Origin: Verrucomicrobiia bacterium
GTDB taxonomy: Bacteria; Verrucomicrobiota; Verrucomicrobiia; Limisphaerales; JADLHS01
NCBI GenBank assembly: GCA_026125285.1
Contig: JAHCLO010000020.1
Coordinates: forward strand, 1-64,000
Length of the DNA: 64,000 nucleotides
Reading direction: 5' to 3'
A model generated the notes under the pieces. It made no database searches. It saw only the letters and a list, made by a program, of their open reading frames with translations, and was not told where the DNA came from. Shown in pieces: positions 1 to 64,000 of this stretch. The translations under genes and the position numbers were made by a program. Position 1 is the first letter of the stretch, and the number at the start of each line of letters is the position of its first letter.

Positions 1-333
1 GCCTTCCGTTTCCAGCGCCCGACAATGATTCAACACCGACGAATGTTCCACCGCCGACGTGACAATGTGTCGCTTGGCTGGATTGGCCTTGAGCGCCGCC
101 AAGATCGCTGTGTTGTTACTTTCTGTGGCACACGACGTAAAAATAATTTCCCGCCCGCTGGCGCCGATCAATTCCGCCACTTGTGCCCGCGCCGTTTCAA
201 TCACTCCCTTGAGTTTCGCCCCGAACTTGTAGCTGCTGGACGGATTACCCCATTCGGTGGTGAGGTAAGGCATCATCGCCTCCAGCACCTCCGGGGCGAT
301 GGGCGTTGTGGCATTGTGGTCCAAATAGATCAC
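1..333 (-). CDS. cysteine desulfurase, N-terminal part (cut by window edge)
   Basis: Class V PLP-dependent enzyme that takes sulfur from cysteine as a persulfide for Fe-S clusters or thiolated tRNA. The first 111 codons are present. They open with IYLDHNATTP, then GNPSSSYKFG, IIFTSCATESNN (the PLP-phosphate turn) and TSAVEHSSV, all hallmarks of the NifS/IscS/SufS group. The PLP lysine and catalytic cysteine lie beyond base 1, so the subgroup cannot be decided. The GTG at 331-333 is the only start between the in-frame stop at 406-408 and IYLDH; no clear Shine-Dalgarno sequence precedes it. It diverges from the ribosomal superoperon. Confidence 0.93.
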   Translation of the reverse strand, partial: MIYLDHNATTPIAPEVLEAMMPYLTTEWGNPSSSYKFGAKLKGVIETARAQVAELIGASGREIIFTSCATESNNTAILAALKANPAKRHIVTSAVEHSSVLNHCRALETEG

Positions 334-478
334 AGGGCGATTTATGCCACATAGACCGACGTTTGCGCAGGTGATTTCTGCATGGGAACCAACTCCTCTG
401 ACACTTCATCTGGAACGGTTGGACCCGGTTTGTCGCAGGCCAGAAAGCACGCTAGAAAACATTCCCCAAAAAAACCTG

Positions 479-506
479 TTGTGTCGGGAATTTGTTTTGT
501 TAGATT
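479..506 (+). promoter_or_regulatory. possible sigma70-type promoter of the S10 superoperon
   Basis: TTGTGT at 479-484 is followed 16 bases later by TAGATT at 501-506, in an AT-richer stretch upstream of rpsJ. Position and spacing fit a housekeeping promoter, but both boxes are imperfect and the call rests on pattern only. Confidence 0.35.
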
Positions 507-511
507 CAGCG

Positions 512-537
512 CCCGCTTCGGGGAATGATGAGGCGGG
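512..537 (+). promoter_or_regulatory. leader hairpin upstream of rpsJ
   Basis: CCCGCTTC (512-519) pairs with GAGGCGGG (530-537), eight pairs including one G-U, around a 10-base loop. It lies in the presumed mRNA leader about 30 bases before the rpsJ start. No T run follows, so it is not a simple terminator. S10 leaders are autoregulated in some bacteria (by L4 in E. coli); a similar role here is only inferred. Confidence 0.4.
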
Positions 538-568
538 AAACACTTTTTAACAGACAATCGTTCTTTGT

Positions 569-877
569 ATGACTGGACAACGTATTCGAATTCGACTCAA
601 GGCTTATGACCATCGCGTCATAGACCAATCGGCGCGCGAAATCGCCGACACCGTCAAGCGCACCGGCGCGCGGGTTGCCGGCCCCATCCCCCTTCCCACC
701 CGCATCGAAAAATTTACCGTGCTGCGTTCACCCCATGCGGACAAGAAGTCCCAGGAGACCTTCGAGCAGCGCACCCACAAACGGTTGATTGACATCCTCG
801 ATCCCACGGCCAAGACCGTGGATGAGTTGAAGAAACTCAACCTGCCGGCCGGCGTGGACATTACCATCAAGATTTAG
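569..877 (+). CDS. rpsJ: 30S ribosomal protein S10
   Basis: Small-subunit head protein and first gene of the S10-spc-alpha superoperon; in other bacteria it also works with NusB in antitermination. The 102-residue product has the family's usual length and sequence: [13 protein letters not shown] at the start, [19 protein letters not shown] in the middle loop and [11 protein letters not shown] at the end. The ATG at 569 is the only sensible start. It diverges from the cysteine desulfurase, and rplC follows after 44 bases. Confidence 0.99.
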
Positions 878-921
878 CGATGGCTCGAGCAAACCTCTCA
901 ACGCTTTAAGGAATTACTGTT

Positions 922-1629
922 ATGCCACTCGGATTACTCGGAAAGAAACTCGGCCATGCGCGGGTGTATGACGTCAATGGCGTGATCACGCCCGTGACGG
1001 TGGTGCTCGCGGGGCCTAATTATGTCCTGCAGGTAAAGACCCAGGCCGGCAAGGACGGTTACAACGCCGTGCAGCTCGGCTTCGACGAACAGAAGGAACA
1101 ACGTCTAAGCAAACCCGTCGCCGGTCACATCAAGAAGTTCAACGGCAAACCCGTCAAACGCATTCAAGAGTTCCGCAATTTCTCCAAGGAAGTCAAAGCC
1201 GGTGAAACCGTGGGCGTCACGTTGTTTGCCCCGGGCGATTTTGTGGACGCCATCGGCGTCACGAAGGGGCGCGGGTTTGAAGGCGTGGTCAAGCGCCATC
1301 ATTTTCGCGGGGGCGATTCCACGCACGGCGCCAAGGGCTGGCATCGGCGCAGCGGCGCCATCGGTCAGCGCCTGTTTCCCGGCACGGTCATGCGCGGCAT
1401 GAAGATGCCCGGCCACATGGGCCAGGTGCGCCGCACCACGCAGAATCTCGAGGTCATTCAAGTGCGCGAAGCGGACAATTTGCTGCTGATCAAAGGCTCG
1501 ATTCCCGGCGCCGAGGGTGATTACGTGGTTATTCGCGAAGCCAAGAAACGGCCCAAGGGTTGGACCCCGCCGGTTTCGATTGCGACCACCAAGCGTGGTG
1601 AGGTGAAAAAGACGGCGGCCAAGAAGTGA
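922..1629 (+). CDS. rplC: 50S ribosomal protein L3
   Basis: Early-assembly large-subunit protein whose long loop reaches towards the peptidyl-transferase centre. The 235 residues begin LGLLGKKLGHARVYD and contain the conserved central loop (FRGGDSTHGAKGWHRRSGAIG, about residues 130-150) and the PGHMGQVRRTTQNLEV segment. It is longer than E. coli L3 (209 residues) because of a lysine-rich C-terminal tail ending KKTAAKK. A weak AAGGAA precedes the ATG. Confidence 0.98.
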   Translation: MPLGLLGKKLGHARVYDVNGVITPVTVVLAGPNYVLQVKTQAGKDGYNAVQLGFDEQKEQRLSKPVAGHIKKFNGKPVKRIQEFRNFSKEVKAGETVGVTLFAPGDFVDAIGVTKGRGFEGVVKRHHFRGGDSTHGAKGWHRRSGAIGQRLFPGTVMRGMKMPGHMGQVRRTTQNLEVIQVREADNLLLIKGSIPGAEGDYVVIREAKKRPKGWTPPVSIATTKRGEVKKTAAKK

Positions 1630-1675
1630 CGCGGCTGCAGTTTGTTAACGCGCAAAAACGTTGGAACGGCATAAG

Positions 1676-2302
1676 ATGAAACTTACAGTCAAAGACACTA
1701 AAGGAAACAGCCAGGGCGAACTGGAAGTGAAGTTCCCGCTGGTGGAAAGCGGCAAGGGTACCCAGGCCGTGCATGACACCGTGGTGGCCTATCGCGCCAA
1801 TCAGCGCATGGGTACCGCCTGCACCAAGACCATGGGTGAGGTGTCCGGCTCCGGCAAGAAACCGTGGCGGCAAAAAGGCACGGGCCGCGCCCGCGCCGGT
1901 TCGTTTGCGTCGCCGTTGTGGCGCGGCGGCGGCGTGGTCTTTGGCCCCAAACCGCGCGATTTCGGCAAGAAAGTCAACCTCCGCACGCGCCGGCTGGCAT
2001 TGCGCAAGGCGTTGAGCGAGCGACTCAAGGCGGGCGACGTGGTGGTGGTGGACGAACTGAAGCTCGGTTCGCCCAAGACCCGCGAATTCGTTGGCGTCAT
2101 GAACGCGCTGGAATTGAAGGGCACGACGCTGGTCATCGCGCCGGAACTGGACAAGACCCTGGTGCTGGCATCCCGCAACCTGCCCAACGTGAAGTTCATC
2201 ACCAGCGATCTGGTGAATACCTACGACGTTTTGCGGCCGGACAAATTGCTGATTACGCGCAGTGCGTTTGAGAAGATCGAAGCCCGGCTGAACCAGGAAT
2301 AA
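1676..2302 (+). CDS. rplD: 50S ribosomal protein L4
   Basis: Large-subunit exit-tunnel protein. It has 208 residues from the ATG at 1676; an upstream TTG at 1661 would add five residues but is less likely. The L4 signature is clear: the basic tunnel loop around GSGKKPWRQKGTGRARAGS, and GGVVFGPKPRDF. In E. coli L4 represses its own operon through the mRNA leader; a hairpin upstream of rpsJ could serve that role here, which is inference. It is followed one base later by rplW. Confidence 0.98.
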   Translation: MKLTVKDTKGNSQGELEVKFPLVESGKGTQAVHDTVVAYRANQRMGTACTKTMGEVSGSGKKPWRQKGTGRARAGSFASPLWRGGGVVFGPKPRDFGKKVNLRTRRLALRKALSERLKAGDVVVVDELKLGSPKTREFVGVMNALELKGTTLVIAPELDKTLVLASRNLPNVKFITSDLVNTYDVLRPDKLLITRSAFEKIEARLNQE

Positions 2303-2303
2303 C

Positions 2304-2585
2304 ATGAACGCTTTCCAAATCATCAAGACCGTCCGCCTCACCGAGAAGGGTACGCGGCAGGGTGAGAAATACAATCAGTACACCGTCGTGGCCGACCCGC
2401 GCGCGAACAAGACCCAGATTCGCCAAGCTGTGCAGGAGTTGTTCAAGGTCAAGGTCGCCCGCGTGAACACCTTGAACGTGCGCGGCAAGGCCCGCCGCCA
2501 ACGCACACCGCAAGCGGGGCGTTCGCCGGGCTGGAAGAAAGCCATCGTCACCCTCAAGGCCGGCGATAAGATTGTTCTAACCTGA
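2304..2585 (+). CDS. rplW: 50S ribosomal protein L23
   Basis: Large-subunit protein at the tunnel exit, where trigger factor and SRP dock. The 93 residues have the family pattern: IIKTVRLTEKGT near the N-terminus, VVADPRANKTQIRQAVQELF, then VNTLNVRGKARRQ and a C-terminal WKKAIVTLKAGDKI. It starts one base after the rplD stop, so coupled translation is likely. It is the last gene before an unusual 406-base break in the operon. Confidence 0.97.
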   Translation: MNAFQIIKTVRLTEKGTRQGEKYNQYTVVADPRANKTQIRQAVQELFKVKVARVNTLNVRGKARRQRTPQAGRSPGWKKAIVTLKAGDKIVLT

Positions 2586-2604
2586 GCCGAAATGGAAACG
2601 ATAC

Positions 2605-2634
2605 GGGCGCGGTGCATCATTTCGCTCCGCGCCC
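2605..2634 (+). promoter_or_regulatory. GC-rich hairpin just downstream of rplW
   Basis: GGGCGCGG (2605-2612) and CCGCGCCC (2627-2634) form a perfect 8-base-pair stem with a 14-base loop, 20 bases after the rplW stop. It lacks a proper T tract afterwards, so a partial terminator, RNA-processing site or stability element are all possible. Confidence 0.45.
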
Positions 2635-2872
2635 TTCGCGCGTTTGGATGGAAACGCTCAAATGGCCGGGAAGGCTGATCCCCTCACCACGGGGTTTGCG
2701 GATGGAATTGCCTGACGGAGACTTTGTCAGGTGGCGGCAGTGGCGCTCAAGTTCCCTGCAATGTTTCCGTGCAAGGCCAGCCAAAAGGTGGTGTCCGTCG
2801 GAAAGTTTTTGGACAGCGAAATTTCTGCAAAAATGTTGTTGCGCGCGTTTCGCCGTTTGCTAGTCTCTGCGT

Positions 2873-2897
2873 CCCTTTCGCCCCGAAGGCGCAAGGG
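2873..2897 (+). promoter_or_regulatory. hairpin in the rplB leader
   Basis: CCCTTTCGCC (2873-2882) pairs with GGCGCAAGGG (2888-2897) with one T-C mismatch around a 5-base loop. A second small stem, TCCCC/GGGGA at 2925-2937, follows. Both precede the rplB start by 55-120 bases and lie after the promoter-like TAGTCT, so they could form a structured leader. Confidence 0.4.
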
Positions 2898-2991
2898 CCA
2901 GCAGATTCGCGGGCCGATAACTGATCCCCGGCGGGGACAGGAATGATGGTTCGCTTGCTCCAAGAGTTGCTGACTTGGAATTATTGATTTT

Positions 2992-3846
2992 ATGCCAGTT
3001 AAAACCTTTAGACCGCTGACGCCGTCTCTGCGCTACGCCTCGTACGCGGATTTCAGCGAGGTGACGAAGACCCGGCCTGAAAAGAGGCTGGTGCAGATTC
3101 GCAAGAAGACCGGCGGACGCAATTGCTACGGTCGCGTCACGGCGCGCGGCATCGGTGGCGGACACAAACAGAAGCTCCGTCTCGTGGACTTCAAGCGCAA
3201 CAAGCATGGGGTGGAAGCTACTGTGGCGGCGATCGAATACGATCCGATCCGTTCCGCGCGGCTCGCCTTGCTGGAATACAAAGATGGCGAAAAGCGTTAC
3301 ATCATTGCGCCGGCTGGCATCCAGGTGGGCGGCAAGGTAATGAGTGGGCCGGCGGCGCCGGCTGAGTTGGGCAATGCCCTTCCGTTGAAAGCAATTCCTG
3401 TCGGGCTGGCCATTCATGGCATTGAGTTGACGCCGGGGCGCGGCGCGCAAATGGTGCGCACGGCGGGCGGGGCGGCCACGTTGATGTCGCGCGACGAAGG
3501 TTATGCGCAGATCCGTTTGCCTTCCGGAGAGATTCGGAAGGTTAACGAAAACTGCTATGCCACCATCGGCCAGGTGGGTAACACGGAGCATGAGAATGTG
3601 ATTCTCGGCAAGGCGGGCCGATCCCGGCATCGGGGCATCCGCCCGATTACCCGGGGTGTGGCGCGCAATCCGGTTGATCATCCGAACGGCGGCGGTGCCG
3701 GCAAGTCCAAGTCCGGCGGCGGCTGGCAGCAGTTGACCTCGCCGTGGGGACTCCTGGCCAAGGGTTACCGGACGCGCAGCAAGCAAAAGGCTTCGAATCG
3801 CTTTATCGTTGTCCGCCGTGACGGTCGGCCAATGAAGAACAAATAA
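2992..3846 (+). CDS. rplB: 50S ribosomal protein L2
   Basis: Core large-subunit protein close to the peptidyl-transferase centre. The 284 residues begin [19 protein letters not shown] and carry [21 protein letters not shown], the SH3-like fold around GGKVMSG, and the conserved C-terminal [15 protein letters not shown] with the histidine linked to catalytic activity. The C-terminal [15 protein letters not shown] is typical. It restarts the operon after the 406-base gap, and rpsS follows within 6 bases. Confidence 0.99.
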
Positions 3847-3852
3847 GCAGCT

Positions 3853-4134
3853 ATGGGACGCTCGATTAAAAAAGGTCCGTTCATTGATTTTCACCTGCTG
3901 GACAAGATCCGGAAGGCGAAGGACACCAAGTCCAAGACGCCCATCAAGACATGGTCGCGGCGTTCCACCATCACCCCCGACTTTGTTGGGCTTACGTTTA
4001 CCGTGCATAACGGCAAGGTTTTTAACCCGGTGTTTGTGACGGAAAACATGGTGGGGCACCGGCTGGGCGAGTTTTCGCCGACCCGGACTTTCAAGCGGCA
4101 CGGCGCCCATACAGCCAAGGCGGAGGCCAAGTAG
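3853..4134 (+). CDS. rpsS: 30S ribosomal protein S19
   Basis: Small-subunit head protein that forms bridges with the large subunit and lies near the A-site tRNA. The 93 residues match the family end to end: [37 protein letters not shown], then [19 protein letters not shown]. Length is normal. rplV begins one base after its stop. Confidence 0.99.
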
Positions 4135-4135
4135 C

Positions 4136-4606
4136 ATGGAAGTTCAAGCCATCATGAAGAACGTGCCAATGTCGGCGCAGAAGATGCGCGAAACGGTGCG
4201 TCAGATCCAAGGTTTGCCCGCGTTGGAGGCACAGGCGGTGTTGCAAGTGGTGCCCCGTAAATCCGCGCGGTTTGTGGCAAAGACTTTGGCCAGTGCCATA
4301 GCCAACGCGGAGCATTGGCGCAGCGAGTGGACCGCTGCCAAGGTGCAGCAGGCCATCAGCGACCTGCAAACCCAAGTCGGCAACACCCGGAATCGCAAGC
4401 GCAAGGGTGCCCTGAGCCGAAAGCTCGCGCGTTTCGAGAGTTTCCTGGGTTCCGCCCGTCGGCTCGCGCCGGAATCGCTTCGCGTGAAGGAAGCCCATGC
4501 CGGCACCGCCTTGACCATCAAACGGTTCACCGCCAAGGCACGCGGTTCGGCTGGCCCGATTCTCAAGCGTCGCTGCCACATCAAAATCGTTCTGTCAGAC
4601 GAGTAA
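4136..4606 (+). CDS. rplV: 50S ribosomal protein L22 with a ~46-residue insertion
   Basis: Large-subunit exit-tunnel protein. At 156 residues it is far longer than the usual ~110. Residues 1-60 fit the family ([22 protein letters not shown]) and so do residues about 113-156 ([35 protein letters not shown]). Between them lies a basic, probably helical segment ([16 protein letters not shown]) with no counterpart in E. coli L22. The insertion replaces the short turn after the first globular half, not the tunnel hairpin. Reading frame and neighbours are normal, so it looks genuine. Confidence 0.96.
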
Positions 4607-4611
4607 TCAGT

Positions 4612-5277
4612 ATGGGACAAAAAACCAACCCAATCGGCCTGCGCGTTGCCGTCAACAAGGACTGGCGCTCGAAGTGGTTCGCGGCGAAGAAGGAATTTGG
4701 CGGCTTGCTCGCTGAGGACCGCCAGATTCGCGAGTTGCTCAAGAAGAAGCTCGAATCGGCTTCCGTGCCCAAGATTCTGATTGAGCGCGCGGCGAGTCGC
4801 TGCCGCATTACGATTCTCACCGCGCGGCCCGGGGTGGTGATTGGCCGCAAGGGCGCGGAAATTGACAAGCTCAAGGAAGAATTGAGCCGCATGACCGGAA
4901 AAGAAATCTACGTGGACATCTTGGAGATCAAGTCCCCGGAGATTGACGCCCAACTCGTCGCGGAGAACGTGGCGTTGCAGTTGGAACGCCGGGTTTCGTT
5001 CCGTCGGGCCATGAAGAAAGCGGTGCAGACCGCCAAGGATTTCGGGGCCGACGGCATCAAGATTCGATGTGGCGGGCGGCTGGGCGGGGCGGAACTGGCG
5101 CGCGTTGAGTCGTATCACTGGGGTCGCGTCCCATTGCACACCTTGCGGGCGAACATTGATTACGGCTTTGCCGAAGCCAAGACGATGTATGGCAAGCTGG
5201 GCGTAAAATGCTGGATTTGCCGGGGTGAAACCAAGCCGCAAAAGGCAGCGGCGACCGCCGAAGTGGCGGTCAGCTAG
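4612..5277 (+). CDS. rpsC: 30S ribosomal protein S3
   Basis: Small-subunit protein at the mRNA entry channel. The ATG at 4612 gives 221 residues starting [13 protein letters not shown]. The KH domain shows [19 protein letters not shown], and the C-terminal domain shows [20 protein letters not shown] and [10 protein letters not shown]. The reading frame is open further upstream, but that part overlaps rplV in another frame and is not coding. Confidence 0.98.
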
Positions 5278-5297
5278 TATAGCAAAGGAATTTTGTT

Positions 5298-5720
5298 ATG
5301 GCGTTGATGCCGGAAAGAGTGAAGTACCGCAAGATGCACCGCGGTAACCGCGCGGGGTTGGCCTATCGCGGCAGCACGGTGGCTTTTGGCGAGTATGGAT
5401 TGATGGCCTTGGAGCGCTGCTGGCTCGATACCAAGCAGATTGAGGCCGCCCGCGTGGCCATCGCCCGCAACATGAAGCGCCACGGAAAAATGTGGATTCG
5501 GGTGTTTCCGCAGAAGTCGTTCACGAAGAAGCCGCTGGAAACGCGGATGGGCAAGGGCAAAGGGCCCCTGGAATCGTGGGTGGCGGTGATTCGCCCGGCC
5601 AATGTGCTATTTGAAGTGGATGGGGTCACGGAGGCCATTGCGCGCGAGTCGTTGCGTTTGGCGGCAACGAAACTGCCGATCAAGACCAAGTTCATCTCGC
5701 GGCATCGCGTGGCGAGGTAG
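5298..5720 (+). CDS. rplP: 50S ribosomal protein L16
   Basis: Large-subunit protein near the A-site tRNA elbow. The 140 residues contain [16 protein letters not shown], the [11 protein letters not shown] segment, [21 protein letters not shown] and the loop [17 protein letters not shown] that reaches the peptidyl-transferase region. Length is normal. An AAAGGAATTTT stretch precedes the ATG. Confidence 0.98.
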
Positions 5721-5733
5721 AAGCGAGTTAGCT

Positions 5734-5931
5734 ATGAAGTTTTCGGAAATCAAAGACATGACGTTGGTGGAGTTGGCGGCCAAGAGCCGCGATTTGCGCC
5801 AGGAAATGTTCAACCTGCGTTTGCAGCAGGCAAGCGCGCAATTGGAAAAACCGGCGCGCCTGCGGGTGTTGCGCCGCGATGTCGCGCGGATGGAAACGCG
5901 CATTTCCCAATTGCGCAACAAAGCGGCTTAG
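5734..5931 (+). CDS. rpmC: 50S ribosomal protein L29
   Basis: Small helical-hairpin protein at the tunnel exit. The ATG at 5734 gives 65 residues: MKFSEIKDMTLVELAAKS, the LRQEMFNLRLQQASAQLEKP turn, then LRRDVARMETRISQL, the standard two-helix layout. It lies in the usual slot between rplP and rpsQ. The frame extends upstream over rplP, but without L29-like sequence. Confidence 0.97.
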   Translation: MKFSEIKDMTLVELAAKSRDLRQEMFNLRLQQASAQLEKPARLRVLRRDVARMETRISQLRNKAA

Positions 5932-5940
5932 GAATCTGGT

Positions 5941-6243
5941 ATGGCTGAAACTGTCAATCAACCGGTGGCAACGCGCGGGCATCGCAAGGAGCGCGTCGGG
6001 GAAGTCATTGTAAGCAAAATGGCCAAGACCATTGTGGTGCGGGTGGAGCGCCGTTTCCCGCATCCCCGTTTCAAGAAAGTGGTGACCGCCTACAAGAAGC
6101 TTTACGCGCACGACGAAAAGAGCGAGGCAAAGGTGGGTGACCGGGTGCGGATCGAAGAAACGCGCCCCCTCTCGCGGCTGAAGCGCTGGCGCTTGGTGGA
6201 AATTGTCGAACGCAGCAGCGGTGTGGAGCGCGTGGCCGCTTAA
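5941..6243 (+). CDS. rpsQ: 30S ribosomal protein S17
   Basis: Primary rRNA-binding protein of the small subunit with an OB fold. The 100 residues include [38 protein letters not shown] and [18 protein letters not shown], the full family pattern. An N-terminal lead of about 15 residues makes it longer than E. coli S17 (84). Confidence 0.98.
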
Positions 6244-6252
6244 CGAGGGTTT

Positions 6253-6618
6253 ATGTTACAAATTCGTTCTCATCTCGACGTGGCCGACAACACCGGGGCG
6301 AAGGTGGCTTGGGCCATCGGCGTGCTGGGCCGCAATCAACGCTACGCGCACGTGGGCGACGTCATCAAGGTCCATATCAAAGTCGCCGCGCCGGAAAGCC
6401 AGGTGAAAAAGGGCGAGGTGCATGACGCCGTGGTGGTTCGCACGCGCAAGGCCATCCGGCGGAATGACGGTTCCTATCTGCGTTTCGACAGCAATGCCTG
6501 CGTGATCATTGACAAGGAGTTGAACCCGAAGGGCACGCGCATTTTTGGGCCGGTCGCGCGAGAGTTGCGCGAGAAGCGGTTCATGAAAATCATTTCACTC
6601 GCGCCGGAAGTCATTTGA
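6253..6618 (+). CDS. rplN: 50S ribosomal protein L14
   Basis: Large-subunit protein at the intersubunit bridge. The 121-residue product is of normal length, with [48 protein letters not shown] and a C-terminal [19 protein letters not shown]. The family's usual cysteine after GAK is replaced in this copy. First gene of the spc-type block; it follows rpsQ by 9 bases. Confidence 0.98.
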
Positions 6619-6622
6619 GGTT

Positions 6623-6901
6623 ATGGCCAATTTGCACGTTAAAAAGGGTGAAGAAGTGGTGGTGATTGCCGGTGCGGACAAGGGCAAGCGCGGGCGCATC
6701 ATTGCCGTCAACACAAAGAAAAACCGTGTCATTGTGGAGGGCGCCCGCATGCTCAAGCGGCACATGCGCAAGAGCCAGCAGCATCCGCAGGGCGCCATTG
6801 TCGAGCGCGAAGGCTCAGTGCATGTCTCCAACGTGATGAAGGCGGACGTGTACGACGCGCGGGCCGCCAAGCGGGGTGGCGGAGCGCCGGCGGCGAGTTG
6901 A
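6623..6901 (+). CDS. rplX: 50S ribosomal protein L24
   Basis: Assembly-initiating large-subunit protein. Its KOW domain is visible at the N-terminus (VKKGEEVVVIAGADKGKRG). MLKRHMRKSQQHPQGAIVERE and VHVSNVMKAD follow, giving 92 residues. It is slightly short of the E. coli length (104) and ends in a Gly/Ala-rich tail. A 54-base gap with a hairpin separates it from rplE. Confidence 0.97.
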   Translation: MANLHVKKGEEVVVIAGADKGKRGRIIAVNTKKNRVIVEGARMLKRHMRKSQQHPQGAIVEREGSVHVSNVMKADVYDARAAKRGGGAPAAS

Positions 6902-6927
6902 TTTGAAATTGCAGCAAGCACGAGATC

Positions 6928-6947
6928 GTCACGGCAAAATCCGTGAC
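6928..6947 (+). promoter_or_regulatory. hairpin between rplX and rplE (copy 1)
   Basis: GTCACGG (6928-6934) and CCGTGAC (6941-6947) form a perfect 7-base-pair stem around CAAAAT, nine bases before the rplE ATG. A near-identical element lies before rplR at 8736-8753. Both gaps also share TTTGAA shortly after the preceding stop. Confidence 0.5.
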
Positions 6948-6955
6948 ATTGAAGA

Positions 6956-7504
6956 ATGAAAACCAGACTTTACGAGAAGTACGTTAACGATGTGGTGCCG
7001 GCGCTGAAAGAGAAGCACCAGTACCGCAATCCGCATCAGGTGCCCCGCATGGTGAAGATTGTGGTGAACATGGGGGTCAGCGCCTCGCTTGAGAAAAGCG
7101 CCGTGGATGACGCCGCCCGCGATCTCATGCAAATCACCGGGCGCAAACCGGCCATCAGCAAGTCGCGCCATAACATAGCCAACTTCAAGTTACGGCAGGG
7201 CCAGCCCATCGGTTGCCGCGTGACGTTGCGCCAGGATGCGATGTATGAGTTCTTTGACCGGCTCGTTTCGGTGACGCTGCCGCGCATCCGGGACTTTCGC
7301 GGTTTGTCGCCGCGCAAGTTTGACGGTCGCGGCAACTACACGTTTGGCGTTGCCGAGCAGACCATTTTTCCAGAGATCGAAATGGACAAGATCAAGCGCC
7401 AGCAAGGCATGGACATCACCATTGTGACGACCGCCCGGAAAGACGCCGAAGCGCTGGATTTGTTGAAATTCATGGGTTTTCCATTTGCCGAAGCAAAGCA
7501 ATAA
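6956..7504 (+). CDS. rplE: 50S ribosomal protein L5
   Basis: Protein of the central protuberance that binds 5S rRNA and contacts P-site tRNA. It has 182 residues of typical length: [52 protein letters not shown], then [20 protein letters not shown] and the C-terminal [20 protein letters not shown]. The start lies nine bases after a hairpin that could affect initiation. Confidence 0.98.
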
Positions 7505-7510
7505 CTCGTT

Positions 7511-7780
7511 ATGGCCAAGACAGCATGGATCGAGCGCAACAAGCGCAAGCAGAACACGGTGAAAAAGTACGCCGCCAAGCGCGCGGAGTTAAAGGCCCGG
7601 CGCGACTACGCTGGCCTGGCCAAACTGCCGCGCGATGCCAGTCCGACGCGCGTGGTGAACCGCTGCTCGATGAGCGGCCGGCGCCACGGTTATCTGCGCA
7701 AATTTGGGGCCTCGCGGTTGACGTTCCGGGAGGCGGCGCTCAACGGCCTGATTCCCGGCGTGGTGAAGGCGAGCTGGTGA
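7511..7780 (+). CDS. rpsN: 30S ribosomal protein S14 (zinc-free type)
   Basis: Small-subunit head protein. The 89 residues are [16 protein letters not shown] at the start, then [36 protein letters not shown] and [11 protein letters not shown] at the end. Only one cysteine (about residue 52) is present, so this is the long C-minus form without a zinc ribbon. It sits in the usual place between rplE and rpsH. Confidence 0.98.
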
Positions 7781-7784
7781 TATT

Positions 7785-8171
7785 ATGACTGACGCGATTT
7801 CCGACATGTTGACCCGCATCCGCAACGCCGGCCGGGCGTTGTTGCCGACGGTGCAGATCCCTCATTCCCGGGTGAAAGAAAGCATCGCGAAGGTGCTGAA
7901 GCAGGAGGGCTACGTTGCCGATGTGAGCATCGAGGGCAATCCTCGCAAGACGATCAAGGTGCGGTTGAAGTACCAGGGAAAGAAACCGGTGATCGAGGGC
8001 TTGCGTCGCGTGAGCCGGCCCGGTTTGCGGAATTACGTCGGCGCCACGGAGATCCCGCGCGTGCTGGGTGGGTTGGGCGTGGCGGTCGTCTCCACGTCCG
8101 AAGGCGTGATGAGCGGCAATCAAGCCCGCCAGAAGAACATTGGCGGCGAAGTGATCTGTTACGTTTGGTAA
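7785..8171 (+). CDS. rpsH: 30S ribosomal protein S8
   Basis: Small-subunit protein that binds the 16S central domain and in E. coli represses the spc operon. The 128 residues have TDAISDMLTRIRNAGRA at the start, SRVKESIAKVLKQEGYV, RRVSRPGLRNYVGATEIPRV and the C-terminal signature VVSTSEGVMSGNQAR, ending GGEVICYVW. Length is normal. Confidence 0.99.
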   Translation: MTDAISDMLTRIRNAGRALLPTVQIPHSRVKESIAKVLKQEGYVADVSIEGNPRKTIKVRLKYQGKKPVIEGLRRVSRPGLRNYVGATEIPRVLGGLGVAVVSTSEGVMSGNQARQKNIGGEVICYVW

Positions 8172-8183
8172 GGACCAGATTTT

Positions 8184-8720
8184 ATGTCGCGAATAGGAAA
8201 ACAACCGATTGCCATTCCGCCGAAGGTGAAGGTGGAGGTTAAGGGCCAGAGCGTCCTGATCGAGGGGCCGAAGGGCAAACTGGGCTGGGAACTACCCAAA
8301 CGTACCGGTCTCAAGGTGGACAAGAACCAGATTGTCATCAGCCGGGAGGGTGATGACCCGCAAGCCAAGGCGTTGCACGGTTTAAGCCGGGCGCTGATCA
8401 ACAACATGGTGAAGGGGGTTTCGGATGGTTTTGTCAAGAAGCTGGAAATCCAAGGGGTGGGTTTCAAAGCCGCCGTCCAAGGCAAGGTCGTCAACCTGAA
8501 TCTCGGTTTCTCGCATCCGATCAATTACAGCATCCCGGAACAGGTGAAGGTTACGGTCGAGGACAACACCAAGCTGACGATCGAAGGGCCGGACAAGGCC
8601 ATGGTGGGCAAAGTAGCCGCTGAAATCCGTGGCTTCTATCCGCCGGAGCCTTACAAAGGCAAAGGGGTTCGTTATGTCGGCGAACACGTCCAGCGCAAGG
8701 AAGGCAAGACCGTTCAGTAA
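8184..8720 (+). CDS. rplF: 50S ribosomal protein L6
   Basis: Large-subunit protein with two homologous domains near the factor-binding region. The 178 residues start SRIGKQPIAIPPKVKVEV. They contain LINNMVKGVSDGFVKKLEI, GVGFKAAVQGKVVNLNLGFSH and the C-terminal EIRGFYPPEPYKGKGVRY, all conserved. Followed by a 42-base gap with a hairpin, then rplR. Confidence 0.99.
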   Translation: MSRIGKQPIAIPPKVKVEVKGQSVLIEGPKGKLGWELPKRTGLKVDKNQIVISREGDDPQAKALHGLSRALINNMVKGVSDGFVKKLEIQGVGFKAAVQGKVVNLNLGFSHPINYSIPEQVKVTVEDNTKLTIEGPDKAMVGKVAAEIRGFYPPEPYKGKGVRYVGEHVQRKEGKTVQ

Positions 8721-8735
8721 CGATTGATTTGAAGT

Positions 8736-8753
8736 TCACGGCCAAATCCGTGA
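8736..8753 (+). promoter_or_regulatory. hairpin between rplF and rplR (copy 2)
   Basis: TCACGG (8736-8741) and CCGTGA (8748-8753) pair around CCAAAT, nine bases before the rplR ATG. Sequence, size and distance to the start codon match the element before rplE; the shared core is TCACGGC[A/C]AAATCCGTGAC. Confidence 0.5.
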
Positions 8754-8762
8754 CCCGCGAAA

Positions 8763-9128
8763 ATGAGAACCGAAAAGAAACATCGCCTGAGCCAGTTGCG
8801 GCATTGGCGCGTCCGCCGCAAGATCAGCGGCACGAAGGACCGCCCGCGCATGAGTGTGTGCTTCAGCAACGAGCATATATACGTGCAATTCATTGATGAC
8901 ACGGCGGGAGCGACGCTGGCTTCCACCTCGACACGGAGCAAAGCCACGCCGGATCGCGACCAGTTGGCAGCCAACGCCGCGAGCGCCAAGACGATTGGCG
9001 CCCTGGCCGCGCGCGCGGCATTGGACAAGGGAATCAAACAAGTGGTGTTCGATCGCGGGGGCGCGCGGTATCACGGCAAAGTCAAGGCTTTGGCGGATGC
9101 AGCGCGCGAAGCGGGATTGCAATTCTAA
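8763..9128 (+). CDS. rplR: 50S ribosomal protein L18
   Basis: 5S rRNA-binding protein of the central protuberance. The 121 residues carry [39 protein letters not shown] and [19 protein letters not shown], ending [19 protein letters not shown], the standard pattern and length. Its start lies nine bases beyond a hairpin also found before rplE. Confidence 0.98.
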
Positions 9129-9146
9129 CCAACGGAGAACGATACT

Positions 9147-9773
9147 GTGGCAGAACTTAACAAACCGATGGGCGGAGACCAACGCCCGGCCCGTCCAGGC
9201 CGGGGACGCCGGGGCCGGCCGGGCGGCGACTCGCCAGAGCGTGGGGCGGATGGCCAGCCGACGGAAGACTTGTCGGAGAAGGTCGTCTTTATCAACCGCT
9301 CCTCCAAGGTGGTCAAGGGCGGACGCCGTTTCAATTTCAGTGCGCTGGTCGTGGTAGGTGACCGTCGCGGACGTGTGGGCGTGGCGTTGGGCAAAGCCAA
9401 TGAGGTGGCGGACGCCATCCGCCGCGGGGGCGAGCTTGCCCGGCGGCAGATGGTCGTGGTTTCGCTCAAGGACACCACCATCCCTCACGAGGTGTATTCG
9501 GAGTTTGACGGTGCCCGCATCCTTTTGCGACCGGCATCGCCCGGAACGGGGATCATCGCCGGCAAGACCGTGCGTGCGGTCTTGGAGTCCGCCGGGGTGA
9601 AGAACGTGTTAAGCAAATCGCTTGGCTCGAAGAACGCGGCGAATGTCGTCAAAGCCACCTTGAATGCCTTGTTGCGATTACGGTTGCGCGAGGACATTTA
9701 CCAGGGTCGCGGCTTGGAACTCAAAAAAGTGACGACCCCTGTGGCCCCGCCGGCCGAGCCGGTGACTGCCTGA
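9147..9773 (+). CDS. rpsE: 30S ribosomal protein S5 with N-terminal Arg/Gly-rich extension
   Basis: Small-subunit protein of the decoding region. The 208 residues start at a GTG preceded by GGAGAACG. Residues 1 to about 42 are a disordered Arg/Gly/Pro-rich extension (RPGRGRRGRPGG). The normal S5 begins near residue 43 with LSEKVVFINRSSKVVKGGRR, then VVVGDRRGRVGVALGKANEV, LLRPASPGTGIIAGKTVRAV and LGSKNAANVVKATLNAL. The rpmD gene that usually follows is absent; rplO comes next. Confidence 0.98.
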   Translation: MAELNKPMGGDQRPARPGRGRRGRPGGDSPERGADGQPTEDLSEKVVFINRSSKVVKGGRRFNFSALVVVGDRRGRVGVALGKANEVADAIRRGGELARRQMVVVSLKDTTIPHEVYSEFDGARILLRPASPGTGIIAGKTVRAVLESAGVKNVLSKSLGSKNAANVVKATLNALLRLRLREDIYQGRGLELKKVTTPVAPPAEPVTA

Positions 9774-9782
9774 TTCCTTTCT

Positions 9783-10262
9783 ATGCGACTACATAATCTA
9801 AAACCCCGCCCTGGGGCCAAGCACCGCCGCAAGCGGTTGGGCCAGGGCGAATCCAGCGGTCGTGGCAAGACCAGCGGTCGTGGCGGCAAGGGCCAGACGG
9901 CGCGTTCCGGCAGTTCGATTCGTATCGGTTTCGAGGGCGGTCAGATGCCGCTCATTCGCCGCATCCCCAAACGAGGTTTCAACAATGCCCGCTTTACCAC
10001 GCGCTACCTGCCCGTAAACGCGGACGCGCTGAATGTCTTCGAGGACGGCGCCCGCGTGGATGAGGCTGTGTTGCGCGGTGTCGGCCTGGTTAATGGCCGC
10101 GGCGACGGCGTCAAAATCCTCGGTCAGGGCGAGTTGAACAAGAAGCTTACCGTGTGCGCGCACGCTTTCAGCGCTTCGGCGCGGGCCAAGATCGAAGGCA
10201 AAGGCGGGGTGTGTGAGCTCGTCAGCCTCAAGTCGCGTCCGTCCACGCCCGCCGGGGAATAG
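9783..10262 (+). CDS. rplO: 50S ribosomal protein L15
   Basis: Large-subunit protein that joins late in assembly. The 159 residues begin MRLHNLKPRPGAKHRRKRLG, with the Gly-rich GRGKTSGRGGKGQTARSG stretch, then FEGGQMPLIRRIPKRGFNN and a C-terminal domain ending LVSLKSRPSTPAGE. It lies directly after rpsE, where L30 would normally intervene. Confidence 0.98.
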   Translation: MRLHNLKPRPGAKHRRKRLGQGESSGRGKTSGRGGKGQTARSGSSIRIGFEGGQMPLIRRIPKRGFNNARFTTRYLPVNADALNVFEDGARVDEAVLRGVGLVNGRGDGVKILGQGELNKKLTVCAHAFSASARAKIEGKGGVCELVSLKSRPSTPAGE

Positions 10263-10280
10263 CCGCAATTGTCTCAAACC

Positions 10281-11693
10281 ATGCTGGGTTCCATCGCCAA
10301 CACCTTCACCAACTGCTTCAAAATCCCGGAGTTGAAGTCCCGGATTTTGTTCACGGTTGCCTTGCTGGCCATTTGCCGGCTGATTGCGTTCATCCGGATT
10401 CCCGGGCTGGATGGCGTGGAGTTGAGCAACTTCTTTGCCCAGCAGGCCCAGAGTGGGGGCGGGGCACTGGGTTTGTACGGGTTGTTTACGGGCGGCGCAT
10501 TGTTCCGTTGTGCCGTCGGTTCGCTGGGCATCATGCCGTACATCAGCGCCACGATCATTATTCAATTGCTTACAGCGGTCGTACCGCGCTTGAGCAAATT
10601 GGCGCGGGAGGAGGGCGGACGCGCCAAGATCATTCAATACGGACGCTATCTGACGGTCTTGCTTTGTCTTGGGCAAGGCGCGGCCATGGCAATCGGATGG
10701 GAGAATCCCGAGAAGATTTTCGGTGAAGGCATCGGGCGCTTGGTGCTCTACAGCGACAGTTTCATCTGGTGGTACCGCATTCAAACCGTGTTGATTTTGA
10801 CCACGGGCACGATGTTGCTCATGTGGCTGGGTGAGCAAATCACCGAGCGCGGCATCGGTAACGGCGTTTCCATGGTGATTACCATCGGCATCGTGGCCGA
10901 AATGCCAGCCGCAGTAGTGGCGCTCAAGGACATGTTTTTCCCTGGCGGCGGCTTGGAAGCCAAATTCAACTTGGGCCATGCGGCGGCGTTGATCCTCCTT
11001 CTCCTGGGCGTGGTGGCGGGCGTCATCTCCGTGATCCAGGCACAGCGCAAAATCCCCGTGCAATACGCGCAGCGGGCGGTGGGACGCAAGATGTATGGCG
11101 GCGGCACGTCATTCATGCCGTTGCGGGTCAACTACGCTGGCGTGATGCCGATCATTTTTGCCCAAGCCATCCTGATGTTTCCCCAGAAGTTCTTCCTGCT
11201 CGTGGGCCAGGGGTTGACTGACAGTGCGAGTCCGGGAGTCAAGTTCATCAGCAAGAGCTGTCTGGCGGTCGCGGCGGCATTGAATGAGGGCGCCTTCGCT
11301 TACCTGCTGCTCTATGCGTTGATGATTCTGTTCTTCTCCTACTTCTGGGTGGCCACGCAGTTCAACGAATTGCAGATCGCCGATGATCTCAAGAAGAACG
11401 GCGGTTACATCCCGGGCGTGAGGCCGGGTGTGGCAACCAGTGACTATCTGCATAATGCCATGAGCCGCATCACGCTGGCGGGGGCGATTTTTCTAACGGT
11501 TATCGCCGTAATCCCGATCATCCTCTCGAATGAAATGGGCATTCCGTACCAGGTTTCGACTTTCTTTGGCGGCACAAGTATTCTGATCATGGTGGGTGTA
11601 ATGTTGGACACGATGCGTCAGGTCGAGTCGCACTTGTTGATGCGTCACTATGATGGCTTCTTGAAGAAGGGGCGTTTGCGAGGGCGGATTTGA
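10281..11693 (+). CDS. secY: preprotein translocase subunit SecY
   Basis: Channel subunit of the SecYEG translocon in the inner membrane. The ATG at 10281 gives 470 residues; a TTG at 10269 would add four. The plug region after TM1 and ten hydrophobic segments can be followed. Diagnostic stretches are PYISATIIIQLLTAVVP, REEGGRAKIIQYGRYLTV, EQITERGIGNGVSM, QRKIPVQYAQRAVGRKMYGG and ADDLKKNGGYIPGVRPG. It follows rplO as usual, but adk does not follow; map does. Confidence 0.98.
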   Translation: MLGSIANTFTNCFKIPELKSRILFTVALLAICRLIAFIRIPGLDGVELSNFFAQQAQSGGGALGLYGLFTGGALFRCAVGSLGIMPYISATIIIQLLTAVVPRLSKLAREEGGRAKIIQYGRYLTVLLCLGQGAAMAIGWENPEKIFGEGIGRLVLYSDSFIWWYRIQTVLILTTGTMLLMWLGEQITERGIGNGVSMVITIGIVAEMPAAVVALKDMFFPGGGLEAKFNLGHAAALILLLLGVVAGVISVIQAQRKIPVQYAQRAVGRKMYGGGTSFMPLRVNYAGVMPIIFAQAILMFPQKFFLLVGQGLTDSASPGVKFISKSCLAVAAALNEGAFAYLLLYALMILFFSYFWVATQFNELQIADDLKKNGGYIPGVRPGVATSDYLHNAMSRITLAGAIFLTVIAVIPIILSNEMGIPYQVSTFFGGTSILIMVGVMLDTMRQVESHLLMRHYDGFLKKGRLRGRI

Positions 11694-11781
11694 TCATGGT
11701 GGCGTGCGATCTAGTCCCCGGACGGGTAGGCCCGGCGGACTAAGGCAGCGCGGACGGTCAAGCTGGCGAAGCGACACACAA

Positions 11782-12558
11782 ATGATCATTCTGAAGAACG
11801 AGCGTGACTTGGAAGCGATGCGGCCGGCCTGCGCGGTGGCCAGTCTGGTTTTGAGCGAAGTGGCGGCGTTCATCCAGCCCGGAGTCACGACGCGGCAGGT
11901 GGACGAATTTGCCGCCTCGCGTATCAAGCATTACGGGGCGCGTAGTGCGTTCCTGGGTTATCGCAAGTATCCGTGCCAGATTTGCATTTCGGTCAACGAT
12001 CAGGTGGTGCATGGGCTGGCGAATGAACGGCAGTTGCGGTTTGGGGACATAGTGAGCCTGGATGTCGGGGTTTATTACGGCGGTTATGTGGGCGACAACG
12101 CCCGCACGGTGGCGGTGGGCGGTTGTGGCGTGGAGGCCCAGCGGTTGATGGATGTGACCGAACGGGCGCTGTATGAAGGGATCGCCGCTGCCACACCGGG
12201 CAACCGGGTGACGGATATTTCTCGTGCCATTCAGACCTACGTCGAGGGCAACGGGTTCAGCGTCGTCCGGGAGTTTGTCGGCCATGGGGTGGGTCGCTCG
12301 GTGCATGAAGACCCGCAAGTGCCAAACTTTGTGGACCCAAAGAGCAACCAGAAGTTGCGGCCGGGAATGACGATTGCCATCGAGCCGATGGTGAACTCGG
12401 GCCGGGCGCACGTAAAAATCTTGAATGACGGCTGGACAGTGGTCACGCAAGATGGTTCACTATCCGCCCATTTTGAGCATACCGTGCTCATCACCGAGGG
12501 CGAGCCGGAGATTTTAACATGGCCGGAACGGGTGCCTTCGTCGTTGAAGGCGTCGTAA
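11782..12558 (+). CDS. map: type I methionine aminopeptidase
   Basis: Removes the initiator methionine from new proteins. The ATG at 11782 gives 258 residues starting IILKNERDLEAMRPA; the frame is open upstream but without family sequence. Metal ligands appear in order: the aspartates in SLDVGVYYGGYVGDNART, His in VREFVGHGVGRSVHE, Glu in MTIAIEPMV and the C-terminal Glu in HFEHTVLI. CQICISVNDQVVHGL is also typical. The 3' end overlaps infA by 40 bases. An imperfect inverted repeat (AGTCC 11713, GGACT 11737) lies in the 88-base gap after secY. Confidence 0.97.
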   Translation: MIILKNERDLEAMRPACAVASLVLSEVAAFIQPGVTTRQVDEFAASRIKHYGARSAFLGYRKYPCQICISVNDQVVHGLANERQLRFGDIVSLDVGVYYGGYVGDNARTVAVGGCGVEAQRLMDVTERALYEGIAAATPGNRVTDISRAIQTYVEGNGFSVVREFVGHGVGRSVHEDPQVPNFVDPKSNQKLRPGMTIAIEPMVNSGRAHVKILNDGWTVVTQDGSLSAHFEHTVLITEGEPEILTWPERVPSSLKAS

Positions 12559-12749
12559 TTGAAACGCTACCGAACCGGACGTATCGGGTGGAACTGGCCA
12601 ATGGCCACCGGCTGCTGGCCTTCGTGGCGGGCCGGGCGAAGCGGACGTTTGCCGGTTTGGTTGCGGGTGAGAAAGTGATGTTGCAGTTGTCGCCCTACGA
12701 TTTGTCCAGCGGGCGCATATTGGTGGGAACAGAAAAGCTTTTAACATGA
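12519..12749 (+). CDS. infA: translation initiation factor IF-1
   Basis: S1-type OB-fold factor that occupies the ribosomal A site during initiation. The 76 residues show [36 protein letters not shown] and [15 protein letters not shown], matching IF-1 throughout. A few residues are unusual ([12 protein letters not shown] instead of the common SGKMRKNYIRI). The start lies inside map with a 40-base overlap, and its stop overlaps the rpmJ start as ATGA. Confidence 0.95.
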
Positions 12750-12859
12750 AAGTTCGTGCGTCAGTCAAAAAGTTGTGCGAGCACTGTAGAATTGTGCGTC
12801 GCCGGGGTGTCATTCGGGTCATTTGCTCGAACAAGCGCCACAAACAACGGCAGGGTTGA
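12746..12859 (+). CDS. rpmJ: 50S ribosomal protein L36 (zinc-binding type)
   Basis: Smallest large-subunit protein. A 37-residue frame starts at the ATG that overlaps the infA stop (ATGA). It begins [20 protein letters not shown] and ends [14 protein letters not shown]11, C14, C27 and H32 form the zinc ribbon of the C-plus form. The infA-rpmJ-rpsM order is the common one. It is too short for most gene finders but is unmistakable. Confidence 0.97.
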
Positions 12860-12903
12860 GTCCTGTCGCCGGCATTTAACCCAGGTTAACGAATAAACGA
12901 TTT

Positions 12904-13299
12904 ATGGCCCGCATCATTGGAGTGGAAGTTCCGCCAAACAAGCGCATTGATATTGCCCTGCGCTCCATCTATGGCATCGGTCCCGTCAACTCGAAGGAAA
13001 TTCTCGTGCGGGCGAACATTGACCCGGCCATCCGCGCCAAGGATCTCACGGAACAGCAGCTTTCGCAGATTGTTCACGCGATCCAGGACGGGAAGTACGT
13101 GATTGAAGGCGATCTTCGCCGCGAGATCGGTATGGACCTGAAGCGGTTGCAGGCCATCAAGTGCTATCGCGGTGTCCGGCACTTGCGCGGCCTGCCGGTG
13201 CGTGGCCAGCGGACCCAGACCAATGCTCGCACGCGCAAAGGCCCGCGCAAAACCGTCGGCGTGCAGCGCAATCCCAACGCCAAGACCGGCATCCACTAA
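12904..13299 (+). CDS. rpsM: 30S ribosomal protein S13
   Basis: Small-subunit head protein contacting P-site tRNA and the large subunit. The 131 residues begin [20 protein letters not shown], with the [12 protein letters not shown] helix-hairpin-helix, [19 protein letters not shown] and [20 protein letters not shown]. Ten bases beyond normal spacing upstream lies a palindrome, TTAACC-CA-GGTTAA (12876-12889), just before the start; its role is unknown. Confidence 0.99.
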
Positions 13300-13310
13300 T
13301 CTGATTTTGT

Positions 13311-13904
13311 ATGGCTGAAGAAAAGAAGAAGCCCGCTTCGCAAAAGGAATCAAAAACCGATGCCGCTGATCCGGCAAAGGTCGAGGCCAAGCCGGCGGTT
13401 GAGAAGACAAAGAAAGCTGCTCCGGTCGCCGAGGCTCCCGCGGCTGATGCGGCCAAGGCCGGGGATGTCCCCGTGCCCGGGGTTGCGCCCACCGCGGCGG
13501 AACTGCTGGGTGATGATACGGCGGCAAAGAAAATCATCAAGGCCAAGCACGCCAAGAACGTTGCTTCCGGCATCGCCAACATTCTGGCCACGTTCAACAA
13601 CACGCAGGTCACTATCACGGACATGCAGGGGAACTTGATCGGCTGGTCCAGTGCCGGGCGCGTGGGATTCAAGGGTTCGCGCAAGAGCACGGCGTATGCA
13701 GCGCAGCAAGTCGCGCAGGATGCCGCCCGCCAGGCCATGTCGCACGGTATGAGAGAGGTGGAAGTTCGCGTCAAAGGCCCCGGCTCTGGTCGCGAATCTG
13801 CCATCCGCGCCCTGCAGGCCATCGGGATGGAAATTTCCTGTATCAAAGACGTGACCCCTGTGCCGCACAACGGTTGTCGTCCGCGCAAGAAGCGCCGGGT
13901 GTAG
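13311..13904 (+). CDS. rpsK: 30S ribosomal protein S11 with long N-terminal extension
   Basis: Small-subunit platform protein. At 197 residues it is far longer than the typical ~129. The conserved core begins near residue 76 ([20 protein letters not shown]) and runs through [34 protein letters not shown] and [20 protein letters not shown]. Residues 1-75 are Lys/Ala/Pro/Glu-rich and look disordered. The ATG at 13311 is well placed 11 bases after rpsM, so the extension is probably translated. Confidence 0.97.
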
Positions 13905-13935
13905 TTCACTTTTTACGCATCACGCATCACGAATT

Positions 13936-14544
13936 ATGGCTCGTTACACAGGTCCTCGCGTTCGCCTCAGCCGCCGGTTCGGTATTCCGATTTTCGGCCC
14001 GACCAAGTATCTCGAACGCCGCAACTACGGCCCCGGCATGCACGGCCCCAAGTCGCGCCGCAAGACAACGGATTACGGGCTGGGATTGATCGAGAAGCAA
14101 AAGCTCCGCTATTACTACGGCCTGATGGAGCGCCAGTTCCGCGGCGTTTACGAGAAGGCGCTCAAGCGCCGCGGCGTTACCGGCGAGCAAATGTTGCAGA
14201 TTCTGGAGACGCGGCTCGATAACGTGGTGTATCAATTGGGGCTGGCCACCACCCGTGCCGCCGCGCGCCAGATGGTGGCCCACGGCCACATCCGGGTGAA
14301 CGGCCGCAAGGTGAATGTGCCCTCCTACGCCCTGCGCGTGAACGACGCGGTGGACGTGAAGGACACCACGGTTTCGCGGCAGTTGGCGACCAAGAATCTG
14401 GAGATGTCCACGAGCCGGGCCGTGCCCGACTGGCTTTCCTTGAGCAAGGATGAGTTCAAGGGCGTGGTGATGCGCGTGCCAACCCGCGATGAAATCAATC
14501 CCATCGCCAACGAACAGGCCGTCGTCGAATTTTATTCCCGCTAG
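13936..14544 (+). CDS. rpsD: 30S ribosomal protein S4 (zinc-free type)
   Basis: Primary 16S-binding assembly protein; in E. coli it represses the alpha operon. The 202 residues contain MARYTGPRVRLSRRFGIPIF, YGPGMHGPKSRRKTTDYG, EKQKLRYYYGLMERQFRGVY and the S4 RNA-binding domain (RLDNVVYQLGLATTRAAARQ, HIRVNGRKVNVPSY). The N-terminal zinc cysteines are absent. A strong hairpin lies between it and rpoA. Confidence 0.99.
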   Translation: MARYTGPRVRLSRRFGIPIFGPTKYLERRNYGPGMHGPKSRRKTTDYGLGLIEKQKLRYYYGLMERQFRGVYEKALKRRGVTGEQMLQILETRLDNVVYQLGLATTRAAARQMVAHGHIRVNGRKVNVPSYALRVNDAVDVKDTTVSRQLATKNLEMSTSRAVPDWLSLSKDEFKGVVMRVPTRDEINPIANEQAVVEFYSR

Positions 14545-14552
14545 TTTAACCC

Positions 14553-14572
14553 GGTCCCGCCGGTGCGGGACC
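14553..14572 (+). promoter_or_regulatory. hairpin between rpsD and rpoA
   Basis: GGTCCCGC (14553-14560) and GCGGGACC (14565-14572) form a perfect 8-base-pair stem with a CGGT tetraloop, 8 bases after the rpsD stop in a 105-base gap. No T tract follows. It may lower or separate rpoA expression, or be a processing or S4-binding site; that is inference. Confidence 0.45.
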
Positions 14573-14649
14573 CAACGCAATTACACGGGCCGCGACCGGA
14601 GCGGGAAGTTCACCGGCGCAGCCAGATTAAAATTGCAGGAAAGAAACCT

Positions 14650-15666
14650 ATGCCAGTACGTCTAGGACGATTCGAAATGCCCAAACGGTTGACCAAGGAA
14701 GAGTCAACCGCCACTGAAACTTTCGCCCGCTTTGTCGCCGAGCCCTTCGAAACCGGCTATGGCCACACCATCGGCAATTCCCTGCGCCGGGTGTTGCTCT
14801 CCTCGCTGGAGGGCGCGGCCATCACCTCCATCAAGGTGGACGGCGCCATGCACGAGTTCGCGGCCATTGACGGGGTCGTGGAGGACGTCACCGACATTGT
14901 CTTGAATCTCAAGAAGATCAAGTTCAAGGCCCACACCCGCGAGCCGCAAACCCTGTTGCTTTCGGTCAACAAGGAAGGCGCCGTGACCGCCGCCGACATC
15001 CAGCTTAACCAAAACATCGAACTGGTCAATCCAGAGCAGGTGATCTGCACGCTCGACAAGAAGAAGAAATTCGAGATGGAACTGGAGGTCAAAGTGGGCC
15101 GTGGTTTCTGCCCCGGGGACGAGAACAAAAAGCCCGGCCAGGCGATCGGCGTGGTGGCGATTGACTCGCTCTTTTCCCCGGTGATCCGGGTGCGTTACTC
15201 GGTGGAAAACGCCCGCGTCGGCCAGCGCACGGACTACGACCGCTTGCTGGTTGACATCTGGACGGATGGCCGCATTTCCCCCGACGACGCCCTCACACAG
15301 GCCTCGGCCATCTTACAGCACCACCTCGATGTGTTTGTGGGTTACGACAAGAACGCCGTGGAGTTTGAGGAAGTGGTGGATAAACAGGATGAGGAGAAAT
15401 CGAAGCTCAAGAAGCTCCTCAACATGAGCGTGAACGAAATCGAGTTGAGCGTCCGCGCTGCCAACTGCCTCAACAACGCCAACATCACCACCGTCGGCCA
15501 GTTGGCGATGAAGTCCGAGCAGGAAATGCTCAAGTACCGCAACTTCGGCAAGAAATCGCTCAACGAAATCAAAGACAAACTGTCCGCCCTCGGTCTGGCC
15601 TTGGGGATGACTTTCGAGCCGGGGTTACTGGAAGCGGCCAAGGAAGAGGCGGCCAAGCAGCAGTGA
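14650..15666 (+). CDS. rpoA: DNA-directed RNA polymerase subunit alpha
   Basis: Alpha subunit that nucleates polymerase assembly and contacts activators and UP elements. The ATG at 14650, preceded by GCAGGAAAG, gives 338 residues. The N-terminal domain shows FVAEPFETGYGHTIGNSLRR, LLSSLEGAAITSIKVDG and the conserved HEFAAIDGVVEDVTDIVLNL. An acidic linker (KQDEEKSKLKK) leads to the C-terminal domain with VNEIELSVRAANCLNNANIT and KYRNFGKKSLNEIKDKLSAL. Length is normal. Confidence 0.99.
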   Translation: MPVRLGRFEMPKRLTKEESTATETFARFVAEPFETGYGHTIGNSLRRVLLSSLEGAAITSIKVDGAMHEFAAIDGVVEDVTDIVLNLKKIKFKAHTREPQTLLLSVNKEGAVTAADIQLNQNIELVNPEQVICTLDKKKKFEMELEVKVGRGFCPGDENKKPGQAIGVVAIDSLFSPVIRVRYSVENARVGQRTDYDRLLVDIWTDGRISPDDALTQASAILQHHLDVFVGYDKNAVEFEEVVDKQDEEKSKLKKLLNMSVNEIELSVRAANCLNNANITTVGQLAMKSEQEMLKYRNFGKKSLNEIKDKLSALGLALGMTFEPGLLEAAKEEAAKQQ

Positions 15667-15669
15667 TTT

Positions 15670-16161
15670 ATGCGACACCTTAAACGAACCGCCAAGCTGG
15701 GCCGCACTTTCGAGCATCGCAACGCGATGCTGGCCAACTTGGTTTGCAGCCTCATCAAGCACAAACGCATCACCACCACGCTGGCCAAGGCCAAGGCCGC
15801 GCGCCCGGTGGCGGAGAAAATTGTCACGCTGGGCAAGGCCGGCACCATCCACGCCCGCCGGTTGGTCGCTGCGCGCCTCCATGCTCGCGGCCCGGCTGAA
15901 CAGCTTTCCAAGGAGAAGCGCAAGAAATGGCGTTCCGAGGAGGACGTGGTCCGCATTCTGTTCGACGAAATCGCGCCGGCCTTCAAGGAGCGCAACGGAG
16001 GCTACACCCGCATCGTCCGGTTGAACCAGCGGCAGGGCGATGCCGCCCAGCGTGCCATTCTGGAGTGGGTGGACACGGTAATCGCTCCCCCGGCGGTTAC
16101 GCCTGCCGAGAGCACAACCGGCGAAGCCAAGCCCGCTGAACCCAAAGAGGAATCGAAGTAA
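15670..16161 (+). CDS. rplQ: 50S ribosomal protein L17
   Basis: Large-subunit protein near the tunnel exit and last gene of the superoperon. The 163 residues begin MRHLKRTAKLGRTFEHRNAM with SLIKHKRITTTLAKAKAARP and NGGYTRIVRLNQRQGDAAQ. About 40 extra residues, mainly a Pro/Ala/Glu-rich C-terminal tail, exceed E. coli L17 (127). It starts three bases after rpoA and is followed by a strong terminator. Confidence 0.98.
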   Translation: MRHLKRTAKLGRTFEHRNAMLANLVCSLIKHKRITTTLAKAKAARPVAEKIVTLGKAGTIHARRLVAARLHARGPAEQLSKEKRKKWRSEEDVVRILFDEIAPAFKERNGGYTRIVRLNQRQGDAAQRAILEWVDTVIAPPAVTPAESTTGEAKPAEPKEESK

Positions 16162-16186
16162 GCGATTTGCTGAATTCTGAAGCAAC

Positions 16187-16213
16187 AGCCCGCTCGCGAG
16201 AGCGGGCTTTTTT
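16187..16213 (+). terminator. intrinsic terminator of the ribosomal superoperon
   Basis: AGCCCGCTC (16187-16195) and GAGCGGGCT (16200-16208) form a perfect 9-base-pair stem with a GCGA loop, running directly into six Ts (16208-16213). It lies 26 bases after the rplQ stop. Directly behind it GTTCAGCAGGTT occurs twice in tandem (about 16213-16237). Confidence 0.93.
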
Positions 16214-16250
16214 GTTCAGCAGGTTTGTTCAGCAGGTTCATCAAGCTTGC

Positions 16251-17603
16251 TCAATCCTCCGGCAGCGGTTTGCCTTTGGTTTCCGGCGCCCAGATCAGGG
16301 CGATGATGCCTATGATGTAAACCGAGCACATGATTACCGCTGCCACCCGGAATGGCTCGACCACCCCATACTGCGTCAGCGCCAGACTGAGTTGGCCCAA
16401 CACAATCGGCGCGGGCGCCGCGAGGTAACGCACGGTGTTGTAACAAAAGCCCACGCCCGTCCCCCGCAGTCGCGTGGGGAAGATCTCCGGAAAGTAAATC
16501 GAGTAGCCGGCGAAAACCGCGAGTTGGGCGAAGCCCATCATGGGTAGCATCCAGTAGGCGTCCGTAGCCGTGCGCAGATTGTAAAACACGTATGCCGTGG
16601 TGAACAGGCACAGGATGAAGGCGCACAGGAAAGCCAGACGGCGGCTCAACCACGATGCGACGAAGGTGAACACCACCATGCCGGCGAAAGCGCCCGCGTC
16701 CTGAAACAAAGTGCCCCAGGCCCGTACGGTGTCCACGGTCTTCTGCGGTGCGTCCTGGAGCGCCGTGCTGATCAATTCCGGTGAAAAGAAGCCGATGCCC
16801 CAGAGACCAATCATTCCCGATACCCCCAGCAGCAATCCTACAATGCTGTTGCGCCGCCACCGTGGGTTGGTGAACAGCTCCTTGACGGATCCCACCTGCT
16901 TGTGCGCGGCCCCGCTACGCGCGGCTGCGCGGGCCTGCTTCCACGGCTCCGGTTCCCGCAGGATGAAAATGATCGGTACTGCCAATAGCGACGGAAGTAT
17001 TCCGACGAAGAAGAGCACGCGCCAGCCCGAGAGCGTGCCCCAAAAATTCTCCGCCCCGGGTTGGATGTGCAGGCTGATGAATGAGCCCATCATGTTGCCA
17101 CAGGCGGATAACGCCTGCAATGACCCCAGAGCAACGGCCCGCATTCTGCCCGGAACACTTTCCGCCACCAACGTGGTTGCCGCGCCGAACATCCCGCCCA
17201 CGCCGAGTCCCACCAGGAACCGGTAGATGGTAAAATCCACCCACCCTTGGGCAAATCCACATAGGCCGGTGAAGCCTGAGTACACCAGCAGCGTCGCGAC
17301 CATGGTCTTCACCCGTCCCCATTTGTCGCTCATCATCCCGAAAAAGATGCCACCCGTGGCCCAGCCCAGGATCATGGACGTCGTCGCATAACCGATGTAA
17401 GTCTTCAGTGCCGCCTGCGCCGCCGCGTCGCTGCCCAACAACTCTTTCAGCGCCGATTCCCGTGCCAGCACGAATAACCGCTGGTCCATGCAATCGAACA
17501 GCCAGCCAGCGGAGGCAATAATGACCACGAGCCAATGATAGACGGTGATTTTCTCCGGAGTCCCCGGGGCCGGGGCGGGACTGGTGGGTATGGGCGCACT
17601 CAC
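16251..17603 (-). CDS. MFS transporter
   Basis: Twelve-helix major facilitator permease of 450 residues, starting at a GTG. The family signature between TM2 and TM3 is clear (GMMSDKWGRVKTMV), preceded by WLFDCMDQRLFVLA in TM1. VGLGVGGMFGAATTLVAESV follows, then a cytosolic loop with FILREPEPWKQAR. The C-terminal half has YFPEIFPTRLRGTGVGFCYN, typical of metabolite:H+ symporters for sugars or organic acids. The substrate cannot be read from sequence. Its 3' end faces the terminated ribosomal operon; it diverges from the tag gene. Confidence 0.9.
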   Translation of the reverse strand: MSAPIPTSPAPAPGTPEKITVYHWLVVIIASAGWLFDCMDQRLFVLARESALKELLGSDAAAQAALKTYIGYATTSMILGWATGGIFFGMMSDKWGRVKTMVATLLVYSGFTGLCGFAQGWVDFTIYRFLVGLGVGGMFGAATTLVAESVPGRMRAVALGSLQALSACGNMMGSFISLHIQPGAENFWGTLSGWRVLFFVGILPSLLAVPIIFILREPEPWKQARAAARSGAAHKQVGSVKELFTNPRWRRNSIVGLLLGVSGMIGLWGIGFFSPELISTALQDAPQKTVDTVRAWGTLFQDAGAFAGMVVFTFVASWLSRRLAFLCAFILCLFTTAYVFYNLRTATDAYWMLPMMGFAQLAVFAGYSIYFPEIFPTRLRGTGVGFCYNTVRYLAAPAPIVLGQLSLALTQYGVVEPFRVAAVIMCSVYIIGIIALIWAPETKGKPLPED

Positions 17604-17675
17604 GCGCGCATTGTCCGGAACGACCCGTGAGTGTCAAGTTGCCTGTGCATTAAACATCAGATAAAAGATGCGCCG

Positions 17676-18260
17676 ATGAAAGCCGTGACTCGTTGCACCT
17701 GGCCCAAGACCGAACTCGACATCGCCTACCACGACACCGAATGGGGCGTGCCGGTGCATGACGACCGTTTGCTGTTCGAGATGCTGATTCTGGAGGGAGC
17801 GCAGGCGGGCTTGAGCTGGTCCACGATTCTCAAGAAACGCGCCAGCTACCGGCGCGCGTTTGACAACTTCGACGCGCGCAAGATAGCGAAGTACGACGCG
17901 CTCAAGGTCAGGAGGCTGCTTGCTGATCCTGGCATCGTGCGCAACCGGCTGAAAGTCGCCGCCACCATCCAGAACGCGAGATCATTTCTCGCGGTGCAAA
18001 AGGAATTCGGCAGCTTCGATACCTACATCTGGCAATTCGTTGGCGGCCAGCCCGTCCAGAACCGACGCCAATCCCTGCGGGAAATTCCAGCACGCACGCC
18101 CGAGTCCGACGCGATGAGCAAGGACTTGTTGAAGCGCGGATTCAAATTCGTCGGCTCGACGATTTGTTACGCTTTCATGCAGGCCGTGGGCATGGTGAAC
18201 GATCACACCGCGGATTGTTTCCGACACCGCGAAGTGAAGCGGCAGAGTTCACTTCGCTAA
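17676..18260 (+). CDS. tag: DNA-3-methyladenine glycosylase I
   Basis: Base-excision repair enzyme that removes 3-methyladenine from alkylated DNA. The ATG at 17676 gives 194 residues, the usual size; an earlier TTG at 17631 in the same frame is less likely. Family motifs are CTWPKTELDIAYHDTEWGVP, LFEMLILEGAQAGLSWSTIL, the TYIWQFVGG segment and KFVGSTICYAFMQAVGMVND. The zinc-binding Cys-His set includes the N-terminal Cys and the C-terminal His/Cys. It converges on the next gene with a 12-base overlap. Confidence 0.95.
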   Translation: MKAVTRCTWPKTELDIAYHDTEWGVPVHDDRLLFEMLILEGAQAGLSWSTILKKRASYRRAFDNFDARKIAKYDALKVRRLLADPGIVRNRLKVAATIQNARSFLAVQKEFGSFDTYIWQFVGGQPVQNRRQSLREIPARTPESDAMSKDLLKRGFKFVGSTICYAFMQAVGMVNDHTADCFRHREVKRQSSLR

Positions 18261-19682
18261 ATCCAGGCAGAGCAAACGATCTTCACTGCGGAGATAAAGT
18301 TTCTTTTGGGCGAGAATGGGCGCCGTCCAGCAGGGGTAGCGGAGTTGCGGCATCTGGACGCGCGCCAGTTCATCAGGTTGGTTCGGGTTCAAACGGAACA
18401 ATCCCAGCAACCCGCCTTCACCAAGCACGATGAGTTTGCCCTCCGCCATGATCATTGAGCCGCGGCCATAGACCGGCGGTTGTGAACCGCTGCGTGTCCT
18501 CCAACTCTCATCGCGTTCCCACATCAATTTGCCCGTTTTGAACTCCACGCAGCGGAAGCGCGCATCCGGCTCGTTGCGTCCACTCAAGGCATAGAGATAA
18601 CCGTCGTGATGGATGGGGGTGCTCCAGTGCATTTCCAGAACGGGCGAGACCGGGCGACCAGTGTTGGCATCCATTTCCCGCGAGGCACGCGGGCTGCGCC
18701 ATACTTCCCCAAAGCTCCTGCCATCCGGGTTCACTCGCAGCAACGCCGACCCCACCCGATAGTAGGCGGCGGAAATGAAGATCAGGTCGTCCACCACCAC
18801 CGGGGTGGCGGCGTTCACCGACTCGTTGACCGGAGCGCAGAACCAACGACTGAAATTCACTGCGCCAGTTCCGGGGGCCAGCGACACCAATCCCTGGCGC
18901 ATCAAACAGAGAATGTGCCGCCGGCCGTGAATGGTCGCCGCAACCGGGGTGGCATAGCTGGCCTGCTTCCAGTAATTCATCCAATGCACTGTGGGTTCGC
19001 CGGGCCAGCCGATCATGGTCATTCCCTGCCAGTTGTCCCGACCGACGTTTTCCCAGACGGTCTGGCCAGTTTGCGCATTGAACGCCACCACTCCCGAGTT
19101 TGGTTGCCCGCCCACCATCACGATGAGCAGGTTGTCTTCCAGGATCGGCGTGCTGCCCACGCCAAAGAACGCCTCTGGCACGTCCCAGTCTTTCGCAGTC
19201 TCGCGCTCCCAGATCTTCCTGCCGGTCGTCAGGTCCAGGCAGAGCAGCTTCCCTTCAGCGCCGAGCGTGTAGCAGCGATTTGAGGTCAACAGCGGTGTGC
19301 CGCGTGGGCCGTTATTGTAGCCGTACGGGTCAATGAACTTGCTCGCATAAGCGTAACGCCAACGGGATTTGCCGGTGTCCGCCTCGAAGGCTTCGACGAT
19401 TTCCTCATCGCCAATCCGGTGGTGCAGGAGAAGTTGATTTCCATGCACGGACGGCGCGCTGTAGCCGGTACCGATTTGCTTTTCCCACACCAATGGCAGC
19501 CCGTTGGTTGGCCAGCGATCCAGCAGGCCGATCTCGCGGGAGATGCCGTTGGCGTCTGGCCCTAGAAACTGTGGCCAGTTGCCGGGTGGCGGTTCAGTTC
19601 CGACGGAACCGGAGCAGATCAAGCGGGCAAGCAGCAGCATGAGGCTGGCGTGAAACACCCGTGCGATGGATTCGAGATTCAT
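18249..19682 (-). CDS. secreted PQQ-like beta-propeller protein
   Basis: Exported protein of about 477 residues. A hydrophobic segment (SLMLLLARLICSG) after the start serves as signal peptide; an in-frame ATG at 19709 would add nine residues. The mature part opens NWPQFLGPDANGIS, the usual entry of verrucomicrobial and planctomycetal PQQ-like propellers. Repeats such as FEADTGKSRWRY, LDLTTGRKIWERE, FNAQTGQTVWENV and VEFKTGKLMWERD are the quinoprotein blade motif. No PQQ ligands can be assigned, so enzyme activity is doubtful and a scaffold role is equally possible. Its 3' end overlaps the convergent tag gene. Confidence 0.9.
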   Translation of the reverse strand: MNLESIARVFHASLMLLLARLICSGSVGTEPPPGNWPQFLGPDANGISREIGLLDRWPTNGLPLVWEKQIGTGYSAPSVHGNQLLLHHRIGDEEIVEAFEADTGKSRWRYAYASKFIDPYGYNNGPRGTPLLTSNRCYTLGAEGKLLCLDLTTGRKIWERETAKDWDVPEAFFGVGSTPILEDNLLIVMVGGQPNSGVVAFNAQTGQTVWENVGRDNWQGMTMIGWPGEPTVHWMNYWKQASYATPVAATIHGRRHILCLMRQGLVSLAPGTGAVNFSRWFCAPVNESVNAATPVVVDDLIFISAAYYRVGSALLRVNPDGRSFGEVWRSPRASREMDANTGRPVSPVLEMHWSTPIHHDGYLYALSGRNEPDARFRCVEFKTGKLMWERDESWRTRSGSQPPVYGRGSMIMAEGKLIVLGEGGLLGLFRLNPNQPDELARVQMPQLRYPCWTAPILAQKKLYLRSEDRLLCLDLAK

Positions 19683-20152
19683 GTGTATCCGCAACAATAG
19701 CAAACCCATCGAACGGCGCGACTCTTACCTTGCCGCGACATTGGCGAACCGTAGGCGTTTCAGTGAACCGACCCGGAGGAAGTCCGCGAAGGACGGGTTT
19801 TCTGCCGCCCATCTGCATGAAGTCCTTGGAATCACCATCCTGACGAAGCACGGAGGGAGTGGATTGGGAAGGGCTGCCGTCGGCGTGGGGTAAAACAGAA
19901 AAGCCGGACTTGACGTCCGGCTCCTCCGCAATGAGAACAACACACTTAAATCTTCCATTGGACGCTACGCCGCAGACTCACGCTTTCACCACACACACGG
20001 AACACTGCATTTTTGCGTCCCAACGACAGGTGCAGATTAACATGGATCGGTTTTCCTGCCAGTCACCAGTTCTGGGGACAAGCCAGTGAGCGGATGAACC
20101 ATCGCTAACTCATTGGGAAGAAACATGCTGCAAAAACAGTGGCGACGGCTGG
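19683..20152. other. 470-base intergenic stretch with one terminator
   Basis: The gap between the PQQ-like gene's 5' end and the 3' end of the LuxR-type regulator holds a minus-strand terminator (19902-19922). The remainder shows no gene, tRNA or repeat that I can support; the short frames lack coding character. Confidence 0.6.
19899..19922 (-). terminator. intrinsic terminator downstream of the LuxR-type two-component genes
   Basis: On the minus strand AGCCGGAC (22-15) pairs with GTCCGGCT (09-02), that is 19922-19915 with 19909-19902, an 8-base-pair stem with a 5-base loop. TTTT-C-T-GTTTT follows. It lies about 230 bases after the regulator's stop. Confidence 0.8.
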
Positions 20153-20782
20153 TTACGGGCGACGTAGGAATTTGGCGACTGCCTCGGTGCGGGTGCGGAC
20201 CTGCAGTTTCTCGTAGATTCGGCGGATGTAGGTATGCACGGTTTCGTAGCTGATGCCGAGTTTGTCGGAAATCTCCTTGTAGATGAGTCCCTGGCTTAAG
20301 AGGTCAAGCACTTCCTGTTCACGCGGAGACAGGTTTTCAGTGGCTTCATTGGAAGGCGCGGCTTTCTGGAAGGACTGGACAACTTTGCGGGCAATATGCG
20401 TGGTCATTGGCGAACCGCCCCGCTGCACTTCGCGGATGGCCTCCAGCAATTCCGCCCGCGGCGTGCGCTTGAGCATGTAACCGCTGGCACCCGCAGCCAA
20501 GGCGTTGAAGATATTCTCGGTATCCTCGTACACCGTGAGCATCATCACCTGAGTTTGCGGCAGCAATTGCTTCAACTGCCGCACACATTCCACGCCGTTG
20601 ATACCCGGAAGATTGATGTCCATGAGGACGACGTTTGGGCGCACGTTCGGCAGGTCCTTCAAGGCGTCTTCGGCATTGCCGTAATGACTGACACACTCAA
20701 AACCCTCGGCCCGGGCCAGCACGCGGGCCAGCGTGGTCCGCAACGGGTCCTGGTCTTCCACGATTGAAACGGTGATGGCCAT
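20153..20782 (-). CDS. NarL/FixJ-type response regulator
   Basis: DNA-binding response regulator of 209 residues. The receiver (1 to about 122) has the acidic pair in VEDQDPLR, the phospho-acceptor D55 in VVLMDINLPG, the Thr in MMLTVYED and the Lys in YMLKRTPRAE. The C-terminal LuxR-type helix-turn-helix shows LSPREQEVLDLLSQGLIYKE and ISYETVHTYIRRIYEKLQV. It starts six bases after the histidine kinase upstream, so the two form a pair. Targets are unknown. Confidence 0.95.
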   Translation of the reverse strand: MAITVSIVEDQDPLRTTLARVLARAEGFECVSHYGNAEDALKDLPNVRPNVVLMDINLPGINGVECVRQLKQLLPQTQVMMLTVYEDTENIFNALAAGASGYMLKRTPRAELLEAIREVQRGGSPMTTHIARKVVQSFQKAAPSNEATENLSPREQEVLDLLSQGLIYKEISDKLGISYETVHTYIRRIYEKLQVRTRTEAVAKFLRRP

Positions 20783-20788
20783 AACGAT

Positions 20789-23700
20789 TCAGCGATTTCC
20801 AGTAGGTGCGCTCAAGCGCACCAGCGTGCCGCCCTCCGGCACCGGGCTGATGGAGAATTCGCCGTGAACATCTTCCATCCGTTTGCGCATGTTCCGCAAC
20901 CCATTTCTCGATCGGGCCCGCTCGGAATCCAAATCCACGGCCCCGCGACCATTATCGGCGATTTCCAGCGTGAACCGGTTCGGGGTCAGCTGCAATCGGA
21001 TGCGGGCTTCGGTGGCTTGCGCGTGCTTGACGACGTTGTTAACGGCTTCCTTGAACGCGAGAAACACGTTATGGCGTACCTCCGGTGGGATCGTCATATC
21101 TGGGAGTTGCGCCGGAATCTCCAGCCGATGACGCAATCCCGCGAGCGCGAGATAGTCCTGCGCATATTTGCAGGCGTAAGTTATCAAGCTGTCCAGCGTA
21201 TCGTTGGCGGGATTGGCGGCCCAGACGATTTCATCCAAGGCGCGGGTGGTGTCCCGGGCCGTCAGCGAGATTTGTCGCGCATGGGTTTCAACTTCTTCAG
21301 GCAGGTCCTTGTCGCTTTCCGCCAGTTCGCCCAGCAGGGCAACCTGGGTCAGATTGGCGCCCAGTTGATCGTGGAGATCGCGTGCGATGCGGGAGCGTTC
21401 CTTCTCAAGCGCTTCTTGCTGCCGCATCTGCTGCAATTGACGTTGCAGTTTCTGCGTGGCCACATAATAAACCACACCCGCGATAGTCACTAGGAGGCCC
21501 AGAATAACGGCGCTACGAAACCACCACGTTTGCCAGAACCGGGGTAGCACCACTACCGCCAGCGCAGTGCCTGCTTCATTCCACACGCCGTCCTCATTGC
21601 AGGCGGCCACCCGGAAAAGGTACTCTTTGGGCGGTAGTTTGGTGTAACGCGCGAAGCGGACGTTCCCCGCATCGGTCCACGCGGCTTCGTGACCCTCCAT
21701 CCGGTACTTGAACCGCGCTCGATCCGCTGCCGCAAGATTCAGACTGGTGTAATGGATTTCGATGACTTCCTTGCCAGCGGGAATGGTGACAGCCTGGAGC
21801 GGTTTGCCTCGAAAGCCGTTGGTGTTGCATTGCTGCCCGTCGGCCAAAACGGATTCCAATACTACTGTCGGCGCAAGCGGATTGGGTTTCAGCCGGGACG
21901 GCTCCACCGAAACCACCCCTTTGATGGTGGGGAACCAAAGTCGCCCATCCTCAGTGCGGCAGGCCGCCGGTTGCGCGCCGGGCGTACATTCGTTGTCCGG
22001 CAAACCATCGGCCACCTTGTAGGTTCGTACGGAGATCAGGTTGGTCGCACCCCGCGCAAAATCGTTGAGCGATTGCTTGGAAGCGCGCATAAGCCCGGCG
22101 TTCGATCCCATCCACAGGAAGCCCTGATCGTCCTCGATCAGATATGCAATACTGTGGCTCGCCAGTCCCGAGCTCCGGGTGTAATGGGCCCACGAGTTGG
22201 TATGAAATCGCGCCAGCCCGCCGCCAGTGCCTATCCACAAAACGCCTTCAACGTCCACCAGCAGGGAAGAAACGTTGTGACTGGGTAAACCCGGCTCCCC
22301 TTTCCCGAATACGACGATCTGCTCCTCGCGCAAACGATTCAACCCGCCACCCTCCGTGCCAACCCACAGGTTCCCCTCCGCATCCTCGGCAATGGCCCGC
22401 ACCACCTCTGAGGACAGCCCCTGGCGCAGGGTATAGCCTTTCCAGCTCTGTCCATCCCAACGCCACAGCCCAGTTTGCGTGCCGACCCACAACTGCCCGG
22501 CGCGATCTTGAAAGATCGCGGATACCGTCCAACCACGCGCGCCCATTCCCGGAGGTTGTTGAAAACGTCCGTCCTGCAATTGTAGCAAGCCGATTTCGAA
22601 GACGCCGGTCCACACCCGTTGATCGCGATCCCGGAACACGCTGCCCAGGTATAGCCTGGTCAATCCCTGTTCCATGCCCAACTGGCGCTGGACTCCGTCT
22701 TTCCAGTGCCGGACCCCGCCACCGTGCGTGCCCAGCAACAACCCGCCTTCGCCATCGTCGCACACCGTTTTCACATTGACGTTGCGGGTGTCTTCGATCA
22801 ACTCGAAGGCCGTTCGTTTGACCCGATTCAAGCCCCTGCCGTCCGTGCCCACCCACAAGCTGCCTTCCCGATCGAGACACAGCGAGAGCACGGTGTTGTG
22901 CGACAAACCGGAAACGCGTTGCGCCTGGTTCTCGTTGTTGTACCAATACACACCGCTGCCCCGGGTGCCGACAATCAAGTTGCCCTGGCTATCCTCACAC
23001 GCCGTGGCCACCGGAGTATTGGTCCAAGGATAAGCCCCAAGATCGCGCTCCAAGACTTTGCCCCGCCACTTCTCCACCCGACCACCGGCCAGCCGCCAGT
23101 GGCCTCCGTGTTGACTGTTCAGCAGGAAATCCACCTTGATGGGGAGAATGTCCGGCGGTGGCAGGTTGGGTGGTTCCATCGAAGTCACCGAAGGAACTAC
23201 CCGCAGTTCCGTGTCGGTGCCGATTTGCAGGGCGCCAGTGTCGTCCGCCAGCACCAGCCGGGTGTTGCTCCAGACGTTCGCACCCACCGCCCAGACGTCG
23301 CCGCGATCCTCCCGATAGCGGCACAGTTGTCCATCGCTGGTGTAAAGCCAGACGGCGCCATCCGCTGTTTCCGTGGCGGAGACGAGTTTGCCGCGAGGAG
23401 TGTCTGCCCAGATCTTCAGGGGATGAACCTGGCCGCCAGGTTTGATCAGCACCACGCCGGCGTTTTCGGTGCCGACGCACAGGTTGCCGCGGCTGTCTTC
23501 GAATAGACAAGCGATGGCACTGCTGTTCAGACCCGGCAGCGCACTCTCGTCGTACACGTCGAAGCGGATGCCATCAAATCGCACCAATCCATACTGCGTG
23601 CCGAGCCAGAGATAGCCGTCGCTTGTTTGGATCATTGCGATGACCGCTCCGCCGGGCAGGCCTTCATCCTTGCCCCAATAATCCACCACGAACGCTGCGC

Positions 23701-23797
23701 CCGCGTCGAAGCGGTCGCCAGCCTCCGCGGTCGGCGCGCAGTAGCCGCCGCCAAGCAATAACCCGGCGATTGTGGCGATTAAACCGCTCTTCGGCAT
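20789..23797 (-). CDS. two-component sensor kinase with periplasmic propeller
   Basis: Sensor of 1002 residues. A signal sequence (about 1-26) leads to a periplasmic two-component-regulator propeller (about 35-640). Its repeats follow the pattern ED-x-GNLWVGT (EDSRGNLCVGT, DREGSLWVGTDG, EDAEGNLWVGTEG, DDQGFLWMGSNAG). A Y_Y_Y-type domain precedes one membrane helix (WWFRSAVILGLLVTIAGVVY). The cytosolic part is a HisKA_3 dimerization domain with H809 in RIARDLHDQLGANL, then an ATPase domain with N-box FKEAVNNVVKHA and G1 box DNGRG. It probably senses a carbohydrate or envelope cue, as HTCS-like kinases do; the ligand is unknown. Confidence 0.95.
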   Translation of the reverse strand: MPKSGLIATIAGLLLGGGYCAPTAEAGDRFDAGAAFVVDYWGKDEGLPGGAVIAMIQTSDGYLWLGTQYGLVRFDGIRFDVYDESALPGLNSSAIACLFEDSRGNLCVGTENAGVVLIKPGGQVHPLKIWADTPRGKLVSATETADGAVWLYTSDGQLCRYREDRGDVWAVGANVWSNTRLVLADDTGALQIGTDTELRVVPSVTSMEPPNLPPPDILPIKVDFLLNSQHGGHWRLAGGRVEKWRGKVLERDLGAYPWTNTPVATACEDSQGNLIVGTRGSGVYWYNNENQAQRVSGLSHNTVLSLCLDREGSLWVGTDGRGLNRVKRTAFELIEDTRNVNVKTVCDDGEGGLLLGTHGGGVRHWKDGVQRQLGMEQGLTRLYLGSVFRDRDQRVWTGVFEIGLLQLQDGRFQQPPGMGARGWTVSAIFQDRAGQLWVGTQTGLWRWDGQSWKGYTLRQGLSSEVVRAIAEDAEGNLWVGTEGGGLNRLREEQIVVFGKGEPGLPSHNVSSLLVDVEGVLWIGTGGGLARFHTNSWAHYTRSSGLASHSIAYLIEDDQGFLWMGSNAGLMRASKQSLNDFARGATNLISVRTYKVADGLPDNECTPGAQPAACRTEDGRLWFPTIKGVVSVEPSRLKPNPLAPTVVLESVLADGQQCNTNGFRGKPLQAVTIPAGKEVIEIHYTSLNLAAADRARFKYRMEGHEAAWTDAGNVRFARYTKLPPKEYLFRVAACNEDGVWNEAGTALAVVVLPRFWQTWWFRSAVILGLLVTIAGVVYYVATQKLQRQLQQMRQQEALEKERSRIARDLHDQLGANLTQVALLGELAESDKDLPEEVETHARQISLTARDTTRALDEIVWAANPANDTLDSLITYACKYAQDYLALAGLRHRLEIPAQLPDMTIPPEVRHNVFLAFKEAVNNVVKHAQATEARIRLQLTPNRFTLEIADNGRGAVDLDSERARSRNGLRNMRKRMEDVHGEFSISPVPEGGTLVRLSAPTGNR

Positions 23798-24035
23798 GAC
23801 AGAGTTTTCAGGCGGCGGGCGGAGGATGTAAAGCGCATACCTGATCTATGCAATTCACAGCCATCCCGTAGCGGGATGAAGAACTGAGTTGGCGCGGGAG
23901 GAGTTTCCTGCCACAAGACAGGGATAAAGAACAATCATTCTCCTTGTGATCCACAAACTGTCCTCCTTTTGAAGTGCTCCCGACAAGAAACGAATCCACT
24001 TGCGCCGTATTCCCGCTTTTCCTACAAACCCCGGC

Positions 24036-24962
24036 ATGTCGGTAATTCGTCAGTCAGCCCGTCCGCCTCACGCGTCTGCTTTTGATCTGCCAGGTTTTCT
24101 GGAATCCAGGACCGCCGCCGTCAATGCCGCGTTGGATCGTTTCCTGCCGTCCGCCAGCGCCAAGCCGGCTACCATCCACCGCGCCATGCGTTACTCCTTG
24201 TTTGCCGGCGGCAAACGGATGCGACCCGCCTTGTGCCTGGCTGCCGCCGCCGCTTGTGGCGGACGGGAGGCGGACGCGTTGCCGCTCGCCTGTGCCGTTG
24301 AGTGCATCCACACCTACTCGCTGATTCACGACGATCTGCCCGCAATGGATAATGATGATTTCCGGCGCGGCAAACCGACGAATCACAAGGTCTTTGGCGA
24401 AGGCATTGCCGTGCTGGCGGGCGACGCTTTGTTGACGCAGGCGTTCGAGATTGCCGCGCAGGCCAAGGGCTGGCTGCGTTACTCGCATCGCGACCTCATT
24501 CGCGAAATCGCCTGGGCCAGCGGGTCGCTGCAACTCATCGCCGGGCAGGTGGCCGATCTGGAAGGCGAAGGCAGGAAAACCTCCGCCGCCCAGCTTCGTT
24601 ACATTCACGAGCGCAAGACTTCCGCGCTGCTGTGCTGCTCCGTGCGCCTGGGTGGCATGAGCGCCAATTGCCCGCCCGCCCAACTCAAGGCGCTGACCGA
24701 ATTCGGCTACCACGTCGGACTCGCGTTTCAGGTGATTGACGACATCCTCGATGTGACGCAAACAAGTGAGCAGCTCGGCAAAACCGCCGGCAAGGACACG
24801 CAGGCGCAAAAGGCCACCTACCCGGCAATTGTCGGCCTGAAGCGTTCGCGCCGAATTGCGGAGGAGCTGACGGATAAAGCCTTCGCCGCGTTGAAGCCCT
24901 TCAAAGGACAGGCCGTGGCGCTGGCGGCACTGGCGGAGTTCTTGTTGAAGCGGGATCGCTAA
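24036..24962 (+). CDS. ispA: polyprenyl (geranyl/farnesyl) diphosphate synthase
   Basis: Trans-prenyltransferase that condenses IPP with allylic diphosphates for quinone, carotenoid or undecaprenyl precursors. The ATG at 24036 gives 308 residues. Both Asp-rich motifs are present: the first in IHDDLPAMDNDDFRRGKPTN and the second in FQVIDDILD. SLFAGGKRMRPALCLAAAAA and the Lys/Thr of KDTQAQKATYPAIVGL fit short-chain synthases. Two small residues precede the first motif region, but chain length cannot be fixed confidently. It stands alone, divergent from the sensor kinase. Confidence 0.93.
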   Translation: MSVIRQSARPPHASAFDLPGFLESRTAAVNAALDRFLPSASAKPATIHRAMRYSLFAGGKRMRPALCLAAAAACGGREADALPLACAVECIHTYSLIHDDLPAMDNDDFRRGKPTNHKVFGEGIAVLAGDALLTQAFEIAAQAKGWLRYSHRDLIREIAWASGSLQLIAGQVADLEGEGRKTSAAQLRYIHERKTSALLCCSVRLGGMSANCPPAQLKALTEFGYHVGLAFQVIDDILDVTQTSEQLGKTAGKDTQAQKATYPAIVGLKRSRRIAEELTDKAFAALKPFKGQAVALAALAEFLLKRDR

Positions 24963-25081
24963 TCAGGACTCAGCCGACTCAGTCCGTGCCGACGAGAGCA
25001 TTTCTGCCCCGTCTGACGATATATGTGTCCTCGCCAAGAACAGGGAGTGGTTATCGGACAGTTGGACCAGGGCGGTAGCCG

Positions 25082-26371
25082 CTACACCCCTTCCCCAAAC
25101 AGATTTGCCAGCCGCGCCGCGAGTTTGCGCCGGGCGACGGAATAGGAAAAGTATTTCACGCCAAGCTGGAAGTTGGTTTCCGCCCACTCAGCGCGCATTT
25201 TCTCATCGGTCAATACCTGGTGCGTCTGGTCCACCACATCCCGCGTCACCAGTTGCGACATCTCAATGGTCTTGAACCCCAGCGGGTCAATGTCGCGCGC
25301 ATAAACCGCGTAGGTGTTCACCACCACGGGCTTTCCAAAGTAAATTGCTTCGAGGAAGGCATTGCCAAACCCCTCGTAATGGCTCGGGTAGGTGACCAGA
25401 TCCGCGTGCGGATAGACGTCAAACAGCGTGTAAACCTTCTGCCCGGCGGCGTTCGTGCCACGTTCCTCCCCCACGCGGTCGTCCATGAACCGCACGTCAA
25501 TCTTCGCGTCCTCGATGCGGTCGCGTAGCATCTGGAGATAGGCGCTGCCTTCATCACCCGCCGGGTGCGAAATGACGAGCTTGGCCCGCGGATCGTTGAG
25601 CCGGCGAACCAGTTCGATAGCGTGTTCGATACCCTTGCGCGCCACGACGCGCGTCGGTTGCAGAATGAGAATATCATCGTCACGCAGGCCAATTTCACGG
25701 CGCAAGTCCGCGTTGTAATCATCAATCCCCGGCGGCGGCATTTCAAAATCCAGCACGTTGGGAATTACCACCGACGAAAGACTGCAACGGCGAGCGAGTT
25801 CCTTTTGCGCCATCGAATTGATGACCACGTGCTCCACGCCGGGCAACGCGCCGGGGAAAGCCGCGCGGAGGTAATCATTCACGGCGCTGACGATGAAACG
25901 CTCGCGTTCCCAGGCAAAATCGTGGTGGTGCGCGATGGTGGCCAGGCCGGTTTCAGCGATCACTTCGGTCATCGCCAGCCCCAGGGGCACGTGCATGGGA
26001 ATGGCGAGGATGTTTTGCGGGATGAGCACTTCGAGCCGGTACTTTTCAATGAACCGATAAAGCTCGTCTTTGAGTTGATCCTTCAGTGCGTGGATACGGC
26101 TGGTGACGGCGCGCGTGCGGGTGGTGGTGCCGAACAACTCCCTCTGCACGGCGGCCACTTCGGGGTGGTTGAAGAACGCCAGCGGCGCGTGATAGCTGAC
26201 TTCTTGCGGCGTGTCCAACAACCCACCCATCCAGAAACAACTGTGCCCCATGCCGGCCAGAATCTGCGCCCACTTCTCGGCTTCCAGCGTGACGCCGTCC
26301 GTGCCGTGAAACCGTGTGGAAATGAAACCAATGCGCTTGGGTGCGCCAGTGGTGAGAATACACGTGCTCAT
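25082..26371 (-). CDS. GT4-type glycosyltransferase
   Basis: Retaining GT-B glycosyltransferase of 429 residues from the ATG at 26371; the frame is open upstream but there it overlaps another gene. N-terminal RIGFISTRFHGTDGVTLEAE is a typical nucleotide-sugar GT4 opening with a Gly-Thr-Asp-Gly loop. The C-terminal half has ILQPTRVVARKGIEHAIELV and the donor-binding E-x7-E motif in SHYEGFGNAFLEAIYFGKPV. Donor and acceptor are unknown. The start lies one base after the stop of the glycine-zipper gene, so the pair is translated together. Confidence 0.9.
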   Translation of the reverse strand: MSTCILTTGAPKRIGFISTRFHGTDGVTLEAEKWAQILAGMGHSCFWMGGLLDTPQEVSYHAPLAFFNHPEVAAVQRELFGTTTRTRAVTSRIHALKDQLKDELYRFIEKYRLEVLIPQNILAIPMHVPLGLAMTEVIAETGLATIAHHHDFAWERERFIVSAVNDYLRAAFPGALPGVEHVVINSMAQKELARRCSLSSVVIPNVLDFEMPPPGIDDYNADLRREIGLRDDDILILQPTRVVARKGIEHAIELVRRLNDPRAKLVISHPAGDEGSAYLQMLRDRIEDAKIDVRFMDDRVGEERGTNAAGQKVYTLFDVYPHADLVTYPSHYEGFGNAFLEAIYFGKPVVVNTYAVYARDIDPLGFKTIEMSQLVTRDVVDQTHQVLTDEKMRAEWAETNFQLGVKYFSYSVARRKLAARLANLFGEGV

Positions 26372-26372
26372 A

Positions 26373-26636
26373 TCAAAGACCGGAGGACTCCAGTTTGCGC
26401 CGGGGGGATTTCTGATCGCGCGAGGTTGTTTTGTTTCCTTGTGCGGCACTGCGGCTTCCGGTGCGGCGCTTGGCGCGGGGCATACCCTTCTCCACAATCG
26501 CGCCGACGGCGGCACCAGCCACCGCCCCGACCGGGCCGCCCACCACGGCGCCGATTACGGCCCCCGCCGCCACATTGCCGAGGCGTTCCGCGGGTGGTGT
26601 TCCGATTCGGGGCTGGCTTCGTTTTCTGCGCTTCAT
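26373..26636 (-). CDS. small basic glycine-zipper protein
   Basis: An 87-residue protein with a very basic N-terminus (MKRRKRSQPRIG), a central Gly/Ala-rich hydrophobic stretch of about 30 residues with GxxxG-type spacing (AAGAVIGAVVGGPVGAVAG), and a basic tail. This is the glycine-zipper pattern of membrane-inserting segments. No signal peptidase site is evident. Its stop is followed one base later by the glycosyltransferase start, which argues that it is a real gene in that operon. Function unknown. Confidence 0.7.
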   Translation of the reverse strand: MKRRKRSQPRIGTPPAERLGNVAAGAVIGAVVGGPVGAVAGAAVGAIVEKGMPRAKRRTGSRSAAQGNKTTSRDQKSPRRKLESSGL

Positions 26637-26667
26637 CCCATTCAGTTAACGCTTCAGCACGCTCAGG

Positions 26668-27093
26668 TCAAACCGGACTATTACGCGAACCGGCCAGCGA
26701 ACCGGGTTTGCTTCGTTGCCGGCTGCAGTACCGCTTTGCCAGCCAGCCAAAGAACCAGATTCCCAAGAGGCCCGCCGTCAAGTCCGCGAGGTCAAAGGAG
26801 CGCGAGCGCAGAAACAGTTGGGAAACCTCCTCCAGAGTCGCCACGAACATGACCATTGCGCTGCCCTTCAGGATGGAGATTCGCCAGAGCCGGATTTCGG
26901 CGGTTCGCAGGACAAGATTCACGAGGAAGGAGAGCATGCCGAACAATATGAAATGGCCAAGCTTGTCCCCGGCGGGGATGCGATTGGCCAGGCGGAAGAA
27001 CTGGCTGCCGTGCCCGCTGTCCGCCCAGGCCACGAGTCCGACCATGAAAAGCACAAAGGCACACAAAACGATTTTGACGCGGCGAATCTTCAT
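26668..27093 (-). CDS. VanZ-like membrane protein
   Basis: Small membrane protein of 141 residues with four hydrophobic segments: the N-terminal VLCAFVLFMVGLVAWA, LGHFILFGMLSFLVNLVL, SAMVMFVATLEEVSQLF and DLTAGLLGIWFFGWLA. DKLGHFILFG and the acidic RSFDLADLTAG near the end are the VanZ/YoaI-type signature. The family includes a teicoplanin-resistance accessory protein, but most members have no assigned role. It follows folC by 64 bases on the same strand. Confidence 0.85.
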   Translation of the reverse strand: MKIRRVKIVLCAFVLFMVGLVAWADSGHGSQFFRLANRIPAGDKLGHFILFGMLSFLVNLVLRTAEIRLWRISILKGSAMVMFVATLEEVSQLFLRSRSFDLADLTAGLLGIWFFGWLAKRYCSRQRSKPGSLAGSRNSPV

Positions 27094-27157
27094 TCAAGTT
27101 TCGGTAGTTGACCCTGAAAACACTCTGGCTGTTCAGATTTATTGCGCGGCACCGTCC

Positions 27158-28441
27158 TCATCGCCGCGGCGTCCAGTCGTTCAATCCCTTCTCATCGGTG
27201 ATGGAATTGGCGGCCAAATGCAGTTGCTCCATGGCCTCTCCGATCAGATGCAGCGAACCGGCCACGACCACAAACGGGTCGGTGCCGGTCTGTAGGAACG
27301 CTTCGGCAAGTGACGCGCAAGTGCCGGTGTTGACCTCGGGATTGGTGCGTCGGCAGGCCGCGCACAACAGCGCCGGGTCCGCGCTACGCTCGCTGCCCAC
27401 CGGTACGCACACAATCCGACCGGCCAGCGGTGCCAGCAGTTCGCACATCACCTCCCAATCCTTGTCCTGCATGATGCCCAGGATGAACGTCGCCCGGCGG
27501 TTGGGAAAGTGCTCCTCCAAGGCGGCCCGCAATGAGGTGGCACCCGCCGGATTATGCGCCCCGTCTAGTAGGACCTGCCGTCCGCCCGGCAATTCCGCCA
27601 GTTGCAGCCGGCCCGGCCAATTCACCCCGGTCAATCCCGCGCGCTGTTGCCCCTCGCTCACCGGCAATCGCGGCTGCAAGACTTGCACCGTCGCCAGTGC
27701 CACCGCGGCGTTCATGCGCTGATGCCAGCCCGGCAGTGGCAGCGGCAGGGCGTCCAGCGGTGGATGCTGTGTGTGCGCCGGCGCCACCAGCGTCAGCGGA
27801 CTGCCCCGTTGAATCGCGGTTTCCTGAATCACCGCCAGGGCCTGCGGTTCTTCCGCGCCGGTGATGACCGGCACGCCCGGCTTGATGATGCCCGCTTTCT
27901 CGGTGGCAATGCTGGCCAGCGTGGCGCCCAGCCACTTCTGGTGATCGTATTGCACGTTCGTAATCACGCTCGCCAGCGGAGTGACGATGTTCGTGGCATC
28001 CAATCGGCCCCCCAGCCCGGTTTCCCAGATCACCAGATCGCAGCGCCGCGCGGCGAAATGACCCAAAGCCATGACCGTGACTGCCTCGAAGAAGGTCGGA
28101 TGATGATCAGCCGCAAACTCCTTCAGCCAGGGCTGCAACTCGGCAACCCGCTGCACCACGTCGCTTTCGCCGATCAACTCGCGATTTACCTGGATACGTT
28201 CGCGGAACGACACCAGATGCGGCGACGTAAACAAGCCCACCCGCAACCCCGCCGTCCGATAAATGCTCTCCAACATCGCGCACGTCGAACCTTTGCCATT
28301 CGTGCCTGCGACGTGAATGAAACGAAGCCGGCTCTGCGGATTGCCCGCCAGCGCGGCGAGCTTGAGCGTATTCTCCAGCCCAAACTTCGCGCCGAACCAG
28401 CGCAGACCGTAGAGGAATTGGATGGTTTCGGCGTAGGTCAT
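27158..28441 (-). CDS. folC: folylpolyglutamate/dihydrofolate synthase
   Basis: ATP-dependent Mur-ligase-like enzyme that adds glutamate to folates. The ATG at 28441 gives 427 residues starting TYAETIQFLYGLRWFGAKFG. The P-loop is HVAGTNGKGSTCAMLESIYR. TSPHLVSFRERIQVN, ETGLGGRLDATNIV, ITNVQYDH and the linker/C-terminal LLDGAHNPAGATSLRAALEE match the family. About 80 bases covering its first 27 codons recur, diverged, some 760 bases upstream (see repeat at 29200-29280). Confidence 0.96.
   Translation of the reverse strand: MTYAETIQFLYGLRWFGAKFGLENTLKLAALAGNPQSRLRFIHVAGTNGKGSTCAMLESIYRTAGLRVGLFTSPHLVSFRERIQVNRELIGESDVVQRVAELQPWLKEFAADHHPTFFEAVTVMALGHFAARRCDLVIWETGLGGRLDATNIVTPLASVITNVQYDHQKWLGATLASIATEKAGIIKPGVPVITGAEEPQALAVIQETAIQRGSPLTLVAPAHTQHPPLDALPLPLPGWHQRMNAAVALATVQVLQPRLPVSEGQQRAGLTGVNWPGRLQLAELPGGRQVLLDGAHNPAGATSLRAALEEHFPNRRATFILGIMQDKDWEVMCELLAPLAGRIVCVPVGSERSADPALLCAACRRTNPEVNTGTCASLAEAFLQTGTDPFVVVAGSLHLIGEAMEQLHLAANSITDEKGLNDWTPRR
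28361..28441 (-). repeat. folC 5'-end repeat, copy 1 (functional gene)
   Basis: This 81-base segment is the first 27 codons of folC. It matches 29200-29280 at 72 of 81 positions without gaps, and its last ~24 bases match 29316-29339 at 22 of 24. The toxin-antitoxin pair lies between copies 1 and 2. Confidence 0.9.
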
Positions 28442-28478
28442 CTGGTTGGCGAAAACAAAAGCAAGCGCTGGAGCCACC

Positions 28479-28880
28479 CTACGGCTCGATAACCTCAAGC
28501 CCGTCAATGTGCCGGAATTCCACCGCGTTGAAGGTCGCGACCGCCCACTCGCGATGAACTGCCGTGGCGGCCACAATCAGGTCATGCGCTCCGATCATCC
28601 GGCCCCGCCGCGAGAACTGCGCCCAAAGCCGGGCGTGAACCGCGGCCACGGCTTTATCGAGCGGGACAACCTCCACCCGACGCAGGGTTTTCTCAAACCA
28701 GCGGCGACGACGTTTCAATCGGACCGGATCAGTTTCCGCATCAACTCCAAACGAAAGTTCGGAATACGTGATGGCACTGACAGCCACAGGTTCGGGGGGA
28801 CGGGAGCGCAGCCAATGCGCCAGATTGAAACGATCGCGTTCGTCCGCGATGAGCAGCGACCTATCGAGGATCAGTCCCAC
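28479..28880 (-). CDS. PIN-domain toxin, VapC-like
   Basis: Putative PIN-domain ribonuclease of 133 residues. The acidic metal-binding positions are in place: D6 in LILDRSLLI, E41 in ITYSELSFG, and D100 in MIGAHDLIVAATA, followed by the C-terminal VATFNAVEFRHIDGLEV. VapC-type toxins cut tRNA or rRNA. Its start overlaps the upstream antitoxin gene by 10 bases, the usual antitoxin-toxin layout. The RNA target is unknown. Confidence 0.9.
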   Translation of the reverse strand: MGLILDRSLLIADERDRFNLAHWLRSRPPEPVAVSAITYSELSFGVDAETDPVRLKRRRRWFEKTLRRVEVVPLDKAVAAVHARLWAQFSRRGRMIGAHDLIVAATAVHREWAVATFNAVEFRHIDGLEVIEP

Positions 28881-29137
28881 GGATTGGCGAGAGGTTTGAG
28901 ACTGCGACGGCCCTTGCGGAGATTCGTTGCAAGGGCGCGACGGTCTCTGGCGCTCAAAGTGGCGCTCGCCACGTCGTCCGCCAATTCATGGCTGTTGCAG
29001 TGAGTTGAATCCGCCGGGGCCAGGTAAGCCCACGTTTCGCCCCCGTTCACGATGGCGAAACACTCACGCTTGGAATGAACCCGCCTGAGAACGCGCTCGA
29101 AACTCCGCGCCACAATTTTGGCTTCCATCGTACTCAT
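28871..29137 (-). CDS. antitoxin, Phd/YefM-like
   Basis: An 88-residue protein with an N-terminal pattern of Phd/YefM antitoxins: EAKIVARSFERVLRRVHSKR, then FAIVNGGETWAYLAPAD, which corresponds to the dimer core that binds the operator. The C-terminal half (ARDRRALATNLRKGRRSLKP) would be the toxin-neutralizing tail. It is the first gene of the pair, so autoregulation is likely by analogy. The family assignment rests on pattern, not on a search. Confidence 0.8.
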   Translation of the reverse strand: MSTMEAKIVARSFERVLRRVHSKRECFAIVNGGETWAYLAPADSTHCNSHELADDVASATLSARDRRALATNLRKGRRSLKPLANPWD

Positions 29138-29280
29138 GGCCGCACTCTAACTGGCGCGGGCTTTGAGTCAAGGGGTTGAAAAGCCAACAACTCGGCCGGC
29201 TTGAGCGTGTTCTCCCGCCCGCATTTCGCGCCGGACCAACGCAGACCGTAGAGGAATTGGATGGTTTCGGCGCAGATCAT
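29134..29280 (-). pseudogene. folC 5'-end fragment (duplicate)
   Basis: The frame starting at the ATG at 29280 reads MICAETIQFLYGLRWSGAKC, then GRENTLKPAELLA, a diverged copy of the FolC N-terminus, and stops soon after at 29134-29136. It lacks the P-loop and everything beyond, so it is a remnant. Bases 29200-29280 are the matching segment. The stop overlaps the start of the antitoxin gene. Confidence 0.8.
29200..29280 (-). repeat. folC 5'-end repeat, copy 2 (diverged)
   Basis: It matches the first 81 bases of folC at 72 of 81 positions with no gap. The substitutions are not confined to third codon positions, consistent with a non-functional copy. Confidence 0.9.
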
Positions 29281-29315
29281 TGCCTGCCCGAAAGGAAACG
29301 CCCTTCCTGGTGTTA

Positions 29316-29339
29316 TTGGATGGCTTGGGCGTAGGTCAT
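29316..29339 (-). repeat. folC start-region repeat, short third copy
   Basis: It matches the last 24 bases around the folC ATG at 22 of 24 positions. It abuts the stop codon of the HEAT-repeat fragment and lies 36 bases from copy 2. Confidence 0.7.
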
Positions 29340-29701
29340 CAGGGCAAAGCGAGCATTCCAGGTAATCCAAGTCTGTTAAACTCATCAGGGTCAATGTGCC
29401 GAATCGCAATGGCGGCGGCTCGGCGGTAGAGTGTGGAATCCCGGTCGAAGATTCCGCAGAGGGCAGGAAGCGCAGCTCTTGCCTCCGGACCTATCTCACC
29501 GAGCAACTTGATCGCCCACAACTCTCCCCCTGCCGATGGATCCTTGCCCGCCAGATGGGCTAGCGACTCAACGGGTGGCTCGTTTTCCTGTTCAAGTCGC
29601 CAGAGCGCGACCTTAACTGAGAGTCCAACGAAGACACTTTCTGGATTTTGAAGGTCCTTTCTGTCCGATGGCTTAACGATGCCCCTTTCGTCCACGACCA
29701 A
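29339..29701 (-). pseudogene. HEAT-repeat protein, 3' part beyond a frameshift
   Basis: A 120-codon frame that continues the HEAT-repeat protein upstream in a different phase. GELWAIKLLGEIGPEARAAL and TLYRRAAAIAIRHIDPDEFN are HEAT helices of the same style. Removing one T from the five-T run (29700-29704 on the plus strand) would join it to the preceding gene. It has no credible start of its own (TTG). The stop falls against a folC-derived repeat, so the C-terminus may also have been cut. Confidence 0.7.
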
Positions 29702-31106
29702 AAATTCTCGACAACTCCGGTTCGTTCAGCAGATTCGTCAGCACAGCCACTACATTCGAGCACGCTTGAGGGGCGATCTGAATGAGGGCATCCGCGGCGG
29801 CCAGGCGCAGTCTAAGGTTTTCATCATGCAACAGACCTTGAAGCAATGGAACGGCAGCGCTGGCATTCGTACCAATCTTTCCAAGGGCAGGACAGTATGA
29901 CATTGCGGCGTATTGCTTGCTCTGGTGAATTAGCTCCATGAGGTTTGGCACGGCGGCGTGCGCGTCAGGTCCGATCTCTCCCAGAGCATCGGCAATAACC
30001 CGCCAGAGATTATGCTGGGCCGTGTGAGTGAACCACGAAGCTTTGAGTATTACCGGCGCGTGCAGTGCTTCAATCAGAACCGGAACAGCTTCCTTCGCAT
30101 CCGCACCAAACATCGCAATCGCTTCGACCGCCCGATAACGCTGCGGGTACTCGCCTGATCGTATTACCTCGATCAGCCGAGCGACATTCTCGGTTGTCTG
30201 GCGGTTCATCTCCTGCAACTCGGATTCCAGCAAGGCAGGATCAATTTCTTTCAGAGCTTTCGCCGCAGCTTCACGCACCTGATCGTCCTCATCTCGCAAT
30301 GCGGCGGCGATCCTCGGCCCCATGGACTTGGCGGCGGGGCCCATGCGCCGGAGATTGCTGAAGGCAAACGAACGGAGATAATTCGTGCATTCCAAACCAG
30401 TGGCAAAAACGCGTAGCGCAACATTCGTTTGGCGGTCAATTCGCCACAGCGCCCAAGCTGCTGTCCACCGCAATTGTTCATCGGTGTCCTTCACAGCGTC
30501 CAACAGCCATGGAATGGCAGCCTGGGCCTGCGGACCAACGCTGGCAAGCAGAGCAGCCCCTGTTTCTCGCGCGTCTGCACGATCACTTTTAAGATATGTC
30601 ATGTATTTCGGGACCATCGGCGCACCTTTCTCGCCCATTGAAACCAAGGCACCGTAAACCTCCTGGTGCAAACGCCAACCCTCCGTCGGATCTTCAAAAA
30701 TCTTCACGAGCGCCGGGATCGCTACGCCGGCGTTCGCACCAATCCGGCTGATCAGAAACGCGGCAAGTTCCCGGCGAGTTGCGATTTCATAGGCGCTCGG
30801 CAGCGTTTCCCTGGCGAGTTTCTGCAATCGAGGTTTGTCACCCAATCTTGAAACCGCTTCGTCTCCAAACTCGGCCAGTTTGCTCGGTTTCCTTTCCAGA
30901 ATCTTGACGAGGAACGGTACTGCATTACTACCCATCGCCTCGATTGCTACAGTGGCCTCGGGGTTTAGGCCAGACTCCTTGATGGAGCGCTCGAACCAAT
31001 AACTCGCCGGCTTGCCCCGGTAAGCTGGCTCCGTGCCCCTTGCGTCCGTGCGTGGCATCATGTACGCCATCAGAAGGAGCATCAGGAGTCTCATAAACCT
31101 ATCCAT
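29673..31106 (-). CDS. secreted HEAT-repeat protein (frameshifted 3' end)
   Basis: An exported repeat protein of 477 residues as it stands. A signal peptide (MDRFMRLLMLLLMAYMM) precedes YRGKPASYWFERS, the usual opening of verrucomicrobial HEAT proteins. Helical repeats follow, such as AIEAMGSNAVPFLVKIL, ALLASVGPQAQAAIPWLLDA, ALGEIGPDAHAAVPNLMELI and ALGKIGTNASAAVPLLQGLL. They serve protein binding in general; the partner is unknown. The last residues (FGRGRKGHR) depart from the repeat, because the frame is lost at a T5 run. Confidence 0.85.
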   Translation of the reverse strand: MDRFMRLLMLLLMAYMMPRTDARGTEPAYRGKPASYWFERSIKESGLNPEATVAIEAMGSNAVPFLVKILERKPSKLAEFGDEAVSRLGDKPRLQKLARETLPSAYEIATRRELAAFLISRIGANAGVAIPALVKIFEDPTEGWRLHQEVYGALVSMGEKGAPMVPKYMTYLKSDRADARETGAALLASVGPQAQAAIPWLLDAVKDTDEQLRWTAAWALWRIDRQTNVALRVFATGLECTNYLRSFAFSNLRRMGPAAKSMGPRIAAALRDEDDQVREAAAKALKEIDPALLESELQEMNRQTTENVARLIEVIRSGEYPQRYRAVEAIAMFGADAKEAVPVLIEALHAPVILKASWFTHTAQHNLWRVIADALGEIGPDAHAAVPNLMELIHQSKQYAAMSYCPALGKIGTNASAAVPLLQGLLHDENLRLRLAAADALIQIAPQACSNVVAVLTNLLNEPELSRIFGRGRKGHR

Positions 31107-31204
31107 GCCTCCAAAGCATCCCCGAGCGCAAGCGGTAAGCGAAAGCCGTGTCGGCGATTCGGATCAAAGCAAAAACTGCCGCATCGCCGTCACGCCTTCC
31201 GCCT

Positions 31205-31360
31205 TCAATCGGCGCTCTTCTCGGTAAGTGGAAATCGTCGAAGCGTCTCTTTGTTCAGACGGACGGCTTCATCGAACGTCATTCCGGGCTTGGCATGTTT
31301 CTTAAACCAGTCGTGGCGTCGTCTTCCCCTTTCGGTCGGAGCCACGTAATCTCGTTTCAT
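31205..31360 (-). CDS. small basic protein (51 residues) behind pyrG
   Basis: An uncatalogued short frame starting four bases after the pyrG stop (TAA-CCTT-ATG). It begins MKRDYVAPTERGRRRHDWFK and continues through KPGMTFDEAVRLNKETLRRF to a TGA at 31205-31207. Composition is plausible for a real protein: charged and mixed with no low-complexity stretch. I recognise no family. Coupling to pyrG is its main support; a chance frame cannot be excluded. Confidence 0.45.
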   Translation of the reverse strand: MKRDYVAPTERGRRRHDWFKKHAKPGMTFDEAVRLNKETLRRFPLTEKSAD

Positions 31361-31364
31361 AAGG

Positions 31365-32978
31365 TTAAAGGGGTTTGTGATGAGTCTGCTGGTGCGCCGC
31401 GGCGATGAAACCGCGAAACAGCGGATGCGGTTGGTGCGGCTTGCTCAGGAACTCGGGATGGAACTGGCTGGCCAGGTAAAAGGGATGATCGGGAAGTTCG
31501 ATGATTTCCACCAGTTTGCCGTCGGGCGAAAGACCGCTGAAGACGAAGCCGGCCTTCTCGAAGCGGTCGCGATAGGCGTTGTTGAATTCAAAACGATGGC
31601 GGTGGCGTTCGTTGACGACGAACGAGCCGTAGAGTTTTCCCGCCTGGGAACCAACGGCCAGTTGGCACGCCTGCGCACCCAGGCGCATGGTGCCGCCCTT
31701 CTTGGTGACTTTGCGTTGGGCGTCCAGCAACGCGATCACCGGATGCGGGGTGTCGGGATCGAACTCGGTGGAGTGCGCCTTCTCCAGTTTGAGCACGTTG
31801 CGGGCGAATTCAATGGTGGCGATTTGCATTCCCAGACACAGGCCGAGATACGGCAGTTTCTTTTCCCGCGCGAACTGGGCGGCTTGGATCTTCCCCTCAA
31901 TCCCACGCTCGCCGAAACCACCCGGCACGAGGATGCCGCCCAATCCGCTCAGGGCTTTGGCGGCGCCTTCCTTTTCGATTTCCTCCGAATCTACGCGCAC
32001 GATTTCCACGCCGCAGTCGTTGGCCACGCCGCCGTGGATGATGGCTTCATAGACCGATTTGTAGGCGTCCTGCAAACCCATGTATTTGCCGACGACGCCG
32101 ATGCGGACGCGGTGCTGCGGGGCGATCAATTTGCGGATGATCTCCTGCCAGTGCGACATGTTGGGCGCGGGCGCGTCAAGGTGGAGCAGGCGGCAAACCA
32201 AGTCGTCGGCGCGCTCACGTTGGAGCATCAGCGGGACTTCGTAAATCGAATGGTCAACGTCCTTCTCCTCGATGACGGCCTCCACGGGCACATTGCAGAA
32301 GAGGGAGATCTTCTGGCGCAATTCCTTGTCGAGCGGCTTCTCGCAACGGCAAACGATGAGGTGCGGCGCGATGCCGATTTCGCGGAGCTTGGCCACGGAT
32401 TGCTGCGTGGGTTTGGTTTTGAGTTCGCCCGCCGCCTTGATGAACGGCACGTAGGTCACGTGGAGGAAGGCGACATTGCCGGTGCCGGCCTCGAGGGCGA
32501 ACTCACGGATGGCTTCCAAGAAGGGGAGCCCTTCGATGTCGCCCGTGGTACCGCCGATCTCGGTGATGATGACGTCCGCCTGGCTTTGTTCCGCCAGCAG
32601 ACGGATGCGGCGTTTGATTTCGTCGGTGACGTGCGGAATGACTTGGACGGTCTTGCCGAGATATTTGCCTTCGCGCTCGTTGTTGAGCACGGTTTGATAA
32701 ACCTGGCCGCTGGTCAGGTTGTTGAGGCGGGTGAGCTTGACGCTGGTGAACCGCTCATAATGGCCGAGGTCCAGGTCCGTCTCCGCGCCGTCGTCGAGCA
32801 CATAGACTTCGCCGTGCTGGAACGGTGACATGGTGCCGGGGTCCACGTTGAGGTAGGGGTCAAACTTTTGGAGCGCGACTTTGAGGCCGCGGTTTTCGAG
32901 CAAAGTGCCCAGCGCGGCGGCTGTCAGCCCCTTGCCCAGCGAACTCACCACACCACCGGTTACAAAAATGAATTTCAT
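31365..32978 (-). CDS. pyrG: CTP synthase
   Basis: Makes CTP from UTP, ATP and glutamine. The ATG at 32978 gives 537 residues; the frame runs upstream but without family sequence. The synthetase domain shows [35 protein letters not shown] and [20 protein letters not shown]. The C-terminal glutaminase domain has the nucleophile Cys in [20 protein letters not shown] and the His-Glu pair in [12 protein letters not shown]. Length is normal. It follows kdsB by 92 bases. Confidence 0.98.
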
Positions 32979-33070
32979 TGGTTCACAAGATGAAACCGAG
33001 ACCAAGATCAAGATTAAGAGCAAGGCCGGGGGCGCGCACGTGCCCCATGAGCTTGAGCGTGAACTTGCTC

Positions 33071-33844
33071 TCAATCCCGTTCCGCCAACAACCGTTCCAC
33101 CCGCGCGACATCTTCCGGCACGTCCACCCCCACGCTGTCGTAATTCACCCGGACGACTGCGATGGCAATGCCGTTTTCCAGCGCCCGCAACTGCTCCAGC
33201 CTTTCCGCGTGCTCCAGCGGTGACACCGGGAATTGCACCAACCGCAGCAGCGTTTCCCGCCGGTAACCGTAAATGCCGAGATGTTTCAAAAAAGGAAACG
33301 CCGCCAACTGTTCACTCACCGAACGACTGGCGGCCTCGCGCAGATACGGAATCGTGCGCCGGGAAAAATATAGGGCGCGGCCCGCCGCGTTGACAATGAC
33401 TTTTACCGCGTTTGGATTGTCGTATTCCGCCGGGTGCTGGATGGGCGTGGCGGCGGTGGACATTTCGTTGGCAGCCAGTGCGCCCGCCACCGCGTCAATG
33501 ACCGCCGGGTCTATCAGCGGCTCGTCGCCCTGGATGTTGACCACGGCATCACATTCGCAATGGGCGGCGACCTCGGCGATGCGATCCGAGCCGCTTGGAT
33601 GATCCGGGCGCGTCATTTCCACCCGGCAGAATTGGCGCGCCACCTCCGCGATGCGCACATCGTCCGTGGCTACAATCACGTCGCTCAACAATTTGGCCTT
33701 ACGGCATTGTTCCACCACGCGCTGAATGAGCGGCTTGCCGGCAATGAGCTGAAGCGGCTTGCCGGGGAAGCGCGTCGAGGCGTAGCGCGCGGGGATGATG
33801 CCCAGTGTCTGTTTGGGAACGAGTGAAGTGTCTTCTTCCTTCAT
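33071..33844 (-). CDS. kdsB: CMP-KDO synthetase (3-deoxy-manno-octulosonate cytidylyltransferase)
   Basis: Activates KDO with CTP for lipopolysaccharide inner-core synthesis, which implies a Gram-negative envelope. The 257 residues show [69 protein letters not shown] and the C-terminal [20 protein letters not shown]. The adjacent pyrG supplies its co-substrate CTP, a common pairing. Confidence 0.97.
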
Positions 33845-34391
33845 TTCGAGGGGTGCTCCTGAGGCATAGCATGGTCGTCAGCCTGTGTCATGGCAGCCTG
33901 AGCAAACTCTGAGTAATTGCTCGGGACGAAAGGGTTTCCGTTTCCTTTGGAATCGGCAACTGCGGCTGGCAATGTGGCTGGCGAACTCATTGGCTCATGC
34001 GGGAGATGTGTTGGCCGCGAAAATGCGCTTTATGGGTGATGACGCTCATGCCGGCTCACTCATAACCCGCCCGCCTGGCCTTCGCAAGCTTGCTCCAATG
34101 CCGCTTCGGAGCCTGTAGCCAATGGCGGGCCCCCATCAGGGAGGGAACGGTTGGCAAGCCACTGTTGACGGGGGAATTTGTGACCACGCTGTGCACTCAG
34201 CGGTGGCAATGGCTTCGTCGGATTGCGTAAACTCGGTGTTCAGTTCCGGGTCGCCCACCAGAATCGAGTTTGCCCGGGTAAGTTGAACATCCACCAACGG
34301 GAATTCCACGTCTCCCCCAGACCTGACTCAGCAGCAGCAATGCCTGGTGCAAAGCTGCAGAGAGCCCTTAACATGGGTCACCTGAATCGGC
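33845..34391. other. 547-base stretch without a supportable gene
   Basis: Between divergent kdsB and the TSUP permease gene I see no tRNA, terminator or convincing frame. A short minus-strand run around 34170-34310 (VEFPLVDVQLTRANSILVGD and onward) has protein-like composition but no start and stops early; it may be a decayed remnant. Confidence 0.5.
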
Positions 34392-35150
34392 ATGTTTGAA
34401 TTCTGGCAATTGGCGCTTTTATTCGCTACCGGACTCGTGGCGGGCTTTGTGGATTCCATCGCCGGCGGCGGCGGCCTGATCGCGGTGCCGGTACTGATGG
34501 GCCTGGGTCTGGATCCCAAACTCGCGCTCGGCACAAACAAATTGCAGGCCACCTTCGGTGCCGCGAGCGCGGCGTGGCATTACGCACGGGCGGGCACGGT
34601 GGACTTGCGTGATTGCGGCCGGGGTTTCGCCCTCTCACTTTGCGGCGCGACACTCGGGACGCTGGCGGTGCAGCAAATGGACCCTTCGTTTCTGCGGCGC
34701 CTTATCCCGCTTCTCCTCATTGCCGTGGCGGTCTATTCGCTGGCGCATCGTCGTCTGGGAGCGGAGGCCACGCCTCCGCGCATGTCGCGCGGCGGGTTTG
34801 ACTGGCTGTTTGGCTTGGGGTTGGGATTTTACGACGGCTTCTTCGGTCCGGGCACCGGCACGTTCTGGACCATGGCGTTCATGCTGGGACTGGGGTTTCA
34901 GATGACGCGGGCCACGAGCTACACCAAGGTGATGAACTTTGGCAGCAACGTCGCCTCGCTTGTGTTCTTTCTGCTCGGCGGGCAGGTCTTGTTTGTGGCG
35001 GGCCTGGTCATGGGCGCCGGCCAATTGCTGGGCGCGCGACTGGGCAGCAGGATGGTTGTGCGACGCGGGACTGAATTCATCCGGCCCGTTTTCATCGCCG
35101 TGGTCCTGGCGCTAACGTTGAAGCTGCTCTACGACGCCTTTGCAGGATAG
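34392..35150 (+). CDS. TSUP family (TauE/SafE-like) permease
   Basis: Inner-membrane protein of 252 residues with about eight hydrophobic segments. The two family signatures are visible: GFVDSIAGGGGLIAVPVLMG with LALGTNKLQATFG in the first half, and FYDGFFGPGTGTFWTMAFML with TSYTKVMNFGSNVASLVFFL in the second. This is the TSUP/DUF81 pattern. Members export sulfite, sulfoacetate or other small anions, and the substrate here is unknown. It stands alone. Confidence 0.93.
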   Translation: MFEFWQLALLFATGLVAGFVDSIAGGGGLIAVPVLMGLGLDPKLALGTNKLQATFGAASAAWHYARAGTVDLRDCGRGFALSLCGATLGTLAVQQMDPSFLRRLIPLLLIAVAVYSLAHRRLGAEATPPRMSRGGFDWLFGLGLGFYDGFFGPGTGTFWTMAFMLGLGFQMTRATSYTKVMNFGSNVASLVFFLLGGQVLFVAGLVMGAGQLLGARLGSRMVVRRGTEFIRPVFIAVVLALTLKLLYDAFAG

Positions 35151-35398
35151 AGCAACGGCAGCCGGCAACACCTGGCCATCGCGATGAAGCACAAGGACGC
35201 ACCGCGGCAAGGGCTTGGCCAAAGGAGCGCGAACCGCCGAGTCCGCGCACTGCCAACAGGGAATCCAGAACACGCGGACACTGCTGTCTGTGCCGTTCAA
35301 AAAACCTCGTGGGTTTCCGTCTCGCTTCCGGGGGATTGCACGCCAAGGCACCTTCGAGCTTTGGATATTGCCCAGTTCGCACGCAACGCGACTGCTGG

Positions 35399-35839
35399 TC
35401 AACCCGCTTTCGTCAGTTTGAACTGGATGATATCCGCGAGCACCTGTGGCTCGTCCGTGCCGATGCGAAAACGTTTCCCGTGCTTCATCACAAGTTCGAC
35501 CGCATCCAGCCCGGACACGTTGTACAGCCAGCCGCCGGGATAAAGCCGAACGCCCCAGCCCCACCACCAACGGTTGCGCACGGGTTGCGCGGACGCGATT
35601 TCTTCGAGCCGAAAGCTTTTGCGGATGAGTCCCACGCCGAATCTGATGCGGACCAACGAATCATCCACCTCCACGGTGAGGGTTGCCATCAGCGAGGCGA
35701 TGAGCAGTACGACCAGGACAAGGATCGGCCAGACAGACTGGCGCGCCGCGGGCGGCGTTGGCAGCAGTTCAAACAGAATTAGCGCCGCGATACAGACTGC
35801 CAAAGTCACCCAACCGGTTTGTGTGTGCTTGTAGGTCAT
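35399..35839 (-). CDS. small membrane protein, PH-domain-like
   Basis: A protein of 146 residues from the ATG at 35839 (another ATG at 35863 is in frame). Two helices come first (GWVTLAVCIAALILFELL and WPILVLVVLLIASLMATL). A soluble C-terminal part of about 75 residues follows, with beta-strand pattern VEVDDSLVRIRFGVGLI, RKSFRLEEIASAQPVRN, WWWGWGVRLYPGGWLYNVSG and DAVELVMKHGKRFRIGTDEP. This resembles bacterial PH-like domains behind membrane helices. No function can be stated. Confidence 0.75.
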   Translation of the reverse strand: MTYKHTQTGWVTLAVCIAALILFELLPTPPAARQSVWPILVLVVLLIASLMATLTVEVDDSLVRIRFGVGLIRKSFRLEEIASAQPVRNRWWWGWGVRLYPGGWLYNVSGLDAVELVMKHGKRFRIGTDEPQVLADIIQFKLTKAG

Positions 35840-35988
35840 GTTGTCCGGCTTTGGAAACCACATCCGCCCACGATGCGGCAGCGGGTAAACTCCACCGTGC
35901 GTGGCTCCGCGACTGCGATCGCCGCATCACCGTTCGACGATGCATCCTGTGTGCGAGCCAGGCGCGCGATGCCCGGCAAAACCGGCCA

Positions 35989-37941
35989 CTATTGGTTCGC
36001 GGCCACCACGGCCCGGGCGCGTTTCGCCAGTTCGGCGTTCGTCGTGACTTGCGCCACTTTTTCCAGACCCGCAACAAGTTCGGGCGCGAGCTTGGCGGCA
36101 TTCCGCCCTTGCGCCATTTTTTCGGCGACGTTGACCGCGGCGACACAGGCTTCGGCGCGGATGTCTTTGTCGTCCAGGAACGGCAGGATCAACGAAAGCG
36201 ATCCCGCCTGATTGATCCCACCCAACGCAGCCAGGAACATTCGCTTCTCCTCCGGGCGCTCCACCAGGCCCGCAACCTCGCGGCACATTTCCAGCCGACG
36301 GCGCGGGGGTATTTCGTTGTCAGCCGCCCAGCGCAAGTAACCACGCAGGCCAAGCTGTTTCTCCGCCGAACTGCCGGGGGATTTTGCCAACGCCACCAGA
36401 TCGGGAGCGGCGTCGGCGGTGGTCCAGGAATTGAGTGCGTCTATGGCGGCGGAGCGAATCTCCGGGTTCGAGTCCTTGACTGCGCTACGGACAGCGTCCA
36501 GGGCCTGGCCACCACCGGCGATCACGAGCACGCGCAACAGCACCGCCTTTTGCGGCGGCTTGGCGGTCGCCAATCGCGCAAGCAACGGCGTGGCCGAAGC
36601 GTCCGAGTCGGCCGCGCGGGCGCACACCGCGCCGAGCGCTTCCTCGATGGCAGCGAGGTCTTGGGGATTGGTGGACTTTGCCAGCAGGTCCAGCAACGCG
36701 GGCATTTCCGCAGCGCCGGCCAGTTCGCCCAATCGTTTCAGAGCGGCGGTGCGGATGTTGACGTCTGAATCACTCGCCGCCTGTCGCAACTGGGGAATTG
36801 CCTCACTCATTCGCCGACGCGAGACGAGTTCCATAGCTACCACCCGCTGGGCGGAAGTTCCGCGCGTGAGAAGTTGGAGTATCGCGGAGTCAGCTTCCGC
36901 TCCGGGAAAACCCGCCAGACTCGACTTGGCGGTTTCAGCAATTTGGGGATCTGCATTGAAGAGCAAGTCGGTCAACGCGGGCACGGCGGGAGCACCGCCG
37001 ATTTCCGGCAGCGCGCGAATGGCGGCCAGGCGAACCGCCTTCACACCGTCACGCGCATGGGCCATCAGGGCGGGCAGCGCGCCGGCGTCTCCGCGTTTGC
37101 CGAGCGTCTGGATTAACAGGATCTGTTTGTCGGCGGAAAGGCGGCCAAGTTCGTCAACCAACGCTTTCGTCACGGATGCACCCGGCATTTCCATGGCGGT
37201 CAGCGCGGCGGCGGCCACCAATACATAGTCGTCACTCCGAATCGCCTCGCCCAACAGCGGGATGCCGTCATTGCCACGAGTCAGCACAGCGCCGCGCAGC
37301 GCACCAGCACGGACTTGCTGCGGCGCAGCCGACAATCCGCGAAGCCGATCGTAAGATGTCATCGCTGCTTGGTGTTCGCCTTTTGCTGCCAGGGACTCAG
37401 CGCAGCGAAACAGCCCTTCGCAGAACGCAACTTGATTGGCCGCGGAAACATCCGCCAGAGCCTCGCTCAGTGCTTTCGCGGCAGCCGAATTGCCGATGCT
37501 GCCCAAAGCCCGGGCGGCCGCCTGCGCCACGTCGGGATCGGTGTTGCGCAACAAGCCCGACAACGGCGGCACGGCTTGCGCATCCCGGCGCACGCCGAGG
37601 CTCCCAATCACGCCCACCAGGGGGCGGCCATTCAGTTTCCCCAGCGTTGCGCGGAGGGCGTCATCCACCGCCGGACCGGGAATGGTCTCGAGCGCGTACC
37701 GAGCCATGTGATTGAGTTCTGGGTTGCTTAACAAATCCGCCAATACCGGGACCGAGGCGGCGGTGGCGATGGGGGAGAGTTCCCGACAGGCATCCGCCTT
37801 GGCCTTGCGCGGGGCGTCGGATTTCAAAATAGCGATCAACTTGGCCTCTTGCTGCTCTGCAAGTGGGCTGGGTTGCCCAACCGCAACGAGGACTCCAGCG
37901 AGCAGCAGACCGAGCGTGAGATTGAATCGTGAGTTTGACAT
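35989..37941 (-). CDS. secreted HEAT-repeat protein
   Basis: An exported protein of 650 residues starting at 37941, with AAAGGGAAACACC before the ATG. A signal peptide (LTLGLLLAGVLVAVGQPSPL) leads into about fifteen HEAT repeats, for example ARALGSIGNSAAAKALSEAL, AIRALPEIGGAPAVPALTDL, ALKRLGELAGAAEMPALLDL and AIDALNSWTTADAAPDLVAL. It starts 34 bases after the Tat-exported Gfo/Idh oxidoreductase stops, so the two are probably co-transcribed and the repeat protein may scaffold that enzyme. That link is inference. Confidence 0.88.
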   Translation of the reverse strand: MSNSRFNLTLGLLLAGVLVAVGQPSPLAEQQEAKLIAILKSDAPRKAKADACRELSPIATAASVPVLADLLSNPELNHMARYALETIPGPAVDDALRATLGKLNGRPLVGVIGSLGVRRDAQAVPPLSGLLRNTDPDVAQAAARALGSIGNSAAAKALSEALADVSAANQVAFCEGLFRCAESLAAKGEHQAAMTSYDRLRGLSAAPQQVRAGALRGAVLTRGNDGIPLLGEAIRSDDYVLVAAAALTAMEMPGASVTKALVDELGRLSADKQILLIQTLGKRGDAGALPALMAHARDGVKAVRLAAIRALPEIGGAPAVPALTDLLFNADPQIAETAKSSLAGFPGAEADSAILQLLTRGTSAQRVVAMELVSRRRMSEAIPQLRQAASDSDVNIRTAALKRLGELAGAAEMPALLDLLAKSTNPQDLAAIEEALGAVCARAADSDASATPLLARLATAKPPQKAVLLRVLVIAGGGQALDAVRSAVKDSNPEIRSAAIDALNSWTTADAAPDLVALAKSPGSSAEKQLGLRGYLRWAADNEIPPRRRLEMCREVAGLVERPEEKRMFLAALGGINQAGSLSLILPFLDDKDIRAEACVAAVNVAEKMAQGRNAAKLAPELVAGLEKVAQVTTNAELAKRARAVVAANQ

Positions 37942-37975
37942 GGTGTTTCCCTTTCTCAGCAACTGGTTCTCCGTT

Positions 37976-39325
37976 TCATATAATCCACGGCTCGCGCATG
38001 GCGCGCGAGCGCAACCGGTTTGCCTCGGCATCGTTGAGGAATTCCTCCTTCACCGGATCGAACTTCACATCGCGCTTGAGCCACATGCAGATGTTGGCCG
38101 CATGAACGGTGGACATCGAACGGTGCATGACTTCGGGATTGGCCACCGGCTGACGGCGGGATTTGACACAATCAAAGAAATCCCGCACATGACTCATCGG
38201 GCGCTGGGTGCGGGCCATGTAATCCGCGACGATCTTGCGGAAGTCCGCCAGCAGGGCCGGCGAGGAAACATCCGGCTTGGAGTAGCCGTCGGCGGCAGCG
38301 ACCCATCCTTCCGGTCCGTCGAAGCGCATGCCACACGAGCCGCGCCACCATTTGTCGCCGCGCGACAGGATCATCTTCACGCCATTGGGAAACACCGTGA
38401 CCATTTCGTCGCCGGTGGGATTGTTGACGTAACGATACTCGACGGCCGACGTATTCAAGCAGTCAATACCCGCCTGCGCTTGCGCGAAGGTGTGCGCGCC
38501 CCATTCGCCGATGCAACTGGTGTGAAAATCGTAATGGCCACGCCAGCCGCCGCGGGCGTAAGTGGAGTTGTAGGGCCGCCAAGGACAAGGGCCGAGCCAT
38601 TGGTCCCAATCCACTTCCGCCTTCGGTGGTTCGGGTTCGGCGGGCAGCCAGTCGTGCCGCATTTCGGCCGCATCCCAGGGCGCGATGTGCGCGTAAGTGG
38701 TATGGACCTTGCCCAGCCGGCCCATCCGCGCCATCTCGATGCAGAAGACAAAATTCTCCTCGCTCAATCGTTGCGTGCCCGTCTGGTAAATGCGTCCGTA
38801 ACGTCGCGCGGTTGCCACCACTGCCCGGCCTTCGGCGATGGTCATGGAGGAAGGTTTTTCCGAATAGACATCCTTGCCGGCGCGCATGGCCAAAACGGAG
38901 GCTGTCGCGTGCCAGCGGTCACCGGTGGCAATGAGCACGGCATCAATGTCCGTCCGCAGGGCCAGAAATTCGCGGATGTCGGGATACGTTTTGCAGTCCT
39001 GGTTACCGTAATGATTGTCGGCGACCCGTTTCACCGCTTCGCGCGCGGCTTGCTTGGCATCGCACACGGCCACGAAATGCACGTCACGCTCGGGCAGCAT
39101 CCAGCGCAGCACGCCGGTGCCGCGGCCACCGATGCCGATGCCGCCAAACACAATGCGTTCGCTGGGTGGCACGGCGCCATTAAGGCCCAGCGCCGAACCG
39201 GGAATCAGGCAAGGCGCTGCCAGAGCCGCGCCGGCCAGCGATGCTCGTTGGAGGAATTGCCGCCGGCTCAGTGAAGTGTTTGAAAGAGATGTTCGAACCC
39301 GCAATGGAGAAGATTGCTTGCGCAT
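37976..39325 (-). CDS. Tat-exported Gfo/Idh/MocA oxidoreductase
   Basis: NAD(P)-dependent sugar or sugar-derivative oxidoreductase of 449 residues. The N-terminus has a Tat motif (SRRQFLQRASLAGAALAAP). The Rossmann part then shows FGGIGIGGRGTGVLRWML, AVLIATGDRWHATASVLAMR and DVYSEKPSSMTIAEGR, the last being the family's EKP signature. The C-terminal half follows the planctomycete/verrucomicrobial secreted subfamily (WDQWLGPCPWRPYN, YDFHTSCIGEWGAHTFAQAQ). The substrate is unknown. It is the first gene of an apparent operon with the HEAT protein. Confidence 0.92.
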   Translation of the reverse strand: MRKQSSPLRVRTSLSNTSLSRRQFLQRASLAGAALAAPCLIPGSALGLNGAVPPSERIVFGGIGIGGRGTGVLRWMLPERDVHFVAVCDAKQAAREAVKRVADNHYGNQDCKTYPDIREFLALRTDIDAVLIATGDRWHATASVLAMRAGKDVYSEKPSSMTIAEGRAVVATARRYGRIYQTGTQRLSEENFVFCIEMARMGRLGKVHTTYAHIAPWDAAEMRHDWLPAEPEPPKAEVDWDQWLGPCPWRPYNSTYARGGWRGHYDFHTSCIGEWGAHTFAQAQAGIDCLNTSAVEYRYVNNPTGDEMVTVFPNGVKMILSRGDKWWRGSCGMRFDGPEGWVAAADGYSKPDVSSPALLADFRKIVADYMARTQRPMSHVRDFFDCVKSRRQPVANPEVMHRSMSTVHAANICMWLKRDVKFDPVKEEFLNDAEANRLRSRAMREPWII

Positions 39326-39482
39326 GAAGCAATGCTACTGGCTTTGGCAGACAAGTCGAGAGTGAAACCGCGGGAACTCGATCCAACGCGGACAATGGAC
39401 TCACGCAGAACATAAAGACCTCAGAGTTCTTGGGAAATACGGGTGTTCTTTCCGGAGAAATCGTGTCAAGCTGCGGGCGTTT

Positions 39483-40277
39483 ATGAAACAACCCCTCAAA
39501 GTGGTTCCGCCCGCGCGGCTCCGGGATTTTGACCCGGCGTTCAGCGGCGGATTGAACAAGGATGCGGCCCGCGAGAAGACCGCGAAGTTCTGCCAGCGCA
39601 TCGGCGAGTTGCAGGAATTGCTCTACGCCAATGCCCGCCACGCGGTGCTGATCCTACTGCAAGGGATGGATTGCAGCGGCAAGGACGGTACCGTAAAGCG
39701 CGTGCTGGAATTTGTGAACCCGGCCGGCGTCGAAACGGCGAATTTCAAAACGCCCTCCGCGGAGGAACGCGCGCACGATTTTCTCTGGCGCGTCCACCAG
39801 CGGGTACCGCGCTACGGCAACATTGGCGTGTTCAACCGTTCGCATTACGAGGACGTGTTGATCGTGCGCGTGATGAAGCTCCAGCCTGAACGCGTCTGGC
39901 GGGCGCGCTACGATCAGATCAACGTGTTTGAAAAGCATTTGGCGGACAACCGCGTCATCTTGCTGAAATTCTTCCTGCATATCAGCAAGACCGAGCAGGC
40001 CGAGCGGCTCCAGTCACGCCTGGAGAACCCGCACAAGAACTGGAAGTTTGAGACGGCCGACCTCGAGATGCGGAGGAAGTGGCCGCAGTTTCAACGCGCC
40101 TACGAGGACGCGCTGAACTGTTGCAGCACCGCTTGGGCACCCTGGCATATCGTGCCGGCGGATCGTAAATGGTACCGGGATTACGTCGTCGGGCGCACGG
40201 TGGTAAACGCGCTGGAAAAGCTGAAGCTCAAATGGCCCAAGCCGAAAGAGGATTTGACGAAAATCCAGATTTTTTGA
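39483..40277 (+). CDS. polyphosphate kinase 2 family phosphotransferase
   Basis: Soluble PPK2-type enzyme that moves phosphate between polyphosphate and nucleotides (AMP, ADP or GDP). The 264 residues show the Walker A region LILLQGMDCSGKDGTVKRVL, the substrate-binding GIVFNRSHYED-type stretch seen here as GNIGVFNRSHYEDVLIVRV, a lid segment with FLHISKTEQAERLQSRLENP, and KWYRDYVVGRTVVNALEKL. Single-domain class; nucleotide preference cannot be told. A folded palindromic element lies directly after the stop. Confidence 0.94.
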   Translation: MKQPLKVVPPARLRDFDPAFSGGLNKDAAREKTAKFCQRIGELQELLYANARHAVLILLQGMDCSGKDGTVKRVLEFVNPAGVETANFKTPSAEERAHDFLWRVHQRVPRYGNIGVFNRSHYEDVLIVRVMKLQPERVWRARYDQINVFEKHLADNRVILLKFFLHISKTEQAERLQSRLENPHKNWKFETADLEMRRKWPQFQRAYEDALNCCSTAWAPWHIVPADRKWYRDYVVGRTVVNALEKLKLKWPKPKEDLTKIQIF

Positions 40278-40281
40278 ACCC

Positions 40282-40329
40282 GGTGCGCCAGGCATCGTCG
40301 CACGATGCCCCTCCAAGGGAGGCGCATCC
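40282..40329. repeat. cloverleaf-like palindromic element
   Basis: GGCATCGT (40291-40298) and ACGATGCC (40302-40309) form a perfect 8-base-pair hairpin. CCTCC/GGAGG (40310-40314 with 40318-40322) forms a second, and an outer pairing GGTGCGCC (40282-40289) with GGCGCATCC (40321-40329, one bulge) could close or compete with it. No T tract follows, so a REP-like repeat is more likely than a terminator. Confidence 0.6.
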
Positions 40330-40381
40330 GGCATTGCCAATCGGTGATTCTGTGGCAAGATCTCGTTCGAACACGAATGTT

Positions 40382-40720
40382 ATGAACAAACCGAAGATTA
40401 TTGCTTATTTGAAACCAACCTGCGGCTGGAGCAACGGCGTGCGCGCCGTGCTGAAGAAATACGACCTGCCCTACGAGGACCGCGACATCATCAACGATCC
40501 GGCGCAACGACAGGAAATGATCGAGAAAAGCGGCCAGATGCTGAGTCCCTGTGTGGAAATCAATGGCCAGATGTTGCCGGACATCAGCGGCGAGGAGGTC
40601 GAGGCGTGGATGTTGGCCAACCAGGTTGTTGCCCCGAATGACCGCGCGGCGGATGCGCCTACCAATCAACCGTGCGCCCACGAGATGCCGCAGAGTTCGC
40701 CGTTGGAATTTCGGCGCTGA
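40382..40720 (+). CDS. glutaredoxin-like protein (CGWS)
   Basis: Thioredoxin-fold protein of 112 residues. KIIAYLKPTCGWSNGVRAVL carries the active-site region with C14 in CGWS, a monothiol-type version. The cis-Pro region is MLSPCVEINGQMLPD, with an extra Cys after the proline. ISGEEVEAWMLANQ closes the glutaredoxin fold, and about 30 further residues have little structure. It could reduce mixed disulfides or bind an Fe-S cluster like other CGxS glutaredoxins; this cannot be decided. panC follows. Confidence 0.85.
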   Translation: MNKPKIIAYLKPTCGWSNGVRAVLKKYDLPYEDRDIINDPAQRQEMIEKSGQMLSPCVEINGQMLPDISGEEVEAWMLANQVVAPNDRAADAPTNQPCAHEMPQSSPLEFRR

Positions 40721-40846
40721 CCCTTTCTTCGCATTGCCGCCGCGTCCGGAAACGGGCGCGGCGTTTTGCATTATTGCGCTCCGACGCTGGTTGCACGAGT
40801 GATGTTTCCGATTGATTGCCCGACTTGGCTCGCTCAATTTCCCGCC

Positions 40847-41734
40847 ATGAGAATCGTGACTTCACCCGCGGCGATGCAGCGCCTGGCCCGGCAATGGCGG
40901 CGACGCGGCGCGCGTGTGGGGTTGGTGCCCACGATGGGTTACCTGCACCAGGGCCACCTGAGTCTGGTGCGAGCCGTGCGGCGGCGGATTGGCCTGGAGG
41001 GGAAAGTGGTCGTCAGCATTTACGTGAATCCGACGCAGTTCGGTCCGAAGGAGGATTTGTCCCGATACCCGCGCGACTTGAAGCGGGATTTGAGACTCTG
41101 TCGTGCGGAAGGGGTGGACGTCGTATTCGTGCCTGACGACGCGGAAATGTATCCGGGAGGAAATCCGAAATCCGAAATCCGAAATCCGAAATCTTTTAGC
41201 ACCTACGTCGTGGAAGAGAAACTGTCGCAAGGAATGGAAGGCGCCTCGCGACCCACGCACTTTCGCGGCGTAACGACGGTGGTGGCCAAGCTGTTCAACC
41301 TGGTGTTGCCGGACGTGGCCGTTTTTGGCGCGAAGGATTTTCAGCAGGCGGCCGTGGTGAAACGCATGGTGCGAGACTTGAACTTCCCGGTGAAGATCGT
41401 CGTTGCGCCCACCGTGCGCGAACCGGATGGCGTGGCGATGAGTTCGCGGAACAAGTATCTCACCGGCGAACTGCGCCCACAGGCGAGGGTGTTGTGGCGC
41501 TCTCTGCAACTGGCGCGCAAGTTGGCAGCCACCGCCGGGCAGACTGTCCCGGCCAACCGGGTGAAAGCACGAATAAGGCAACTCCTGAATGGCTGCCCCA
41601 ATGCGCGCCTGGATTACGTGGAGTTTTTCGACCCAGAAACGCTGCTGCCGGTCACGAAGGTTCAGCGCGGCACGCAAATGGCCCTGGCGGTGTTTGTGGG
41701 TAAGACGCGGTTGATTGACAACGCGCAGTTGTAG
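40847..41734 (+). CDS. panC: pantothenate synthetase
   Basis: Ligates pantoate and beta-alanine to pantothenate, the CoA precursor. The ATG at 40847 gives 295 residues. Motifs are [80 protein letters not shown] and [16 protein letters not shown] short insert [11 protein letters not shown] (about residues 105-115) is encoded by a heptanucleotide tandem repeat and sits in a surface loop before FSTYVVEE. nadB starts 11 bases downstream. Confidence 0.96.
41163..41193 (+). repeat. heptanucleotide tandem repeat inside panC
   Basis: ATCCGAA occurs four times in tandem plus a partial unit (31 bases). Three 7-base units equal seven codons, so the array reads in frame and codes for the repeated NPKS/EIR pattern. 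Confidence 0.92.
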
Positions 41735-41745
41735 ATGGAGTTCAC

Positions 41746-43347
41746 ATGAAACAATTCGACTTCCTCGTTCTCGGCAGTGGCATCGCGGGTCTGTCGTTTG
41801 CCCTGAAGGTCGCGCCGCGCGGGCGCGTGGCCATTGTCACCAAGAAAGACCGCGCGGAATCCAACACCAACTACGCGCAGGGCGGCATTGCAGCGGTGAC
41901 CAGCAAGGAGGATTCCTTTGAACTGCACGTGCGCGACACGCTCGAAGCCGGCGCGGGTTTGTGCAAGGAGAGCGCGGTGCGCACGATTGTGGAGGAAGGA
42001 CCGGCACGGATCGCGGAGTTGATCGAACTGGGGATGCAATTCTCGGAGCGCGAGATCCCCCTTTCGCACGGGGCGCGAGAACTCGATCTGGGCCGCGAGG
42101 GCGGTCATTCCAAACGCCGTATCCTGCACGCGAAAGATGTGACGGGCCGCGAAATTGAGCGGGCGTTGCTCCACGCGGTGGCGCAGCAGCCGAACATCGA
42201 GATTTTCGAGAATCATCTGGCCATTGACCTGATCACGAGCCAGAAGCTCGGTTACGTGGGCGAGCATCGCTGTCTCGGCGCCTATGTGCTGGACAAGCAA
42301 ACTGGCGCGGTTTCCACCTTTGCCGCCCGCCATACGCTGCTGGCCACCGGCGGGTGCGGGAAGGTTTATCTCTACACCACCAACCCCGACATCGCCACGG
42401 GCGACGGCGTGGCGATGGCGTATCGCGCGGGCGCAGCCGTGGCGAACATGGAGTTTGTCCAGTTCCATCCAACCTGTCTTTATCATCCCAAGGCGAAGTC
42501 GTTCCTCATCAGCGAGGCGGTGCGCGGCGAAGGCGGCGTGCTTAAGACCATTGACGGGGGGGAATTCATGGATGCACATCATCCGCTCAAATCGCTCGCC
42601 CCGCGCGACGTCGTCGCCCGGGCCATTGACAGTGAGATGAAAAAGAGCGGGGCTGATCACGTGTGTCTGGACATCACGCACAAACCGGCGCGCTTCCTTA
42701 TCGAACGTTTTCCGAACATCTATCAAACCTGCCTGCGCTACGGCATAGACATGACCAAAGAGGCTATTCCGGTGGTGCCGGCGGCCCATTATCAGTGCGG
42801 CGGCGTGATGACGAATCTGGACGGCGAAACGGACATCGCCGGGCTGTATGCCGTGGGCGAGGTGGCTTGCACGGGATTGCATGGTGCGAATCGGCTGGCC
42901 AGTAATTCTCTGTTGGAAGCGCTGGTCTGCGCGCATCGCGCCGCCCGGAAGGTCGCGGCGAATGAAAGTTCGCCCACGGAGTTCAAGATTCCCGCGTGGC
43001 AATCCGGGAGCGCCCACAATCCCGACGAAATGGTCGTGGTGTCGCACAATTGGGACGAAATCCGCCGTTGCATGTGGGACTACGTGGGCATCGTGCGTAC
43101 CGACAAACGGCTGGCGCGCGCACTGAAACGCATCGCGAATTTGCAGGAGGAGATACACGAGTATTACTGGAATTTCACCGTGACGAGCGATTTGCTGGAG
43201 TTGCGCAACATTGCCACCGTGGCCGAGTTGATCGTGCGTTGCGCTGCCGCGCGGCCCGAGAGCCGGGGATTAAATTACAATCTGGACCATCCCGCGGCCA
43301 ATGCCGAGTGGGCCCAGCGGGACAGCGTGTTGCGAAAGAGTCATTGA
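41746..43347 (+). CDS. nadB: L-aspartate oxidase
   Basis: FAD enzyme that converts aspartate to iminoaspartate, first step of de novo NAD synthesis. The 533 residues start [20 protein letters not shown] (FAD-binding GxGxxG), then [58 protein letters not shown] and [20 protein letters not shown], with the C-terminal [12 protein letters not shown]. Active-site His and Arg positions are retained. It is coupled to panC, making a small cofactor cluster; nadA and nadC are not in the window. Confidence 0.97.
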
Positions 43348-43572
43348 GTTCTGCCACTGCGGCCCCAGTCCCCACGGCGCCCCTCAGACTGCTCAACCAC
43401 CTGGCGCGGGTAACGCTCTTCAAGGCGATGATTGAAGCACGTTGTTTCGATTGTCCTGTCAAGCAGGGCGTGGGCGGGTGACTCGCCGCAGGTTGCGACC
43501 GTGAGATGCGCAATCGGCGGCGGGCGGGCGTCCGAATTTCGCGTCGGCCGCATTCCGGCCACCGAACCTCGC

Positions 43573-44448
43573 CTACAGATTCGGCGCTGTTTCCGCGAGG
43601 CGGATGTAATCCACGTCGTTGGCATCCCACGGCAGACTGTGCAGCGGGTTAACGCCGGCGGAGGTGCGCTGGGTGCGGGTATCGTCGGCGGAGTATTGGG
43701 CGTTCAATCCCGGCAGGCGGGTGCCCTTCCAGCGAAACACTTCCGCGTGGCCATCCATGAAGGAAAAAGTGCAGCCGTTGTTGTGGCGGGCAGCGGGCAG
43801 ATTCCAGACCTGCCCAATGCCGACGCGATTGAAGCCGATGGCCCCGTTGTCAATGCTGATCTGATTTTCTTCGATGAAGACGGAGGTTTGTGAGGGATTC
43901 CGGACACTGGTGTATTTCTTGGCGATCAGTGTACCCAAGCTGGGAGTGCCGGCGTCCAGATTGCTGCCCAGCCAAACCGAGACGGCGTAGCTGCGATTGT
44001 GAAGAAAGCGGGCCCCGTCACCCCAACCGAGACCTTTGACGAACGCCCGGCTGCTGGGGCACTGGTAGATGGCCAGCGAGGTGTTGTAGGGAAAGAGCAC
44101 TCCTTCCTTTGGGTGATTCTCATAACCCACGGTGTATTCCTGCGCGTTGCCTTTAATCCAAGCCTTGTCTCCGGGACTGGCGACGCCGGCCACCGAGTTA
44201 TCCATGAGGTTGTTGCCGTTGTCGGTGGCGTACATTTCGAAAGCCACCTGCAACTGCTTCGCGTTGTTCAGGCAACTGATGGTCTGCGCCCGGCTCTTGG
44301 CTTTGCTCAACGCTGGCAGCAACATGGCTGCAAGAATCGCGATGATGGCAATGACCACCAGGAGTTCAATCAACGTGAAGCCGCGGCTACCCTCCAGTCG
44401 GTCTTGCCGCCGGGTATCACCGCGCAATTTGATCAGAGTTTTGCTCAT
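43573..44448 (-). CDS. prepilin-type pseudopilin (DUF1559-like)
   Basis: Secreted or pilus-associated protein of about 291 residues from the ATG at 44448; another ATG at 44460 is possible. Its N-terminus has the type IV prepilin cleavage site and helix [20 protein letters not shown], with [20 protein letters not shown] after it. The C-terminal half has the H-x9-DG-type segment ([17 protein letters not shown]) of the family that is greatly expanded in Verrucomicrobiota and Planctomycetota. Function of single copies is unknown. It diverges from the DUF4623/Ig gene. Confidence 0.92.
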
Positions 44449-44584
44449 CTCAACTAACATGATCCTCCGGGGCTAAACGGAGGCAAGCGGTTTCCGCTGA
44501 CGCGAATGCGTCATGGACGTACTCGCGTCCGCCCCGCAAGGTGGTAGCGGTAACAAATCTGGCGATGACATCTGGACCGACATT

Positions 44585-47500
44585 ATGAAAAAGCCTTCCG
44601 AAACAAAATTCCCTGACACCCTGCGTCGAAATCCCCTGCCTCAACTCCTGGCCGCGTTGCTGGTGCTGTTGGGATTGCTCGCCCTCCCATCCGCGCGCGC
44701 ACAATCTTACGCTCTGAGCAATCTCTGGAGCATCGCGGTTGGGGAAGCCGCATTCATGGCCAATGACCACAACACGCGCGGTCTGGCCTACAACCCCGTT
44801 ACCGGCCATTTGCTGGTGCCGAGCCGCACGGGATCGCCCGCGGTGCATATCATGGACGGCACCACCGGCGCGGTCCTCGGCACTCTACCGTTTGACGCCG
44901 GCATCGTCACTGGCGGCAATTTCGCCGTGAACATGATCGGCATCACCGACGACGGCGTGATCTACGTGGGCAATCTGACCACGGACACCACGGGTGCGAA
45001 CGGCCCGTTCCGGCTGTATCGCTGGGCCGATGAAACCGCGCAACCGGAACTGGCATACGCTGGTGATCCTTCGGAGGCAGATGAGGTCGCCAACAATCGC
45101 CGATTCGGCGATTCTTTGGTGCTGCGCGGCACCGGCGCCGACACCCAAATCCTGCTGGGCACGCTCGACAAGAATGTCGGTTTGCTCACGACTGCCGACG
45201 GCCTGACTTTCACCGCCACCAAGATTGTCACCGACGGTGCGGCGGCCGACACGCGCTGGGGTCTGGCTTGGGGCGCGGGCGACACTTTCTGGGCCAAACA
45301 GGCCAGTGGCAATTTGAAACAGTTTAGCCTCAACCAAGCCGCGGGCACGGCTTCGTTGACAACCACCATCACCGGAATCCCCGGCGGACCGCTCGGCCTG
45401 GACGTGAGCCGAAATCTGCTGGCCGTCGTGGAAGCGGGCACGACCGCTACCGCTGGTCATCTGCTGCGCTTGTATGACATCTCCAATCCGACCGCGCCAG
45501 TGCAGCAGGATACCACTCGGGTTTTTCCATCAAACCCAACCAACGCCAATGGCAACGCCACGGGAGCGGCCACCCTGCGGGACAACAAACTCTTCGCCTT
45601 GGAATCCAACAACGGCATCCTGGCCTACACCTTGCATGAAGTCTATTTGCCCCCGACGATTACGACCCAACCCGCCAGTGTCACCGTGTGGGAAGGAGCG
45701 AAGTACTACACGATCACGGTTGGCGTCGGCGGCACTCCGCCCTTTGACTATCAATGGCGGCTGAACGGCGAGGACATTGCGGGAGCGACTGCGCCCAGTC
45801 TGACGCTTTCCAACATCAGTTTCGCCAGCCAGGGGGCGTACAGTGTGGTCATCAGCAATCCCAGTGGGACGGCTACCAGTGACGACGCCCAGCTCACCGT
45901 GGCCCCGGGGAACGCTTCCATGCGGGTGGAGAACCTGTGGAACATTGCGCCCGACACGCGGCCCTACCTGACTTCGGGTTACCGGGAGTACGGCGTGGCC
46001 ATCAATCCGGTGACCACGAACGTGCTGGTGCTGACGCGTCAGAATCCCACCAACATGCTGGTGGTGCTCGACCCGTTCACGGGCGCGGAAAAACATTACA
46101 TTGATTATTCCGGGCTGCTGCCAATTTCCAGCGGCTACAACAAGGTGGGCGTTGCCGATGACGGTGTGGTTTATATGTGCAATCTGAGCACGGATACGGC
46201 GGCCAATCCGTTCCGCATTGACGGTCTCTCCGATGACGGTTCTGTGCCGGCTCTGGCCGGACGCGGGCTGTTCAGCGGTGATCCGGGCAATGGACACACC
46301 TCGCCCAATGTGGTTTGGGGCGGCACGATGGCCGTGCGCGGTGCCGGCGCCAACACCCAAATCCTGCTCGGCTCTGGCAGTTGGAACCAATCGAGCAAGA
46401 CCGTGGCCATCCTGCAGGCGGACGCCAATGGCCTCTTTACCTCAACCGCAATCACCGTGCCTGACGCGCCGGACAAATTTGCGCGACTCGGTGTGGCATG
46501 GGGCCCTGGAGCGAACACCTTCTGGGCGAAGTCGGTTGGGAACCTGATCCTGATCGAATTTGATCTGGCCAGCGGCACTGGATTTGTCCGCAAGAATTAC
46601 CCAACCACGGGTTCCCGCAGTGTGCCGGCCTCGATTACTGGGATTGATTATGATCCGGCTTCCGGCCTGCTTGCCGGACTGCAAAACGGCAGTCCGCCCA
46701 CGCCCGTGAGTGTGCCGGTGTATGACGTTACGGATCTGGATGCCGGCCCGCTGTGGGTGGATCAGGAGTTGTTCACCACCTACAACGCGGACATCGAGTT
46801 CCAAGGCAACGTGAGCTTCGGCGCGGGATATCTCGTTGCCCTCGGCGTCAATAACGGTCTCAAGGCGTTTCGCATCAACGACGGGGTGGATAGCCTGCCG
46901 ATCATCACCTCGCATCCGGCGGGCGGAACGTGGTACAGCGGCACCAGCCCGACGTTCAACGTGATTGCGGAAAGCGTCACGCCCATGACTTATCAATGGT
47001 ACTTCGAAGGCGAAATCATCACGGGTGCCACCGAGTCAACGTTGTTGCTCACCAACATTCAAGTCAGTCAGGCTGGTGATTACACCGTCCGTGTTTCCAA
47101 TTCCGGCGGCTACCGCGACAGCGCGCCGGCGAGGCTGACAGTAATTGAATCTTTCACCACGGCGCAGATGACCAACATCTGGTCGTTGACCGCCGACAGC
47201 CGGCCTTACCTGACCACCGGTTACCTGCAATACGGCATGGCCTTCAATCCGGCGAACTCGAATCTCCTGATTGTGAGCCTGGCGGGCGGTCCCACCGTTG
47301 CCGTTTTGGATGCGCTCACCGGTGACGACAAACACTATCTCGACGTCAGCATGGTCGGTGGCGGTTCCAAGGCGTTGCACAAGATTGACGTGGCGGACGA
47401 CGGCGTGGTCTATGCCGGCAACCTGACCACCACGGCGGCCAGCAATCCGTTCCTGCTCTATCGTTGGGCGGATGACGCGCCCACGACGGTTGCCACCGTG

Positions 47501-48334
47501 GCTTTCATGGGGGACCCCGCGCCGGTCAACTGGCCGGATCGCGGCTGCGGCTACACCCTGGACGTGCGCGGCTCCGGCGTGAATACCGAGGTTCTGCTCG
47601 GCATCGGCGCTTGGAACGCCACCAGCAATATCGTCTCGATCCTTACCACCACCGACGGCGTCAATTTCACCGCGAATGAAATCGTGGTGGCGGACGCGCC
47701 CGCGGGTTTCTCCCGCTTGGGAATCTGCTTCGGCCCCGGCAACACCTTCTGGGCAAAGACCTGGTTGGGCCACCTCTATCTGGTGGAATACAATCTGGCC
47801 ACCGGCACGGGCACGATTCTGAAGTCCTATGACGCGAACTCGTTCCCGAGCACGATCACCACGATAGACTACAACGACACCTTGAAGTTCCTCGCCGGCG
47901 CCGCGAACGAAGCCCAGAAGAACATTCAACTCTACAGCGTGGCCGATCTCGCAGCCGGACCACAGTTGCGCGATCAGGAGTTGTTCCCGACCTACAACGC
48001 CAGCATCGAAGCCAACGGCGAACTGGATTTCGGCGGCAATACTTATCTCTTTGCCCTGAACGAAAATAACGGCGTCATGGCGTTCGTGATTGATACGAGC
48101 TACGTCCCGCCGGCCACCGCCTTCAACATTCTTAGTGTAACGCCCGGCGACGGTACGATTACGCTGCAATGGGAGGCGCAGAACGGCGCGAAATATCAGG
48201 TGCAGTACGCCGAGTCCGTGACCGGCGCCTGGCTGAACCTGGGGGATGAAGTCACTGCCGAAGGGAATACCGCTTCCTATGTGGACCAGGTTTCCGGCGT
48301 GAACCAGCGGTTCTACCGCATCCTGGCCAAGTAA
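44585..48334 (+). CDS. large secreted protein with three DUF4623-like units and two Ig-like domains
   Basis: A secreted protein of 1249 residues from the ATG at 44585. The signal peptide is LLAALLVLLGLLALPSARAQ. Three homologous ~320-residue units start at ALSNLWSIAVGEAAFM, RVENLWNIAPDTRPYL and QMTNIWSLTADSRPYL. Each runs through an ...DDGVVY..NL(T/S)T... strand and ..NTFWAKS/T.. near its end. This is the DUF4623 layout. Ig-like domains (about 356-443 and 769-855) separate the units (YQWRLNGEDIAGAT, YQWYFEGEIITGAT). A C-terminal fibronectin-like tail ends RFYRILAK. Probably a cell-surface or exported beta-propeller-type protein. Confidence 0.9.
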   Translation: MKKPSETKFPDTLRRNPLPQLLAALLVLLGLLALPSARAQSYALSNLWSIAVGEAAFMANDHNTRGLAYNPVTGHLLVPSRTGSPAVHIMDGTTGAVLGTLPFDAGIVTGGNFAVNMIGITDDGVIYVGNLTTDTTGANGPFRLYRWADETAQPELAYAGDPSEADEVANNRRFGDSLVLRGTGADTQILLGTLDKNVGLLTTADGLTFTATKIVTDGAAADTRWGLAWGAGDTFWAKQASGNLKQFSLNQAAGTASLTTTITGIPGGPLGLDVSRNLLAVVEAGTTATAGHLLRLYDISNPTAPVQQDTTRVFPSNPTNANGNATGAATLRDNKLFALESNNGILAYTLHEVYLPPTITTQPASVTVWEGAKYYTITVGVGGTPPFDYQWRLNGEDIAGATAPSLTLSNISFASQGAYSVVISNPSGTATSDDAQLTVAPGNASMRVENLWNIAPDTRPYLTSGYREYGVAINPVTTNVLVLTRQNPTNMLVVLDPFTGAEKHYIDYSGLLPISSGYNKVGVADDGVVYMCNLSTDTAANPFRIDGLSDDGSVPALAGRGLFSGDPGNGHTSPNVVWGGTMAVRGAGANTQILLGSGSWNQSSKTVAILQADANGLFTSTAITVPDAPDKFARLGVAWGPGANTFWAKSVGNLILIEFDLASGTGFVRKNYPTTGSRSVPASITGIDYDPASGLLAGLQNGSPPTPVSVPVYDVTDLDAGPLWVDQELFTTYNADIEFQGNVSFGAGYLVALGVNNGLKAFRINDGVDSLPIITSHPAGGTWYSGTSPTFNVIAESVTPMTYQWYFEGEIITGATESTLLLTNIQVSQAGDYTVRVSNSGGYRDSAPARLTVIESFTTAQMTNIWSLTADSRPYLTTGYLQYGMAFNPANSNLLIVSLAGGPTVAVLDALTGDDKHYLDVSMVGGGSKALHKIDVADDGVVYAGNLTTTAASNPFLLYRWADDAPTTVATVAFMGDPAPVNWPDRGCGYTLDVRGSGVNTEVLLGIGAWNATSNIVSILTTTDGVNFTANEIVVADAPAGFSRLGICFGPGNTFWAKTWLGHLYLVEYNLATGTGTILKSYDANSFPSTITTIDYNDTLKFLAGAANEAQKNIQLYSVADLAAGPQLRDQELFPTYNASIEANGELDFGGNTYLFALNENNGVMAFVIDTSYVPPATAFNILSVTPGDGTITLQWEAQNGAKYQVQYAESVTGAWLNLGDEVTAEGNTASYVDQVSGVNQRFYRILAK

Positions 48335-48354
48335 AGTTTAGCCGCCCTCCTGAG

Positions 48355-48387
48355 CCGCCGTCAGCTTCGTGCTGGCGGCGGTTTTTT
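48355..48387 (+). terminator. intrinsic terminator after the DUF4623/Ig gene
   Basis: CCGCCGTCAGC (48355-48365) pairs with GCTGGCGGCGG (48371-48381) with one G-U, around TTCGT, and leads into six Ts (48382-48387). It lies 21 bases after the stop. Confidence 0.92.
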
Positions 48388-48424
48388 CATGCCGTAGGCG
48401 GAGTGGTTGATAGTACTTCCTCAA

Positions 48425-48498
48425 TGGCTGTCCGGCATGGATTCGAACCATGACAAAGGGCTCCAAAGACCCTTGTGCTACCATTACACCACCGGACA
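48425..48498 (-). tRNA. tRNA-Gln (anticodon UUG)
   Basis: On the minus strand the acceptor stem TGTCCGG/CCGGACA pairs perfectly. The D arm is GTGT-AATGGTA-GCAC and the anticodon arm is AGGGT-CTTTGGA-GCCCT with anticodon TTG. The T arm is CATGG-TTCGAAT-CCATG. The discriminator is G and CCA is encoded in the DNA. Total 74 bases, 71 without CCA. Confidence 0.97.
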
Positions 48499-48790
48499 AT
48501 CCGAGGCGCAGATTAGTTTCGTTGCCACCGGAGAGCAAAGGAATTCACCGTGGAATCCGCCTCGATGCGGTTAGGCCCAGGTCTCCCGGTCCAACTACTG
48601 GTCGCGCTGGTTTCCAACTGGCGGGTTTGGACCGGCCCCGGCGTTTCCGAGGGCTCGGGCGGTTTGCCAAATGGAACACGGCGCTATCGCGGATGGGGAA
48701 ATCTGTAAACCGCCGGGCAGACCGTGGCTTTGCCAAACACCAAAAACCAGTCTTTCCAACGATCACGCTCGGAGTAACTATGGCGTCGTC

Positions 48791-49468
48791 ATGCGCGTAT
48801 TGCTGGCTGAAGACGTGGCCAAAGTGGCCGAGCACATCCGCCAGGGTTTGGTGGCGGAGGGTTACGCCGTGGACGTGGCGACCGACGGCGACGAAGCGCT
48901 CTGGCTGGCGCAACTCCATCCCTACGACGTGCTGGTGCTGGACGTGATGATGCCCAGCAAGGACGGTTTCACGGTGGTGCGCCACCTTCGCCGCAAGCAA
49001 ATCACCACCCCAGTGCTGTTCCTGACCTCGCGGGCCGAGGTGGAAGATCGCGTGCGCGGACTGGACGCCGGCGGGGACGACTATCTTACCAAACCCTTCT
49101 CCATGGCCGAACTGCTGGCGCGTTTGCGAGCCTTGTTGCGCCGCCAGCGTCCCCAGGCGAACAACCTCCTGCGCGTCGCGGACCTGGAGCTCGATCTGGT
49201 GGCCCATCACGCCACCCGGCGCGGGGAACGCATCGAACTGACCCGGCGCGAATTTGCGTTGCTCGAATTCCTGATGAGCGCGTCGCCGCGCCCTGTGAGC
49301 AAGACCGCGATTGTCGAACACGTTTGGGATCAGCATTTCGATTCGCAGACCAACGTGGTGAACGTCTATATCAAACTGCTGCGCAACAAAATTGACCGGC
49401 CCGGCTGGCCGACCTTGCTGCACACGATTCGCGGCGTGGGGTTCGCGTTGCGCGAGGAGGGAACGTGA
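48791..49468 (+). CDS. OmpR-type response regulator
   Basis: DNA-binding response regulator of 225 residues from the ATG at 48791. The receiver is complete: E7-D8 in RVLLAEDVAKV, phospho-acceptor D51 in VLVLDVMMPSKDGF, T79 in LFLTSRAE and K101 in DYLTKPFSMAELLAR. The C-terminal winged helix shows LDLVAHHATRRGERIELTRR, LLEFLMSASPRPVSKTAIVE and TNVVNVYIKLLRNKID. Its TGA overlaps the kinase start as GTGA. An 8-base inverted repeat (GGCGGTTT 48658, AAACCGCC 48707) lies upstream. Confidence 0.96.
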   Translation: MRVLLAEDVAKVAEHIRQGLVAEGYAVDVATDGDEALWLAQLHPYDVLVLDVMMPSKDGFTVVRHLRRKQITTPVLFLTSRAEVEDRVRGLDAGGDDYLTKPFSMAELLARLRALLRRQRPQANNLLRVADLELDLVAHHATRRGERIELTRREFALLEFLMSASPRPVSKTAIVEHVWDQHFDSQTNVVNVYIKLLRNKIDRPGWPTLLHTIRGVGFALREEGT

Positions 49469-50559
49469 AATCGTTGCGCGCACGGTTGACCGTGTGGTTT
49501 GCCTCGGGCCTCGTGCTGGTGTTGGTGGTGTTCGTCGCGTTCACCTACCGGCTGTTGGACGAGGAATTGCATCGCAAATCCTGGCAGCGCAATTATCCCG
49601 AGCATCCCGACTGGAAACTTCACGGCAGCTATTCGGAAGCCGAAGTCCGGGATGTGATGGGCGAGTTGATGGAAACCTCGTTGACTTACGGGATTCCGCT
49701 GGCGTTGGCAGCGCTGCTGATGGGTTACTGGCTGGCGAGCAAATCCGTGAAGCCGATCGCGATGGTGAACCAGCAATTGCGGTCCATCCGCGCCCCGCAA
49801 CTCTCCCAACGCATCCAACTACCGGAGGGGGACCGCGAATTCCGCGACCTCGTCCGTCACATCAACGACCTGCTCGCGCGGTTGGAACGTTCGTTCAACG
49901 ACATGAGCGAATACGCGGCGAAGGTGGCGCACGAACTCCGTACCCCGCTGGCCATCCTCCGCCTCAAGGTGGAGCAGGCGGGCGGGCGAATTCCGCCCGA
50001 CATCAGCGAGGAGTTGCAGGCGGAGTTGCATCAATTGACCCACGTGGTGGACCAGTCACTCCTCATTGCCAAGGCCGAACAAGGCCGCCTGGTCCTGCAA
50101 CCGCAGAGGTTCGACCTCGCCCGGCTGGTGGCTGAGATGGCCGAAGACTTTGCATTGTTGGCGCGAGAGGAAGGACGCGCCATGAATCTCGTTCCCATCC
50201 CGCCCATCTTCGTGGTGGCCGACGCCAAATACATCCGGCAGATCGTGCATAGCTTCTTCACCAACGCCCTCAAACACGGGCGGGGTGAAATTCGCGTGAA
50301 ATTGCGAACGACCAACGCCGTGCATGTGCTGACGGTTGCCAACCGCCGGCATGCGCCCAACGCCACACGGGCGGAAACCCTGGGCCTCGGATTGCGGGTG
50401 GTGGACACACTCCTGAGCCTGGCGCCTGACATCAAGTGTCGGCGCCGAAACGGACGCCATTGCTACGCCGTGCAACTCTCCTTCCCCGCGGCGGAGGGCG
50501 TTGAAGACACCCAAGCCAGTGCGCTGGAAATCCCGAACGCACACGATCCGGGGATTTAG
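49465..50559 (+). CDS. sensor histidine kinase with atypical ATPase domain
   Basis: Membrane kinase of 364 residues, GTG start overlapping the regulator's stop. TM1 is about 9-29 and TM2 about 76-90, enclosing a periplasmic loop of only ~45 residues. HAMP-like and HisKA parts follow, with H156 in KVAHELRTPLAILRLKVEQ. The ATPase domain has a recognisable N-box (HSFFTNALKHG, N267). However, the G1 box that should read DxGxG is TVANRRHAPNATR (about 290-302), while GLGLRVV remains. ATP binding may therefore be weak or lost. Confidence 0.9.
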   Translation: MKSLRARLTVWFASGLVLVLVVFVAFTYRLLDEELHRKSWQRNYPEHPDWKLHGSYSEAEVRDVMGELMETSLTYGIPLALAALLMGYWLASKSVKPIAMVNQQLRSIRAPQLSQRIQLPEGDREFRDLVRHINDLLARLERSFNDMSEYAAKVAHELRTPLAILRLKVEQAGGRIPPDISEELQAELHQLTHVVDQSLLIAKAEQGRLVLQPQRFDLARLVAEMAEDFALLAREEGRAMNLVPIPPIFVVADAKYIRQIVHSFFTNALKHGRGEIRVKLRTTNAVHVLTVANRRHAPNATRAETLGLGLRVVDTLLSLAPDIKCRRRNGRHCYAVQLSFPAAEGVEDTQASALEIPNAHDPGI

Positions 50560-50696
50560 CTGCCACCGATCGCGGCTGGCCTCCGCCGTTGCTTTGCGTT
50601 GAATCGCAAGCTCCCGCCGCCGGTTTCTAAAAGTACTTTAACGTCCTGAGTCACACTCTTTTCATCTGCTTCTGCCACTCTCGCCCCCGGTGCCAG

Positions 50697-51413
50697 ATGG
50701 ATTCTACGTTGATGAATGAACCTAGGGGAATCTTGCCGCCGCGACTGCTGGTGGCGGAAACGGAACCGAAGGTCGCTGACTCTGTGCGCGCTGTCGTGGT
50801 CCTGGAGGGTTACGTGGTGGACATCGCGACGGAGGCGGCGGCGATCCTCCGCCTGGCAAAACTCAAACCGTACGCCGCGATCCTGGTGGACTCGCCCCTG
50901 CCCTCCACGGCGGGCTTCACGGTGGTGCGGCAACTGCGCCGCGCCGGAATCGCCACGCCGGTCTTGCTTCTGGCGGCCCGAGGCGGCGTGGAGGACCGGG
51001 TGCGAGGACTGGATGCGGGCGCGGACGATTGCCTCACCGGCCCCATTTCCAAACCGGAACTGCTGGCGCGGCTGCGGGCCCTGTTGCGTCGCCCGCCGCT
51101 GCGATCCGCTCATACCCTTCGCGTCGCCGATTTGGAACTGGACTTGATGCAGCACCACGCCCGGCGTGCGGGACGGCGAGTGGAACTGACCCGTTGCGAA
51201 TTTGCCCTCTTGGAACTGTTGATGAGCGCCTCACCGCGACCGGTGAGCAAAGCCGCGATCCTGGAACGCGTGTGGCGGCACCGGCTCGATTCGCAAACCA
51301 ACGTGGTCAATGTTTATATGCGGAGCTTGCGCCGCAAGCTGGGCGGCAAACATCTTCCTCCATTGCTCCACACGGTTCGCGGTTTTGGGTTCTGTTGCAG
51401 GGAATGGTTCTGA
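50697..51413 (+). CDS. OmpR-type regulator paralogue with degenerate receiver
   Basis: A 238-residue paralogue of the regulator two genes upstream, very similar along its whole length (DRVRGLDAGADD, MSASPRPVSKAAILERVW, SQTNVVNVYMRSLRRKL). The receiver keeps D65 in ILVDSPLPSTAG but has lost other switch residues: acidic pair E-D becomes E21-T22, the Thr becomes A93, and the Lys becomes G115 (CLTGPISKPELLAR). The winged helix is intact. It probably binds DNA without classical phosphorylation. It lies before the DUF3570-apbE operon, separated by 260 bases. Confidence 0.92.
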   Translation: MDSTLMNEPRGILPPRLLVAETEPKVADSVRAVVVLEGYVVDIATEAAAILRLAKLKPYAAILVDSPLPSTAGFTVVRQLRRAGIATPVLLLAARGGVEDRVRGLDAGADDCLTGPISKPELLARLRALLRRPPLRSAHTLRVADLELDLMQHHARRAGRRVELTRCEFALLELLMSASPRPVSKAAILERVWRHRLDSQTNVVNVYMRSLRRKLGGKHLPPLLHTVRGFGFCCREWF

Positions 51414-51673
51414 GTGGTTTTGCCTGCGTGGGTAACCATTCCGGTTCGGCCTCCGCGGTTCGCTGAATTCCGAAGATAAAACTTTGCTTATCTTTGTCCC
51501 GGTTTGTCACCGGCTTTGTCCGGCAACGTTTTTGAATTGTGACAGTGGATCAGAGGGTTCGCCTCCGAAGCTGGTTGGTTTGCTCCGGCGCTTCTGCCTT
51601 TTGACCTTCCCGGCTTCTCTGGCACTGCTGCTGCTAACTGCCGGCGTTGCCAAGTGAGTAGTTCGACAAGGAG

Positions 51674-52882
51674 ATGCCGATGACTTTTATTCTATCCGGG
51701 AGGACATCCGCTCGCGGCCCTCGACTCAGGGCGTTCGTGCTTGCCGCATGGCTCGTGTGGTTTGTGTTGCCCGGGCGGACACGCGCCGAGAACCGCGCGG
51801 ACTATCGTTACGAAGATTACGCGGAAGACGCGGGACGCATCCACATCCAGACCCATGGCTTCTATTTCGCCAACGAACTGAAGCCGTGGCTGACGGTCAA
51901 GGGCAACTTCCTGCATGACGCCATTTCCGGCGCAACGCCGACGGGTGCGCCCCCGCTGCCCGGACAATCGGAGGTGGCCAAGGCGACGATTGACGACATT
52001 CGCCGGGCGGGATTCATTGAGCCGACTTTCAAGCTCGCTAATCATAGCCTCACGCCGCAGGCCGCCTACAGCGTGGAGAGCGATTACGAATCCATCGGCG
52101 TTTCGCTGAATCACGCAATCGAGTTGAACGAGAAGAACACCACGCTCACGTGGGGAGTTAGTCATGCGTTCGACCGGGTGTTACCCAACCTCGGCACGGC
52201 CATTACGAAAGCGCAGGACAAGAACAGCACGGACGTGCTGCTGGGGATCAGCCAGTTGCTGGATCAGCACACCATCGTGTCCGCGAACGTCACCTTGGGA
52301 TACTCGGAGGGATACCTCGCCGATCCCTACAAGCGGGTGCTCTTCGACGATTTTCCCTATTTTCCAGGACCAGACCCCAGTGAGCCCTTTCCGTACACGG
52401 TTTTTCCGGAGAACCGGCCCGATCAGAAGTTCCGGCAGGTGCTCTTCCTCTCGGCGCAGCACTACTTCGAACCGGTGAAAGGCGCTCTCGAAGCAACTTA
52501 CCGGTTCCACCACGACGACTTTGGCGTGATGGCCAACACGGTTTCGCTGCAATGGAATCAGAAGCTCGCCAAGCACGTCATTGTTTCTCCTTTGTTCCGC
52601 TTTCACACGCAGACCGCGGCGGATTTCTACGGGACACATTTCCCGGGCGACCCGACGGATCCGGATTCGTTCCCGACGCCCCGCCATTACTCAGCCGACT
52701 ACCGACTCTCGGCGTTGAACACCTTCACGTACGGCGTATCGGTCAGCGCGCACGTGCATGAGAACGTTTCGCTCGAGCTGGCTTACAAACGTTACGTAAT
52801 GAAGGGAACGGACGGCGTGACCTCCGCCGATCAATATCCTTCGGCGCATGTGATCACGGGAGGACTGACGATATGGTACTGA
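51674..52882 (+). CDS. DUF3570 outer-membrane protein with ApbE-type motif
   Basis: Probable outer-membrane beta-barrel of 402 residues, preceded by AAGGAG. The signal peptide is about residues 16-38 (FVLAAWLVWFVLPG). Amphipathic strands continue to a C-terminal aromatic end (VITGGLTIWY). The sequence follows DUF3570: YEDYAEDAGRIHIQTHGFYF, DAISGATPTGAPPLPGQSEV, and HALDRVLP-type segment seen as HAFDRVLPNLGTAI. Residues 82-88 are DAISGAT, matching the Dxx(S/T)GA(T/S) site that ApbE enzymes flavinylate; T88 would carry the FMN. First gene of the apbE-tlpA-DUF4266-dsbD operon. Confidence 0.88.
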   Translation: MPMTFILSGRTSARGPRLRAFVLAAWLVWFVLPGRTRAENRADYRYEDYAEDAGRIHIQTHGFYFANELKPWLTVKGNFLHDAISGATPTGAPPLPGQSEVAKATIDDIRRAGFIEPTFKLANHSLTPQAAYSVESDYESIGVSLNHAIELNEKNTTLTWGVSHAFDRVLPNLGTAITKAQDKNSTDVLLGISQLLDQHTIVSANVTLGYSEGYLADPYKRVLFDDFPYFPGPDPSEPFPYTVFPENRPDQKFRQVLFLSAQHYFEPVKGALEATYRFHHDDFGVMANTVSLQWNQKLAKHVIVSPLFRFHTQTAADFYGTHFPGDPTDPDSFPTPRHYSADYRLSALNTFTYGVSVSAHVHENVSLELAYKRYVMKGTDGVTSADQYPSAHVITGGLTIWY

Positions 52883-53862
52883 ACCAATACGCGGGAGTGC
52901 GTGATCGCGTGCGCCATTCGGCGGTGATCCGCGAAGAGAACGGTCTGACGGTGCTCACGTTCCACGCGATGGGGACGCGTTGCCGCGTGCTGTTCGTCGA
53001 ACCTTCGCGCGCGGTGGCCAACGCGTTTCTGGATGATTTGCTCAATTGGGTCGCGGCGTTCGAGGCCAGGTTTTCACGCTATCTTGAGGGCAGTCTCATC
53101 AGCCGCATCAACGCCGCCGCCGGCCAGCACTGGGTGGAGACGGATGACGACGCCGACCGAATGTTCGCCCTCTGCGCGGAAATGGTGTTCCTGACGCGAG
53201 GCGCATTTGATCCCACCGCACTGCCGCTCATCAAGCTCTGGAACTGGAAGCAACAACCGCCCGCGATCCCGTCGGCTGCCGCCATCGCCGCGGCGCGCGA
53301 ACTCGTCAGTTGGAACAAAGTCCAGCGCCGGCCGGGCGGAATGTTCCTGCCGCAGCCGGGCATGGCCATTGACCTCGGCGGCATCGGCAAGGAATGCGCC
53401 GTGGATTGCGCGGTCGCCATCGCGTTGCAGCATCGTGTTGACAATGTGCTTTTGGATTTCGGCCAGGACATCCGTGTTCACGGCAAACCGCCCGGACGCC
53501 CCGCCTGGCACGTGGGGCTGGAAAACCCGGCCAGTCCCGGTTCGTGTTGGGCAAGCGTGGCGGTGGCGGATCACGCGGTCGCCAGTTCGGGGGATTATCT
53601 CCGGCACTTCACGCATCAAGGACGGCGCTACGGCCATATCGTTGATCCGCGCACGGGTTACCCGGTGGAGAACGAATGTCTCTCGGTGAATGTCGTCGCG
53701 CCGAACTGCACCCATGCCGGGATTCTCTCCACCGCCGCCTTCATCCTGGGGCCGCAGGAGGGCTACCACCTGATCAACAGTTTTCCCGGCGCCTCGGGCG
53801 CATTGCTCACCCAACACGGCAACCGCATAACTCCTCGTTTCTATGAACACCTCGTACAATAA
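52873..53862 (+). CDS. apbE: FAD:protein FMN transferase (ApbE family)
   Basis: Transfers FMN from FAD to Thr or Ser of target proteins outside the cytoplasm in most systems. The 329 residues include FSRYLEGSLISRINAAAG, FDPTALPLIKLW, the binding loop MAIDLGGIGKECAVDCAVAI, VLLDFGQDIRVHG, AVASSGDY and HIVDPRTGYPVENECLSVNV with conserved His255, Asp258 and Thr261. No signal peptide is visible at the N-terminus (MVLNQYAGVRDRVRH), which is odd for this family. The start overlaps the DUF3570 gene by 10 bases. Confidence 0.94.
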   Translation: MVLNQYAGVRDRVRHSAVIREENGLTVLTFHAMGTRCRVLFVEPSRAVANAFLDDLLNWVAAFEARFSRYLEGSLISRINAAAGQHWVETDDDADRMFALCAEMVFLTRGAFDPTALPLIKLWNWKQQPPAIPSAAAIAAARELVSWNKVQRRPGGMFLPQPGMAIDLGGIGKECAVDCAVAIALQHRVDNVLLDFGQDIRVHGKPPGRPAWHVGLENPASPGSCWASVAVADHAVASSGDYLRHFTHQGRRYGHIVDPRTGYPVENECLSVNVVAPNCTHAGILSTAAFILGPQEGYHLINSFPGASGALLTQHGNRITPRFYEHLVQ

Positions 53863-54346
53863 AATCAAATTCGTCAGCGCCCTTGTGGCGCTCTTCACCG
53901 GCTTCAACCTCGCCACCGCCGGGCCGTTAAAGGAAGGCGACAAGTTTCCCGACCTGGCCGCCTACGGATTGGAAGGCAAGCTGCCAGACCTCAAGGGCAA
54001 GGTCGTGCTCATTGACTTCTTCGCGTCGTGGTGCGGCCCGTGCAAGGATTCGTTTCCGGCGATGGAGGAGTTGCACAAGAAATACGCCGACAAGGGACTC
54101 GTGGTCGTGGCTATCAATCTCGACAAAAAGCGAGCGGACATGGACGAGTTTCTGAAAAAATATCCGGCCAGCTTCGTGATCCTCCGCGATCCCGCTAACA
54201 AGCTGGTCGGCGAAGTGAAGATTCCCACCATGCCCAGTTCCTTCCTCCTGGATAAAGATGGCAAGGTCCGTTCCGCGCATCGCGGTTTCAAGGGCGAGGA
54301 GACGAAGAAGAAATATTCCGAGGAAATCGAGTCACTGCTCAAGTAA
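53843..54346 (+). CDS. secreted thioredoxin-like protein (TlpA/ResA type)
   Basis: Exported thiol-disulfide protein of 167 residues. The signal peptide is about 1-26 (FVSALVALFTGFNLATAG). The thioredoxin fold has the active site FFASWCGPCKDSFPAMEEL with C64 and C67, then VVVAINLDKKRADMDEFL, the cis-Pro in VKIPTMPSSFLLDKDGKV and RGFKGEETKKKYSEEIE. It would act in the periplasm on partners or haem proteins; here its neighbours suggest the DUF3570/DUF4266 module. It overlaps apbE by 20 bases. Confidence 0.94.
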   Translation: MNTSYNKIKFVSALVALFTGFNLATAGPLKEGDKFPDLAAYGLEGKLPDLKGKVVLIDFFASWCGPCKDSFPAMEELHKKYADKGLVVVAINLDKKRADMDEFLKKYPASFVILRDPANKLVGEVKIPTMPSSFLLDKDGKVRSAHRGFKGEETKKKYSEEIESLLK

Positions 54347-54364
54347 ACATCCACCCGCTCAACC

Positions 54365-54586
54365 ATGAAAAAACGGCCATTCCTCTGCCTCCTGCTCTTC
54401 GCTGCCGTCGGTCTGTCTTCCGGCTGCAAGCACGTCAGCCCCTGGGAACGCAGCGCGCTCGCCGATCCGGTGATGCGAGCCGATTACAACCCGGTCGGCA
54501 CTATGATGGCCGAGCACATGTACTTCTCGCGCGAAGCCGCCAGCGGTGGTAGCGGCGTGGGCGGCGGCGGCTGCGGCTGTAATTGA
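54365..54586 (+). CDS. DUF4266 small lipoprotein
   Basis: A 73-residue lipoprotein. The lipobox is LSSGC with C21 as lipidated residue, followed by KHVSPWERSALADPVM. MMAEHMYFSREAASGGSG, then a Gly-rich end with GGGGCGCN, gives two further cysteines. This is the DUF4266 pattern, which I know to occur beside DUF3570 and ApbE genes. The C-terminal cysteines could carry a disulfide or metal. Its SD and spacing fit the operon. Confidence 0.88.
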   Translation: MKKRPFLCLLLFAAVGLSSGCKHVSPWERSALADPVMRADYNPVGTMMAEHMYFSREAASGGSGVGGGGCGCN

Positions 54587-54604
54587 AATGAAAGGAGTTC
54601 CGCT

Positions 54605-56389
54605 ATGATTGTTTCCGCCTTAGCGCGGGTTTCTCAACTTGCTGGGTCGGGGATTTCCCAATGGGCGAACCGTTTGCCCTTGCCGGTCGCGTGGGTAGGG
54701 CGCGTCACTCCGTGCGCGCCATTCCAGACCTTGTCGGCCGACTGCGGCGCGCACGGAGTGACGCGCCCCACCAGGACACGAGGACTGGTTGTCGCGTTAC
54801 TCGTCAGGACCCTTGGGTTGTTGCTGGCGACCGCTTCGGTCAATGCCCAGGAACGCAGCCCCGTCACCATCACCCCGGAGGTTCGCGTTGCTCACGGCCA
54901 GCGTGAACTGGCCCTCAACTTTCACGTTCCCCCGGAGCACCATCTCTACGCTGACAGGTTGTCTGTGGAACTCGCCGGTCAACCAGCCGGATTGACGCTG
55001 CCCGAGCCGGTGACTGTGATGGACAAACACAGCGGCAAGGCGCGAGGAATGTATCAAAAGGATTTCACCGCCTCAGTTCTGCTGGCTTCAACGGACGGCG
55101 AAGTGGAGTTCACGGTTCACCTTCAAGGCTGCAATGACGCGGAATGTTATTTCCCCGAGGCGCGGCAATGGGTCGTCCGCCCTGACCAATCCATTGCGTC
55201 GCTGGATGAACCTCAATCAGGAACCGACGCGCCGCCGGGCACGGCTTCGCTTACTGCGGGATTCCAAGTCGCCCACCGCGCTTCGGGTTTCATGGACAAA
55301 GCGGCGTTTCTCTCTTTTCTCAACCAGAGCAATGAAGGCGGCGCCGCGGCCAACGGCTCCAGTTTTGCTGGAATGAGCGCGCTGATGACCGTTGGGCTGA
55401 TACTCCTCGGCGGCCTTGCCTTGAATCTCACTCCCTGCGTCCTGCCGATGATTCCCATCAACCTCGCCATCCTCGGCGCGGGCTCAAAAGGCGGCAACCG
55501 GCGGCGCGGTGTGGCCCTCGGCGGTGCGTACGGCTTGGGTATGGCCCTGGCCTATGGTGGACTGGGACTTCTCGTAGTGCTCACCGGCAGCAAATTCGGC
55601 ACGCTGAACTCCTCGCCGTGGTTCAACTTCGCGGTCGCCGCTGTGTTCGTGGTGCTGGGACTGGCCATGTTCGACAAATTCGCGATTGACCTCTCACGAT
55701 TCCAGCGGAGTAGCGGCGGTGGGCCCAAGACCGGCCACGCGGCATTCCTGGGCGCCATTGCCATGGGCTCATTGTCCGCGCTCCTCGCCGGAGCCTGCGT
55801 CGCCCCGGTGGTGATTTCGGTGTTGTTGCTGGCCGCGACGAGTTATCAACAGGGCAATGTACTTGGCTTGCTGTTCCCGTTCGTGCTCGGCGTGGGCATG
55901 GCCTTGCCGTGGCCGGTTGCCGCCGGAGGGCTCTCGTTTCTGCCGAAGCCCGGTGCGTGGATGACGCGGGTGAAACACGCGTTTGGCGTGGCCATCTTCG
56001 CCTTCGCCGCCTGGTATGGTTGGCTCGGTTGGAGTCTCACTCTCACCGGCGGCAGCCTGGCGGTGCGCGCACGCGAAGCGAATCACAATGTAGCGGAGTT
56101 GCGCGCCGCGCTTGCGGCCTCGCGCGAATCCGGCAAACCCGTGCTCGTGGATTTCTGGGCAAGCTGGTGCAAGAACTGTTCGGCCATGGAACACGCCACC
56201 TTGCGCGAGCCGTCCGTGCGCGACCAGCTCGAGGATTTCCACGTTGTCCGCTTCCAGGCGGAACGGCTTGATGATGCCGCGGTGAAACCTGTGCTGGACG
56301 AGTTCGGTGTCATGGGCCTGCCGACTTTCGTTGTGCTGCGCCCCGAGAAGCCCGCCACGGCGGCGACCGCCGCCAGTACGATTAAATAA
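54605..56389 (+). CDS. dsbD: thiol:disulfide interchange protein DsbD
   Basis: Transmembrane electron carrier from cytosolic thioredoxin to the periplasm, 594 residues. The ATG at 54605 has a strong AAAGGAG. Residues 31-57 come from a palindromic insert (GRVTPCAPFQTLSADCG). The signal-like helix (VVALLVRTLGLLLATASVNA) lies after it. The N-terminal domain has C176/C181 (CNDAEC), the membrane domain C278 (LNLTPCVLPMIPI) and C398 (LAGACVAPVVIS), and the C-terminal thioredoxin domain C522/C525 (FWASWCKNCSAME). All three thiol centres of DsbD are kept. Last gene of the operon. Confidence 0.94.
   Translation: MIVSALARVSQLAGSGISQWANRLPLPVAWVGRVTPCAPFQTLSADCGAHGVTRPTRTRGLVVALLVRTLGLLLATASVNAQERSPVTITPEVRVAHGQRELALNFHVPPEHHLYADRLSVELAGQPAGLTLPEPVTVMDKHSGKARGMYQKDFTASVLLASTDGEVEFTVHLQGCNDAECYFPEARQWVVRPDQSIASLDEPQSGTDAPPGTASLTAGFQVAHRASGFMDKAAFLSFLNQSNEGGAAANGSSFAGMSALMTVGLILLGGLALNLTPCVLPMIPINLAILGAGSKGGNRRRGVALGGAYGLGMALAYGGLGLLVVLTGSKFGTLNSSPWFNFAVAAVFVVLGLAMFDKFAIDLSRFQRSSGGGPKTGHAAFLGAIAMGSLSALLAGACVAPVVISVLLLAATSYQQGNVLGLLFPFVLGVGMALPWPVAAGGLSFLPKPGAWMTRVKHAFGVAIFAFAAWYGWLGWSLTLTGGSLAVRAREANHNVAELRAALAASRESGKPVLVDFWASWCKNCSAMEHATLREPSVRDQLEDFHVVRFQAERLDDAAVKPVLDEFGVMGLPTFVVLRPEKPATAATAASTIK
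54694..54772. repeat. long perfect inverted repeat inserted in the dsbD coding sequence
   Basis: Bases 54698-54720 and 54746-54768 are perfect 23-base reverse complements separated by 25 bases. With GGT (54694-54696) and ACC (54770-54772) beyond a single mismatch the arms reach 27. It is placed between the dsbD start and its signal helix, and is translated in frame. Confidence 0.93.
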
Positions 56390-56412
56390 TCATCCTCAAA
56401 TTTACTGGTCGT

Positions 56413-59382
56413 ATGTATTCCCGCTTCATGTTTGCCCTTCGGATTCCGGCGCTCGCGTTGGCCGCCGTTCTGCAATGCCTCCCCATCGTTCGCGTGGCGT
56501 TGCCAGCCACGCAGACCGCGACGAATTTCGTTGCCATCATTTTCCGCTGGGGCGCGGTCGCCGCCGCGATGCTGGGTGGAGTTCATGCGGTGTCCGGCGC
56601 GTCCACCGTGATCACCACGCCCTTGAACCAGACCGTGACCAATGGCGTGCCGTTGGGCACCACTCAGATTCGGCTCATCACCGCGCCGGATCAGGCGCAT
56701 TACTGGCAGGCCACGGGGCTGCCGCCCGGACTCACCCTTTTTGGGACGAGCGGGACGACAAGTTGGAGCATCCGGGGTACGCCCACCGCCACCGGAACAT
56801 ACAACGTCGGACTGACGGCCAAGGACAAGATTGACAGCAAGGCGGATCGAACCGTCACCGCCACCATGATCATCAACGTGCTCCCCGGCAGCGGAGGGGG
56901 AGGGAACGCGCCGCCGACAGCGACCGCGCAAAGTGTGATAACCGCCGAGGATACCGCGAAAGCCATCACCCTGACCGGCACCGACCCGGACGGTGACGCC
57001 CTGACCTATTCGATCATGACGCAGCCGGCTCACGGAACGCTTTCGGGCACCGCTCCGAACGTGAGCTACCTCCCGGCGGCCAACTATTTTGGCCCGGACA
57101 GCTTTACTTTCCGCGTCCACGACGGCGCCACGAACTCCGCACCCGCCACAGTGACCATCACGGTAACGCCCGTGAATGACGCCCCGACAGCCAACGCCCA
57201 AAGTGTGACGACCGCCGAGGACACCGCGAAAGCAATCACCTTGACTGGCTCCGACCCGGACGGTGACGCCCTGACGTATTCGATCATAACGCCGCCAGCG
57301 CATGGAACACTTTCAGGAACCGCTCCGAACGTAAGCTACCTCCCGGCGACCAACTACGTTGGCCCGGACAGTTTCACCTTCCGCGTCCACGACGGTGCCA
57401 CGAACTCCGCGCCCGCCACGGTAACCATCACGGTATCACCCGTGAATGACGCCCCGACAGCGACTGCGCAAAGTGTGACAACCGCCGAGGACACTACAAA
57501 GACGATCACCTTGACCGGCACCGACCCGGACGGCGACGCCCTGACGTATTCGATCGTGACGCAGCCGGCACACGGAACGCTCTCGGGAACCGCTCCGAAT
57601 GTAAGCTACATCCCGGCGACCAATTACTTCGGATCGGACAGTTTCACCTTCCGCGTCAACGACGGATCGCTGAACTCAGCCGCCGCACTGGTTTCCATCA
57701 CGATCACTCCGGTGAACGATGCACCCCTGGCGAACCCGCAAACCGTCGGCACCCCGGAGGACACGCCCCGGGTCATCACGCTAACCGGTTCCGATCCTGA
57801 AGACAGTCCGCTCACTTACACCATCGTGACGCCGCCGGCGCACGGTTCCCTCAGCGGTTCCCCACCCAATGTAACTTACACTCCCGACGCGGCCTATTCA
57901 GGCGCCGACAGCTTCGCCTTCAAGGTCAACGACGGCAGTCTCGACAGCGCGATTGCGACGGTGACGATCAGCGTCAGTTTCGTGAACAGCGCCCCATTGG
58001 CCAACGCGCAAAGCGTGAGCACACCCGAGGACATCGCGAAAACGATCACCCTCACGGGCGCGGACGCCAATGGCGACCCGCTGACGTACACAATTCTCAC
58101 GCAGCCGACCAAGGGCTTCCTCTCCGGCAGTGCGCCGAACCTGACTTACACCCCGAGCGCGAACACCAACGGTGCCGACAGTTTCACCTTCAAGGTCAAC
58201 GATGGCACCCTCGATTCGACGCCCGCCACCGTTAGCATAACCATTGTGCCCGTGAACGATGCGCCGACCGCCAACGCGCAAAGCGTCACCACCGCCGAGG
58301 ATACGGCAATTGCCATCACGCTCAACGGCAGTGACGTGGATGGAGATGCGCTCACCTACACCATCGTCGAACTACCCGCGCACGGCGCCCTGACAGGTTC
58401 GCCGCCAACGGTGACTTACACCCCGGCGGCAGATTATCACGGTCCGGATAGTTTCACGTTCATCGCGGATGACGGGGCCGAGGGCAGCGCTCCGGCAACC
58501 GTCTCTATCACCGTCACGCCCGTCAACGATCCTCCGGTGGCCATGAACACAACCACGGCTACTGCCTCCGGCACTGTCCTCACCCTCCAGCCGCTGGCCG
58601 GCAGCACGGACCCTGACGGCGATGCTCTGACCATCGTCTCGGTGGACCCGACCAACGGCACGGCAGTCATCCAAAATGGCACCAGCATCCTGTTCACGCC
58701 TGCCCCGGCCTTTGCGGGCGACGCTTCCGTCTCGTACACCATCAGCGACGGTCAGGGCGGCAGCGCAACAGGCTTGATCAGCATCCTCGTCACTCCTGTT
58801 TCGACAAATAAATTCAGCATCATTGCGGCGTCGCCCATCTTGGATGCACAGACCGGACTGTATGCCCAACAGGTGAGGGTGACGAACACCGGTTCCACCA
58901 CCGTGCCCGCGGTCCGGCTCACCGTGCGTGACTTGCGTTCCGGGGTAATGCTCCAGAACGCTTCCGGCGACAACGCAGGATGGCCTTGCGTGCGATACGA
59001 TGCCTCGCTGAATCCAGGCGAAGGGGTGACCTTCGTGCTGGAATACTATGTGCCAGACCGCCTGCCGTTCAGCAGCACCTTGGAAGTGGAGGAGGTACTG
59101 CCATCGTCCCACAACACCAACCCCAGTGGCGCCACCGCCATAGACCGCAGCTTTCTGGACCGAAGCGACCCCGCCAATCCCCGCTTTACCATCGAGTTCC
59201 CCTCCATGCCGGGACGTTCATACACCATCATCTATACGGACGACCTCGTGAACTGGAGCGTGGCCACGCCAAGTATCACGGCCGCAGCCACAGTTACGCA
59301 ATGGCATGACGATGGCCCACCCAAGACGTCCAGCAAACCCGGCAGCGGGAGCCGGTTCTATCGCGTCTTGGCCGCACCCTGA
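56413..59382 (+). CDS. secreted tandem Ig/cadherin-like repeat protein
   Basis: A surface or secreted protein of 989 residues. Two hydrophobic stretches occur near the N-terminus (6-30 and 44-62); the first is probably the signal. A putative-Ig domain (about 65-160, WQATGLPPGLTLFGTSGTTS) is followed by six repeats of ~90 residues and a seventh diverged one, from about residue 164 to 800. The motif is EDTAKAITLTGSDPDGDALT, HGTLSGTAPNVSY, PDSFTFRVHDGATNSAPATV, as in VCBS/cadherin-like proteins. A C-terminal part ends GSGSRFYRVLAAP. Adhesion or matrix role is inferred. Confidence 0.88.
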   Translation: MYSRFMFALRIPALALAAVLQCLPIVRVALPATQTATNFVAIIFRWGAVAAAMLGGVHAVSGASTVITTPLNQTVTNGVPLGTTQIRLITAPDQAHYWQATGLPPGLTLFGTSGTTSWSIRGTPTATGTYNVGLTAKDKIDSKADRTVTATMIINVLPGSGGGGNAPPTATAQSVITAEDTAKAITLTGTDPDGDALTYSIMTQPAHGTLSGTAPNVSYLPAANYFGPDSFTFRVHDGATNSAPATVTITVTPVNDAPTANAQSVTTAEDTAKAITLTGSDPDGDALTYSIITPPAHGTLSGTAPNVSYLPATNYVGPDSFTFRVHDGATNSAPATVTITVSPVNDAPTATAQSVTTAEDTTKTITLTGTDPDGDALTYSIVTQPAHGTLSGTAPNVSYIPATNYFGSDSFTFRVNDGSLNSAAALVSITITPVNDAPLANPQTVGTPEDTPRVITLTGSDPEDSPLTYTIVTPPAHGSLSGSPPNVTYTPDAAYSGADSFAFKVNDGSLDSAIATVTISVSFVNSAPLANAQSVSTPEDIAKTITLTGADANGDPLTYTILTQPTKGFLSGSAPNLTYTPSANTNGADSFTFKVNDGTLDSTPATVSITIVPVNDAPTANAQSVTTAEDTAIAITLNGSDVDGDALTYTIVELPAHGALTGSPPTVTYTPAADYHGPDSFTFIADDGAEGSAPATVSITVTPVNDPPVAMNTTTATASGTVLTLQPLAGSTDPDGDALTIVSVDPTNGTAVIQNGTSILFTPAPAFAGDASVSYTISDGQGGSATGLISILVTPVSTNKFSIIAASPILDAQTGLYAQQVRVTNTGSTTVPAVRLTVRDLRSGVMLQNASGDNAGWPCVRYDASLNPGEGVTFVLEYYVPDRLPFSSTLEVEEVLPSSHNTNPSGATAIDRSFLDRSDPANPRFTIEFPSMPGRSYTIIYTDDLVNWSVATPSITAAATVTQWHDDGPPKTSSKPGSGSRFYRVLAAP
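56904..58522 (+). repeat. six tandem ~270-base coding repeats
   Basis: Units begin near 56904, 57177, 57450, 57714, 57981 and 58252, each 264-273 bases. The first three are close to identical over long stretches (for example GACCCGGACGGTGACGCC recurs), the later three more diverged, pointing to recent expansion at the 5' side. Confidence 0.85.
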
Positions 59383-59390
59383 CACTGCTT

Positions 59391-60491
59391 ATGATCAGAA
59401 CTCATTTCAGAATTACCGCCCGCTCGGAGCGTGGAGGGCTAGGATCGCGTGTGACCGCGACGAAACATTTGCGGACGAGGGGCGCCGCGCTTTTCTCCGC
59501 CGCTGTAGTGGGTTTGCTGATTCCCGGCCTCGCTCTGGCAGCCGATGAACCCGCCCAAAAACACCGGCTGAGTTTCGCTCCGCGCGTGGGATTCAATGTT
59601 GCAGCCAAATTTGAGGGAGTCGGAGCGGTCGGCTTGTACCGCACGACGCCCAACGGCGATGGTTACAATTACGACGATGGGTATATCCTGACTGACATCA
59701 GTGGCAATCAAGGCGGTCAGACCTGGTATTGGGGTTACGATGACAGCGCGGCGCAGGTTTCCGGAGACACCATCCGGTTGAGCCGCAGCACGGTGGCGGC
59801 GAGCCCTGGGGCCGTTACGGAAGACGCAGACCCGTCCCTGGGCGGTGAACTGGTTGGTTACCTTGGGCTCGGAACCAAAGGCCGGTTGCGCTACGGTCTG
59901 GAAGCGGCCGCCGGGTACCAGCACCTCCAGATTCAGGCCGCGCACCGTTTGCTGGTCACGCTGGCGACCGATTCCGACGTTTATCCTTTCGTGCCAGGCA
60001 CCACCCCGCCGACCGTCACTCCGTCCACGCCCTATCAAGGGAGCTACCAAGGACCGGGATTCCTGATCGCCGACATGCCATCCGACAGTTTTTCAAGCCT
60101 GACGCCCGATGTCGCTCTCTCCAGTCGGAACGAACTGAGCGCCGACCTGTGGAGCTTCCGGGTAGGCCCCGGTTTCGAAGTCCCCCTGGGACGCCGCGTC
60201 TGTCTGGGTTTTGGCTTCGGAATCGAGGCCGGCTGGCTCAACGCCACCCTCTCGTGGAACGAATCCGCCGGGAATTATGGCTCGGCTGGCAAAGTAACGG
60301 ACGCAACCGCGCTGGTTGGTTTCTACGCCACCGGCAGTGTCGCTTGGCAATTCACCGAACGCTGGAGTCTCGCGGCGGGCATTCAATATCACAATCTCGG
60401 AACATACGAACATTCCTATCATGGCCGCACTGTAACGCTGGACTTGAACAATGCCCTTTCAGTCACCGCCGGGATGGCGTGGCTTTTCTGA
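59391..60491 (+). CDS. outer-membrane beta-barrel protein
   Basis: A 366-residue exported protein. The signal peptide ends at ALA (FSAAVVGLLIPGLALA), after an unusually long basic N-terminus. Alternating strands such as RLSFAPRVGFNVAAKF, RLRYGLEAAAGYQHLQIQ and SLAAGIQYHNLGTYEHSY, and a C-terminal Phe (ALSVTAGMAWLF) that fits BAM recognition, mark a small barrel. Repeated GFGIEAGW-type glycine-aromatic motifs are typical. It starts 8 bases after the tandem-Ig gene, so both may be exported together. No ligand is suggested. Confidence 0.85.
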   Translation: MIRTHFRITARSERGGLGSRVTATKHLRTRGAALFSAAVVGLLIPGLALAADEPAQKHRLSFAPRVGFNVAAKFEGVGAVGLYRTTPNGDGYNYDDGYILTDISGNQGGQTWYWGYDDSAAQVSGDTIRLSRSTVAASPGAVTEDADPSLGGELVGYLGLGTKGRLRYGLEAAAGYQHLQIQAAHRLLVTLATDSDVYPFVPGTTPPTVTPSTPYQGSYQGPGFLIADMPSDSFSSLTPDVALSSRNELSADLWSFRVGPGFEVPLGRRVCLGFGFGIEAGWLNATLSWNESAGNYGSAGKVTDATALVGFYATGSVAWQFTERWSLAAGIQYHNLGTYEHSYHGRTVTLDLNNALSVTAGMAWLF

Positions 60492-60823
60492 CGGTCGCCG
60501 CAGCCTCATGCCGTTACCTCCGCAGGCCAGTTCGCTGGAAATGTAGCCGCCGAGGTGACGAGGCGGAAAGCGATTGCGCCATGGGCCAACCAATTCGCCT
60601 CCAGACGCAGGCGACGTCGAGAGTGGACTCTCTCAACGAATTATCAAGCAACCGGCCAGGCGCCGCCGCCGGCCAGTTGCGCCTCCCAGACAACAATCCC
60701 AAAAGAAGGTAAACGATTTTTAATTATGTCCGTTTAGCCTCGGATGTTAAAATACGCTGTCTGGGACAATGTCTTGAGTTGCTTCGTGTCGCGATCAACT
60801 TTGTTCATGAGTATCCAATAATT
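60492..60823. other. 332-base intergenic stretch
   Basis: No gene is supportable here. CCGCC and GGCGG (near 60549-60566) can pair around a 10-base loop, and CCGGCCAG occurs twice in direct orientation (near 60652-60676). An AT-rich part around 60710-60760 contains TTAAAATACG, a possible -10 region for the next gene. Confidence 0.55.
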
Positions 60824-63800
60824 ATGCGTTTGTTCGTTCTCTGCTTCAGCATGCTTGCGCTGGTCATCCGCCTCGGCTCACCCGCGCAGGCCGGGCCGCT
60901 CATCAACGAATTCCTGGCCTCCAACAATTCGATCCACCCGGACAACTCCGATTTCGAGGATTACTCGGACTGGATCGAACTTCACAACCCCACCAGCACC
61001 AATGTGTCGCTCGCGAATCACTTTCTGACCGATGACCTCTCGCAGCCGTTCAAGTGGTTGTTCCCAACCAACGCGGTGATTCCGGCCAACGGCTATCTGA
61101 TGGTCCACGCCGATGGCCACGACGCGGCGCCGGGCCAGGCGCACTTGCGCGGTTACTGGCCTTGGGGCAGCACCTTCACCACCCGCCGCTACCACGCCAG
61201 CTTCAGACTCAGCGCGGACGGCGAGGACATTGGCTTGTATCGCACCGCCCAAGCGCCGCAGGACATCACGCTCATCCCGGCCAACGCGATCTGGAAGTAC
61301 CTGGACGCGGGCACCAATCCCGGCGGCGCATGGATGACGTTGAACTTTGATGATTCCGCCTGGCCACAGGGGCCGGCGGAACTGGGTTATGGCGACGGGG
61401 ACGAAGCCACGGTGGTTAGCTACGGACCCAGCGCGGGCAACAAATATCCCACCACCCACTTCCGCCACCACTTCAACGTCACCGACCCGGCGCGCTTGGG
61501 GAACATCCGCCTGCGCGTCAACGTGGATGACGGCGCCATTCTCTATCTGAACGGCGCCGAGTTCGCCCGCCTGCGGATGCCGGCGGGAGCGGTGACACAT
61601 ACCACCTACGCCAGCGCCGGCCCTTCCCCCGAGAATGGCTTCGAGTTTGTCGAACTACCGCGCTCGCTGTTTCGCGTCGGCGAGAACGTGTTCGCCGCAG
61701 AAGTTCATCAGGTCGCCGCGAACAGCTCGGATTTGAGTTGGGCAGCGGAACTGATCGTCTCCGAGGTCAACGGCCCCGCGATCCTCGTGGACTCCGTCAC
61801 CTTCGGCTCCCAGCAGCCGGATATTTCCTATGGCCGTAATGCGACCAACGGGTGGTCGTTCTTCGCCATGCCCACGCCCGATGGCGCGAATACGACCGAG
61901 CCGCTGCAACAATTCACCCCAGCCTCCGCCGTCACCGCCTCGCTGGACAGCGGTTTCTATCAATCCCCGCAAATGGTCAGTCTCAGCAGCACTCCCGACG
62001 CCGTCATCCGCTACACCTTGAGCGGCGCGACGCCCGACCTCCAATCACCGTTGTACGATTCGCCCCTGACCATCAGCACCAACACGATCCTGCGGGCGCG
62101 GGCGTTCGCGCCGGGTCTGATTCCCGGACCGGTGTTGACGCGCTCTTATTTCATCAACGAACCCACCGACCGAACGCTGCCGGTGATTTCCTTTGTCGCC
62201 GATCCGGCCACCTTGTTCGACAACGTGATTGGAATTTATTCCAATGACACCGCTTATCCCTACAAAGGCCGCGAGATTCCGGCACGCGTCGAATTCTTTG
62301 AACCCGATGGCCAACTCGGATTCGCGGTGAGCGCCGGCATGCGCATTGGTGGGGAGAACATCTGGCGGTTCGCGCAGAGACCTCTGAACCTGCACCTGCG
62401 CGGCAAATACGGCGACGACTTCATTCCCCATCAAATCTTCCCGGACGAACCGGTGGGCACCTTCGGCAAGCTCAACCTCCGCAACGGCGGGGACAATTGG
62501 GCGCTGGACATGTTGCGCGATGCCATGATGGCGCCGATTTTGCGCGGGCAGGTCGAAAATGATCTGTCCTCGTATCGCCCGGCCGTGGTTTATGTGAACG
62601 GTCGTTATTGGGGCATCCACGACATTCGTAAACAATTCGATCCCCTTTTCTTTGCCAACGAGCATCAACTCGCCGAAGACACCTACGACCTCGTGCAATA
62701 CGCGCATAACGAATCCGGCGTTACCGTCCTGATGGCCGACACCGGCAACATTGACACTTACGAGACGTTCCACGCGTTTTACACCACCCACGACCTCAGT
62801 CAGCCCACCAACTACGCCACCATGGAAGCGTGGATGAACGTGGATTCGTTCATTGATTACGTCGTCGCCAACGACTTTGGCGTAAACACCAGTTGGAGCC
62901 ACAATCGCGAATTCTGGTGCGCCCGTGCCCCCGGGTCGAGATGGCAATGGAACGTCCCGGACTTTGACCGGTGCTTTGATTCTCCCAACCTGCAAAGCTC
63001 GCTGATTGACGACTTTCGCGCCAGTTATCCGCTCTTTCGGGCGCTCGACGACAATCCCAATTTCGTCAACCGCCTGCTGCAACGCTACGCCGCGCATCTC
63101 GGCAGCACGCTGTATTCAAATCGTTTCAACGCAATTCTCGATTCCCTTGCCAGCGAGGTGGAAGGTGAAATCCCGCGCCACATTGCGCGCTGGGCCGCCG
63201 TGGGCGGCATGCCCTCGCTCGCCGCGCGGCAGGCGCAACTGGACGAGATCAGACAATTCACCGTGGGCCGGCCCGCTTATGCCGTGAGCCGTTTGCAGAC
63301 CGAGCTGGGCCTCAATCGGGGCATGGCCGACCTCGCGGTGACATGCACCCCAACCGCTGGCGGCAACGTCCGCATTGCCGGCGTGCCTCTGACCCCGGAG
63401 TGGAACACCACGATCGGGCTCTTCCTGAACACTCCGGTGGAAATCACCGCCGAACCGGCGCCCGGTTACACCTTCCTGAACTGGAGCACGGGCGAAACTA
63501 ATCCCACCATCACCCTCGTGCTCACGGACAATGAAAGCCTCACCGCGAATTTTCAGCCCGGCGTCGAAACGGTACTGCCCTCCAACCTGACCTCCGACAC
63601 CACACTCACGGCCGCCAATTCGCCCTACACGCTGACCAATGACTTGATCGTCCCGGAAAATGTCACGCTTACCCTCGGGCCAGGTGTAAAATTTCTGCTG
63701 CCTCCGGCGCGCAACCTCGAGGTCCATGGCACGCTGTTGATCAATGGCACCTCGAACGCGCCAGTTGAACTGCGCGCCCGCACCGCCCGGCCCTGGGGCA

Positions 63801-64000
63801 ATCTCAGTTTCGTCAATGCCACCGGCCACTCCGTGCTCACGCATTTGATCGTGCGCGACGCCACCGTCAGCCGGCGCGACCCGGTCAACCTAAAAGCTGC
63901 CATCTCTGCTTACAATTCCATCCTCACGCTCGACCATGTGGACATTGACGCTAACCTGCCGGTGTTCACCCGATTTGGCGCCACAACGCTGCGCGACAGC
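60824..64000 (+). CDS. CotH kinase-like / lamin-tail secreted protein (cut by window edge)
   Basis: First 1059 codons of a very large exported protein; the frame is open to the last base. The signal peptide is RLFVLCFSMLALVIRLGSPA. A lamin-tail domain follows (LINEFLASNNSIH, DWIELHNPTSTNVSLANHFL). A beta-sandwich part has AWPQGPAELGYGDGDE. A chitobiase/hexosaminidase C-terminal-type domain has SLSSTPDAVIRYTLSGATPD. The CotH domain is about 450-800 (LPVISFVADPATLFDNVIGI, GKLNLRNGGDNWALDMLRDA, WQWNVPDFDRCFDSPNL). An InlB B-repeat-like unit (about 830-910, PAPGYTFLNWSTGETNPTIT) is followed by a right-handed repeat beginning. CotH proteins are atypical kinases in spores or surfaces; role here unknown. 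Confidence 0.88.
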   Translation, partial: MRLFVLCFSMLALVIRLGSPAQAGPLINEFLASNNSIHPDNSDFEDYSDWIELHNPTSTNVSLANHFLTDDLSQPFKWLFPTNAVIPANGYLMVHADGHDAAPGQAHLRGYWPWGSTFTTRRYHASFRLSADGEDIGLYRTAQAPQDITLIPANAIWKYLDAGTNPGGAWMTLNFDDSAWPQGPAELGYGDGDEATVVSYGPSAGNKYPTTHFRHHFNVTDPARLGNIRLRVNVDDGAILYLNGAEFARLRMPAGAVTHTTYASAGPSPENGFEFVELPRSLFRVGENVFAAEVHQVAANSSDLSWAAELIVSEVNGPAILVDSVTFGSQQPDISYGRNATNGWSFFAMPTPDGANTTEPLQQFTPASAVTASLDSGFYQSPQMVSLSSTPDAVIRYTLSGATPDLQSPLYDSPLTISTNTILRARAFAPGLIPGPVLTRSYFINEPTDRTLPVISFVADPATLFDNVIGIYSNDTAYPYKGREIPARVEFFEPDGQLGFAVSAGMRIGGENIWRFAQRPLNLHLRGKYGDDFIPHQIFPDEPVGTFGKLNLRNGGDNWALDMLRDAMMAPILRGQVENDLSSYRPAVVYVNGRYWGIHDIRKQFDPLFFANEHQLAEDTYDLVQYAHNESGVTVLMADTGNIDTYETFHAFYTTHDLSQPTNYATMEAWMNVDSFIDYVVANDFGVNTSWSHNREFWCARAPGSRWQWNVPDFDRCFDSPNLQSSLIDDFRASYPLFRALDDNPNFVNRLLQRYAAHLGSTLYSNRFNAILDSLASEVEGEIPRHIARWAAVGGMPSLAARQAQLDEIRQFTVGRPAYAVSRLQTELGLNRGMADLAVTCTPTAGGNVRIAGVPLTPEWNTTIGLFLNTPVEITAEPAPGYTFLNWSTGETNPTITLVLTDNESLTANFQPGVETVLPSNLTSDTTLTAANSPYTLTNDLIVPENVTLTLGPGVKFLLPPARNLEVHGTLLINGTSNAPVELRARTARPWGNLSFVNATGHSVLTHLIVRDATVSRRDPVNLKAAISAYNSILTLDHVDIDANLPVFTRFGATTLRDS

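Follow-up and report, generated by a model that had tools for sequence, protein, structure and literature searches.

Five genes on the forward strand occupy positions 51674-56389 of the window (the whole 64,000-nucleotide stretch of DNA analysed here), encoding a DUF3570 protein, ApbE, a TlpA/ResA-type thioredoxin, a DUF4266 protein and DsbD. Open reading frames and Pfam profiles bore out the initial annotation, which had described five co-directional genes with overlaps or short gaps (Table 1). DUF3570 and apbE overlap by 10 nt and apbE and the TlpA gene by 20 nt, while 18 nt separate TlpA from DUF4266 and again DUF4266 from dsbD; PF12094, PF02424, PF14086 and PF02683 are thereby clustered on one strand, in genes that overlap or lie no more than 18 nt apart. 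The run extends past 56389, a sixth gene beginning 23 nt 3' of dsbD. The window's genome has one DUF3570 gene, one DUF4266 gene and three ApbE proteins.

Table 1. Genes and motifs of the operon, in window coordinates.
Feature	Positions	Strand	Remarks
DUF3570	51674..52882	+	402 aa; Pfam PF12094 2.8e-65; predicted 16-strand outer-membrane barrel (AlphaFold)
DAISGAT, ApbE-type motif, DUF3570 residues 82-88	51917..51937	+	probable FMN site Thr88
apbE, FAD:protein FMN transferase	52873..53862	+	PF02424 6.4e-72; without recognisable signal peptide
TlpA/ResA-like secreted thioredoxin, WCGPC	53843..54346	+	Pfam Redoxin 2.1e-22
DUF4266 lipoprotein, C-terminal GGGGCGCN	54365..54586	+	PF14086 7.8e-21
dsbD, transmembrane thiol electron carrier	54605..56389	+	DsbD_TM 6.9e-40, DsbD_N, C-terminal thioredoxin domain
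Sixth gene: N-terminal domain NT6, then Ig/cadherin-type repeats	56413..59382	+	3' of dsbD
HAVSGAS, ApbE-like motif, sixth-protein residues 58-64	56584..56604	+	candidate acceptor Ser64

Upstream of the operon, at 48671-51413, a response regulator, a histidine kinase and a second response regulator all run in one direction and are a possible regulator of it; the sixth gene is followed, at 59391-60491, by a predicted outer-membrane barrel-like protein with a weak OMP_b-brl match. Relatives found by protein search belong to the Verrucomicrobia. A scan of viral contigs with ApbE gave no relative, and a plasmid tblastn search with DUF3570 returned only distant matches in Vibrio and Hymenobacter. 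In other genomes, the five families were located in fetched neighbourhoods with profiles built for this analysis. Clustering of these neighbourhoods across loci gave no convincing conserved neighbour beyond the six genes; a second large neighbour cluster was rejected as a partner, being composed of antisense ORFs of the operon. TlpA and dsbD are missing from some of the clusters in other genomes, which we count against the model developed below.

The probable DUF3570 flavin site and its predicted barrel

Flavinylation of DUF3570 by ApbE, and the type of gene cluster, were already published in 2021 and are not new here. In Chlorobium luteolum, the cognate ApbE attaches flavin to DUF3570 at two [ST]GA[ST] sites, as seen by UV gel, and a double Ser-to-Ala substitution abolishes the modification (Meheust et al. 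2021, PMC8238504). The initial annotation, which had proposed a flavinylated DUF3570 in a thiol/flavin chain with DsbD, thioredoxin and DUF4266, was right in outline and had been anticipated by that study. It had also placed DAISGAT at residues 82-88 of the window DUF3570, where it is indeed found, as the sole [ST]GA[ST] of the protein.

Conservation of the motif was judged first on loci that an HMM for DUF3570 picked out in whole genomes, 289 from the phylum and 57 from relatives, because a contig scan had selected on the motif itself. Residue 88 is Thr or Ser in 106 of 106 alignment rows, a count whose independence is overstated, with many rows coming from that scan. Since G86, P89 and G91 are likewise invariant across the family alignment, DAISGAT is not a chance occurrence. 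The site in the main lineage reads [DN]-x-[IVL]-[SATV]-G-[AS]-[TS]-P, and the acceptor appears to be kept in essentially all intact members of the window lineage. At one locus (L045 5982-7390, genome G121) DUF3570 is interrupted by one or more stop codons and spread over three open frames, probably a pseudogene or a sequencing error.

The initial annotation had proposed to check whether the motif is conserved only beside apbE. DUF3570 clusters that lack apbE nevertheless keep it, and all five genomes concerned encode apbE elsewhere, either in a second DUF3570 cluster (G344, G316 and G337) or as a separate gene of the same subfamily (G305, locus L242; G284, locus L259). Motif conservation therefore tracks ApbE in the genome rather than strict adjacency.

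The motif region also varies between lineages. Three distant DUF3570 proteins (L056-L058) show the two-site pattern of PMC8238504, with SGAS coming after DYVSSAS. Some lineages have N for D at the first motif position and an insert of 80-117 residues, several with a second xGAT readable in it. At L031-L033, L043, L048, L050, L051, L054 and L055 the insert is Pro/Ser-rich, comprises 81-117 residues after the motif and in several contains a KAGAT-like second site; these loci have no sixth gene. At L088 7001-8644, the same place as L164, DUF3570 and DUF4266 are retained, apbE is lost and a TlpA-like fragment, MPVSFLLKHDGRV, lies between them, an apparent deletion remnant; the sixth gene of this locus has HAVSAAS in place of SGAS.

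AlphaFold2, run with 109 sequences, predicted DUF3570 as a 16-stranded barrel with a mean pLDDT of 92.6. Its structural neighbours are the barrels of BamA, PelB, CymA, BcsC and OmpG, with Z scores of up to 23. As modelled, DUF3570 has the even number of strands, the short periplasmic turns and the C-terminal strand ending at the periplasm of outer-membrane barrels, along with a signal peptide, and the model supports the earlier proposal that the chain reaches the outer membrane. Short turns alternate with long loops, and by barrel rules we took the short turns as periplasmic. With this orientation, strand 3 (residues 73-89) is predicted to carry DAISGAT at its extracellular end, and Thr88 would face the lumen, the polar and more conserved side. 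This facing is read from strand parity, not from distances, because the model coordinates are unreleased. The initial annotation had regarded placement within a buried barrel strand as grounds for rejecting flavinylation; the motif does fall in a strand, but this is no refutation because Thr88 is modelled at the strand's extracellular end and, by parity, on its lumen side. Positions conserved at 90% or more are concentrated on the extracellular side, where they make up 36 of 182 positions in loops and strand ends, as against 8 of 98 in the periplasmic counterparts.

We also modelled DUF3570 and DUF4266 as one AlphaFold chain, obtained by reading through the single TGA between the adjacent genes of locus L099. 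The two parts did not dock, and the DUF4266 part had a pLDDT of 25-46. Entry of the DUF4266 CxC tail into the barrel was left as an unsupported idea on this account, and the absence of docking counts against our model.

The operon ApbE and the possible compartment of flavin attachment

By hydropathy alone, none of 107 DUF3570-linked ApbEs has an N-terminal hydrophobic segment at the cut-off, and the window ApbE is likewise without one; it shows no recognisable N-terminal (lipoprotein) signal peptide of the kind that periplasmic lipoprotein ApbEs have. Of 29 other ApbEs from the window's own and related genomes, 19 reach the cut-off, and the distant L056-L058 ApbEs apparently possess such a segment. 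Position 52873 as the start agrees with the common MVL beginning, which overlaps the stop of DUF3570.

From its sequence, the operon ApbE appears to stay in the cytosol, and the flavin may therefore be attached before export. Cytosolic ApbEs are known to serve cytosolic targets, such as the Klebsiella fumarate reductase (PMC12052999), and a cytosolic-looking enzyme with an exported substrate counts against our model. In the published E. coli co-expression, signal-peptide-truncated proteins were used and DUF3570 was found mainly in the pellet (PMC8238504). As truncated DUF3570 was flavinylated while mostly in the pellet, we infer that ApbE may accept a precursor that is still unfolded.

A sixth gene with an ApbE-like motif

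The sixth gene was found by an unbiased survey of conserved neighbours, in which it lay directly after DUF4266 or dsbD on the same strand. It is apparently undescribed before. The N-terminal ~65 residues of its product, which we call NT6, comprise two hydrophobic stretches, separated by a conserved Q..P, and end in HAVSGAS; cadherin/Ig-type repeats follow. No Pfam or NCBIfam model matches NT6, and 73 members gave no Pfam match to FMN_bind, NqrB/RnfD, DUF2271 or DUF3570. A PDB profile search returned a single match, to an FMN-binding protein, which is not significant (E = 0.78).

Across the family the motif reads [HDNQ]xx[SAVT]GA[TS]. The first position of 100 members is H in 59, D in 29, N in 7 and Q in 5, the window protein having H as against the D of Dxx(S/T)GA(T/S); the G is kept in 89, the A in 96 and the T/S acceptor in all 100, and 88 show the strict form xG[AS][ST]. 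Motif position 4 of NT6 tends to agree with that of DUF3570, V going with V and A with A, a suggestive correspondence confounded by phylogeny. The initial annotation had stated that no other recognisable ApbE substrate is encoded nearby, which the HAVSGAS of the sixth protein makes probably wrong.

The gene follows directly in 29 of 48 clusters, with gaps of 27-188 nt. Clusters without it adjoining are mostly of long-insert or distant DUF3570 types, or lie at contig ends; it accompanies short DUF3570 in 30 of 37 cases and long-insert DUF3570 in 1 of 12. Among related genomes, NT6 occurs in 16 of 17 with DUF3570 and in none of 40 without it (Fisher p = 3e-13, as for all NT6 co-occurrence p-values inflated by genome relatedness). 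Across the phylum, with the best 20 candidates per genome scored, it was found in 15 of 30 genomes with DUF3570, and the 259 without DUF3570 gave one weak, frame-broken match. In genome G305 (L242 5361-7670), a signal-peptide-less ApbE of the same subfamily is directly followed by a member of the sixth-gene family, with no DUF3570, TlpA or DUF4266 nearby. NT6 paralogues elsewhere in the same genomes mostly keep the motif.

The main rival explanation is that NT6 is an unusual or modified signal peptide, a long one with an extended n-region, a hydrophobic core and cleavage between SGA and T, which carries no flavin and exports a protein that is cargo or substrate of the system. Large surface proteins with long signal peptides are known. 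The small residues at -3 and -1 after a hydrophobic stretch suit signal peptidase I, and the 12 of 100 members outside the strict form would mostly still be cleavable (SAAS, SAAT). Signal peptidase, however, needs neither Gly at -2 (89%), nor Thr/Ser at +1 (100%), nor H/D/N/Q at -6 (100%), and the putative cleavage sites of TlpA and DUF3570 at the same loci have G at -2 in only 5% and S/T at +1 in only 8%. The genomic co-occurrence of NT6 with DUF3570 and ApbE also speaks against this explanation, as does the apbE-NT6 pair that exists without DUF3570. We regard a signal peptide as a serious contender with somewhat less than an even chance.

We propose that the sixth protein is a dedicated partner of the DUF3570 system and probably a second ApbE substrate. 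A fuller proposal, which we advance tentatively and at just under even odds, is that it represents a new class of ApbE substrate, in which large envelope proteins with Ig/cadherin repeats would carry a covalent flavin by way of a short, hydrophobic domain at their N-terminus that closes with [HDNQ]xx[SAV]GA[TS]. Such a protein would be the obligate partner of single-site DUF3570, both would be modified before export by the signal-peptide-less ApbE, and together they would form a two-protein, cytochrome-free flavin path across the envelope.

Thiol carriers, proposed electron path and known systems

The C-terminus of DUF4266 is GCGCN in 121 of 126 matched ORFs and GCGCY/F in three distant ones, so that CGCN/Y/F is found in 124 of 126; the nearly invariant CxC tail is GGRGVGGGGCGCN in most relatives. 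At 54540-54583 in the window, as at the other loci, this terminus is preceded by a near-invariant glycine-rich stretch, FSREAxxGGRGVGGGG, far stricter than the remaining protein. The predicted 5' coding part of dsbD contains a REP-like inverted repeat at 54698-54768, formed by GGGCGCGTCACTCCGTGCGCGCC and its complement with starts 48 nt apart; its 23-mer occurs 104 times in the genome and not once in a reversed control. The repeat may be an in-frame insertion, in which case the true dsbD start could be later.

We propose that the DUF3570 precursor receives FMN at Thr88, taken from FAD by ApbE, as a proven homologue of DUF3570 suggests. The protein would then be assembled in the outer membrane as a 16-strand barrel; its flavin is predicted close to the extracellular mouth, on the lumen side, amid a cluster of invariant charged residues. 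TlpA, which DsbD would supply with electrons across the inner membrane, would maintain the DUF4266 lipoprotein with its C-terminal Cys-x-Cys in the reduced state; DUF4266 would hand the electrons to the DUF3570 flavin, from which they would pass to an acceptor at the cell surface. The sixth protein would bear one flavin site, where other lineages hold extra sites within DUF3570.

An electron path of this kind need not have an external acceptor. The system could instead provide protein repair or metal loading in the periplasm or outer membrane with reductant, the flavin acting as a thiol/disulfide relay. DsbD and TlpA/ResA proteins normally serve thiol chemistry, and the CxC tail of DUF4266 could bind metal, but the conserved residues of the barrel cluster at its extracellular and not its periplasmic side, and the survey of conserved neighbours found no metal or repair enzyme conserved near the operon; we consider this reading unlikely, if well short of negligible. 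It is improbable that the DUF3570 motif is structural in the window lineage and ApbE serves another protein: one site rather than two, replacement of D82 by N in 5 and of S85 by A/T/V in 29 of 106 rows, and an ApbE without signal peptide could all be read in this way, yet the acceptor is invariant and co-conserved with apbE, and a homologue with the same gene neighbours is flavinylated (PMC8238504).

We favour, with a probability of about 0.68, the reading of the window operon as the published DsbD/DUF3570 flavinylation system in a form with six genes. What purpose electron transfer by DUF3570 serves is acknowledged to be an open question (PMC8238504). The barrel model, the co-occurring sixth gene and the cytosolic-seeming ApbE make it directly testable, in the position of the flavin, the existence of a second carrier and the compartment of modification.

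The published set comprises 285 DsbD gene clusters, in which ApbE, DUF3570 (227), a DUF4266 protein with CxC at its C-terminus (221) and a thioredoxin (183) are typical (PMC8238504). The window shares with it the five families, DUF3570 as the predicted ApbE substrate and the CxC-tailed DUF4266. Two DUF3570 motifs were reported as conserved, whereas the window protein has one, a difference that we count against our model; the two motifs are, however, a reported property of that set and not a definition of the system. The published thioredoxin is PF13899, while that of the window is a secreted WCGPC protein matching Redoxin, AhpC-TSA and Thioredoxin_8. The window further differs in its ApbE without signal peptide and in a sixth gene with its own motif, which is absent from that paper's description.

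NqrB/RnfD and NqrC/RnfG, the subunits of Nqr and Rnf that ApbE modifies, share with the operon an acceptor Thr/Ser in an [ST]GA[TS]-type motif. In the sixth protein this motif stands at the close of a hydrophobic segment, as it would in a carrier anchored to the membrane. Pfam and PDB profile searches found no sequence relation between them and the sixth protein, whose Ig/cadherin repeats make for a very unlike architecture. Porin-cytochrome conduits of the MtrAB type offer an analogy only, in the proposed redox centre at an outer-membrane barrel; in the window system the flavin would sit on the barrel itself, with thiol donors and no haem proteins.
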